This document shows, piece after piece, positions 1 to 34,751 of a stretch of DNA of 34,751 bases; within the stretch, counting starts at the first letter, position 1; the number at the start of each line of letters is the position of its first letter. The translations under genes were made by a program, and so were the position numbers. The notes under the pieces are model-generated. The model saw only the letters and a list, made by a program, of their open reading frames with translations. It ran no database searches and had not been told where the DNA came from. This DNA is from Caldisericia bacterium (GTDB lineage: Bacteria; Caldisericota; Caldisericia; JAAYUI01): contig JAGNLA010000015.1 in the NCBI GenBank assembly GCA_017999835.1, forward strand, positions 1-34,751, in the 5' to 3' direction.

Positions 1-2
1 TT

Positions 3-101
3 GCTGATTATGTCTGGAAGTACAATCACAGAAAAGAACCTACATCGTATCAAGTGAGATTGTTGTTGAAAATGTTGATTAACAGGAGTAATATGGTCTA
101 A
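3..101 (+). CDS. C-terminal end of a probable IS transposase (partial)
   Basis: The open frame enters from the left edge and ends at TAA 99-101, giving 32 residues. It contains YVWKYNHRKEP followed by a leucine-rich helix (RLLLKML). An aromatic-x-W-[RK]-[YF]-N-x-R motif close to the C-terminus is typical of IS1595/ISXO2-like DDE transposases, in which the last helix follows shortly after. No catalytic residues lie inside the window, so the family call rests on this short tail. Whether the element is intact cannot be seen. The next gene, at 173, has its promoter immediately after this frame. Confidence 0.45.
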   Translation, partial: ADYVWKYNHRKEPTSYQVRLLLKMLINRSNMV

Positions 102-103
102 GT

Positions 104-128
104 TGGTGGCTGAGGGTGGGAATTACCC
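104..128. repeat. Candidate right terminal end of the upstream insertion sequence
   Basis: The short tract after the transposase stop ends in gggaattaccc. Read inward from 128 it begins GGGTAATTCCCACC, and terminal repeats of IS1595-like elements commonly begin with a run of G. The matching left end lies outside the window, so this is a guess from position and composition only. Confidence 0.22.
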
Positions 129-137
129 ATTTAAGCT

Positions 138-165
138 TTGCAAAATAACCTCATTATCATATAAT
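138..165 (+). promoter_or_regulatory. Promoter of the beta-propeller gene, leaderless arrangement
   Basis: TTGCAA (138-143), a 16-bp spacer and a perfect TATAAT (160-165). The ATG follows after only seven bases at 173, so transcription would begin at or next to the A of the start codon. No Shine-Dalgarno sequence is present. Confidence 0.65.
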
Positions 166-172
166 TTCTTCC

Positions 173-2545
173 ATGAAAAAATGGGTGCACGGGATAATTA
201 TTGCAATGTTGGTTTTTACGCAGTTTGGAACATATGCTTCTTCTGCTCAGAAGTGTAGCTGGATGTGCTATGGCGGAGATGCTGCAGGGACAAACGCCGC
301 TCCTGATGGATGTGCTCCAGTTGGACCAAATCTAGGTGTGCAATGGAACATTAACATTGATGCACCGATACTATCGCAACCGGCGATTGATGACGGAAAG
401 ATCTACTTTGGAACATTCAAAAACGTTTTTTTCTGTCTTGATCTTTCAACAGGAAAAGTCGTGTGGAGTCCGACTATTGGCGGTTCAGTCTACTCAACTC
501 CATGCGTTGACGGGAGCAGCGTCTATATCTGTTCATGGGATAGAAAAGCTTATTGTTTCGACAAATATACAGGCTCGAAAAAATGGTCTTTTGGAACTGA
601 GCTTTATATCTTCAACTCGCCAATGCTTTTTAATAGCTGGATGTTCATTGGCTCAAGAGATGAAAAGCTTTACTGTGTGAACCCCCAGACAGGCATGAAG
701 CTTTGGGACATAAAGGTTGGCCCTGTCACATCAACACCAATTGTTGGAAATAACATGATCTACATAGGCGAACACGAAGGATCGGTCTTTTGTGTCGACC
801 CATTCAAACAATCTGTAGCCTGGGAATATAAAACCGACGGAATAATTGAATCGTCGATTGCATACTCAAAAGGAAAAATTTTCCTTGGGTATACAGGCGA
901 GTCAAACAGTTATTTTACCTGTATTGATGCCAAGCAAGGCAGACCTGAATGGGTTTTTAAGTGTGAACCTGGCCTTTGGTCAGACCCATGTGTTGGTGAC
1001 GGCAAATGCTATGTCTCGGTTGAGAACAACCTCTATGCACTTGATGAAAAAAACGGAACTTTGCTTTGGACAGACAAACTTGAAGCTGGTAGATACTCGC
1101 AGGCGCTTTATTGCAAGAACAGGGTTTATGTAGGCACAACAAAAAACGGTTTTATTGTAAAAAACTCGGATACAGGAGAAACCGTCTACAACCTTCCTGC
1201 CAAGTCTGCGGTCAGGACACCGGCTATTGCCGAAAAGAAGATATTTTTTGGCTGTGAAGATGGTTCGGTTTACTGCCTTGGTGGTGAAGAGGAAAAAATT
1301 GTTTCATTGTCAATTTCTCCAGAATCCATAACCATTGTGCCAAATGCGAGTACCAGTTTTGCCCTTTCGGGGTTGATGAACACAGGGACAACTGTTGATA
1401 TCACAAAAGAAGCGCTTTGGACTGTTAAAGACGCCAAGGTTGGCAAGGTAGACAATAATGGCAATTTCACAGCCATAGCTCCTGGCACGACCCAAATTAC
1501 TGCGACACACAAGGGAATGAGCGCAGAAGCAAAAGTGACTGTTCGGCATTCAATCAGAGTTTCACCAAACCCTCTGGTTTTCAAAAACATTCCGTTCGGT
1601 TCAAAAGCCAAAGCCGAACTTAATATTGAGAATCTTGTCGACAAGCAACTTTCTTGTAAGTTCACGGCAAGTGACCCGGCAAGATTGACTTTTGACAGTG
1701 TCAATCTCACGGTTCCAACAGATGGGGCAAGAATGCCATTATCATTTGATTCCACGGGGCTTGAGCCAGGCAGTAAAAACAACTACACGATCAAAATCGA
1801 ATACGATGGTGGCTGGATGGAATTGCCTGTTGAGGTTACCGTCTCGACCGACCAGGTGCAATGCGTAAAGTTCGAGCCGTATATGCTCGATTTTGGGTAC
1901 CTTTCACGTGGTTCAACAAAAACCCTTGAGTTCCTGATTCACTACAGCGACATCAACGTAAAAGGCAAGCTCAAACCAATGCAAAACTGGATTGAGGTGT
2001 CACCTGAAACATTCAGCTCCGAAACTCCTGAACAGGTTTTCAAGGTTACAATTTCGGCTTCGGCTTTGCCATCAGGAGACACTTTCGGCGGAAGCATTAG
2101 GCTTGAATCCGAGGAGCCGATGTGCCAGCAGGCCTCAATCAATGTCATGATCAAAACTGACAAGGGCATTGTCATAAAGCTAGAAATTGAAAACAAGAAT
2201 GCGATGATAAATGATCAGAAAGCGACATTGGATGTTCCGGCAAAACTAATCAATGGCAGAACGATGGTTCCAATCAGATTCATCTCCGAATCGTTCGGCT
2301 GCAAGGTCAACTGGGATGCCAAGGCAAAAGAAATAACCATCATCAGGCACGACATGAGTTTTAAACTCTGGCTCGGAAAAAACTACGCCATGGTTGGTGA
2401 CAAGAAACAACCGCTTGATTCTCCTCCTGTCATCGTAGAAGGAAGAACGCTTGTTCCGCTCAGATTCATTTCTGAACCATTCGGAGCTGTTGTCAACTGG
2501 GACGCAAAAACAAAGAAAATTACCGTTGTTTGGGATCCAAACTGA
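173..2545 (+). CDS. Secreted PQQ-like beta-propeller protein with Ig-like and stalk domains
   Basis: A 790-residue exported protein. Residues 1-25 form a signal peptide (MKKWVHG, hydrophobic core, then ASSAQ). Residues about 45-370 contain repeated PQQ/pyrrolo-quinoline-like propeller blades, with recurring motifs such as G.vyCvDp.tG...W and tPiv....iyiG. A bacterial Ig-like (BIG2-type) domain follows at about 375-455, with GTTQITATHKG near its end. Two further beta-sandwich domains lie at about 456-560 and 563-663. The last 125 residues hold two copper-amine-oxidase-N-like stalk repeats, each with the signature GRT[ML]VP[IL]RFISE.FG..VNWDAK. The stalk family usually mediates surface attachment or assembly; no enzymatic residues are evident. 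The start is fixed by the signal peptide and by the promoter seven bases upstream. A strong terminator follows. The likely role is a surface or extracellular scaffold; its ligand is unknown. Confidence 0.85.
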   Translation: MKKWVHGIIIAMLVFTQFGTYASSAQKCSWMCYGGDAAGTNAAPDGCAPVGPNLGVQWNINIDAPILSQPAIDDGKIYFGTFKNVFFCLDLSTGKVVWSPTIGGSVYSTPCVDGSSVYICSWDRKAYCFDKYTGSKKWSFGTELYIFNSPMLFNSWMFIGSRDEKLYCVNPQTGMKLWDIKVGPVTSTPIVGNNMIYIGEHEGSVFCVDPFKQSVAWEYKTDGIIESSIAYSKGKIFLGYTGESNSYFTCIDAKQGRPEWVFKCEPGLWSDPCVGDGKCYVSVENNLYALDEKNGTLLWTDKLEAGRYSQALYCKNRVYVGTTKNGFIVKNSDTGETVYNLPAKSAVRTPAIAEKKIFFGCEDGSVYCLGGEEEKIVSLSISPESITIVPNASTSFALSGLMNTGTTVDITKEALWTVKDAKVGKVDNNGNFTAIAPGTTQITATHKGMSAEAKVTVRHSIRVSPNPLVFKNIPFGSKAKAELNIENLVDKQLSCKFTASDPARLTFDSVNLTVPTDGARMPLSFDSTGLEPGSKNNYTIKIEYDGGWMELPVEVTVSTDQVQCVKFEPYMLDFGYLSRGSTKTLEFLIHYSDINVKGKLKPMQNWIEVSPETFSSETPEQVFKVTISASALPSGDTFGGSIRLESEEPMCQQASINVMIKTDKGIVIKLEIENKNAMINDQKATLDVPAKLINGRTMVPIRFISESFGCKVNWDAKAKEITIIRHDMSFKLWLGKNYAMVGDKKQPLDSPPVIVEGRTLVPLRFISEPFGAVVNWDAKTKKITVVWDPN

Positions 2546-2568
2546 TCGATTAATTGTATTTGACACAT

Positions 2569-2599
2569 AAAAACCACCGATTGAAATCGGTGGTTTTTT
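2569..2599 (+). terminator. Rho-independent terminator after the beta-propeller gene
   Basis: A 12-13 bp stem (AAAACCACCGAT / ATCGGTGGTTTT) with a four-base loop is followed by a T run. The rest of the gap to 2833 is very AT-rich and shows no open frame or RNA gene that I recognise. Confidence 0.9.
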
Positions 2600-2833
2600 G
2601 TTTTGTCTCATTAAATCCGGGATGGGTAATGTTTTTGAGTTAATTTAACCATAAGTGTGTAATTATCAATTTTATATGAGAAAAAGTTAATAATTATAAT
2701 ATGTTATCAAATGTTATTGATACAATCATTATCAAATCAATATAATCAAAATTTAATATTACTATGTATTTTTAACACCGATATTTGGTATAGTGTTTTG
2801 ACATAGTACCATATTTAAATAGGAGATAACGAT

Positions 2834-3340
2834 ATGGCCGAAATATTGAGCGATTTCATTCTTATGATGGACAGCCTTGTGCAGGAAGCATACAAGGACT
2901 ATTGCAGGCAAGCCAGTGGACTTGACTTTTCAAAACTTGCCAAGGGAACCTGGGTGGATCAGGATGTTTTCAACAAATACATGACAGCCGTAAAAGAAAA
3001 AGGATCAATTCAGGGCGCCAGACTTGTTGGAACAAAAGTCGTCCCAAAACTTCAGGAACTGTTCAAAATCTTTGACGGCATGCCCAACCTTGAAAGCACC
3101 AGAGAAAGCTTTGCAAAATCCTACTCAAACTCAAACAGGGGTTCTGACGCTGGATACTATGAGGTGTCTGAAGTCGATGAACACGGCGCAACTGTTATCA
3201 CCACGTCAAAACTCGACCCAGACTTCCACATCGGTGTTTTTGAGGGTGGAGCAAGGCTGTTCAAAAAATGGGTCACAAAATCAGAAATCGTTGAAACATT
3301 GGAAAAAAACGGCAGATACGTTTTCAAGTACACATTCTAA
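2834..3340 (+). CDS. Uncharacterised 168-residue soluble protein
   Basis: I do not recognise this family. The product has no signal peptide or membrane segment. Its N-terminal two thirds look largely helical (MAEILSDFILMMDSLVQEAY), with a segment GARLVGTKVVPKLQELFKIF that would suit an amphipathic helix. The C-terminal third looks like beta strands (YYEVSEVDEHGATVITT, then FHIGVFEGGARLF). The start has a clear Shine-Dalgarno, AGGAGA, seven bases before the ATG, and a plausible -10 TATAGT lies about 45 bp upstream. It is a single-gene unit closed by its own terminator, between the propeller gene and rarA. Coding composition matches its neighbours. Confidence 0.75.
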   Translation: MAEILSDFILMMDSLVQEAYKDYCRQASGLDFSKLAKGTWVDQDVFNKYMTAVKEKGSIQGARLVGTKVVPKLQELFKIFDGMPNLESTRESFAKSYSNSNRGSDAGYYEVSEVDEHGATVITTSKLDPDFHIGVFEGGARLFKKWVTKSEIVETLEKNGRYVFKYTF

Positions 3341-3355
3341 AAATAACTACTACCT

Positions 3356-3385
3356 CCCCCTCCTGAATAACCCACCAGGAGGGGG
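3356..3385 (+). terminator. Strong hairpin after the 168-residue gene
   Basis: A ten-base perfect stem, CCCCCTCCTG / CAGGAGGGGG, with a ten-base loop starts 15 bases after the stop codon. The tail (attcatattt) is only moderately T-rich, so termination may not be purely intrinsic. The following 140 bases to the rarA promoter hold nothing recognisable. Confidence 0.7.
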
Positions 3386-3523
3386 ATTCATATTTATTAA
3401 GGTTTTGGCTGAAATTTGTCGCCATAGCACAAAGTCTCACCTTGCCATGGTCGCCCGATAAAAACTTTCTTTGCTACGATAATCGTTGTTGGCATCTTTT
3501 CAATCTTGGGGATTTCAAAGCTT

Positions 3524-3550
3524 TTGCGTTAAGAAGAATAAGGGTATAAT
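3524..3550 (+). promoter_or_regulatory. rarA promoter, leaderless arrangement
   Basis: A perfect TATAAT at 3545-3550 lies exactly seven bases before the ATG at 3558. A weak -35 TTGCGT (3524-3529) gives a 15-bp spacer; TTTTGC at 3522-3527 would give 17. There is no Shine-Dalgarno. Confidence 0.6.
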
Positions 3551-3557
3551 CATTCCC

Positions 3558-4811
3558 ATGACAGAACCGCTTGCGTACAGGATGAGACCGCAGACTCTGG
3601 CTGAGTTTGTCGGCCAGGGAAAGCTCATGGGCAACACTGTGATAAAAAATGCCCTTGCCGGAAAGGTCTCTTCGATGATTCTTTGGGGGCCGCCAGGCAC
3701 AGGCAAAACCACACTTGCTCACCTTATAGCCGGCAACGCCTCGCGACCCATACTCAACATAAACGCCGTTTCAACCGGCATTCCAGCCCTTCGGCAGCTG
3801 CTTGTTGGTGTTGAAAAGCCAATACTTTTCATCGACGAAATACACCGATGGAGCAAATCCCAGCAGGATTTTCTGCTGCCAAAGGTCGAGTCCGGCGAGG
3901 TGACAGTCATTGGTTCGACAACGGAAAACCCTTACTTTGAGGTGGTTGGGCCATTGCTTTCCAGAGTCAGGGTGCTCAGACTTGAGGCATTGACTGACGA
4001 TGACGTCAAAACCATCATCAAGAGAGCTTTGAGTGATTCAAAAGGCTTTGGCGACAAAAATCTTGAAATGCCCCAAGAGGTAGAGGATTTCATCGTGGCA
4101 AATGCTGGTGGTGACGCACGTTCTGCCCTCAACCTCCTTGAAGATATAGTTGTTGTCAGTGGTCAAAAATTGGAGATTCCATCTGGAGAGCGACCAAAGA
4201 GGTTGCCCTACGACAAGACCGGTGATGAACACTATCAGGTAATATCAGCTTTCATCAAGAGCGTCAGGGGTTCTGATCCTGACGCTGCTGTCTACTGGCT
4301 GTCGCGCATGCTCCAGTCAGGCGAGGACATACTTTTCATAGCCAGAAGGCTGGTAATCTTGGCTGCAGAAGACATCGGGCTTGCTGACCCCTGGGGCTTG
4401 CTTGTTGCAAATTCTGGGTTTCAGGCTTGTCATCAGGTTGGCATGCCTGAGGCTGGGCTTATTTTGTCAGAGGTGACCGTTTATCTTGCCCAGGCTCCAA
4501 AGAGCAACTCGGCAGCAAAAGCCTTGTGGGCGGCAAACAGGGCAGTTGAAATATCTTGTCCACCTGTGCCCTACCACCTGCGAAACGCAAGCTTTCGAGG
4601 TGCAAAAGAGCTTGGCTATGGCGTGGATTACAAGTATCCCCACGATTTCCAGGCAGGATTTACCGGTCAGGAATATCTGCCACAGGAGCTAAAAGGCGTA
4701 AAATTTTATGAGCCTTCAGGTTACGGTTTCGAAGCCCGAGTCCGCGAGAGGATGGAGGGCAGAAAACAAATGCCAAAAGTTGATGAAGAAAATAAAAAAC
4801 CGGAAGTATAA
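3558..4811 (+). CDS. rarA: Replication-associated recombination protein A (RarA/MgsA AAA+ ATPase)
   Basis: A 417-residue AAA+ ATPase of the clamp-loader-like RarA/MgsA/WRNIP1 family, which acts at stalled replication forks with single-stranded DNA-binding protein. The Walker A motif is GPPGTGKT (residues 44-51) and Walker B is LFIDEIHR (90-97). Sensor 1 is GSTTENP and the arginine-finger region is LLSRVRVL. The C-terminal half carries the family's oligomerisation domain, including [14 protein letters not shown] and [13 protein letters not shown]. An upstream ATG at 3486 is in frame, but it would place the TATAAT box inside the gene, and the family N-terminus ([20 protein letters not shown]) begins exactly at 3558. 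The last codons form one arm of the terminator. Confidence 0.95.
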
Positions 4812-4824
4812 ACCTCCGGTTTTT
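4794..4824. terminator. Bidirectional terminator overlapping the end of rarA
   Basis: The stem AAAAACCGGA / TCCGGTTTTT spans the rarA stop codon (4809-4811). The arms carry A runs on the left and T runs on the right, so it can stop rarA transcription and also the minus-strand lipoprotein gene that ends at 4842. Confidence 0.85.
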
Positions 4825-4841
4825 GATGATTTCTAAAGTTT

Positions 4842-5324
4842 CTACTTAACGGTTATCGAATTGATCAGGTCAAACTCGTCTTTTGCGAAAATATCATCCA
4901 CTTCAACAATTATGCTCTTTCCATCTGATACTGTCACAAGGGTGGTTTTGTCAGACCCATCCGATTTTTTTGTCACAAACTGTTTGAAAATATTCTGCCC
5001 AAAAGCCACATCTTCAATAGTTGCTCCATTGGCGATGCCAGAGATGATGTCGTTTGCTGTCGACGTTTCATCGGTCTTGTAGGTTATCTTGACAATGTTT
5101 CCATTTGAGGTCTTTCTGTCAAAAACAACCGTAACACCGTCATCTGTAGCCTTCCATCCTTCTGGTAAGTCTGCTGTAAAAACCTTGTTTTCAAACATTC
5201 CGCTCTCCGTTGTTATTGTTTCTTGTGGTGTCGTGTCATTAACATTATCGCTGGTGTTGTTGCCGCATGCTGACATAGACAATAAACACACAAAAACAAC
5301 TACTATGGCAATAATTCTCTTCAT
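4842..5324 (-). CDS. Lipoprotein, copy 1 of a tandem paralogous family
   Basis: A 160-residue lipoprotein. It has a signal peptide with a lipobox (LLSMSAC, cysteine at about residue 20), then a short polar Thr/Asn-rich linker, then a domain of about 115 residues. The domain opens with F.AdLPEGWKAT and ends with a hydrophobic strand before the stop. The same layout (short f-x-f/aLP-x-x-W motif, alternating strands, VeDv.FG.n.fKk..., terminal I.vk) recurs in the next three genes, so these are paralogs. The fold resembles small PsbP-like or DUF1795-like substrate-binding domains, but this is inference from pattern only. The start is supported by AAGGAGG nine bases upstream. Confidence 0.8.
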   Translation of the reverse strand: MKRIIAIVVVFVCLLSMSACGNNTSDNVNDTTPQETITTESGMFENKVFTADLPEGWKATDDGVTVVFDRKTSNGNIVKITYKTDETSTANDIISGIANGATIEDVAFGQNIFKQFVTKKSDGSDKTTLVTVSDGKSIIVEVDDIFAKDEFDLINSITVK

Positions 5325-5394
5325 CCCAGGAGTCCTCCTTTTCTGTTGATCAGTCCTGTTTTACTTGTTTCTTTGAAAAACCTGAACAATGTCA

Positions 5395-5895
5395 TCACTT
5401 AATTTTCAATGTCTGGAGCATTGCTTGCTCTTCTTCACCTTCAAGGTTAGAAAGCTGAATGACCATGCCAATGGAATCCTTGGTTGTGACAAGGACGTAC
5501 ATGGACACTTCTTTTTTTGTTGTTGGGTCGGCATCGGTGCCAACTATCTTTTTAAATGTATAATCACCAAATTTGACTTCTGTAATCTCAGAAAGTTTCG
5601 CATTTGGGTTTTGCTGCTTTACCTGTTCAGAAATATTTTTTGCGATAGCATCAACGCTTTCGGTATTGTTGTCTGCGGCCATGATAACCATGCCTTCGGC
5701 ATCACTCTTTTTTATAATAACTGGACCATCTTTTTCCTCAGAACCTTCCCAATCTTTTGCCAGAGTGATCGTGAAAAGTCCGTGCTCGAAAGGCTTTCCC
5801 ATCTCAACAGATTTTTTTGTGTCATTGCCATCCCCGCACGAGGCAGTCATGGCAATTATGGTGACAAGTGATAGTATCGACATTAACTTCTTCAT
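5395..5895 (-). CDS. Lipoprotein, copy 2 of the family
   Basis: A 166-residue lipoprotein. The start is placed at 5895 (MKKLMSIL), not at an upstream in-frame start at 5961, because the upstream extension is not signal-like and would run through a probable promoter. The lipobox is MTASCGDG (Cys about residue 20). The mature domain has GLFTITLAKDWEGS, matching the F..tLP..W motif of its neighbours, and ISEVKFGDYTFKKI, matching VEDVAFG.N.FK in copy 1. The linker between lipid anchor and domain is the shortest of the four. The Shine-Dalgarno is weak (AGAAAGAGA). Confidence 0.8.
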   Translation of the reverse strand: MKKLMSILSLVTIIAMTASCGDGNDTKKSVEMGKPFEHGLFTITLAKDWEGSEEKDGPVIIKKSDAEGMVIMAADNNTESVDAIAKNISEQVKQQNPNAKLSEITEVKFGDYTFKKIVGTDADPTTKKEVSMYVLVTTKDSIGMVIQLSNLEGEEEQAMLQTLKIK

Positions 5896-5930
5896 TTGAT
5901 TTCTCTTTCTACAAAAAGGATATGCAAAAT

Positions 5931-5958
5931 TGTATAACCCGTTGGAGTAAATAGCAAA
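5931..5958 (-). promoter_or_regulatory. Probable promoter of lipoprotein copy 2
   Basis: Read on the minus strand: TTTGCT, 16 bp, TATACA. It lies about 35 bases upstream of the chosen start and abuts the terminator of the preceding gene. Confidence 0.4.
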
Positions 5959-5959
5959 C

Positions 5960-5990
5960 AAAAAAGCCGGAGAGTTCTCTCCGGCTTTTT
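5960..5990 (-). terminator. Terminator after lipoprotein copy 3
   Basis: A perfect inverted repeat, AAAAAGCCGGAGAG / CTCTCCGGCTTTTT, with a two-base central gap. It is symmetric, so it could act in both directions. It separates copy 3 from copy 2, which therefore are likely transcribed apart. Confidence 0.9.
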
Positions 5991-6007
5991 ATAAACAGAT
6001 GTATTTC

Positions 6008-6568
6008 TTACTTAAGAATGATTGAATTGAGGATTGCCTGTTCGTCTGTACCGGCAAAGTTCTGGACTGTGATGTTGAATGCTTTTGTGCCATTGACTGC
6101 AATGAGGTTTGTCACTTCATTGTCCTGAATTTTGGCTGTGATCTTCTTGAAGGTGTTTGCACCGATTGTTGCATCTTCGACTGTTCCCTGCATCTGCTTT
6201 GCTGTTTCTTCTGCAAGCTGTTCGAGTGGTGCTGGTGTATTCTCAAGAACCATAACCATAACCATTGACATCATGTCGCCTTCTTTTGCTACTGTGACGA
6301 TGCCGGCTTCTTCTGTTGCCTTCCAGCCTGTTGGGACTGCGAATGTGATGTTTGCATTGTCAAATGTGCCTTCGGCTGCTGGTGTTGTCGTGTCGGTTGT
6401 TGTATCCTCAGTGGTGGTTGTGTTGTCTGTGGTTGTGGTTTCTGTTGTTGTTTCTGTGGTGGTTGTATCGTTGGTTGTTGGTTCTTCTGTCTTTTCACCG
6501 CAAGCGACAAACATTGTCACTGCAACGCAGAGAACGAGCATCATTGCAAAAATTTTCTTCATGTTCAT
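6008..6568 (-). CDS. Lipoprotein with Thr-rich linker, copy 3 of the family
   Basis: A 186-residue lipoprotein. The signal peptide starts MNMKKIFAMMLVL and the lipobox is TMFVACGEK. It is followed by a linker of about 35 residues that is almost entirely Thr with Glu/Asp/Asn, then the shared domain starting ITFAVPTGWKATEE. The domain includes VEDATIGANTFKKI, close to copy 1. The start at 6568 is favoured by AAAGGAG ten bases upstream; an in-frame start at 6619 lacks support. The low-complexity linker would hold the domain away from the membrane and may vary in length between strains. Confidence 0.85.
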   Translation of the reverse strand: MNMKKIFAMMLVLCVAVTMFVACGEKTEEPTTNDTTTTETTTETTTTDNTTTTEDTTTDTTTPAAEGTFDNANITFAVPTGWKATEEAGIVTVAKEGDMMSMVMVMVLENTPAPLEQLAEETAKQMQGTVEDATIGANTFKKITAKIQDNEVTNLIAVNGTKAFNITVQNFAGTDEQAILNSIILK

Positions 6569-6631
6569 TATATATGAACTCCTTTCGGTTTGTTTTGCCG
6601 GAGCAACTTTAGCAATCATTTACTAACATTC

Positions 6632-6653
6632 AAGGATAAAATTATTATCCTTT
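6632..6653 (-). terminator. Weak hairpin after lipoprotein copy 4
   Basis: A 7-8 bp AT-rich stem, AAGGATA / TATCCTT, lies about 35 bases past the stop of copy 4 on the minus strand. The stem is weak and there is no good T run. Confidence 0.35.
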
Positions 6654-6689
6654 AACAATCCAAACAAACGTTGTTTGATACGTAGTTTA

Positions 6690-7352
6690 TCACTTGAATT
6701 GAATGTTTGAAAGCAATTCCTGGGTTGTCTGCTGGTCATAAATTGGGGTTGATAGATAGTAGGCTTTCGTTCCGACAACACAAATAAGGAAATCCCATAC
6801 AATGTCTTCTTGCGTGGTTGGATCTTTTTGCATGGTTTTGATTCGCTTATATGAATTGTTGCCAAACTTTACATCTTCCACGGTACCGTTAAATTGTGTT
6901 GCGACGCCTTCCGCTCTTACCTGTACGCTATCCTTGTTGTTCTCAACGGTCTGGACGGCTATGCCGGCATTTTGCTTGGAATCCAGGATAATTGTTGCAT
7001 ACCCCTGAGTTGGGTCTTCTTTTGCGACCCAGTTTTCCGGCAGTTTGCACTTGAAGTAATGCCCGTCAAACTCGCCTTCTGAGTAAAGTTTTTCTTCATC
7101 GTTATTGGTTGGGGCTTCTTCGGTTTTTGTTTCCGGACTTGTTTGTTCTTGTGTTTGAACGTTTTCTTCGGATTTTTGTTCTTCCTGCGGTTTCTGTTGA
7201 GTTTCTTCAGCTGGTTGTTCAGCTTGCTGCTGCTGGCTCTGGGTTGTGTCATTGTTCCCAACAGTTTCTGGCTTTGTTTCAGTTGATCCACAACCGGACA
7301 GAACCAGAACCAACATCATGGCCACCAGCATGGATATTGTCGTCTTCTTCAC
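6690..7352 (-). CDS. Lipoprotein with Gln/Glu-rich linker, copy 4 of the family
   Basis: A 220-residue lipoprotein and the longest of the four. The start codon is GTG with AGGAG seven bases upstream. The lipobox is LVLSGCGST (Cys about residue 21). The linker of roughly 65 residues is rich in Gln, Glu, Pro and Thr. The domain begins YFKCKLPENWVAKEDP and contains VEDVKFGNNSYKRI, a clear match to the other copies. The four linkers are unrelated in length and composition while the domain is conserved. Divergence of the domains suggests old duplications, not recent copies. Confidence 0.85.
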   Translation of the reverse strand: MKKTTISMLVAMMLVLVLSGCGSTETKPETVGNNDTTQSQQQQAEQPAEETQQKPQEEQKSEENVQTQEQTSPETKTEEAPTNNDEEKLYSEGEFDGHYFKCKLPENWVAKEDPTQGYATIILDSKQNAGIAVQTVENNKDSVQVRAEGVATQFNGTVEDVKFGNNSYKRIKTMQKDPTTQEDIVWDFLICVVGTKAYYLSTPIYDQQTTQELLSNIQFK

Positions 7353-7382
7353 TTTTACACTCCTGACTATATTGATGAGTGG

Positions 7383-7410
7383 ACTTTACGCCTCCACTTC
7401 AAAGTGTCAA
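7383..7410 (-). promoter_or_regulatory. Promoter of lipoprotein copy 4
   Basis: Minus strand: consensus TTGACA (7405-7410), 16 bp, TAAAGT (7383-7388). It sits just upstream of the GTG start and its Shine-Dalgarno. Confidence 0.6.
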
Positions 7411-7429
7411 GGACTGACTGCAAGATTTG

Positions 7430-8980
7430 CTACTTTTTCTTTGGTCTCCAGACACACCTGAATCCAACTTCGCACTCGATGTGTTCCGGGTTCTGGTTGT
7501 AGCCCATGGCAACAGAATAAATGCCGGCCATAGCGTCGCCATGCATGTAGCTTGTCCCCCTCATGGCCAACCCTGCATCATCGTTTCTGCTAGTGGGGTG
7601 AAATCTGCCAAGGCAGTTCTGGTTTGTGTATTGGTCAATTACCACTCCAAACTTGTCTTCGCCTTTAGGGTAGTAGTTCTTGCCGGTGTATCTGGTGACA
7701 TCAGCAATGTCAGGATTGAGGCTTTGTATGTGCTCAGGTTTCATCTTGTCAGAAAAGGTGTTGCACGCGTTCACTTCAAGGTAACACTCATCGACATGTC
7801 CATCGATTCTTGCCCTGTCCTTGGCTTTGGGGACAAAGAAATCCGTCCAGCTCCAGACATTGCCACCAAAATCCCAAAGCACGCTTCCGTTTGTAAGATA
7901 AAAAGTTCTCCTGTAGAGGTTCCAACCGTTTGAGTCTAGTTCAGGCCTGACAACCTTGCCCCATTTGCCTGTGTCATAGGATTTGTATCCAAAACAACCC
8001 AAAGAATCGTCCGACGATGCCTCCAGCGCGCCTTCACCGTAATATTTTTCGTTCTTGCTCTTGTCTATCCTGCCGCCGTTGCCTCGTGGTCCATACCTGC
8101 AGACATTGCCAATGTTGAGTTTTGCTTTGGATTGTCCCGTTAGGTGGGTTTTACCGTCACTCCAGTTCTTTGCAACCGATTCGATGTCTCTGGCAATTGC
8201 CATCCATTCAGAGTTTGTTATCAGAGAATAGCCTTGCCCAAGCGTTTCACATTCGGCTTTTGCCTGCAACATGGTCATACCAATCCATGGTGTTCCATCA
8301 GGTCTGGATTCAGCCTCATAAGAAGAGCTATATTTTACGTTTCCATCCTTTTGTCCCTTTATCTTCATCTCGTACTTGGAAACGTAGAATGGTTCGTTTA
8401 TGCCAAGCTTTGGGCAGGCGGAAACAAGCACAAATCCTTTTGGAGGAACAATATCCTCAATGGAAGTATCGCCTGTGCAATCCGGATCATCAAATTTTAT
8501 TGTTGCTGTCGAAGTTCCAGAATCCCATGCAATATCATTGTCATCTGCGCCAAGTGACTGAGCTGTAAACCTGAGTGGGCAATAAACCCTGCCTGACGAA
8601 ACAAATGGAGAAATTTTTTCAGTTTCGGAGCCTACCTGAGTGACAACTCCACCAACCTTTGCCGTTGGTGTGCCAACAGTCATGGTTATCTCGACATTGT
8701 CACTGCGAACAATGGTCACGGTTTTTGTGTTGCCGTCCCACGAAACTTTTGCCCCAGCAGCTTCAGCGACATACCTGACAAGAAGGTACAGCCTCCCTTT
8801 TTTTATTTGTGGCGCTGCGTCCATCTCTTTTTGAGGACTGCCGTTTACATAATAAAGCTTCGAGTTTGCAACAAATTTCAGCTCTTTTTTGCATTCGCCG
8901 GTAATGCCCAAAGACGAATTCATCGAAAAAATAAAGGTGACCAGAAGCAAAACAGCATTCAATCTTTTTGAAATAGGCAT
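7430..8980 (-). CDS. Secreted stalk-domain protein with a formylglycine-generating-enzyme fold
   Basis: A 516-residue exported protein. The signal peptide (MPISKRLNAVLLLVTF) is followed by two stalk repeats at about 35-165 (YYVNGSPQKEMDAAPQIKKG; SGRVYCPLRFTAQSLGA). Residues about 175-515 match the FGE/SUMF1 fold: FYVSKYEMK, PWIGMTMLQAKAECE, LITNSEWMAIARDIE, WDFGGNVWSWTDF, and the closing GFRCVWRP. The region where true formylglycine-generating enzymes carry their cysteine pair reads MRGTSYMHGDAMAG and has no cysteine, so copper-dependent oxidase activity is unlikely; the fold may instead bind a ligand, as in other FGE-like lectin or adhesin domains. The start has GGTGGTG five bases upstream. 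A very good promoter lies at 9011-9039. Confidence 0.85.
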   Translation of the reverse strand: MPISKRLNAVLLLVTFIFSMNSSLGITGECKKELKFVANSKLYYVNGSPQKEMDAAPQIKKGRLYLLVRYVAEAAGAKVSWDGNTKTVTIVRSDNVEITMTVGTPTAKVGGVVTQVGSETEKISPFVSSGRVYCPLRFTAQSLGADDNDIAWDSGTSTATIKFDDPDCTGDTSIEDIVPPKGFVLVSACPKLGINEPFYVSKYEMKIKGQKDGNVKYSSSYEAESRPDGTPWIGMTMLQAKAECETLGQGYSLITNSEWMAIARDIESVAKNWSDGKTHLTGQSKAKLNIGNVCRYGPRGNGGRIDKSKNEKYYGEGALEASSDDSLGCFGYKSYDTGKWGKVVRPELDSNGWNLYRRTFYLTNGSVLWDFGGNVWSWTDFFVPKAKDRARIDGHVDECYLEVNACNTFSDKMKPEHIQSLNPDIADVTRYTGKNYYPKGEDKFGVVIDQYTNQNCLGRFHPTSRNDDAGLAMRGTSYMHGDAMAGIYSVAMGYNQNPEHIECEVGFRCVWRPKKK

Positions 8981-9010
8981 GCATTCACCACCAATCAGGA
9001 GACTGGCTTG

Positions 9011-9039
9011 ATTCTACTGCTTGACGCTGCAGGTGTCAA
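9011..9039 (-). promoter_or_regulatory. Promoter of the stalk/FGE-fold gene
   Basis: Minus strand: consensus TTGACA (9034-9039), 17 bp, TAGAAT (9011-9016). The start codon is about 31 bases downstream, leaving room for a leader with a Shine-Dalgarno. Confidence 0.7.
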
Positions 9040-9041
9040 AA

Positions 9042-9396
9042 TCAATCGTCTATCAGCTTGCCGATATGGTGAGTGTTAATTATTTTGATGAAAACCTGGC
9101 AAGCCTGCCCGGTTTTGTCTATGACGTTGCATGTGTACCAAACGCTGTGGTGCATGGGGATGTTTTCGGAAATATCAAACGTGAAATAGTTATCCACTGA
9201 TGAAACCATCGCCAATCCAAAATCTCTTTGGAGTATATAAGCAATATGTGAAGCCCTGATTTGAGTGCCGTCTTCTTTTGGCCCTTCAGGATAATCAAAC
9301 TCTATTTCGTAGTTTTCTAGAGCCTGCGGATCGCCTCTGTGAAGAGCAAACCTTAACGCACAACCTGAAAAAAACGTATTTACCTTTTATTTCCAT
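9042..9396 (-). pseudogene. Frameshifted small gene of unknown function
   Basis: From ATG 9396 the frame reads MEIKGKYVFFRLCVK, then soon leaves coding sense. The next frame, with no start codon of its own, reads FALHRGDPQALENYEIEF and continues with convincing protein composition (GTQIRASHIAYILQRDFG; MHHSVWYTCNVIDKTGQA) to a TGA at 9042-9044. One extra base near GTTAAGG at about 9350 joins the two into a product of roughly 118 residues. Either the gene is broken or the assembly has a one-base error. I do not recognise the family; it has no signal peptide. The 114-codon second frame lacking any ATG, GTG or TTG before its middle argues against an independent start. Confidence 0.5.
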
Positions 9397-9424
9397 TCAT
9401 TCATGGTACAAAAAAAATCAAACA

Positions 9425-9457
9425 AAAAAAGCCCCAAACGCTTGGGGGCTTTTTTTT
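9425..9457. terminator. Bidirectional terminator before the DUF4389 gene
   Basis: GCCCCAA / TTGGGGGC stem with a four-base loop, flanked by seven A on the left and seven to eight T on the right. It terminates the minus-strand DUF4389 gene ending at 9475 and could act the other way as well. Confidence 0.85.
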
Positions 9458-9474
9458 GATGAGATAAATTCAGA

Positions 9475-9777
9475 TCATTCCTGGCCTGAGAACGGAGGAT
9501 ACTTGTCGGTGAGCATTCCCATGTAGGCGTTGACTCTCCACTGCCATCTGTACATGCCGACCACGAACTTGAACATGTTTTCGGGGTACTTGCCGGTAAA
9601 AAGGATGATCCAGAAAGCGATGAAGTTGATGAAGCTTGCTGCAATTCCGTAGAACATAAGGCAGAACATGTGCGGGATCATGACATAGATGAAACCGAAG
9701 AACATCCTCAGAAGAAGGATTCCCCTTGACCATTCGCCCTGATATTCGCAGTTCAACGTTGCCGGATGCTTTTCTAT
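9475..9777 (-). CDS. DUF4389-family membrane protein with an apparent AUA start
   Basis: About 100 residues, with the family's layout: a polar N-terminus (EKHPATLNCEYQGEWSRG), two hydrophobic helices (RMFFGFIYVMIPHMFCLMFY; FINFIAFWIILFTG), then KYPENMFKFVVGMYRWQWR and an amphipathic end. These residues fit DUF4389, small integral membrane proteins of unknown function. The nearest usual start is TTG at 9756, but it lies 31 bases from the Shine-Dalgarno AGGAGG (9788-9793) and would cut off conserved N-terminal residues. ATA at 9775-9777 is ten bases after the Shine-Dalgarno and begins exactly where the family usually does. So the start is either a rare AUA codon or an ATG altered by mutation or sequencing error. 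Confidence 0.75.
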   Translation of the reverse strand: MEKHPATLNCEYQGEWSRGILLLRMFFGFIYVMIPHMFCLMFYGIAASFINFIAFWIILFTGKYPENMFKFVVGMYRWQWRVNAYMGMLTDKYPPFSGQE

Positions 9778-9810
9778 AAAATAAATACCTCCTAGGTTTT
9801 TGATGACATT

Positions 9811-9839
9811 TTTATACCATTTTTAATATATGTTGTCAA
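9811..9839 (-). promoter_or_regulatory. Promoter of the DUF4389 gene
   Basis: Minus strand: TTGACA (9834-9839), 17 bp, TATAAA (9811-9816). The remaining sequence up to 9993 is AT-rich, with a hairpin-forming AGATATT / AATATCT pair near 9893-9922 and no gene that I can see. Confidence 0.65.
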
Positions 9840-9993
9840 ATGACAAATATGAAGAAGCCACCAGCGAATTATCAGATAGTTGACAATTATTTTAGATATT
9901 TTTACTAAATAATATCTTTCTAAAGGATAGTAATGAAATAAATGCTTTTCATATAAAAAGAGACATTAATAATAATACTGATATCATCCATAA

Positions 9994-10704
9994 TCATCCA
10001 TAAGCTGGCATCTCATTCCAAGTTCGATTCAATAAAACTCTCCCAGCTCTTTTCTTATTCACGCCACCCCATTGCTTAAAAAAGAAGGGCACATTATATT
10101 CAATGCATGCATTACGAACATCTAAAACCCATTCTTCCTTCATGGGTCTTGCTTTTGGACCAGATTCTCCACCAACAATAACCCAATCAATATTGGCAAG
10201 ATCTATCTTTTTTATATGACCGATCAGTGGCTCAATGGAAAGAAATTTAATATGAGCATTTGTTTTTCGAAGAAAATCAATGCGATATGCAACATTTTCA
10301 TCTTCAACGCTTACGCCCATCCACAGGTTGTCTGGCCAATCAAGTTCTGAAGATAATTCTAGCAAGCGTTCAGCTCGTTTTGTCAGCACCTGGAATTGAT
10401 GCCAGCTAGCCTTTCTTATTACGTCAAAAACCATCTTTATGTATTCAAGTTCAACTTCATCATGGAACAAATCACTCATCGAATTTACGAATATTCTTTG
10501 AGGCGTTTTCCATTTTAGAGGATGTTGTAGCATTGATGGTTGAGTTGTCACCTTGAAGCCATGTTTGTAATTTGGGTTTCCCATTGCCTGTAGCCGTTTT
10601 GCCATTCGCTCTGCATAGCAATTCTGACACCCAGGACTGATTTTTGTGCAACCAGTCACCGGGTTCCATGTTGAACATGTCCATTCGATTGATGATTTAG
10701 CCAT
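9994..10704 (-). CDS. DUF5131 / phage Gp37-Gp68 family protein with three-cysteine motif
   Basis: A 236-residue protein starting MAKSSIEWTCSTWNPVTGC. The cysteine cluster C-x6-C-x2-C (C19, C26, C29, in GCTKISPGCQNCYAERMA) resembles a radical-SAM-like iron-sulphur site. Other family motifs are FVNSMSDLFHDEV, QVLTKRAERL, LWMGVSVED, FLSIEPLIG, WVIVGGESGPKARP and FFFKQWGG. Its biochemical role is not established. It is commonly found next to TcmP, and that is the case here: its start overlaps the end of the upstream tcmP-like gene by eight bases. The upstream in-frame start at 10740 would extend it deeper into that gene and adds no conserved residues. The composition is AT-rich compared with flanking genes, suggesting transfer. 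Confidence 0.9.
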   Translation of the reverse strand: MAKSSIEWTCSTWNPVTGCTKISPGCQNCYAERMAKRLQAMGNPNYKHGFKVTTQPSMLQHPLKWKTPQRIFVNSMSDLFHDEVELEYIKMVFDVIRKASWHQFQVLTKRAERLLELSSELDWPDNLWMGVSVEDENVAYRIDFLRKTNAHIKFLSIEPLIGHIKKIDLANIDWVIVGGESGPKARPMKEEWVLDVRNACIEYNVPFFFKQWGGVNKKRAGRVLLNRTWNEMPAYG

Positions 10705-11551
10705 TATTCTTAGAGTACTTTTTAACAAACCAATTTGCAATATCTAAACCTTTAGGATGGTGTGAAGCAAATATTATATAGAATAATGAAGCATTTGTAG
10801 AATTTTGAAATCTTATTCCATTAGATGCATAACCAAATTCTTTTTGTAACTTCTCTTTGTATAAGTTGACTAACTCTATTTCAAATCTCGGATTTTTTTC
10901 ATCTGCTTCTGCATCAAACAAACTTGGTTTTGATATCCTTGTTAAACTGTACCAATCATGTCCTCCAAAAAAATCATCTATTCTGCTAACCTGTGCTGGA
11001 TCAAGTGAAAATTTATTTACATGACCTGCGTTCCTTTGAATATCGAAAATCGAAAAATTAACAATTAGGTCAAATCTATGCTTTGCAATTTGCTTTATTA
11101 CATCCCATTTAATGTGAGCTCCGTATGGATCGAGCAAACACAATCCACACAATTCATATTTGTTACACTTATGCACAATATTGGGTAATACTTCTTGAAT
11201 AATCTTTTTGTTGGCATCGCCTTCATATGTTATTACCTTGCTTATTTTATCTGGATACATTTCTGAAATGTTTCTTTTTAATATGTTTACTTTTTCATCA
11301 TCGATATCTATTAAATGAAACTCTGTAAAAGCATTAAAATCCAATACTCTTAGCGCTGATCCTTTTATCATTTCTCCAGATTTTGATAAGACTTGCCCTA
11401 TATTTACAAACCCATCAATATAAGGAATAATTTTAAACTTTGATGAGGCGATTATTGAGAAGATTCTTGCATATTCACCAATAATTTCAAGTTTTATCTC
11501 TGTCCATGGCCCAACTACGTCAACTATCTCTCCCGATTGTCTTTTAGTCAT
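10697..11551 (-). CDS. tcmP: Three-Cys-motif partner protein TcmP-like
   Basis: A 284-residue protein, MTKRQSGEIVDVVGPWTEIK at its start, matching the TcmP family that accompanies DUF5131 proteins. The order of motifs agrees: KLEIIGEYARIFSIIA, YIDGFVNIGQ (family: yiDgfAG.G), SALRVLDF, FHLIDIDDEKVNIL, YEGDANKKI, CGLCLLDPYGAHIKWD. The last resembles a methyltransferase-like Rossmann fold with a D-P-[YF]-G motif. The function is unknown. The ATG at 11551 is preceded by a -10-like TAATAT six bases away and by no Shine-Dalgarno. The gene is strongly AT-rich. It shares a divergent intergenic region of 49 bp with the M42 peptidase gene. Confidence 0.85.
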   Translation of the reverse strand: MTKRQSGEIVDVVGPWTEIKLEIIGEYARIFSIIASSKFKIIPYIDGFVNIGQVLSKSGEMIKGSALRVLDFNAFTEFHLIDIDDEKVNILKRNISEMYPDKISKVITYEGDANKKIIQEVLPNIVHKCNKYELCGLCLLDPYGAHIKWDVIKQIAKHRFDLIVNFSIFDIQRNAGHVNKFSLDPAQVSRIDDFFGGHDWYSLTRISKPSLFDAEADEKNPRFEIELVNLYKEKLQKEFGYASNGIRFQNSTNASLFYIIFASHHPKGLDIANWFVKKYSKNNG

Positions 11552-11557
11552 AATCAA

Positions 11558-11585
11558 ATATTATCTATACCTAGATAAATTGCAA
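11558..11585 (-). promoter_or_regulatory. tcmP promoter, leaderless arrangement
   Basis: Minus strand: TTGCAA (11580-11585), 16 bp, TAATAT (11558-11563), then six bases to the ATG at 11551. No ribosome binding site is present. Confidence 0.45.
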
Positions 11586-11600
11586 CACCCGAGGTGGCAC

Positions 11601-12644
11601 ATGGAAACACTTGTAGACATCAACTATATGACCGATTTTTTGGTTCGTCTTTGCAACACGCCAAGCCCGACTGGCTTCACCCATCAGGGAATTGACCTGT
11701 GCGAGGCTGAAGCGCACAAACTTGGCTATTCTACAAGAAAAAACAACAAAGGCGGGCTCATCATAGAAATTCCTGGTGAGGACGATTCATACTCGCGAAT
11801 TGTCTGTGGTCATGTCGACACCCTGGGCGCCATGGTTCGTTCAATCGACGGCAACGGCTGGCTCAAAATAACGCCAATCGGTGGCTACATGATGCAGACC
11901 GTTGAAGGCGAATACTGCATCATCCACACCAGAGCCGGCAAAACCTTCACAGGGACATGCCTTTCTGAGCAGCCGTCAGTGCATGTGTTTGCCGATGCCA
12001 GGACGCTTGAGCGCAAACCTGAAAACATGGTCATCCGCCTGGACGAAAAGGTCAAAGAGAAGAAGGACACCGAGCAGCTCGGAATCGCCCCTGGGGACTT
12101 CATTTCCTGGGACGCAAGAACCATGGTCACCGATTCGGGTTTCATCAAAACCCGTCACCTGGACGACAAGGCTGGCGTGGCCGTCATCTTTGGCGCACTC
12201 GAAGGTCTAAAGAGGCACAACATGGTCGCCAAACACCCGGTTTTCATTCTGATAGCCAACTACGAAGAGGTTGGCCACGGCTCAAGCGCTGTGCCAAAAG
12301 CCAACGAAATCCTGGCCGTGGACATGGGCGCAATCGGCGCAGACCTTGGCACGGACGAGTATTGCGTGTCGATATGCGCAAAAGATTCTAGCGGACCCTA
12401 CGATTTTGATCTGACGACGCAACTGATTCAGCTGGCAAAGCAGCTTGAAATCAAGCACGCAGTGGACATCTACCCGTTCTACGGTTCGGACGCCTCTGCT
12501 GCGCTCCACGGTGGCAACGACATGCGTGCAGGCCTCATGGGGCCAGGCGTGCAGGCCAGCCACTCGATGGAGAGGACGCACAAGGACGCCGTCACCGGCG
12601 CCGCCCAACTGCTGCTGGCTTATTTGAGGTCATGCCGGGGGTAG
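11601..12644 (+). CDS. M42 family metallopeptidase (glutamyl aminopeptidase/endoglucanase M type)
   Basis: A 347-residue cytoplasmic dinuclear metallo-aminopeptidase, a family that forms large tetrahedral particles and degrades peptides. Expected metal ligands are visible: H71 in GHVDTLG, the Asp of HLDDKAG (188-189), E222-E223 in YEEVGHG, D241 in AVDMG and H321 in ASHSMERTH. The ATG at 11601 has GAGGTG four bases upstream; the in-frame TTG at 11580 is not needed. Codon use is GC-rich compared with the AT-rich genes on both sides, so it looks like resident chromosome between acquired pieces. The stop is two bases before the ATG of the next gene. Confidence 0.93.
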   Translation: METLVDINYMTDFLVRLCNTPSPTGFTHQGIDLCEAEAHKLGYSTRKNNKGGLIIEIPGEDDSYSRIVCGHVDTLGAMVRSIDGNGWLKITPIGGYMMQTVEGEYCIIHTRAGKTFTGTCLSEQPSVHVFADARTLERKPENMVIRLDEKVKEKKDTEQLGIAPGDFISWDARTMVTDSGFIKTRHLDDKAGVAVIFGALEGLKRHNMVAKHPVFILIANYEEVGHGSSAVPKANEILAVDMGAIGADLGTDEYCVSICAKDSSGPYDFDLTTQLIQLAKQLEIKHAVDIYPFYGSDASAALHGGNDMRAGLMGPGVQASHSMERTHKDAVTGAAQLLLAYLRSCRG

Positions 12645-12646
12645 AG

Positions 12647-13396
12647 ATGACAGAAATTGAAAATGGAATAGTTGCTGTAGTAGATTTATTGGGTACAAAA
12701 GGAATTTGGAGATATTCAGATCCACAAAAGCATATAGAAAACATCAAAGATTTCGAAAATGGAATTAATGAAAAGGTCAAACCTGTCTTTAATGGGTTAG
12801 GCAAACCTAATGGTAAAAATCACATGATTTCAAGAGAAGGTATTTTTGATATGACAACTTTTTCTGATACAATAATCTTCACATACTTTTTCCCAAAGTA
12901 CAGTTTTCACGTACCAGAATATGAAAGTATACATCGAATATTGAATATGTTCATGGTTTTTTCAGCTGAGTTTGTATCCTATGCAATCAGAAGAGGTTTA
13001 TTTTATAGGGGTTCTATATCATATGGGCCAATTTATAAAGATGGAACAGATATCATTGGGCAAGCAATTGATGACGCCGCACAGTTCGCAGATAAAGCAA
13101 ATTGGATTGGCATTTCATGTACTCCTTCAACTTCGTATCTTTATGAAGGATCGATTGGTCAAATGAATAAGAACCAGGATACGATAAAATATAACGTCCC
13201 ACATAAAAACACTTCTATGGATTTAGTTTGCCCTAATTGGCCAATGTTATTCAAAAAGCAATCAAAACAAGATACGAATCCAAGAGATGATTTATTGCTA
13301 TCATTCGCAAAGAATTACATATCTGAAGAGGCTCAGATAAAATATAAAAATACAATCGATTTCTACGATTATTGTATAAATAATAATGCATCATGA
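12647..13396 (+). CDS. Class III nucleotidyl-cyclase-like protein, uncharacterised
   Basis: A 249-residue soluble protein. The pattern resembles adenylate/guanylate cyclase catalytic domains: a first strand ending in Asp (VVDLLGTKG, D13), a second with Asp (TFSDTIIFTYFF, D74), then FRG-like RGSISYGPIY (121-130) and IGQAIDDAAQFADKANWIGIS (137-157). These correspond to the two metal-binding aspartates and the G.v.G and G..vn.Aa elements of class III cyclases. The spacing between the aspartates is longer than usual. Related families include the cUMP/cCMP cyclases of Pycsar antiphage systems; whether this one is active is unknown. It follows the M42 stop by two bases, has no clear Shine-Dalgarno (GGGGGTAGAG precedes the ATG), and is AT-rich, suggesting transfer into this spot. 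Confidence 0.65.
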   Translation: MTEIENGIVAVVDLLGTKGIWRYSDPQKHIENIKDFENGINEKVKPVFNGLGKPNGKNHMISREGIFDMTTFSDTIIFTYFFPKYSFHVPEYESIHRILNMFMVFSAEFVSYAIRRGLFYRGSISYGPIYKDGTDIIGQAIDDAAQFADKANWIGISCTPSTSYLYEGSIGQMNKNQDTIKYNVPHKNTSMDLVCPNWPMLFKKQSKQDTNPRDDLLLSFAKNYISEEAQIKYKNTIDFYDYCINNNAS

Positions 13397-13493
13397 AATT
13401 ATATTAGCTTTCCTCATTCAAGATAAAAAAATTGGGAAAGAGAAATTGAGAATACTTAGTCAGGAAGTTTTAAATAACATATTTCATAATTAA
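13386..13493 (+). CDS. Possible 35-residue ORF overlapping the cyclase-like gene
   Basis: The ATG lies 11 bases inside the end of the cyclase-like gene in another frame, and the frame ends at TAA 13491-13493. The product (MHHEIILAFLIQDKKIG, then a Lys/Leu-rich helix) shows no family signature. It may be translationally coupled, be the remnant of a longer partner gene, or be chance. The sequence after it turns abruptly into a tRNA fragment. Confidence 0.3.
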   Translation: MHHEIILAFLIQDKKIGKEKLRILSQEVLNNIFHN

Positions 13494-13527
13494 ACAAATA
13501 ATTGAATATTATTAAGGAAGGTAGAAC

Positions 13528-13574
13528 TGGAGCCGGCGAACCGATTCGGACGGTCGACCTGCTGATTACAAATC
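13528..13574 (-). pseudogene. 3' fragment of tRNA-Thr(TGT), probable integration scar
   Basis: Read on the minus strand, the 47 bases begin in the 5' strand of the anticodon stem, contain the loop TTTGTAA (anticodon TGT), the 3' anticodon stem TCAGC, a five-base variable region, a paired T arm (GACCG / CGGTT), the acceptor strand CGCCGGC, T and CCA. The 5' half (acceptor, D arm) is missing; the sequence before it does not pair. Such 3' tRNA pieces are left at the far end of elements that integrate into tRNA genes. No integrase is in the window. In the usual arrangement the element would lie at higher coordinates. Confidence 0.7.
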
Positions 13575-13785
13575 TTGATATGAGAGGTCACAATATTCGT
13601 ACTCCTGCAAAAGCAGAATAAAAGGGTGATCATTTTCAGGCAGTAACTAAGATCCCATCACTTAGCCCATCTTCTGTGGTTTGGGGCAAGAAAAAACCAA
13701 TCAAGTCAGTTTTGTGATTGGTCAATGAAGGAAGAGTTTTCCGACAAAGTCGTTTTTGTAAAAAAACCTGCGAAAGCATGGCATA
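13575..13785. other. Gene-free stretch between tRNA fragment and zinc-ribbon gene
   Basis: I see no convincing gene here. The only clear structure is a hairpin at 13696-13722 (ACCAATCA / TGATTGGT, 11-base loop) preceded on the plus strand by A residues, so on the minus strand it looks like a second terminator. Short frames in this stretch lack start signals and family motifs. Confidence 0.5.
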
Positions 13786-13819
13786 AATTAAAAAACGCCA
13801 GAGGGTCGCTCTGGCGTTT
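13786..13819 (-). terminator. Terminator of the zinc-ribbon gene
   Basis: Stem AAACGCCAGAG / CTCTGGCGTTT with a five-base loop; on the minus strand it is followed by a run of T. It lies 20 bases past the stop codon. Confidence 0.88.
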
Positions 13820-13839
13820 ATTCGTAATGCTTTCAAAAC

Positions 13840-15171
13840 TCAGACGTTGTCTGTTGACGTTGGGGGCTGGCTGTCGGTTTTTTCTGCCGGTGGGGTGTCA
13901 ATGCCGGTTGTGATCGCGATTTTAACAGGATTGGCCATTTCTGGTCTTTCAAACTTTGCGTTTGTTGTCACGATGTTTTCAAAATCCTGCTTTGGAATTG
14001 CTTGTGAATATTTTTTGATTTCGATGAAACCACCATTGCAAAGCTCGAGTTCGGCAACAATGTCTGATGAAGCTTTGTTTTTGGCTACTATAACCTTTTC
14101 GCCGTTGATGGTGTAAATGTCGCATTCAAGCGGGAAACCGAAATGGTCACGCAGCGATCCCATCGAACCCTTGATAAGGAGCAGGTCTGTCTTGCACTGG
14201 TCGCATCTGGTCGGTTCTGTCCAACCGTTTGCTTTGCACTTGAGCTGGGTGACAGACGAAATCTTGAATGGCTGGCCACAAAGCACGCACTTTTCAGTCT
14301 TGTCAGGGTGTTCGTCAATGCAGGCTTTGCAGTATTGGCTTGGGTTGTTCCAGTCGGTGTTTATCTTGAATGGGCTGCCGCAGATGGCGCACTTGGCTTC
14401 GACCCATTTTGCCTTATTTTTTTCATTACACTCGTTGCAAAGCTTCGGGATTTTCTCCCATTCAGTGTTGTATTTGAATTCTTTGCCGCATTCCTGGCAT
14501 GTGGTGGCAACCCACTTTTCATCGCGCTTTTCCTTGCATGCAGGGCAAAGTGACGGCGGTTTGACCCAGTCTTCGTGAACTTTGACGTCGCAGCCGCAGT
14601 CGGCGCACTGGATGACGTGCCACTTTTTGTCGCGCTTTTCCTTGCATGATGGGCATAGCGTTGGTGGCTTTTCCCAGTCGACATGAATTTTAATGTCGCA
14701 TCCACAATCCTGGCACTTTATGACGCGCCACTGTTCGTCCCTTTTCTGTTTACACGCAGGGCAAAGTGATGGTGGTTTGACCCAGTCCTCGTGAATTTTA
14801 ATGTCACATCCGCAGTCCTGGCACTTTGCAATGTGCCACTTCTCGTCGCTCTTTTGCTTGCAGTCCGGGCAGTATTGCGGTGGTTTTTCCCAGTCATCGT
14901 GGACTTTGATGTCGCAACCGCAACCTTTGCATTTTACAACTTTCCACTTTGAGTTCTTTTTCTCACGGCAATCCTTGCAGATTGTCGGTGGGTGGTCCCA
15001 GTCCTCGTGCACCTTGATGTCGCATCCGCAGATCTGACATTTGACAACGCTCCATTTTGCCTTCTTGCTCTCCTTGCAGTCCGGGCAAATGGTTGGCGGG
15101 TTTTCCCACTCTTCGTTGATAACAAATTCTTTGCCGCATTCTTCGCAGTTTTTCGTAATCCATTTCGTCAT
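13840..15171 (-). CDS. Protein with nine tandem 36-residue zinc ribbons
   Basis: A 443-residue cytoplasmic protein. Residues about 8-330 consist of nine consecutive C-x2-C ... C-x2-C units. The first seven have a strict 36-residue period with the consensus CxxCGCDIKVHEDWxKPPxLCPxCKxKRDxKWxVxK; the last two are looser. Each unit is a treble-clef or zinc-ribbon candidate related to the zf-trcl type. The C-terminal 110 residues are different: a compact alpha/beta part (DHFGFPLECDIYTINGEKVI, GGFIEIKKYSQ) and a disordered Pro/Thr/Ser tail. Tandem repeats at this regularity suggest binding of a repetitive ligand such as nucleic acid, but no function is known to me. GAGGT lies about ten bases before the ATG. 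Confidence 0.88.
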   Translation of the reverse strand: MTKWITKNCEECGKEFVINEEWENPPTICPDCKESKKAKWSVVKCQICGCDIKVHEDWDHPPTICKDCREKKNSKWKVVKCKGCGCDIKVHDDWEKPPQYCPDCKQKSDEKWHIAKCQDCGCDIKIHEDWVKPPSLCPACKQKRDEQWRVIKCQDCGCDIKIHVDWEKPPTLCPSCKEKRDKKWHVIQCADCGCDVKVHEDWVKPPSLCPACKEKRDEKWVATTCQECGKEFKYNTEWEKIPKLCNECNEKNKAKWVEAKCAICGSPFKINTDWNNPSQYCKACIDEHPDKTEKCVLCGQPFKISSVTQLKCKANGWTEPTRCDQCKTDLLLIKGSMGSLRDHFGFPLECDIYTINGEKVIVAKNKASSDIVAELELCNGGFIEIKKYSQAIPKQDFENIVTTNAKFERPEMANPVKIAITTGIDTPPAEKTDSQPPTSTDNV

Positions 15172-15200
15172 TGTGTCTTGTACCTCTTCATTGCCCTAAC

Positions 15201-15228
15201 AGGATAAAGTTGAGGTTTCTTTTTTCAA
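15201..15228 (-). promoter_or_regulatory. Probable promoter of the zinc-ribbon gene
   Basis: Minus strand: TTGAAA (15223-15228), 16 bp, TATCCT (15201-15206), about 30 bases before the start codon. Confidence 0.45.
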
Positions 15229-15300
15229 CAAATTTAAATGAATCTTGAACTATCTAAGAATTAAAAAGGAAATTTTGCGATATGTATTTTAGTTTTATAT

Positions 15301-15337
15301 AAAATGAAAAACTCCTCGGATTTACTCCGAGGAGTTT
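15301..15337 (-). terminator. Terminator of the fix operon
   Basis: Stem AAACTCCTCGGA / TCCGAGGAGTTT with a five-base loop, followed on the minus strand by a T-rich tail. It lies about 40 bases after the fixX stop. Confidence 0.88.
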
Positions 15338-15377
15338 AGGAAAACATTTCTAGGTAAATTATCGGCGGAGCCGCGCT

Positions 15378-15662
15378 TTAGCCGAGTTTATACTGCACTC
15401 CAAATCCGCCGCGGGGGAACTCCCACTTGATGTTGTGGTATGGGCAGCCGATCCTGCAGGAGCCGCACTCAAGGCAGCCCTCATAAACCACCCTCATGTG
15501 ACCTTCGTCCCAGACGTAGACTGCTGCCGGGCAAAAGATCGTGCAGGGCTGGCCATGGGTTTCAATGCACTTTTGGCACACCTTCTCGTCGATGATGGTC
15601 AGGTGGCTGGTGTGGTCGACTTTGAACCTGGTTGCGTAGAGTTTGTCTTCTATCTTGCTCAT
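15378..15662 (-). CDS. fixX: Ferredoxin-like protein FixX
   Basis: A 94-residue iron-sulphur protein of the FixX family, the ferredoxin subunit that accepts electrons in the bifurcating EtfAB:quinone oxidoreductase complex. Two cysteine sets are visible: CQKCIETHGQPCTIFCP (C-x2-C-x7-C-x3-C-P) and CLECGSCRIGCPY (C-x2-C-x2-C-x3-C-P). The length is usual for the family and the C-terminus WEFPRGGFGVQYKLG is typical. It starts eight bases after the fixC stop and is the last gene of the operon. Confidence 0.95.
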   Translation of the reverse strand: MSKIEDKLYATRFKVDHTSHLTIIDEKVCQKCIETHGQPCTIFCPAAVYVWDEGHMRVVYEGCLECGSCRIGCPYHNIKWEFPRGGFGVQYKLG

Positions 15663-15670
15663 TGCCCCTC

Positions 15671-16972
15671 CTACCTGACCGAGTTGATGCCGCGGAGACC
15701 AAGCTTAAACAGCTTCCACAGCCCAACTTTCCTTCTGATGTTTGTCATTATTATCTTTTGTTTCTGCTTTTTGGGTACGCCGTCAACCTTGAGCATCTCC
15801 TCGATGGTTTCGCCGATGACATCTGGAAGGGTGGTAAATATCATTGGGTTTTTGTAAAGGAGGTGCGGGAATTTGCGATATTTTTTCATGTCGCGCCCAA
15901 CAAAACTCTGCTTGACAAGGGTTGCGTACTTTGAAAGGAATTTCTCTGAGCAGTCGCCGGCTTTGATGGCTTCGACAGCGATTTCGCCAGCCATTCTACC
16001 GGTTGCCTGGGCAAGGTTTGTGCCTTCCCTGTGAAGTGCGTTAAACAACATTGATGTGTCGCCGGCAAGCAGATAGCCAGGGCCGTACATCTTTGGCATG
16101 GAGTCGTATCCGCCCTCAGGAAGCCAGTGGGCAACGTATTCCTTTGTTATTCCGCCGTTGATGTATGGCTTTATAAAAGGGTGTTCCTTGAGTTTGTCAA
16201 TCATCTCATAAGGGGTAATCTTTGACTTCTGCCACTGGGCAAGGTTAGCGCCGATGCCAAGCGAAACGGTGTCCTTGTTTGTGTACATTATCGCAACGCC
16301 GTCCATCTTGTCGGCAAGCGAGCCAAGGATTTCAAAAGTCACACCTTCGCCAGGCTTGCTGCCGAAACGCTTTGTCACTTCTTCTTCGGTCAGCTGGATG
16401 GATTCCTTGACTGAGAGGGCAACGTGCTCCGGGTCAACCTCAGGTCTTATACCTTCGTTTACCAAAAGTGGTGACTGAACGCCGTCACAGAAAATGACCA
16501 TTTTTGCATAGATATCGCCGTCTGGCCTTGTGCAGCGGACGCCGACAACTTCTTTTTTGTCGTTTCTGATGACTGAGCCGACAACGGTGTTTGGAACTAT
16601 CAGAGCGCCAAGATCCTGGGCTTTTTTGGCAAACCATCTGTCCCACTTTGCTCTGTGGACGGTGACAACGTTTGGTTTGTCTGCAAAATTCTGGGTTTTA
16701 TATCCAACTTGCAAGGCTCCGTGATCGTTTGCGTACACAATCCTTGAATCGGTGATTATTCTTTCTATTGGTGCCTTGGGATCTGTCACAAAACCCGGTA
16801 TGAGCTTGTCAATTTCGTTTACGTAGACGACCCCACCAAAAACGTTCTTCGATCCGGGGAATTCACCGCGTTCGATGACGATGGTCTTGACGCCAGCCTT
16901 GGCAGCAACAATGGCTGCACTGATGCCTGCCGGGCCTGCGCCAACGATGATAAGGTCAAATCTTTCTTCCAT
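15671..16972 (-). CDS. fixC: Electron-transfer flavoprotein:quinone oxidoreductase-like FixC
   Basis: A 433-residue FAD protein. The N-terminal dinucleotide-binding motif is [16 protein letters not shown] with [15 protein letters not shown] later FAD motif is [13 protein letters not shown], with [17 protein letters not shown] after it. The C-terminal part ends in the family segment before the stop. In FixABCX complexes this subunit passes electrons from EtfAB to the quinone pool. One base separates its start from the fixB stop, indicating translational coupling. Confidence 0.95.
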
Positions 16973-16973
16973 C

Positions 16974-17984
16974 CTACCTCCCGGTTCGTTTTTTTAGCTC
17001 TTCGATGAGAGCTGGAAGCACCGCTTGCCATGAACCGACGATAGAGACAGTCGCAACCTTGAATATCGGTGCGTCTGGGTTTGAGTTGATGGCAATGATG
17101 ACGTTTGAGTTCTGCATTCCAACAAGGTGCTGGATGGCGCCTGAAATTCCGACTGCAAAATAGACTCTTGGGACAACGGTTTTGCCTGTTTGACCAACCT
17201 GTCGTGAAACATCAATGAAACCATTCTCAACCAACGGCCTTGAGCCACAAAGCTCGCCGCCGACAACCTTTGCCAATTCTTTTAGTTTTTCGATACCTGC
17301 AGGAGTGGCGCATCCCCTGCCACCTGCAACCAAAACCTTTGCGTGTTCGATTTCAATTTCATCTCTTGAAGCGTCTGAGATAAATTCGAGAATTTTGACG
17401 GTCAGGTCTTTTGGGTCTACCGGGATGGTTTCTTTTACGATTTTACCTGTTCTTGTTGGATCTGGGTCAGGTTTTGCCATGACTTTGGGTCTGACGGTTG
17501 ACATCTGTGGCTTGCCTTTTTGGCAAAATATTGTTGCCATGATGTTGCCGCCAAAGGTTGGACGGGTTGAAAGGAGTTTAGATGTTTTGTCGTCAATGTC
17601 CAAACCAGTGCAGTCAGCAGTTAAACCAGCCTTGAGGATGGTTGCCACTGCGCCGGAAAGGTCTCTGCCAAGAGGAGTTGCGCCGATGAGGACAATGTCT
17701 GGATGGTGTTTTTCTACAACTGCGACAACGGCTTTTGTGTAGGTTTTTGTAAGGTAATCCTTGTAGCCTGGGTCGTCAACGATGTAAACAGCGTCTGCGC
17801 CGTGAGCGATGCAGTCTTTGGCGTGTTTTTCCACGTCATGACCGACAATCAGGGCTGAGACGTTCTGATTGAGCTTTGTGGCAAGCTTTCTTGCTTCGCC
17901 AAGCAGCTCATAGCCGACTTTCTGGAGCTTTCCATCGGAGACTTCAATGAACACAAGTACGTCTTTCCATTCTGTGTCGCTCAT
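16974..17984 (-). CDS. fixB: Electron transfer flavoprotein alpha subunit FixB
   Basis: A 336-residue EtfA-type protein. The N-terminal half is the Rossmann-like ETF domain. The C-terminal FAD domain has [48 protein letters not shown] and [15 protein letters not shown]. The last replaces the common Y-G-I-V-G-D element, a mild oddity. It overlaps fixA by four bases. No N-terminal ferredoxin extension is present, in contrast with some anaerobe EtfA proteins. Confidence 0.95.
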
Positions 17985-18811
17985 TTGCCAGCCTCCTCTC
18001 CAAAGATTGCTTCCTTAAAGTATATGCTGCTCATCACTAAATCTATAGCCTGGGGTACTGTTTCAGGCCCTTTGAGTTTCGGACCGCCTTCACGTGGTGG
18101 TGGGGTGAAAATGCGCTTGACCCATGTTGGTGAACCCTTGAAACCGATCTGTTCCGGGTCGGCTTTGATGTACTCTGCGTTCCATTCATGGATTTTTTCC
18201 CGAATGGATCTGATGATACCTGAGACCGAGGCATACCTTGGCTCGTTGATGTCTTTTTCAACAGTAATCAGTGCCGGCAAGTTTGCCTGAACTCTCTGGA
18301 TACCTTTGGCAAGTCTGCGTCTGGCAATAATGGTTCCAGCTTTCAAATCGATGTTTTCAACTTCAGTGACATAGGTCATCTGATCCATGTTCAGCCTGCA
18401 GGCAACGCCTGGGCCTGTCTGGGCGGTGTCACCGTCGACAGCCTGTTTGCCACACAGCACAAGGTCAACCTTGCCAAACTCTGCTGCTACTTTTTCAATG
18501 GTTTTGGCCAGTGTGTAAGACGTGGCAAGGGTATCAGCTGCAGCAAAGTTCCTGTCGGTCACCAGCACTGCTCGGGTTGCGCCCATGGCAAGTGTTTCAC
18601 GAAGCGCTGATTCAGCCTGGGGTGGCCCCATGGTGATGACCGAAACCTCTCCTCCGAACTTTTCAACAAGTTGAAGAGCCATCTCGGTTGCATTCATGTC
18701 GAATGGGTTGACTATGGATTCGACACCAGCGCGCACGATTGTGTTCTTTTCAGGATCAATCTTTACTTCCTGAGTGTCAGGTACTTGCTTTATTAGTACT
18801 GCAATGTGCAT
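17981..18811 (-). CDS. fixA: Electron transfer flavoprotein beta subunit FixA
   Basis: A 276-residue EtfB-type protein, first gene of the operon. Motifs: MHIAVLIKQVPDTQEVKIDP, GVESIVNPFDMNATEMAL, LAMGATRAVLVTDRNFAAAD, VLCGKQAVDGDTAQTGPG (nucleotide-binding region) and LPALITVEKDINEPRY. The FixAB flavin site binds and oxidises NADH in bifurcating complexes. The start at 18811 is supported by AAGGAGG four bases before the ATG; an in-frame start at 18862 would place the promoter inside the gene. Confidence 0.95.
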   Translation of the reverse strand: MHIAVLIKQVPDTQEVKIDPEKNTIVRAGVESIVNPFDMNATEMALQLVEKFGGEVSVITMGPPQAESALRETLAMGATRAVLVTDRNFAAADTLATSYTLAKTIEKVAAEFGKVDLVLCGKQAVDGDTAQTGPGVACRLNMDQMTYVTEVENIDLKAGTIIARRRLAKGIQRVQANLPALITVEKDINEPRYASVSGIIRSIREKIHEWNAEYIKADPEQIGFKGSPTWVKRIFTPPPREGGPKLKGPETVPQAIDLVMSSIYFKEAIFGEEAGK

Positions 18812-18830
18812 TTTTCCTCCTTTAAAAACC

Positions 18831-18859
18831 ATTAAAAATGAATATTGAACAAGAGTCAA
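18831..18859 (-). promoter_or_regulatory. Promoter of the fixABCX operon
   Basis: Minus strand: TTGACT (18854-18859), 17 bp, TTTAAT (18831-18836). The leader is short but leaves room for the strong Shine-Dalgarno of fixA. Confidence 0.55.
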
Positions 18860-19064
18860 CACGCATTTTGGTAAAGAAGTATTAAAATACTTATACCAAG
18901 GTTCCTATAAAGGCACTTTACTTTGCCTCAAACCAATTGAGTCCGCTATTGATAAAAAGTTACCGTTAGCATTTAATTGGAAAAATGGTTGCATCGATAA
19001 AACAGTGATAACATATATAAATGCTTGGTTGTTAAATGCCGTTGAAAAGAATAATCGTTTGCTG

Positions 19065-19379
19065 TCAATAAATCTTGATGTCTCTGGCAACCAGCCAGGC
19101 AACACTGATAAATGTTAAAACAGATAGAACTATTTGAATCTTGAGCACATTGGTTTTAGCTCTGTCGGCCATGTCGATGTTGGTTTCGTCAAGAATCCTT
19201 GGAAACCAGGCATAGAGTCCGAGAGCCATTATGATAAAGAATGGTATTGTAAGCACAAAAGACTTTACAAAAATGAAAATGAGCGAGCCAATGGCAGCGT
19301 TCATTGAGGATATGGAGAAGAGTTTGTTGTCGTGAACTTCCAGGAGTCTCTTTTTTTGTTCAAGATCCATGGTTGGCAT
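19065..19379 (-). CDS. Small membrane protein with two hydrophobic segments
   Basis: About 104 residues. The polar N-terminus MPTMDLEQKKRLLEVHDNK precedes one long hydrophobic stretch (SLIFIFVKSFVLTIPFFIIM, then ALGLYAWFP) and a second helix (ILSVLTFISVAWLVARDIKIY close to the end). I do not recognise the family. The start is uncertain: TTG 19394, ATG 19379 or ATG 19370 are all in frame, none with a good Shine-Dalgarno. It lies divergently from a cluster of other small membrane proteins, with only 92 bp between start codons. Confidence 0.65.
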   Translation of the reverse strand: MPTMDLEQKKRLLEVHDNKLFSISSMNAAIGSLIFIFVKSFVLTIPFFIIMALGLYAWFPRILDETNIDMADRAKTNVLKIQIVLSVLTFISVAWLVARDIKIY

Positions 19380-19435
19380 TGTGTTACAAACCAATCAGGA
19401 GTTCAATAAAACTTATAGATGTCAAATGCTAAGTT

Positions 19436-19464
19436 TTGGATAATGACAGGTTTTATTGTATAAT
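19436..19464 (+). promoter_or_regulatory. Promoter of the membrane-protein cluster, leaderless arrangement
   Basis: TTGGAT (19436-19441), 17 bp, perfect TATAAT (19459-19464), then seven bases to the ATG at 19472. No Shine-Dalgarno. Confidence 0.65.
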
Positions 19465-19471
19465 CAACCTC

Positions 19472-19852
19472 ATGGATAATATATTGGGATCGTCTCCGTT
19501 TTTAAGAATCATGGTAGAAACGCTTATTGTTGGTGTTAGCGTGGCCGTTGGTTTTGTTATCAAGAGTCGGGGATGGAAAAACTCGATTGTCGGAGTCTCG
19601 ACCGTAGGGCTTGCCGTTGCGCTTGTTGCTCTCTCAATCGTTGACGACCTGGCCTACTGGGCAAACATTGGCTTCAATTCTCCATTGACACTATTTATCA
19701 TCTACAATCTGGCAATAATTGGTTTTGTGTTTTCCCTGTTTGGCTTTTTTGAAGACACACACAAAGCCTTGCCAATAACAACGCTATCTGTTAGTTTTGC
19801 CATCATCATGCTGCCTGTGCTGGCAACAGTCTTGATTTCCAATATTCCATAG
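19472..19852 (+). CDS. Four-helix membrane protein, unit 1 of a paralogous cluster
   Basis: A 126-residue integral membrane protein with four predicted helices. It shows the layout shared by the next three genes: a first helix, a short basic turn (VIKSRGWKNS), two central helices, then FGFFEDTHKALPITTLSVSF leading into the last helix. The equivalent motif in the next gene is FGLLEDKHKIVSVIAISV. No catalytic motif is evident. The in-frame codon at 19436 would place the promoter inside the gene, so the ATG at 19472 is chosen. Confidence 0.75.
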   Translation: MDNILGSSPFLRIMVETLIVGVSVAVGFVIKSRGWKNSIVGVSTVGLAVALVALSIVDDLAYWANIGFNSPLTLFIIYNLAIIGFVFSLFGFFEDTHKALPITTLSVSFAIIMLPVLATVLISNIP

Positions 19853-19861
19853 GAGGCCTGA

Positions 19862-20209
19862 ATGGACAACGAATATACATTTTACATGTTCCTGCTGACC
19901 TACGTTCTCTTGTTGATGGTGGCTGTACCTCTGGTTGCTGGCTTTCTTTTCAGGAAAACACATCTTTGGAACGGAATAGCAGCGATGATTTCAATGGTTC
20001 TGACCATGCCTGCATTGTTGCTGTCGCCAGGTATTCAAATAAACAACTATCTTTACGCATCGATGAAATTTCTCTGGATGGTTTTTGCTTGCTGGACGCT
20101 GATATTTTCAATATTTGGTCTGCTTGAGGATAAACACAAGATTGTTTCGGTGATAGCTATTTCTGTACTTTCCGGCATCTTTGCTCTGATTGCGATGTTC
20201 GCTTGGTAA
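19862..20209 (+). CDS. Four-helix membrane protein, unit 2
   Basis: A 115-residue membrane protein beginning MDNEYTFYMFLLTYVLLLM. It contains GFLFRKTHLWNGIAAMIS after helix 1 and IFGLLEDKHKIVSVIAIS before helix 4, both shared with the neighbouring units. TAGGAGG lies shortly before the ATG and starts just after the stop of unit 1, so the two are co-transcribed. The function is unknown. Confidence 0.75.
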   Translation: MDNEYTFYMFLLTYVLLLMVAVPLVAGFLFRKTHLWNGIAAMISMVLTMPALLLSPGIQINNYLYASMKFLWMVFACWTLIFSIFGLLEDKHKIVSVIAISVLSGIFALIAMFAW

Positions 20210-20275
20210 TAAATCATTATTTGGCAATCATTGGGATGTGTTGCTGACAAAAGGTTTAACCTTGGACAACAATAT

Positions 20276-20303
20276 TTGCATGAATTGTTAAATGGGGTAT
20301 ACT
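20276..20303 (+). promoter_or_regulatory. Promoter before the double-unit membrane protein
   Basis: TTGCAT (20276-20281), 16 bp, TATACT (20298-20303). It gives a leader of about 32 bases that contains the Shine-Dalgarno ATAGGAG. Confidence 0.6.
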
Positions 20304-20342
20304 CCAGATCACGGACAAAAAAATTGGATAGGAGTGCTTCAA

Positions 20343-21041
20343 ATGACGATCATCTTGCAGATTATTCTTTTGGCTCTTTTCCTCATTGGGGGATATCTTT
20401 TAAGAGTCTATGAGCTCAAACCATTCAGGTTTGGCCTGGTTTCGGGAGTTGTTTCGCTACTTTTGATTCTGTATTTATTCTTATGCGATGTGTTCATAAA
20501 AGATCCAATGCAGTATAACATTCTCATGTATGTCTCGTTCCAGTTGGCTCTTGCAGGCTTCATTCTGGCAATGTTTGGGGTAAGACACACCAACAACAAG
20601 TCGTTAGAGCAACAGGAAAGACTTTATGCTGTGCTAACAATCCTCGGTTGTCTGATAATAATGTTTTTTATAGCGTTATTGGATATAACGGGGTTCAGGC
20701 TTGTTATAACACTTAGCAAGTGCAATATTTACCTTACTCTTTTGGCAATAGCCATCCCTCTTGTGGTTGGTTATGCGCTGAGAGGCTATCAGTTTTGGAA
20801 TGGATTGTTATCGTTGGTGATTCTTTTTATTATTCTCTTTGCCTCGGTTGTTTTGTTTGTCGACGCTGGTGTCGTGCTTTCGCCAACATTTATCGGCCCG
20901 TCAATCATTATGGCCTTCATGCTTTTTATGATAATTCCGACGCTTTTGTCCTTGTTCTCCCAGCTTTATGACGAATACAAAATCTTTTCCATCGTAGCCC
21001 TGTCGCTGATTGCGTTTGTTCCGATGGTTATCATCAACTGA
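20343..21041 (+). CDS. Membrane protein made of two four-helix units (3 and 4)
   Basis: A 232-residue protein with seven to eight hydrophobic helices. It reads as two copies of the cluster's unit: first half GGYLLRVYELKPFRFGLVSG ... FILAMFGVRHTNNKSL ... LYAVLTILG; second half VGYALRGYQFWNGLLSL ... LSLFSQLYDEYKIFSIVALS. The ATG at 20343 has TAGGAG eight bases upstream; an earlier in-frame ATG at 20292 overlaps the -10 box and is rejected. I infer an internal duplication; the function is unknown. Confidence 0.75.
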   Translation: MTIILQIILLALFLIGGYLLRVYELKPFRFGLVSGVVSLLLILYLFLCDVFIKDPMQYNILMYVSFQLALAGFILAMFGVRHTNNKSLEQQERLYAVLTILGCLIIMFFIALLDITGFRLVITLSKCNIYLTLLAIAIPLVVGYALRGYQFWNGLLSLVILFIILFASVVLFVDAGVVLSPTFIGPSIIMAFMLFMIIPTLLSLFSQLYDEYKIFSIVALSLIAFVPMVIIN

Positions 21042-21052
21042 AAAATGATTTT

Positions 21053-21094
21053 CAGGTTGCCTTGGGTAATGGGTTCCATTTTCAGGGCAACCTG
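21053..21094. repeat. Inverted repeat abutting a promoter
   Basis: Arms CAGGTTGCC (21053-21061) and GGCAACCTG (21086-21094), 24-base loop. There is no T run. The right arm ends one base before the -10 box of the next gene and spans the promoter spacer, so it may be an operator or an attenuator rather than a terminator. Confidence 0.5.
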
Positions 21095-21101
21095 CTATAA
21101 T
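21074..21101 (+). promoter_or_regulatory. Promoter of membrane protein unit 5, leaderless arrangement
   Basis: Weak -35 TTCCAT (21074-21079), 16 bp, perfect TATAAT (21096-21101), then eight bases to the ATG at 21110. No Shine-Dalgarno. Confidence 0.5.
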
Positions 21102-21109
21102 ACTTGCCC

Positions 21110-21457
21110 ATGATTAACTACCTGATTATCGGACTTGTTATTGTGGCAATTATTCTGGTTGCCGTGTTTGTGGCTTTCCTGCTCAAAATCTATAAGCTTA
21201 GCCCAGGCATTGTTGGCATCGTTTTTGATTTTGTCGCAATTGTCATGATATTGAGCAACGGGTTTTTCACCCAGTGGACATTCCTTGGATCGCTTTGGGC
21301 TAATCCTTTATGGTTGCTGTTCCTTGCCTTTGGTGTGATATTTGGCTTGTTTGCTGTTTCGGAAACAGAGCAGAGGATGTTTGGCTACGTGGCAATATCT
21401 ATTCCGGCAACCATCACTCTGACAGTTTTGACAATCATGTATCTGGCACCAAAATGA
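21110..21457 (+). CDS. Four-helix membrane protein, unit 5
   Basis: A 115-residue membrane protein, MINYLIIGLVIVAIILVA at its start. Shared features are FLLKIYKLSPGIVGIVF after helix 1 and FGLFAVSETEQRMFGYVAIS before helix 4, equivalent to the LFG..E.xHK segment of the other units. A TTG six bases upstream is in frame, but it is only two bases after the -10 box. It converges on uvrB with a 19-bp gap and no terminator. Confidence 0.7.
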   Translation: MINYLIIGLVIVAIILVAVFVAFLLKIYKLSPGIVGIVFDFVAIVMILSNGFFTQWTFLGSLWANPLWLLFLAFGVIFGLFAVSETEQRMFGYVAISIPATITLTVLTIMYLAPK

Positions 21458-21476
21458 TTTTGTCTTAATTAAAAAC

Positions 21477-23552
21477 CTATCTTCTTTTCATCTTCATCGA
21501 AGCTTCAGCCAGCTTGTTTTTTATCGATCTGGCTTTGCTTGTACGTTTAGATTCTGTTGGATTATAATCCTGGCCTTTGCCTTTGGTTATCAGTTCACCT
21601 TTTAGGATGGCTATTTTGTCACGGATTTTTGCTGCCTGTTCAAATTCAAGCATGGCAGCAGCAAGGTTCATCTCATCTGTTAGCTGCTGGATAAGAGCTT
21701 TCAAATCCCTGTCGGTCATGCCAGGTGTGATCTCTGGTAGCTTGGTTTCCTTGCCTGAAGTAAAGCTGAGCATGTCTTTGATTGCTTTTCTGATGGTTTC
21801 AGGCTTTATTCCGTGCTCAACGTTGTAGGTTTCCTGGGTCTGGCGTCTTCGGTTTGTCTCGCTGATGGCGTTTTGCATTGACTGGGTGAGTGTGTCGGCG
21901 TACATGATGACCTTTCCTGAGACGTTTCTTGCTGCACGGCCAATGGTTTGGACAAGCGAAGTTGTTGAACGCAGGAATCCTTCCTTGTCAGCATCCATGA
22001 TGGCAATCAGCGAAACCTCTGGCAAATCCAGTCCTTCTCGGAGCAAGTTGACGCCAACAATCACGTCGAACACGCCTTCACGGAGTTTTTTGAGGATGTT
22101 GACGCGCTCGATTGTGTCGATGCCTGAGTGGATGTAGTAAACCTTGTAGCCGGCTCCCAGCAGGAAATCGCTGAGGTTTTCAGCCATTTTCTTGGTCAAA
22201 ACTGTAACAAGGGTTCTCTCTCCCTTTTCAATGCGTGCTGTGATCTCCTTTTTAAGGTCATCAATCTGTCCTGTGATTGGTCTGACCTCGATTTCAGGGT
22301 CAAGCAAGCCTGTTGGTCTGATAAGCTGTTCCACAACCTGATCGGAAGCTTCCAGCTCCCAATCGGAAGGAGTGGCCGAAACGAAAATGGTTTGACCCAT
22401 GAACTGCTGGAATTCGTCCCAGTTTAGGGGTCTGTTTTCCAGGGCCGACGGCAGCCTGAAGCCGTAATCGACCAGCACCTGTTTTCTTGAGCGGTCGCCG
22501 GCAAACATGCCGCGAATCTGTGGAACGGTGATGTGACTTTCGTCGATGATCAGAAGATAATCCTCAGGAAGGAAGTTCATCAGTGTGTATGGAGTCATGC
22601 CAAAATCGCGGCCGGACAGCCACATGCTGTAGTTTTCGATGCCATTGCAATAACCAATCTCGCGGAGCATCTCCATGTCGTATTTTGTTCGCTCTTCAAG
22701 ACGCTGCGCCTCCAGGAGCTTTCCGTTGGCTTTGAAGTAATCAAGTCTTTCGTCAAGTTCCTTCATGATGTGAGGAATGTATTGCCCAATTTTTTCCTGT
22801 GTGGTGACAAATGCTTTTGCCGGGAAAAACATGAACCCGTCGAGCTCCTGGGTGGTTTGTCCGGTCACAGGGTCAAGCTTTGAAATCTTCATCACTTCGT
22901 CAAATTCAAACTCTATCCTTACTGCGTCCTCGGTTTCCGGTGGCCATACGTCGACAGTCGATCCGGAAACCCTAATCGATGAAGGTTCGAAAGCGATGTT
23001 GTTTCTCATGTACTGCATGCCAACCAGTCCACGGATCATGTCGTCGCGAAGCATTCGTTGACCACGCTTTACTGTGACAAGTTGTTCCTTGTACCCTTCA
23101 GGTGATTCCCAGCCGTAGATGCACGAAACCGAGGCGACAACAATCACATCGCGCCGTTCGAGCAGCGACCTAACCGTTGCGTGGCGAAGCCTCTGGATGT
23201 CTTCGTTGATGTCGGTTTCTTTGGCTATGTAGGTGTCAGATTTTGGCACGTAGGCTTCCGGCTGGTAGTAATCGTAGTAGCTGACGAAGTATTCCACGGC
23301 GTTGTCAGGGAAGAACTCGGACAACTCAGAGTAAAGCTGGGCAGCAAGGGTTTTGTTGTGAGCAAGCACCAGCACTGGCCGGTTCACCTTCTCGATGACC
23401 TTTGCCATGGTATAGGTTTTTCCAGAGCCGGTGACGCCAAGGAGGGTCTGATGGTGCATTCCAAGGTTTATACCTTCAGCGATTTTTTCAATAGCCTGGG
23501 GCTGGTCACCGGATGGTTCAAATTCTGATACGACTCTAAACGGATTGTCCAT
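21477..23552 (-). CDS. uvrB: Excinuclease ABC subunit B
   Basis: A 691-residue nucleotide-excision-repair helicase-like subunit that verifies damage with UvrA and recruits UvrC. Walker A GVTGSGKT (39-46), the damage-clamping beta-hairpin region YYDYYQPEAYVP, Walker B LLIIDESH, helicase motifs TIFVSATPSDWE, GVNLLREGLDLPEVSLIAI and QTIGRAARN, and a C-terminal UVR domain (LAAAMLEFEQAAKIRDKIAIL). The length is as expected. The ATG at 23552 is preceded by a promoter seven bases away and no Shine-Dalgarno. A second, truncated copy of its first 30 codons and -10 box lies at 24533-24636. Confidence 0.97.
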   Translation of the reverse strand: MDNPFRVVSEFEPSGDQPQAIEKIAEGINLGMHHQTLLGVTGSGKTYTMAKVIEKVNRPVLVLAHNKTLAAQLYSELSEFFPDNAVEYFVSYYDYYQPEAYVPKSDTYIAKETDINEDIQRLRHATVRSLLERRDVIVVASVSCIYGWESPEGYKEQLVTVKRGQRMLRDDMIRGLVGMQYMRNNIAFEPSSIRVSGSTVDVWPPETEDAVRIEFEFDEVMKISKLDPVTGQTTQELDGFMFFPAKAFVTTQEKIGQYIPHIMKELDERLDYFKANGKLLEAQRLEERTKYDMEMLREIGYCNGIENYSMWLSGRDFGMTPYTLMNFLPEDYLLIIDESHITVPQIRGMFAGDRSRKQVLVDYGFRLPSALENRPLNWDEFQQFMGQTIFVSATPSDWELEASDQVVEQLIRPTGLLDPEIEVRPITGQIDDLKKEITARIEKGERTLVTVLTKKMAENLSDFLLGAGYKVYYIHSGIDTIERVNILKKLREGVFDVIVGVNLLREGLDLPEVSLIAIMDADKEGFLRSTTSLVQTIGRAARNVSGKVIMYADTLTQSMQNAISETNRRRQTQETYNVEHGIKPETIRKAIKDMLSFTSGKETKLPEITPGMTDRDLKALIQQLTDEMNLAAAMLEFEQAAKIRDKIAILKGELITKGKGQDYNPTESKRTSKARSIKNKLAEASMKMKRR

Positions 23553-23566
23553 GAGGGAGATTCTAT
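23463..23566. repeat. Copy A of a 104-bp direct repeat (native uvrB 5' end)
   Basis: Comprises uvrB codons 1-30, the seven bases before the ATG and the -10 box. It matches 24533-24636 in the same orientation, 1070 bp away, with eight differences in 104 bp. Four differences are in the seven-base leader and four are third-position synonymous changes in codons 7, 9, 27 and 28 of uvrB. Confidence 0.92.
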
Positions 23567-23588
23567 AATTTGCCTATGAATACTTCAA
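23560..23588 (-). promoter_or_regulatory. uvrB promoter, leaderless arrangement
   Basis: Minus strand: TTGAAG (23583-23588), 17 bp, TAGAAT (23560-23565), seven bases to the ATG. The duplicated copy keeps TAGAAT and the seven-base distance although the seven bases themselves differ (CTCCCTC against CGTTTTC). Confidence 0.65.
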
Positions 23589-23771
23589 CAAATATTCTAA
23601 ATTTATATAATCACAATTTGGTAGGTGCATTTTTGTTATTGATGTAAGACTTATTAAGTAATAATAAAGTTTGATACAATGTTTCAAATTCTTATCATGA
23701 CATGAATTGTTTTATAATACTGACATTTCTTGTCTATTGACAGTCCGTTAAAATAGTTCATGGAGGCTTGC

Positions 23772-24662
23772 ATGAAATTGATTCCTGAGCGAGTTGTAAT
23801 AATAATCTTGACGATACTTCTAGTAATATCGAATGTCTATGCTGTTTCTGTAGGTCAGAAACAAATCATATTGACTCTTGGTAACAACGTAGCATTTATC
23901 GATGGCAAACCAACTACTTTAGAAGCTGCACCAGCAACGATTAAGGGTAGAACAATGGTTCCTTTGAGATTTATCGGTGAAGCGTTTGGTGCAAAAGTTG
24001 ATTGGGATAATGCAACAAAAAGTGCGACATTAACCCTTACAGACAAAGAATGTCCTCCATGTGCAGAATGCCCAAAACCACCGATACATAACAAAGCTAG
24101 TATAGGTGTTGAGGGAAAAGAATCGTCTAGCAATGTTAAGAGCACATTGTTTCGTATAGAAAGTGGCATTGTACGCATTACCGGTTGGTATTGGATAGAT
24201 TTTTCTGAATCAGATGTTTTATATCGAGCATCGGTAATTGTGAGATTGTACAAAGAAGACGGGACTTTAATTAAAACATTCGAGGCTATAGGCGCACCAG
24301 AAAGAGCAGAGTATAATGAATGTAAGAAAACAGTTAAGTATTGCCTATCTTTGAATAGTAGTACAAAGATAGAAGCTATAGAAATAGGTAATTATTACAT
24401 AGAAGTTGACGCATCTGTAGATAGACCAAACAAAGAATTCTGGAGCGTTTCTGTATCTGAACAAAAAAGGACTGATTTGGTAAAGACGGGAGATTTTGAT
24501 GTTTACGCCAAGGAAAGCCTAATGATACATCTAAGGTTGATGCCTTCAGCGATTTTTTCAATAGCCTGGGGCTGGTCACCGGATGGTTCAAATTCAGATA
24601 CAACTCTAAACGGATTGTCCATGAAAACGATTCTATTGCAATTTCAGGTTACATCAAGCTAG
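23772..24662 (+). CDS. Secreted stalk-domain protein with a 3' end made of antisense uvrB sequence
   Basis: A 296-residue exported protein. The signal peptide ([18 protein letters not shown]) is followed by one stalk domain at about 25-98 ([39 protein letters not shown]) and a Cys-rich turn [12 protein letters not shown] predicted beta-sandwich domain follows ([37 protein letters not shown]). The last about 43 residues, from residue 254 on ([15 protein letters not shown]), are read from the uvrB-derived repeat on its antisense strand, so the original C-terminus has been lost or replaced. GGAGG precedes the ATG at 23772 by five bases; the in-frame ATG at 23760 overlaps this site. Composition is more AT-rich than the other stalk genes. 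Whether the chimera is functional is unknown. Confidence 0.75.
24503..24622 (-). pseudogene. Truncated uvrB 5' fragment
   Basis: On the minus strand, ATG 24622 opens a frame with the same first 30 residues as UvrB ([20 protein letters not shown] and on to INL), then nine unrelated residues and a stop at 24503-24505. TAGAAT lies seven bases upstream and a TTGATG 16 bp further, so the relic still carries a promoter-like sequence that would fire antisense into the stalk gene. Confidence 0.85.
24533..24636. repeat. Copy B of the 104-bp direct repeat (uvrB-derived)
   Basis: Second copy of the uvrB 5' segment, in the same orientation as copy A and 1070 bp from it. The match ends abruptly at uvrB codon 30 on one side and just after the -10 box on the other. 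It forms the 3' coding end of the stalk gene that starts at 23772. Confidence 0.92.
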
Positions 24663-24784
24663 GACAGGGTTCAACTTTGTGCGAAATTTTCAAAATACCC
24701 TTGTAGATTTTTTTGATCGTTTGGGGTTACGAGAAGTGCTTACGAGGTTATTGCAAATTTAATGCAATTGCAATTGCCAACCCA

Positions 24785-24813
24785 TTGACCTGAACCCAAA
24801 GACCAGGTATACG
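24785..24813 (+). promoter_or_regulatory. Promoter of the CAP/stalk gene
   Basis: TTGACC (24785-24790), 17 bp, TATACG (24808-24813), followed by TAGGAGG and the ATG at 24835. The leader would be about 15 bases. Confidence 0.6.
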
Positions 24814-24834
24814 TTATCTTACCTAGGAGGCGTT

Positions 24835-26001
24835 ATGAAAAAACTAGTGTTGGCAGTTGCGGCAATATGCCTGGTGTCTATGGTACCGGCCATCAGGGCG
24901 TTGGATGTTGCACCAGCAAGACCGCAGGCAGCTATACTCGATATATTTGATTACATCAACAATTTCAGGGTAGAAAACGGTCTTCCAAAACTCATCTGGA
25001 ATGACGATATCGCAGACATTACAGAAGAACATTCCAGAAAAATGCACGACTCGTCTGAACTCAATCATTTTATCCAGGGGAAGGGGCCTGAAGACAGACT
25101 CAACGACGCTGGCATAAAGTGGTCATGCTACGTTGAAAATGTTGCCTACAATAAAGGTCAGTCAGACAAGGCAAAGGCAGCTTTCGAGTCCTGGAAGAAA
25201 TCCGACGGGCACAGAAAAAACATGCTTGACTCATGCGTAACCGAAGGCGCAATTGGCTACACGGGATGCGAAGTGATGGGTCACTACTTCACTTTCATGG
25301 CTTTCAAACCGGCAAGCGAATATGTTGTCAGGCAGGAGCCGTTCAAGGTGGCCATTAAGGTTGGCAGTGTTGTTACGGCAAAGGTTTCAATCAAGAATCC
25401 TGGCGATAGTGCCATGACAATCAAAGCCGAAGTCACGTTAAAACCTTCGGGAGTAAGGTTTGGCGTTGGGCCTGCAGAAGCATCAATTGAACCAGGCAAG
25501 GCCGCGGATTTCTCAGTGACAATCGGCGCTGAAACCTCCAAAGCCGGACAATATAATGGAGAAATAACCTTTGCTTATAACGGAGGTAAGCTGATTCACC
25601 CGTTTGAGATAAACGTGGAGGAACAGAAAGAATCTACGGCAATCCTTTGGATTGGCAAAAATGAATATTATGTAAATGATGTGAAGAAAACAACTTCATC
25701 ACCTCCGATGATCTACAAGAACTCAACGGTTGTTGGTCTGAGAATGATTTCCGACATTTTCGGCGCAAAGGTTGACTATTATGCACCAACCAAAACCATC
25801 ACAATAAATCATAAAGGGATTATCATGATAGTTCAGGTCGGCAACTCCACAGCTACAATAAATGGTGTCAAAGTGACAGTGAAGCCAGAACCGATGATTA
25901 TCAAAGGCAGCACCTATGTGCCATTCAGGTTTATCGTTGAAAACCTTGGCGGAAGAGTAAATTTCAACGCAACAGAGAAGAAAATAACAATAATTTTCTA
26001 A
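24835..26001 (+). CDS. Secreted CAP (SCP/YkwD-like) domain protein with stalk repeats
   Basis: A 388-residue exported protein. A signal peptide of about 22 residues (MKKLVLAVAAICLVSM) precedes a CAP domain at about 36-165. Its motifs are DYINNFRVENGLPKLIWND, EEHSRKMHD, ENVAYNKG (usual G-E-N-[IL]) and SDGHRKNMLD (usual S-x-G-H-R-x-N-[IM]-L). Two histidines of the CAP cavity (EEHS and GHR) are kept. An Ig-like domain at about 170-270 (VTAKVSIKNPGDSAMTIKAE) is followed by two stalk repeats to the end (MIYKNSTVVGLRMISDIFGA; MIIKGSTYVPFRFIVENLGG). It has a strong Shine-Dalgarno and its own terminator. Bacterial CAP proteins are secreted and of mostly unknown function. Confidence 0.9.
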   Translation: MKKLVLAVAAICLVSMVPAIRALDVAPARPQAAILDIFDYINNFRVENGLPKLIWNDDIADITEEHSRKMHDSSELNHFIQGKGPEDRLNDAGIKWSCYVENVAYNKGQSDKAKAAFESWKKSDGHRKNMLDSCVTEGAIGYTGCEVMGHYFTFMAFKPASEYVVRQEPFKVAIKVGSVVTAKVSIKNPGDSAMTIKAEVTLKPSGVRFGVGPAEASIEPGKAADFSVTIGAETSKAGQYNGEITFAYNGGKLIHPFEINVEEQKESTAILWIGKNEYYVNDVKKTTSSPPMIYKNSTVVGLRMISDIFGAKVDYYAPTKTITINHKGIIMIVQVGNSTATINGVKVTVKPEPMIIKGSTYVPFRFIVENLGGRVNFNATEKKITIIF

Positions 26002-26018
26002 GTCACAACGTTCAATGA

Positions 26019-26047
26019 GAAACGCGCAGCTTTGACTGCGCGTTTTT
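26019..26047 (+). terminator. Terminator of the CAP/stalk gene
   Basis: Stem AAACGCGCAG / CTGCGCGTTT with a six-base loop, followed by T residues. Confidence 0.92.
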
Positions 26048-26075
26048 TGTTTTTGATTTTAGCAGATGTGTTGAA

Positions 26076-26103
26076 TTGACATCAGGACTAGATTTGACTA
26101 ACA
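26076..26103 (+). promoter_or_regulatory. Promoter of the TPR/Roadblock/rsmI/sbcDC operon
   Basis: Consensus TTGACA (26076-26081), 16 bp, TAACAT (26098-26103). The ATG at 26113 follows nine bases later and has no Shine-Dalgarno, so the leader would be very short or absent. Confidence 0.45.
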
Positions 26104-26112
26104 TTATTCAAG

Positions 26113-27693
26113 ATGATGGAGAATCTAGACAAGCAAATCCAGTTGACAAGTCAAGCACCTTACAAACTTGCCTTCAAGTCAAGTGTTGCAGGATCGGCTG
26201 CTTCTGTCGGAAGACAGGACGACTCGCTGAAGCTTGTCATGGAAGTATTGCTGATAAATCCAGCATTTATTCCTGCAAATGAAGTGCTGGCGGTCAACAG
26301 ACTCCTTGACGGCGACCTTGAGATGGCCGTTGCTGAATTTGAGAATCTTATCAGGATAGACCCTTCGTCAAAACTTGGCAACTATGGCAAAACAATCCTT
26401 CTTTGCGTGACAGGGCATCAGCAGGATGCGCTAAACGGTTTGCTTGAGATGACTGAAGACAGCCAGTTTGAGCAAGCAGGTCACTATCTCCTTCAAAGAC
26501 TTTTAGGCCTGTCACCTGAATCGTATCTGCATGGTTCATTGTTTAGAAAGTTGTCAAATGCAGTAAAAGAGGGCAAGGCCAAAACAGCTCATGACCTTCT
26601 TGCTGACATTTCAAACACCCCCGTAACACCAAGATTACAAATTGTTCTGGCGGATTTCCTTGTCGCAAGAGGCGAAAAAAAATCAGCCAAAAAGATACTT
26701 GAACAGCTCTCGGATGCCCATCCGTTCTATCCTTCGATGCTCTACCGCCTTGGGAAACTGGAACTGTCCGAATCAAACAAATCAAAATCAAGCGAATTGT
26801 TCCAGTTGCTTTTGGATACCGATCCTATTTTCAATGATTCAGACAATGTTATTTGTAATGAGAAGTCAATTTATTCTGAACCCACCGAACTTAGTGAATT
26901 GTCCGATTTGAGACAGTGGTGCCTTGAAGTTATCAAGCGTGTGGCATTGGCGCAAAAACCGATGTTTACGCCTGAGATTGAACAGATTCAGATAAAAATT
27001 GGTGAAAACTCTGATAGCGATAGCACAGAAGTGGTTGAAATAGTTGAACCAGAGCAGGTTGAAACGCCTGAAGAGGAATTGCCTCCAATAGAAGACGTAC
27101 CGATTGTTGAAAGACATCACGAGCTTGCAATGGAACCTCCAAGGCCGCCAGAGAAAACTTCTGAGCCGTTGATCACCAGAATTTCTAATGACGAAGAGCC
27201 GGACAAGGCAACCGAGGAGCTTCAGCTCTCAAGAACAAGAAAAATACTCGAACAAGCAAAGATAATTCTTGATCAAACCAGGGTAGAAGTCGATAAACAA
27301 AGAGAAGAGCAACTCAAACAGGAATTGATAGCAGAAGCCCATGCTGAGCTTGAAAGACAGCGTCACATTGAAGAAATAAAAGAAGAAGAGTATGATGGCC
27401 CAACGCTTTTCGATTTTGACAAACCGGTCTCATCCTACCAAACGCCGACTGAACCACCAGAACAATTAATATCTCTGGAGCAGATGCATCAGGTAGGTGA
27501 CAGCTTTGGCCTGGAAGGTGCCACTGAATCGATTGTTGACGAGCTGCCTGAATATGAAGAAATCCCAAGACGAATTGTGCTTCCAACCTCAGATGAGGCT
27601 CCGCAAAACACCCCCGAAAGAGCCTGGCAGCTGTTAAAGGCTGGCGAAGCTGAAGAGGCGTTCATGATGTTTTCAAAACTATTAAAGAGGTGA
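26113..27693 (+). CDS. TPR-like protein with an acidic coiled-coil region
   Basis: A 526-residue cytoplasmic protein, first gene of a five-gene operon. Residues about 30-290 contain helical repeats of TPR type (FIPANEVLAVNRLLDGDLEM, AEFENLIRIDPSSKLGNYGK, ALNGLLEMTEDSQF, YPSMLYRLGKLELSESNKSK). Residues about 300-350 are an acidic, proline-rich linker. A charged helix of coiled-coil character follows (IIDQ-like ILDQTRVEVDKQREEQLKQ region). The end has another short TPR-like helix pair (PERAWQLLKAGEAEEAFMMF). I cannot assign a function. The Roadblock-like gene starts four bases after its stop, which suggests a TPR scaffold paired with a Roadblock protein. Confidence 0.8.
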   Translation: MMENLDKQIQLTSQAPYKLAFKSSVAGSAASVGRQDDSLKLVMEVLLINPAFIPANEVLAVNRLLDGDLEMAVAEFENLIRIDPSSKLGNYGKTILLCVTGHQQDALNGLLEMTEDSQFEQAGHYLLQRLLGLSPESYLHGSLFRKLSNAVKEGKAKTAHDLLADISNTPVTPRLQIVLADFLVARGEKKSAKKILEQLSDAHPFYPSMLYRLGKLELSESNKSKSSELFQLLLDTDPIFNDSDNVICNEKSIYSEPTELSELSDLRQWCLEVIKRVALAQKPMFTPEIEQIQIKIGENSDSDSTEVVEIVEPEQVETPEEELPPIEDVPIVERHHELAMEPPRPPEKTSEPLITRISNDEEPDKATEELQLSRTRKILEQAKIILDQTRVEVDKQREEQLKQELIAEAHAELERQRHIEEIKEEEYDGPTLFDFDKPVSSYQTPTEPPEQLISLEQMHQVGDSFGLEGATESIVDELPEYEEIPRRIVLPTSDEAPQNTPERAWQLLKAGEAEEAFMMFSKLLKR

Positions 27694-27696
27694 CGG

Positions 27697-28026
27697 TTGA
27701 GTGCTTGTGATGATGTAGAGAACCTGAAGGGATTTGCAGAACTCCTCATCCTGGACGAAAGTGGAAGGATCGAGTACCGCTCTGCAAAAAGCACCAAACA
27801 GGAACAGTCTGTTCTTTCGGGTTATCTGGCATCAGCCTTTACCATTGCCGATTCCACCTGTATTCCCTTTGTTGGCAACACTGCAGAGGTCAGCTTTGAT
27901 GGTGAAACCGGCTCGGTTCTTGTCATGAAAGGCTCAGGCAGATACTTTTTCCTAGTCCTAGACGGAGCGCCGTCGATGGGTATAGCAAGGCTAAAGCTTC
28001 GCGACCTTGTGGATTCCTACGCATGA
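27697..28026 (+). CDS. Roadblock/LC7-like small protein
   Basis: A 109-residue protein. The pattern VENLKGFAELLILDESGRIEYR, ASAFTIADSTCIPFVGN, EVSFDGETGSVLVMKG, YFFLVLDGAPSMGIARLKLR matches the Roadblock/LC7 fold: an N-terminal helix, the central G-rich strand with 'ILDESG', a long helix and a C-terminal helix. In bacteria such proteins often pair with small Ras-like GTPases (MglA/MglB type), but no GTPase gene lies in the window. The start codon is TTG with AGAGG six bases upstream. It overlaps rsmI by four bases. Confidence 0.7.
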   Translation: MSACDDVENLKGFAELLILDESGRIEYRSAKSTKQEQSVLSGYLASAFTIADSTCIPFVGNTAEVSFDGETGSVLVMKGSGRYFFLVLDGAPSMGIARLKLRDLVDSYA

Positions 28027-28727
28027 CCGGAACTCTCTATGTTTGCTCTACGCCAATTGGAAACCTTGACGATGCTTCCCCCAGGCTGGTCGATTCTCTT
28101 TCAAAGTGTTCAGTAATTTTTGCCGAAGATACCAGAAGAACATTAAAACTTTTGAATCATTTCAATCTAAAAATCCAGCTTCAGACTTACTTTCAGCACA
28201 ATGAAGAAACAGTGCTGGACAAAGCCATAGCCATTTTGCTCCGTGGCGAAAATGTAGGCCTGGTATCGGATGCCGGCGTACCCACCGTTGCCGATCCTGG
28301 GCAAATCCTCATCGAGAAATGCCACAAGCTGGCTATTCCAGTCATCCCAATCCCTGGGCCTTCCGCGGTCATGACCGCCATCAGCGCCTCAGGTTTTTTT
28401 GCCCAGACATTCAATTTCCGCAACTTTCTCCCAAGAAAACAGGGAGCATTGGCAAAAACCCTCCAGGCAATTGCAGCCGAGAAGAGAACAACCATAGTTT
28501 TTGAATCTCCAAACCGAGTGGTCGAACTCCTGGAAAATATTGGTAGATTCATGCCTGACTGTGAAGTGTGTCTGTGCAGGGAGATGACAAAGGTTTTTGA
28601 AACTTACGAGCGGGGCAAGCCTATGGATATCGCCAAGAAACTTGGCGACAGCGAGGTAAAAGGTGAAATCACAATCGTCATAGGATTCCCGGAAGCAAAC
28701 AATGATCAGGATTTTACATACAGCTGA
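28023..28727 (+). CDS. rsmI: 16S rRNA 2'-O-ribose C1402 methyltransferase RsmI
   Basis: A 234-residue SAM-dependent methyltransferase of the tetrapyrrole-methylase superfamily that modifies C1402 in the decoding centre of 16S rRNA. Motifs: LYVCSTPIGNLDD, IFAEDTRRTLKLLNHF, VGLVSDAGVPTVADPG (SAM site), IPIPGPSAVMTAISASG, FNFRNFLPRKQG and TIVFESPNRVVELL (the last usually reads ESPHR). The protein is slightly shorter than many homologs. The ATG overlaps the Roadblock stop (ATGA), so translation is coupled. Confidence 0.95.
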   Translation: MTGTLYVCSTPIGNLDDASPRLVDSLSKCSVIFAEDTRRTLKLLNHFNLKIQLQTYFQHNEETVLDKAIAILLRGENVGLVSDAGVPTVADPGQILIEKCHKLAIPVIPIPGPSAVMTAISASGFFAQTFNFRNFLPRKQGALAKTLQAIAAEKRTTIVFESPNRVVELLENIGRFMPDCEVCLCREMTKVFETYERGKPMDIAKKLGDSEVKGEITIVIGFPEANNDQDFTYS

Positions 28728-30201
28728 CCTTCACCTTGGCGTTGAAACCTATGGCTACACAGGCGCAAACGGCATAAACTCAAGAATCGCAGACTATCTG
28801 TTCATGCTTGACAGCCTGGTTGCTACAGCTGTTTCAACAAAATTCGATGTTTTTCTCATCGCTGGCGACATCTTTGAAAACGAGCGACCATCAAACTACG
28901 TCGTAACAGAGTTTTCCAAACGCATAAGGGCATTGCTCGATGGTGGCGTCGCAGTCGTTATTACTCCTGGCAACCACGAAACCTCGTCATCGGCGAGGGT
29001 TCCGTCGGTGTTGGAGGTTATAAAGGCTTTAAAACCTTCAAAAGACGACAATCCTGAAATTGCCTGCCATGTAATCGGTTCCCAGCCAGCAAAACCTGGT
29101 GACATGGACACTCTAGGCGGTCTCCACATAATCCCCACAAGGTCTGGCAAACTTCAAATCCTTGCAATGCCCTACCCAAGGCGTTCTGAGCTTTTGACAG
29201 CCCAGGAGATGAAGGATTCGCCATCTCGAGAAGAGAGCAAAAACCTTGCAGCTGTCAAATACCTTCAAAGAACAATGTCCCTTGCATCCCTTGCCCAGCC
29301 TGGCATCCCTTCTATTTTTGTTGGACATTTTGGGGTCAAGGAAGCGCAGATGCAGCCTGGCAGAATGGGCTATCTTGCTGAGGATGTGGTTTTTTCGGCC
29401 TACGAGATAATGTCGGCTCTGTCGATGTCTAAAGCTGTGTTTACCTACATTGCTTTGGGTCATTATCACAACCCTCAGATGCCAACACCCAACCTTTCCG
29501 AGTCTGTCGAAGTTGAGGATCTGGATGGTCAGACTCAAATCATTTCTGGCATAAACCTTGACGCTGTTTACAAATATTCCAATTTTTCCAACATCGAGCC
29601 GCCTGAGGACAACCTGCTTTTGAGCAGGAAACCAGTTAAGTTTATACCTGACGTCTACAGTGGTTCACCGGCCAGACGCGATTTTTCCGATGGCACCATT
29701 CCGAGGAAATTTGTCGACATAGAAGTGACAGAAAATGATTGCGTCTTCAGGTTTGAAGACATCGACTCATCACGGTCTCTTCGCCAGCTGACCTTATCAA
29801 CTCATGAAAACTGGCAGGAGCAACTTGAGGAGAAGTTCACAAAGTCGTCCTTTTGGGGCAGGGCTTTCCAAGCGAGTAAAAAAGGTGAAACGCCAGAAGA
29901 GATTGAAAAACTCCTGGGTACGCCTTTGCCAATATTTCGCCTCAAAATTCCGGATAATGCACGGACACTTTGGCCAACCATGAAGAAATGGCTTGAAAGC
30001 CTGAACATGTTTGAACAGGTAAGAATGTACTGCCAACCAGTTGCAAAAGAGAGCAAGATGCTGACAATCTCTGTTGCCGAATCACCTGTTGATGCAGTTA
30101 AGAGATATGTTTCAACAAACGCCGATGAGTTCTACAAAGTTAACCGAGAAACAATCCTTCAGAGGGCTCAGGAGATTCTCCAGAAGTCGGGAGTCATCTG
30201 A
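28702..30201 (+). CDS. sbcD: DNA double-strand break repair nuclease SbcD/Mre11 subunit
   Basis: A 499-residue metallophosphoesterase. The phosphodiesterase motifs are all present: D9 and H11 in HTADLHLG, GDIFENERP (D56), GNHET (N91-H92), VGHFG and LGHYHNP. The protein is about 100 residues longer than E. coli SbcD; the extra length is in the middle and C-terminal parts that form the capping domain. It works with SbcC to cut hairpins and blocked DNA ends. Its start overlaps rsmI by 26 bases and its stop overlaps the sbcC ATG by one base. Confidence 0.95.
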   Translation: MIRILHTADLHLGVETYGYTGANGINSRIADYLFMLDSLVATAVSTKFDVFLIAGDIFENERPSNYVVTEFSKRIRALLDGGVAVVITPGNHETSSSARVPSVLEVIKALKPSKDDNPEIACHVIGSQPAKPGDMDTLGGLHIIPTRSGKLQILAMPYPRRSELLTAQEMKDSPSREESKNLAAVKYLQRTMSLASLAQPGIPSIFVGHFGVKEAQMQPGRMGYLAEDVVFSAYEIMSALSMSKAVFTYIALGHYHNPQMPTPNLSESVEVEDLDGQTQIISGINLDAVYKYSNFSNIEPPEDNLLLSRKPVKFIPDVYSGSPARRDFSDGTIPRKFVDIEVTENDCVFRFEDIDSSRSLRQLTLSTHENWQEQLEEKFTKSSFWGRAFQASKKGETPEEIEKLLGTPLPIFRLKIPDNARTLWPTMKKWLESLNMFEQVRMYCQPVAKESKMLTISVAESPVDAVKRYVSTNADEFYKVNRETILQRAQEILQKSGVI

Positions 30202-33101
30202 TGGTTCCGGTAAAGCTTGAAATCACCAACTTTATGTCCTACCAAGGCCATCACGAGCTGGATTTTACTGGTTTCAAGACAGCCTCCATTGTTGGCACCA
30301 ACGGCTCAGGAAAATCTGCAATTTTGGACGCAATTACCTGGGTACTTTTTGGTAAATCAAGAATAACCAAAGACGCAGAAAGAAAAGACAACGTCAGGGA
30401 ACGCAACGATGTAATCAATTGCTATTCATCATTTTGTCAGGTCAGCCTTGAGTTTGAACTCGAAGGCAAGCGGTATTTTGTAAACAGACGCATCGACCGA
30501 GGCAAGTCTGGTCAGGGTTTGCAGTTCAAGCTACTGACTGATGCAGGAGAAATCGATCTTCACGGCAAAGGTGCCTCAGACGCCGAGATTGAAAAAGAAC
30601 TTGGGGTGTCGTTCAAGGTTTTCCTGACCTCCAGCTTCATCACCCAGGGCGACAGCTCGCGTTTCATGGAGGCAAGCCCAAGGGAAAGAAGAGAGATTCT
30701 TGCCGAAATCCTTGAGTTGGATGTCTATGAGCGCTGCCTGGAACAGGCGTCCGAGATGTCCAAAGAAACCAAGAAAAATAAAGAGATTCTCGAAGACAAA
30801 CAAAAAATCTTGACCGAAGCAGCGCTTCTTGAACCTGATATAAAAAGAAAACTGGAATTGGCAAATGTTGAGCTGGCCGATGCCACAAGAGTCCTTGAGT
30901 CAAAAAAGATTGAACGGGAAAAGCTTGCTGCAGAGTTGGTGACGTTGGAAAACCAAATCGGTACCCTGCTAGATGACGAGAAGAAAAAAATCGATAGGGA
31001 AAAAGAGTCAGAGAAACTCGAAAAAGAGATAGCAAAGTGGCAGGAGGAGATTTCAAAAGCTCAGGCTGTGATTGACAAATCCGAAGAAATCGAATCTGGT
31101 TACGAACAGTTTGTCCAGTCAAAAAAAGAGCTTGATATGCTCAACGAAAAATCATCAGCCTTTGACAAACTGGAAAAAGAGGCGATTCTGCTTTCTTCAC
31201 AGATAAAACTCGAAGAGAACAATCTCCAAAACAGCCTGAACCAAAAAAAGATTGAATATGCCGAATCCCTGAACGCAACCCAGATGCTGCCTGAACTCGG
31301 TACAAAACTAGATTTGGCAAGAAACGATCAGAATTTGTTCGACCAGGCAAAGTCGGAGTTTGCTGAATTTGAAACAAGCATAATTTCTGTTGAGAAAGAT
31401 GTGTTGTTGTCGAAAACGAACTTTGACAACATAAGCAAAAAGATAAATACAAAACTGATAAGTGTAGGATTTGGCGATATTGTGGCAGTTGAAAAGGAAC
31501 TTTCAGATTTTGAAGCGCTCAGCAACCAACTTGCGGGGATGCAAACTGAGTTTGAAACAAACGAGGTCAATCTCGCAAGGATAAAAACTGAGATTGAGCT
31601 CGCAAAATCAGAAACTGCCCACCTAGCCGATGAAATAAAGCTGCTTGAGCAAGGCGAAACTGGAAACTGCCCATTGTGTGGTCAAGCTCTTGAAAAATCC
31701 AGACAGACTGAGCTCCTGGAAGAAAAAACAAACGGCAAAAAGAGCCTTTTAGACAAAACAATCACACTCGAACAAGAGATGAAGCAACTGAGCGAGAAAG
31801 TTGCAACGGATAAAGTAAAAATAACTCAGATAAAAAAACGTATTGACAAGAAACCCGAATTAGAAGCAATCTCACAGCTATCAATGGAACTGAATTCTGA
31901 AACTAAACAATTGGATGAAAACAAAAAATACCTCGAAAATCTTGAGCAGAAAAAGAAAGATTTTCTACTTGGCAAAGGTGGAATAATCTCAAGAAAGTCG
32001 CAAATTGAAACAAACATCCTGGCGTCCAGCCACAACCTAGAAGATGCAAAAAAGAAAGCTGAAAAAACTGAATCTCTAGGCGTTGAGATTTCATCATTGA
32101 AGGAGAAACTCGACACCAGAAATTTTGCAAAGTCCGAGCAGGAGCAGTTGGCAAGCGTTGAAAAAGAAAAGGAAGAGCTGGGTTTTGATGTTAGTTTATT
32201 AATCAAAGCAAAAGAACAATATCAGATATTTCTAGTTTTTGAAGACAAGAAGAAACTCCTGGACAGGGCAAAAGATTACGTCACAAGTGCGACGCCGGCT
32301 CTGACTCAGGCTACAGACCGAATAAATTCAGTAAAAATAGAGATTGTTCAAATAGATGAAAGAATTACCAATTTGCCATCTTTGAAAACCAGAAAATCAA
32401 GCCTGGATGAGCAGTTGAAGACCTGTAAGAGCAACGAACAAATATTAAGCCAGGACAGGGATGCCAGGATGACCCAGAAAAACAATCTGGAGCGTGATCT
32501 TGAACAGTCGCAGAAAGCAAAACTCGAGCTTGATGAGGTCTCAACAAAACTGATAAACACTGATAAGGAATTGAAGATCCTTGAAGAATGCAAAAAAATG
32601 TTTGGCACAGAAGGCATTCCGTCTCAGATTCTCGAAGGTGTGATACCTGAACTCCAAGAGATGGCAAACTCAATACTTACCGATATTTCTCAAGGACGTA
32701 TCGGCTCAGAGGGCATGAGATTGCAGATTGAAACAAGCCGAGAAGGCACGACAAAAACCTATAAAACTCTTGGTATTTCCATTACTGATGGACAAATAAG
32801 AAGACCGTATGAACTTTTCAGCGGTGGCGAAAGGTTCAGGGCTGACTTTGCCATAAGAATCGCGCTCTCACAGCTGCTTGCCGGTAGGTCGGGCAGGCGT
32901 ATGCGGACGCTTGTCATAGACGAGGGTTTTGGTACGCAAGATGATGAGGGCATTAGAAGGCTCATCGAAGCGATTCAGGATGTTGCGGAGAGATTTGACA
33001 AAGTGCTGGTAATATCACACGTTGATGAGATCAAAAACGCCTTTGAAAAACGCATACTTGTGCGTCGAAACGCTGAATCGTCAAGTTTTGAGTTGGTTTA
33101 G
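30201..33101 (+). CDS. sbcC: SMC-like ATPase SbcC/Rad50 subunit
   Basis: A 966-residue SMC-type ATPase. Walker A is GTNGSGKS (32-39) at the N-terminus and Q-loop residues follow in TQGDSSRFMEASPRERREIL. Two long coiled coils flank the zinc hook CPLCGQ (C490, C493), which lies at the middle of the protein. At the C-terminus are the signature LFSGGERFRAD, Walker B TLVIDEGFGTQDDEG and the switch histidine in VISHVDE. It tethers DNA ends and drives the nuclease SbcD. Its stop codon overlaps that of the convergent gene at 33098. Confidence 0.96.
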   Translation: MVPVKLEITNFMSYQGHHELDFTGFKTASIVGTNGSGKSAILDAITWVLFGKSRITKDAERKDNVRERNDVINCYSSFCQVSLEFELEGKRYFVNRRIDRGKSGQGLQFKLLTDAGEIDLHGKGASDAEIEKELGVSFKVFLTSSFITQGDSSRFMEASPRERREILAEILELDVYERCLEQASEMSKETKKNKEILEDKQKILTEAALLEPDIKRKLELANVELADATRVLESKKIEREKLAAELVTLENQIGTLLDDEKKKIDREKESEKLEKEIAKWQEEISKAQAVIDKSEEIESGYEQFVQSKKELDMLNEKSSAFDKLEKEAILLSSQIKLEENNLQNSLNQKKIEYAESLNATQMLPELGTKLDLARNDQNLFDQAKSEFAEFETSIISVEKDVLLSKTNFDNISKKINTKLISVGFGDIVAVEKELSDFEALSNQLAGMQTEFETNEVNLARIKTEIELAKSETAHLADEIKLLEQGETGNCPLCGQALEKSRQTELLEEKTNGKKSLLDKTITLEQEMKQLSEKVATDKVKITQIKKRIDKKPELEAISQLSMELNSETKQLDENKKYLENLEQKKKDFLLGKGGIISRKSQIETNILASSHNLEDAKKKAEKTESLGVEISSLKEKLDTRNFAKSEQEQLASVEKEKEELGFDVSLLIKAKEQYQIFLVFEDKKKLLDRAKDYVTSATPALTQATDRINSVKIEIVQIDERITNLPSLKTRKSSLDEQLKTCKSNEQILSQDRDARMTQKNNLERDLEQSQKAKLELDEVSTKLINTDKELKILEECKKMFGTEGIPSQILEGVIPELQEMANSILTDISQGRIGSEGMRLQIETSREGTTKTYKTLGISITDGQIRRPYELFSGGERFRADFAIRIALSQLLAGRSGRRMRTLVIDEGFGTQDDEGIRRLIEAIQDVAERFDKVLVISHVDEIKNAFEKRILVRRNAESSSFELV

Positions 33102-33595
33102 TAACCGGTATCTTTCTTGCTGGCCAGGAATTCCCCGAAATCCTTTGCTTTACGTTTTGCCTCCATTTCGTGGGCAACCGACGGACGGGTGAGGCTCCAG
33201 CCATAAAAACCAAGCAAAATGGCAAGCAAAGCCTGCAAGGCATAATAAACATAAGCAAAAGTTAAAGGCATTCCAAAAGCTATTTCTATTCTCCCATATT
33301 CCACCATGTACAGGCTCGTCATGGTCGTAATGAGATTCAGGATTCCAAGGATAAACCAAAGTACGAGAGCTTTCCTGTTGCCAAGCAATGTTTTGATCAA
33401 AATGAATATAATAAAACCACATGCAAAAAGTGAATAAATAAACAAAGCTATTTTTGATCCTTCAATCCAGTTGTTCAGCTGAGAATAAGCCCTGAATCCT
33501 TCAAACAAAACCAGCATTGATAGGATGATTGTAGAAACAAATCTTAGCGGTTTTGAAAGCTTGTTTTCTGGGTCAATTTTGCCAGATGCTGTCAT
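33098..33595 (-). CDS. Four-helix membrane protein, paralog of the next gene
   Basis: A 165-residue membrane protein with four predicted helices (FVSTIILSMLVLFEGF; KIALFIYSLFACGFIIFILI; ALVLWFILGILNLITTM; VYYALQALLAILLGFYGW) and a charged cytoplasmic tail AKRKAKDFGEFLASKKD. The tail motif A-D-F-G-x-F-L also ends the neighbouring protein (RDADFGKFLTE), so the two are paralogs. The start overlaps the upstream gene by 23 bases. The function is unknown. Confidence 0.78.
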   Translation of the reverse strand: MTASGKIDPENKLSKPLRFVSTIILSMLVLFEGFRAYSQLNNWIEGSKIALFIYSLFACGFIIFILIKTLLGNRKALVLWFILGILNLITTMTSLYMVEYGRIEIAFGMPLTFAYVYYALQALLAILLGFYGWSLTRPSVAHEMEAKRKAKDFGEFLASKKDTGY

Positions 33596-34097
33596 ACTTG
33601 TCTTTTCTATCCTGAATTACTTCTGTTAGGAACTTTCCAAAATCTGCGTCTCTGGGTTTTGATTTAATCTTGGATTCATCACCATAAAGGTGGTCTGTAA
33701 AGAAATAAACGACCAACACGACAATTGCGCCCACCTGGAGCAACATATAAAGATAAAAAACAATCTCCGGCATGCCAACCATTTGTGTAAAAGGTACCTT
33801 AACATTTTCTATTTTGCTGTACGGGATAATCGTTGTTATCTGCATATTAAGGGCAAGTGCAAAACTAACCAGGAACGGTCCGAGTTTTTTGCCTGCAATT
33901 GTGAATATGAGTGTCAGCAGTATCAGAAACATTGAAGCTATGTTGAAAGATAGCCCCATTGTTCCTGTAGATTCGACAATCTCTATTCTTTCAATTATCC
34001 TGATTGCTTCAAAAACCAGCAAAACCAGGAAAAACGCAGAAAGACCGAACCGCCATTTTGGACTGATTGTTTGTTTTTCGAAAGCTATAAATCTCAT
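33573..34097 (-). CDS. Four-helix membrane protein, first of a paralogous pair
   Basis: A 174-residue membrane protein, helices at WRFGLSAFFLVLLVFEAIRI, FNIASMFLILLTLIFTI, PFLVSFALALNM and VFYLYMLLQVGAIVVLVVYF. It ends in KPRDADFGKFLTEVIQDRKD, matching its neighbour. It carries a strong AAAGGAGG four bases before the ATG and a good promoter upstream. It forms a two-gene operon with the overlapping 33098-33595 gene. The family is not recognised. Confidence 0.8.
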   Translation of the reverse strand: MRFIAFEKQTISPKWRFGLSAFFLVLLVFEAIRIIERIEIVESTGTMGLSFNIASMFLILLTLIFTIAGKKLGPFLVSFALALNMQITTIIPYSKIENVKVPFTQMVGMPEIVFYLYMLLQVGAIVVLVVYFFTDHLYGDESKIKSKPRDADFGKFLTEVIQDRKDKYDSIWQN

Positions 34098-34113
34098 ATT
34101 TCCTCCTTTGGCA

Positions 34114-34141
34114 ATTATATCTAAATTATGGTTCTATGCAA
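34114..34141 (-). promoter_or_regulatory. Promoter of the two-gene membrane-protein operon
   Basis: Minus strand: TTGCAT (34136-34141), 16 bp, perfect TATAAT (34114-34119), about 16 bases before the ATG with a Shine-Dalgarno between. Confidence 0.65.
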
Positions 34142-34183
34142 TAATTAGCTACTATATAAAGTTTTTCTGTTAAAGCCTTGCTA

Positions 34184-34212
34184 TTGACTTTGGAGCCTTC
34201 ATGCATTAAGTT
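34184..34212 (+). promoter_or_regulatory. Promoter of the tRNA pair
   Basis: TTGACT (34184-34189), 17 bp, TAAGTT (34207-34212), about ten bases before the first tRNA nucleotide. Confidence 0.5.
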
Positions 34213-34222
34213 TTTATGGCAT

Positions 34223-34299
34223 TGCGGGATAGAGCAGCCTGGTAGCTCGTCGGGCCCATAACCCGGAGGTCGTTGGTTCAAATCCAACTCCCGCAACCA
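34223..34299 (+). tRNA. Initiator tRNA-fMet (CAT)
   Basis: A 77-base cloverleaf with encoded CCA. Acceptor TGCGGGA / TCCCGCA, D arm with GAGCAGCCTGGTAGCTC, anticodon loop CCCATAA. The anticodon stem ends in three consecutive G:C pairs (GGG / CCC), the hallmark of initiator tRNA. The first pair is T1:A72, a weak pair instead of the C:A mismatch of E. coli. The T loop is the usual TTCAAAT. Confidence 0.95.
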
Positions 34300-34310
34300 T
34301 GTCTATTTGT

Positions 34311-34386
34311 GCCCACGTAGCTCAGTTGGTAGAGCATGTCCTTGGTAAGGACAAGGTCAGCAGTCCGATTCTGCTCGTGGGCTCCA
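34311..34386 (+). tRNA. tRNA-Thr (GGT)
   Basis: A 76-base cloverleaf with encoded CCA. Acceptor GCCCACG / CGTGGGC, discriminator T, anticodon stem TGTCC / GGACA with loop TTGGTAA, T stem AGCAG / CTGCT. The T loop is TCCGATT, so position 55 is C instead of the near-universal U that becomes pseudouridine. It lies 11 bases after tRNA-fMet and upstream of tuf, an arrangement seen in many bacteria. Confidence 0.95.
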
Positions 34387-34456
34387 GTTGCAAGATCTGC
34401 ATAAACTGGGAAACTCTTTCTCGAAAATTCATGTATGAATTGTTATATTTTTTGAG

Positions 34457-34486
34457 TTGACTACGGACGAATTCCGATTATATACA
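34457..34486 (+). promoter_or_regulatory. tuf promoter
   Basis: TTGACT (34457-34462), 18 bp, TATACA (34481-34486). It predicts a leader of about 130 bases before tuf. Confidence 0.6.
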
Positions 34487-34572
34487 GACTGGCAAGAAAT
34501 AAGTGCAGACAAATTATGCTTTTGCCACCTAGAAAGCAGTGAGTGTCAAGCTTTGCAGCTCAAACCACCATC

Positions 34573-34593
34573 GCTTTAGGGGGAAAGTAAAGC
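34573..34593 (+). promoter_or_regulatory. Small hairpin in the tuf leader
   Basis: GCTTTA / TAAAGC with a nine-base G-rich loop lies 32 bases before the tuf ATG. It may affect translation of EF-Tu, but the stem is short and no known leader motif is recognised. Confidence 0.3.
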
Positions 34594-34624
34594 AATGTAA
34601 TGGGCACTAAAAGGAGATTTGCAA

Positions 34625-34751
34625 ATGGCAAAAGAAAAATTTGAACGAACGAAACCGCACGTCAACGTCGGAACCATTGGCCACATTGACCATGGCAAGA
34701 CCACGTTGACCTCGGCAATTACAAAAGTTCTTTCAACCCTTGGCAAAACAA
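34625..34751 (+). CDS. tuf: Elongation factor Tu, N-terminal part (cut by window end)
   Basis: The first 42 codons of EF-Tu: [19 protein letters not shown], then the GTP-binding P-loop GHIDHGKT (residues 19-26; many bacteria have GHVDHGKT). AAAAGGAGA precedes the ATG by seven bases. The gene runs off the right edge. Confidence 0.97.

Follow-up and report, generated by a model that had tools for sequence, protein, structure and literature searches.

In a contig of a Caldisericia bacterium, analysed over a stretch of 34,751 nucleotides (the window), the 5' end of the repair gene uvrB is present twice, once in the intact gene and once as a cut-off stump, with a gene for a stalk-domain protein lying between the two copies. 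We consider it probable that this scar was made by one-sided homologous recombination with DNA of a related strain, either as homology-facilitated illegitimate recombination or as a single crossover. The observations behind this reading are the repeat itself, the decay of the stump (copy B), a nearest relative in which the site is empty, the insert's foreign composition, and similar scars at uvrA of the same genome and in an unrelated MAG; from them we infer a donor, a direction of transfer, a one-sided mechanism and an uptake route for the uvrB event.

Two copies of the uvrB 5' end

The locus comprises the following features.

21477-23552, minus strand: uvrB, complete, an open reading frame of 691 aa, with 74% identity along its length to the UvrB proteins of two relatives, G001 and G002
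23434-23566, minus strand: copy A, uvrB codons 1-40 and the region up to a -10-like box, delimited by alignment to 24505-24636
23560-23588, minus strand: promoter-like site of the intact uvrB (TTGAAG-17-TAGAAT), from a consensus scan only
23567-23759, no strand: AT-rich intergenic DNA, 24% GC, which would have come with the insert
23760-24662, plus strand: inserted stalk-domain open reading frame, 300 aa, with a Pfam match to Cu_amine_oxidN1 at residues 29-89 and an orphan C-terminal part
24505-24636, minus strand: copy B, the cut-off uvrB 5' stump, with four silent changes in codons 1-30, from alignment and codon comparison
24630-24657, minus strand: promoter-like site left at the stump (TTGATG-16-TAGAAT), from a consensus scan only
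24637-24834, no strand: old intergenic region of uvrB and the CAP gene, probably resident DNA, judged by its position between the stump and the CAP gene and by the neighbour order in G001
24835-26001, plus strand: CAP-domain gene with stalk domains (Pfam CAP and Cu_amine_oxidN1), 388 aa, the gene that formerly adjoined uvrB in divergent orientation; a CAP-type gene occupies the same place in G001 and G002

Pairwise alignment of 23463-23566 with 24533-24636 reproduced the 104-bp repeat with eight differences that an earlier note on this DNA had described, and with a BLAST E value of about 1e-38 the repeat is not due to chance. Four of the differences lie in uvrB codons 7, 9, 27 and 28 and all four are third-position synonymous, again as that note had it; the other four form a consecutive run just upstream of the uvrB start codon. 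Beyond these limits about 26-29 further bases are homologous, up to uvrB codon 40 and with an indel of 1 nt (23434-23462 / 24505-24532), and the full repeat, 23434-23566 / 24505-24636, measures 133 bp at 88% identity with the indel. Chance similarity was considered for this extension of 26 nt and is unlikely, since all seven substitutions in it are transitions and a run of 10 bases is identical. The further claim, that the coding differences are synonymous only, is true of codons 1-30 but not of codons 31-40, where copy B has a frameshift, a change of CAG to TAG and several amino-acid-changing differences, which mark it as a dead, truncated stump.

The density of changes also differs between the two parts, with four in 90 nt for codons 1-30 versus eight in 32 nt (indel included) for codons 31-40 (Fisher p = 0.002). 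Simple decay after one event leaves the higher density in codons 31-40 unexplained, and gene conversion across codons 1-30 is one candidate cause of the contrast. At its upstream limit the match stops just past a -10-like box common to both copies (GATTCTAT), beyond which copies A and B each have their own -35-like hexamer; these promoter assignments come from a consensus scan only, in which the number of sites was no higher than in shuffled sequences.

The insert and the ancestral gene order

In G001, the nearest relative and a member of the same family, uvrB and a CAP-domain gene are directly adjacent and divergent, and the order past the CAP gene equals that of the window: a TPR gene, a gene for a small protein, and two genes that we take, from reading their sequences, to be rsmI-like and sbcD-like. 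Because copy B adjoins the CAP gene, the divergent neighbour of uvrB in G001, it marks the ancestral position of the uvrB 5' end, and the DNA from 23567 to about 24504, some 0.94 kb between the repeat copies, is therefore the newcomer. The CAP proteins of the window and of the relative are only 23% identical, so that their orthology rests largely on position, and the empty uvrB site is seen at the family level only (G001), the closest UvrB among the relatives having about 74% protein identity. A locus without the insertion, such as the earlier note had proposed to look for, is present in G001; G002 has the window's gene order with a different gene (a weak nitroreductase match) between uvrB and CAP. 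No uvrB stump was found in that gap of G002 (L030:6718-7902), and since it holds a different gene, the uvrB/CAP gap seems to be tolerant of insertions.

The position of copy B also bears on the direction of transfer. The earlier note had suggested that copy B came from a uvrB that stayed functional in another lineage and was imported, perhaps together with the stalk gene. That two alleles recombined is supported by the silent differences (four of four) and by recurrence at uvrA and in a Clostridia genome, but the direction is probably the reverse, because copy B lies next to the CAP gene, in the place that the uvrB 5' end holds in relatives. Copy B probably represents the resident stump, with the stalk gene and the 5' part of the intact uvrB (copy A) as the imported portion, the latter belonging to the imported allele. 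Polarising the silent A/B sites with G001 was tried and was uninformative at about 70% DNA identity; in a UvrB search of the genome contigs the best named match, a Caldisericota MAG at 60%, was too distant to place copies A and B.

As for composition, a GC content as low as the 24% of 23567-23759 occurs in only 0.4% of the genome's 193-nt windows, and this stretch showed no similarity to 24637-24834 on alignment. The GC3 of the stalk-domain open reading frame is 0.27, below that of 99.4% of the genome's open reading frames of at least 300 aa. Its tail consists of the uvrB stump read in antisense and of old intergenic DNA, so that the stalk protein is probably without its native end. For the C-terminal part (residues 107-260) no relatives were found in 119 genomes, the genome contigs, the viral contigs, the plasmids or Pfam, and for this reason no donor is named; neither these searches nor that with UvrB gave a donor sequence. 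The open reading frames of the insert include no transposase, integrase or other recombinase, Cu_amine_oxidN1 being their sole Pfam match.

Similar scars elsewhere

A search for direct repeats around inserts, which covered 1.58 of the 1.89 Mb (84%) of the genome, gave a second clear scar. Over 93 bp, the uvrA 3' end at L190:14675-14767 is repeated 2.6 kb away (17296-17388); the match stops at the uvrA stop codon, three of the four differences are silent, and an AT-rich gene for an 806-aa PQQ_2 protein lies between the copies. The empty site is seen in four of four family members, where a relative (26-27% identity) of the gene beyond the stump directly follows uvrA. Tandem duplication of the gene end with its neighbour was ruled out here, the two neighbours being only 27% alike over 120 residues. 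Two weaker scars were found: L116 has one of 71 bp, made up mostly of upstream DNA, at the 5' end of a methyltransferase gene, and L201 has one of 63 bp near the 3' end of an MFS gene, its single difference being silent. The insert ends at uvrB have nothing in common with those at the other scars of the genome.

As controls we used 80 uvrB-anchored loci from other genomes. One of them, L041 from a Clostridia MAG, combines a cut-off uvrB stump, about 85 codons long, with an intact uvrB whose start differs, and its insert of 32% GC carries an LRR gene; none of the 14 differences ahead of the stop in the stump changes an amino acid. This is an independent case, and it also concerns uvrB because the control loci were chosen by uvrB. 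In this insert, which lies upstream of the intact uvrB (L041:1750-2780), the LRR gene stands between two direct copies of a sequence of about 26 bp (AAATTTGTGACCTAAATTCGTGTAAT).

In the first 800 kb of G019, a class-level relative with a single-contig genome, no clear gene-end scar was found, and the repeats examined surround IS-type genes or a short-repeat array, so that a finished genome of the phylum does not yet confirm the scar pattern. At L238:6699-9001, L250:3951-6294 and L257:14670-16723, G019 carries the same 556-aa DDE transposase gene between identical direct repeats, which measure 182, 202 and 57 bp, an arrangement known from IS1634-type elements with long target duplications.

Other repeated arrangements were also observed. 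Two tRNA-Pro genes in L123 were rejected as a scar, being ordinary paralogues; beside tRNA-Pro(CGG) are what appear to be partial, degenerate tandem copies of the tRNA 3' part (L123:17640-17892). Behind an RHS-repeat gene at L122:2972-10983 come incomplete copies of its core (86-93% identity) that are joined to other tails and interspersed with other genes; these are displaced RHS tips, and a similar one-sided recombination may have added them. Tandem genes with a near-constant, zinc-ribbon-like N-terminal part (about 70-90 aa, 88-99% DNA identity) and differing C-terminal parts are found at L112:440-4994, L120:9888-13715 and L201:13329-16646 and look like a constant-head, variable-tail family; a gene that, from its sequence, we take to be TetR-like lies ahead of the pairs in L120 and L201 and beside the pair in L112. 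Within the window, four adjacent minus-strand genes (4842-7352) encode small proteins resembling paralogous lipoproteins, and 13840-15171 encodes a 443-aa protein of repeated CxxC-type segments, with a 203-bp internal repeat of 63% identity.

Silent differences between the copies

Under neutral decay, the probability of finding four of four differences synonymous in uvrB codons 1-30 is 0.002-0.005, the silent signal at the window's own uvrB consisting of these four differences only. Over all 40 codons of the copy the signal is weaker, with six of 11 differences silent (p = 0.015-0.042). Pooling uvrB codons 1-30, uvrA, L041 and L201 gives 22 silent differences in 24, whereas 21-29% would be expected from neutral decay (p < 1e-9, a value that assumes independent changes, was computed post hoc once the cases had been seen and excludes the decayed codons 31-40). 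In the three best cases the copies diverge at about 4-6% of sites, a far smaller distance than that to G001. The silent excess at uvrB codons 1-30, uvrA and L041 is indirect evidence that copies A and B derive from two different uvrB alleles, and the silent A/B differences would therefore gauge the distance between the donor and recipient alleles.

Origin of the scar

Taking these observations together, we propose that a fragment from a closely related strain, with the 5' part of uvrB and the divergent stalk-domain gene, entered the cell and may have integrated by homologous recombination at its uvrB end only, while the other end would have joined illegitimately within the resident uvrB near codon 40 (joint at about 24505). 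The joining could have been direct, as homology-facilitated illegitimate recombination, or could have gone through circularisation and a single crossover. The predicted product is a full uvrB whose 5' end and promoter are imported, followed by the stalk gene and by the resident uvrB 5' stump beside the CAP gene. The silent differences would have accumulated earlier, with both uvrB alleles functional in separate lineages, and the frameshift and stop of the stump would have come later, in a useless copy. Homologues of comEC and dprA are present in the genome; these genes permit DNA uptake, but they are found in many bacteria and are no proof of competence.

Repeats alone cannot tell a copy made at the insertion from a copy brought in. 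Differences between stump and intact gene that are silent only do separate the two origins, as only an imported allele has them from the start. On this ground we think it unlikely that the event was local, that is, a target duplication of about 130 bp at the insertion (of the IS1634 type, or by fill-in of a staggered break) whose identical copies then diverged. Duplication on site is hard to reconcile with the silent bias, because the copies would start identical and one of them is a dead stump. Events of this kind typically leave long direct repeats on both sides of the insert, the transposase gene of G019 is flanked in this way, and codons 31-40 of copy B resemble plain decay; against this, the insert has no transposase Pfam match, there are no common insert ends, and the G019 transposase was unmatched in the 84% of the genome searched.

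An assembly artefact, in which two strains of the community, with and without the stalk gene, were merged into one contig and the stump stems from the other strain, seems to us improbable. The join falls within an open reading frame, the repeats are inexact, unlike a graph overlap, the frameshift and stop of the stump are unlike the uvrB of a living strain, and the same genome has a similar scar at uvrA. Such a join would nevertheless show strain-level silent differences beside a variable gene, and the assembly is a draft of 28 contigs; L041 comes from a MAG.

Very little probability attaches to a small integrative element with an att site in the gene end, which would have supplied a new uvrB 5' end with its integrase acting in trans or since lost. 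Silent differences, a restored frame and a new promoter would all follow from such a site, and a like picture is seen at the uvrA 3' end and in the independent uvrB case of L041, but the insert is without a recombinase, the targets vary (uvrB 5', uvrA 3', methyltransferase 5' and MFS near 3') and the insert ends share nothing. Full duplication of uvrB, with divergence under selection, loss of all but the 5' end of one copy and insertion of the stalk gene, would also yield silent differences between copies but needs several independent steps, repeated at uvrA, and as no second full-length uvrB was seen among the relatives examined, we give it hardly any credence.

One-sided recombination with DNA of a related strain is thus the reading that we retain for the uvrB scar. 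Tentatively, it may also be a recurrent route, by which the lineage gains fast-changing genes beside core genes through one-sided recombination with sister strains; the mostly silent differences of each truncated gene end would then record the divergence of the donor, so that scars could be dated and counted from single genomes. If the pattern holds across large genome sets, single genomes would reveal, with no need of the donor, which genes entered by one-sided recombination and how distant the donors were.

Comparison with known systems

SXT at prfC is an integrative element that brings its own gene end; the uvrB locus differs from it in that no site-specific recombinase is found among the insert's open reading frames. 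The insertions of IS1549 and IS1634, which make direct repeats of 8-514 bp (PMC2266710), resemble the scar in having direct repeats of tens to hundreds of bases and an insert of kilobase size. They differ from it in that no DDE transposase or terminal inverted repeat was seen in the insert, and in that the repeats here are not identical (88%, with an indel), for which age may partly account.

In its layout the locus resembles insertion with long target duplication, a type recognised in genomes of Helicobacter pylori (Nobusato et al. 2000, cited with an illustration in PMC1643837). Here too long direct target repeats (133 bp, 88%) flank an insert of about 0.94 kb, and no transposase or integrase is present as a cause, the insert's open reading frame showing only Cu_amine_oxidN1. 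The type further has a relative in which the site is empty and the target single-copy; for uvrB such a site is seen at the family level only, in G001, and G002 has another gene there. The cargo is a stalk-domain gene in place of the restriction-modification gene of H. pylori, and most differences between the uvrB repeats, unlike those of that type, are silent. Type VI secretion loci with displaced immunity-gene arrays (PMC5361080) share with the locus a new gene beside a conserved anchor, an old neighbour that was pushed out and remnants between them; at uvrB, in contrast, the anchor is a core repair gene, the cargo is a stalk-domain protein and the site has a single insertion.

Homology-facilitated illegitimate recombination (de Vries and Wackernagel 2002; Prudhomme et al. 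2002), as it is discussed in PMC2884548 and PMC3240628, predicts what the window appears to contain, namely an intact gene with an imported end, an insert and a resident stump. Three naturally competent species are known to carry out the process, and E. coli does so at low frequency; circularisation with a single crossover also occurs in E. coli (PMC3240628, PMC2884548, PMC5361080). Its hallmark, one homologous and one illegitimate end, is deduced for the window from sequence alone. The uvrB scar is thus of a kind of event that is already known, and the silent divergence of its copies provides a useful signature of it.
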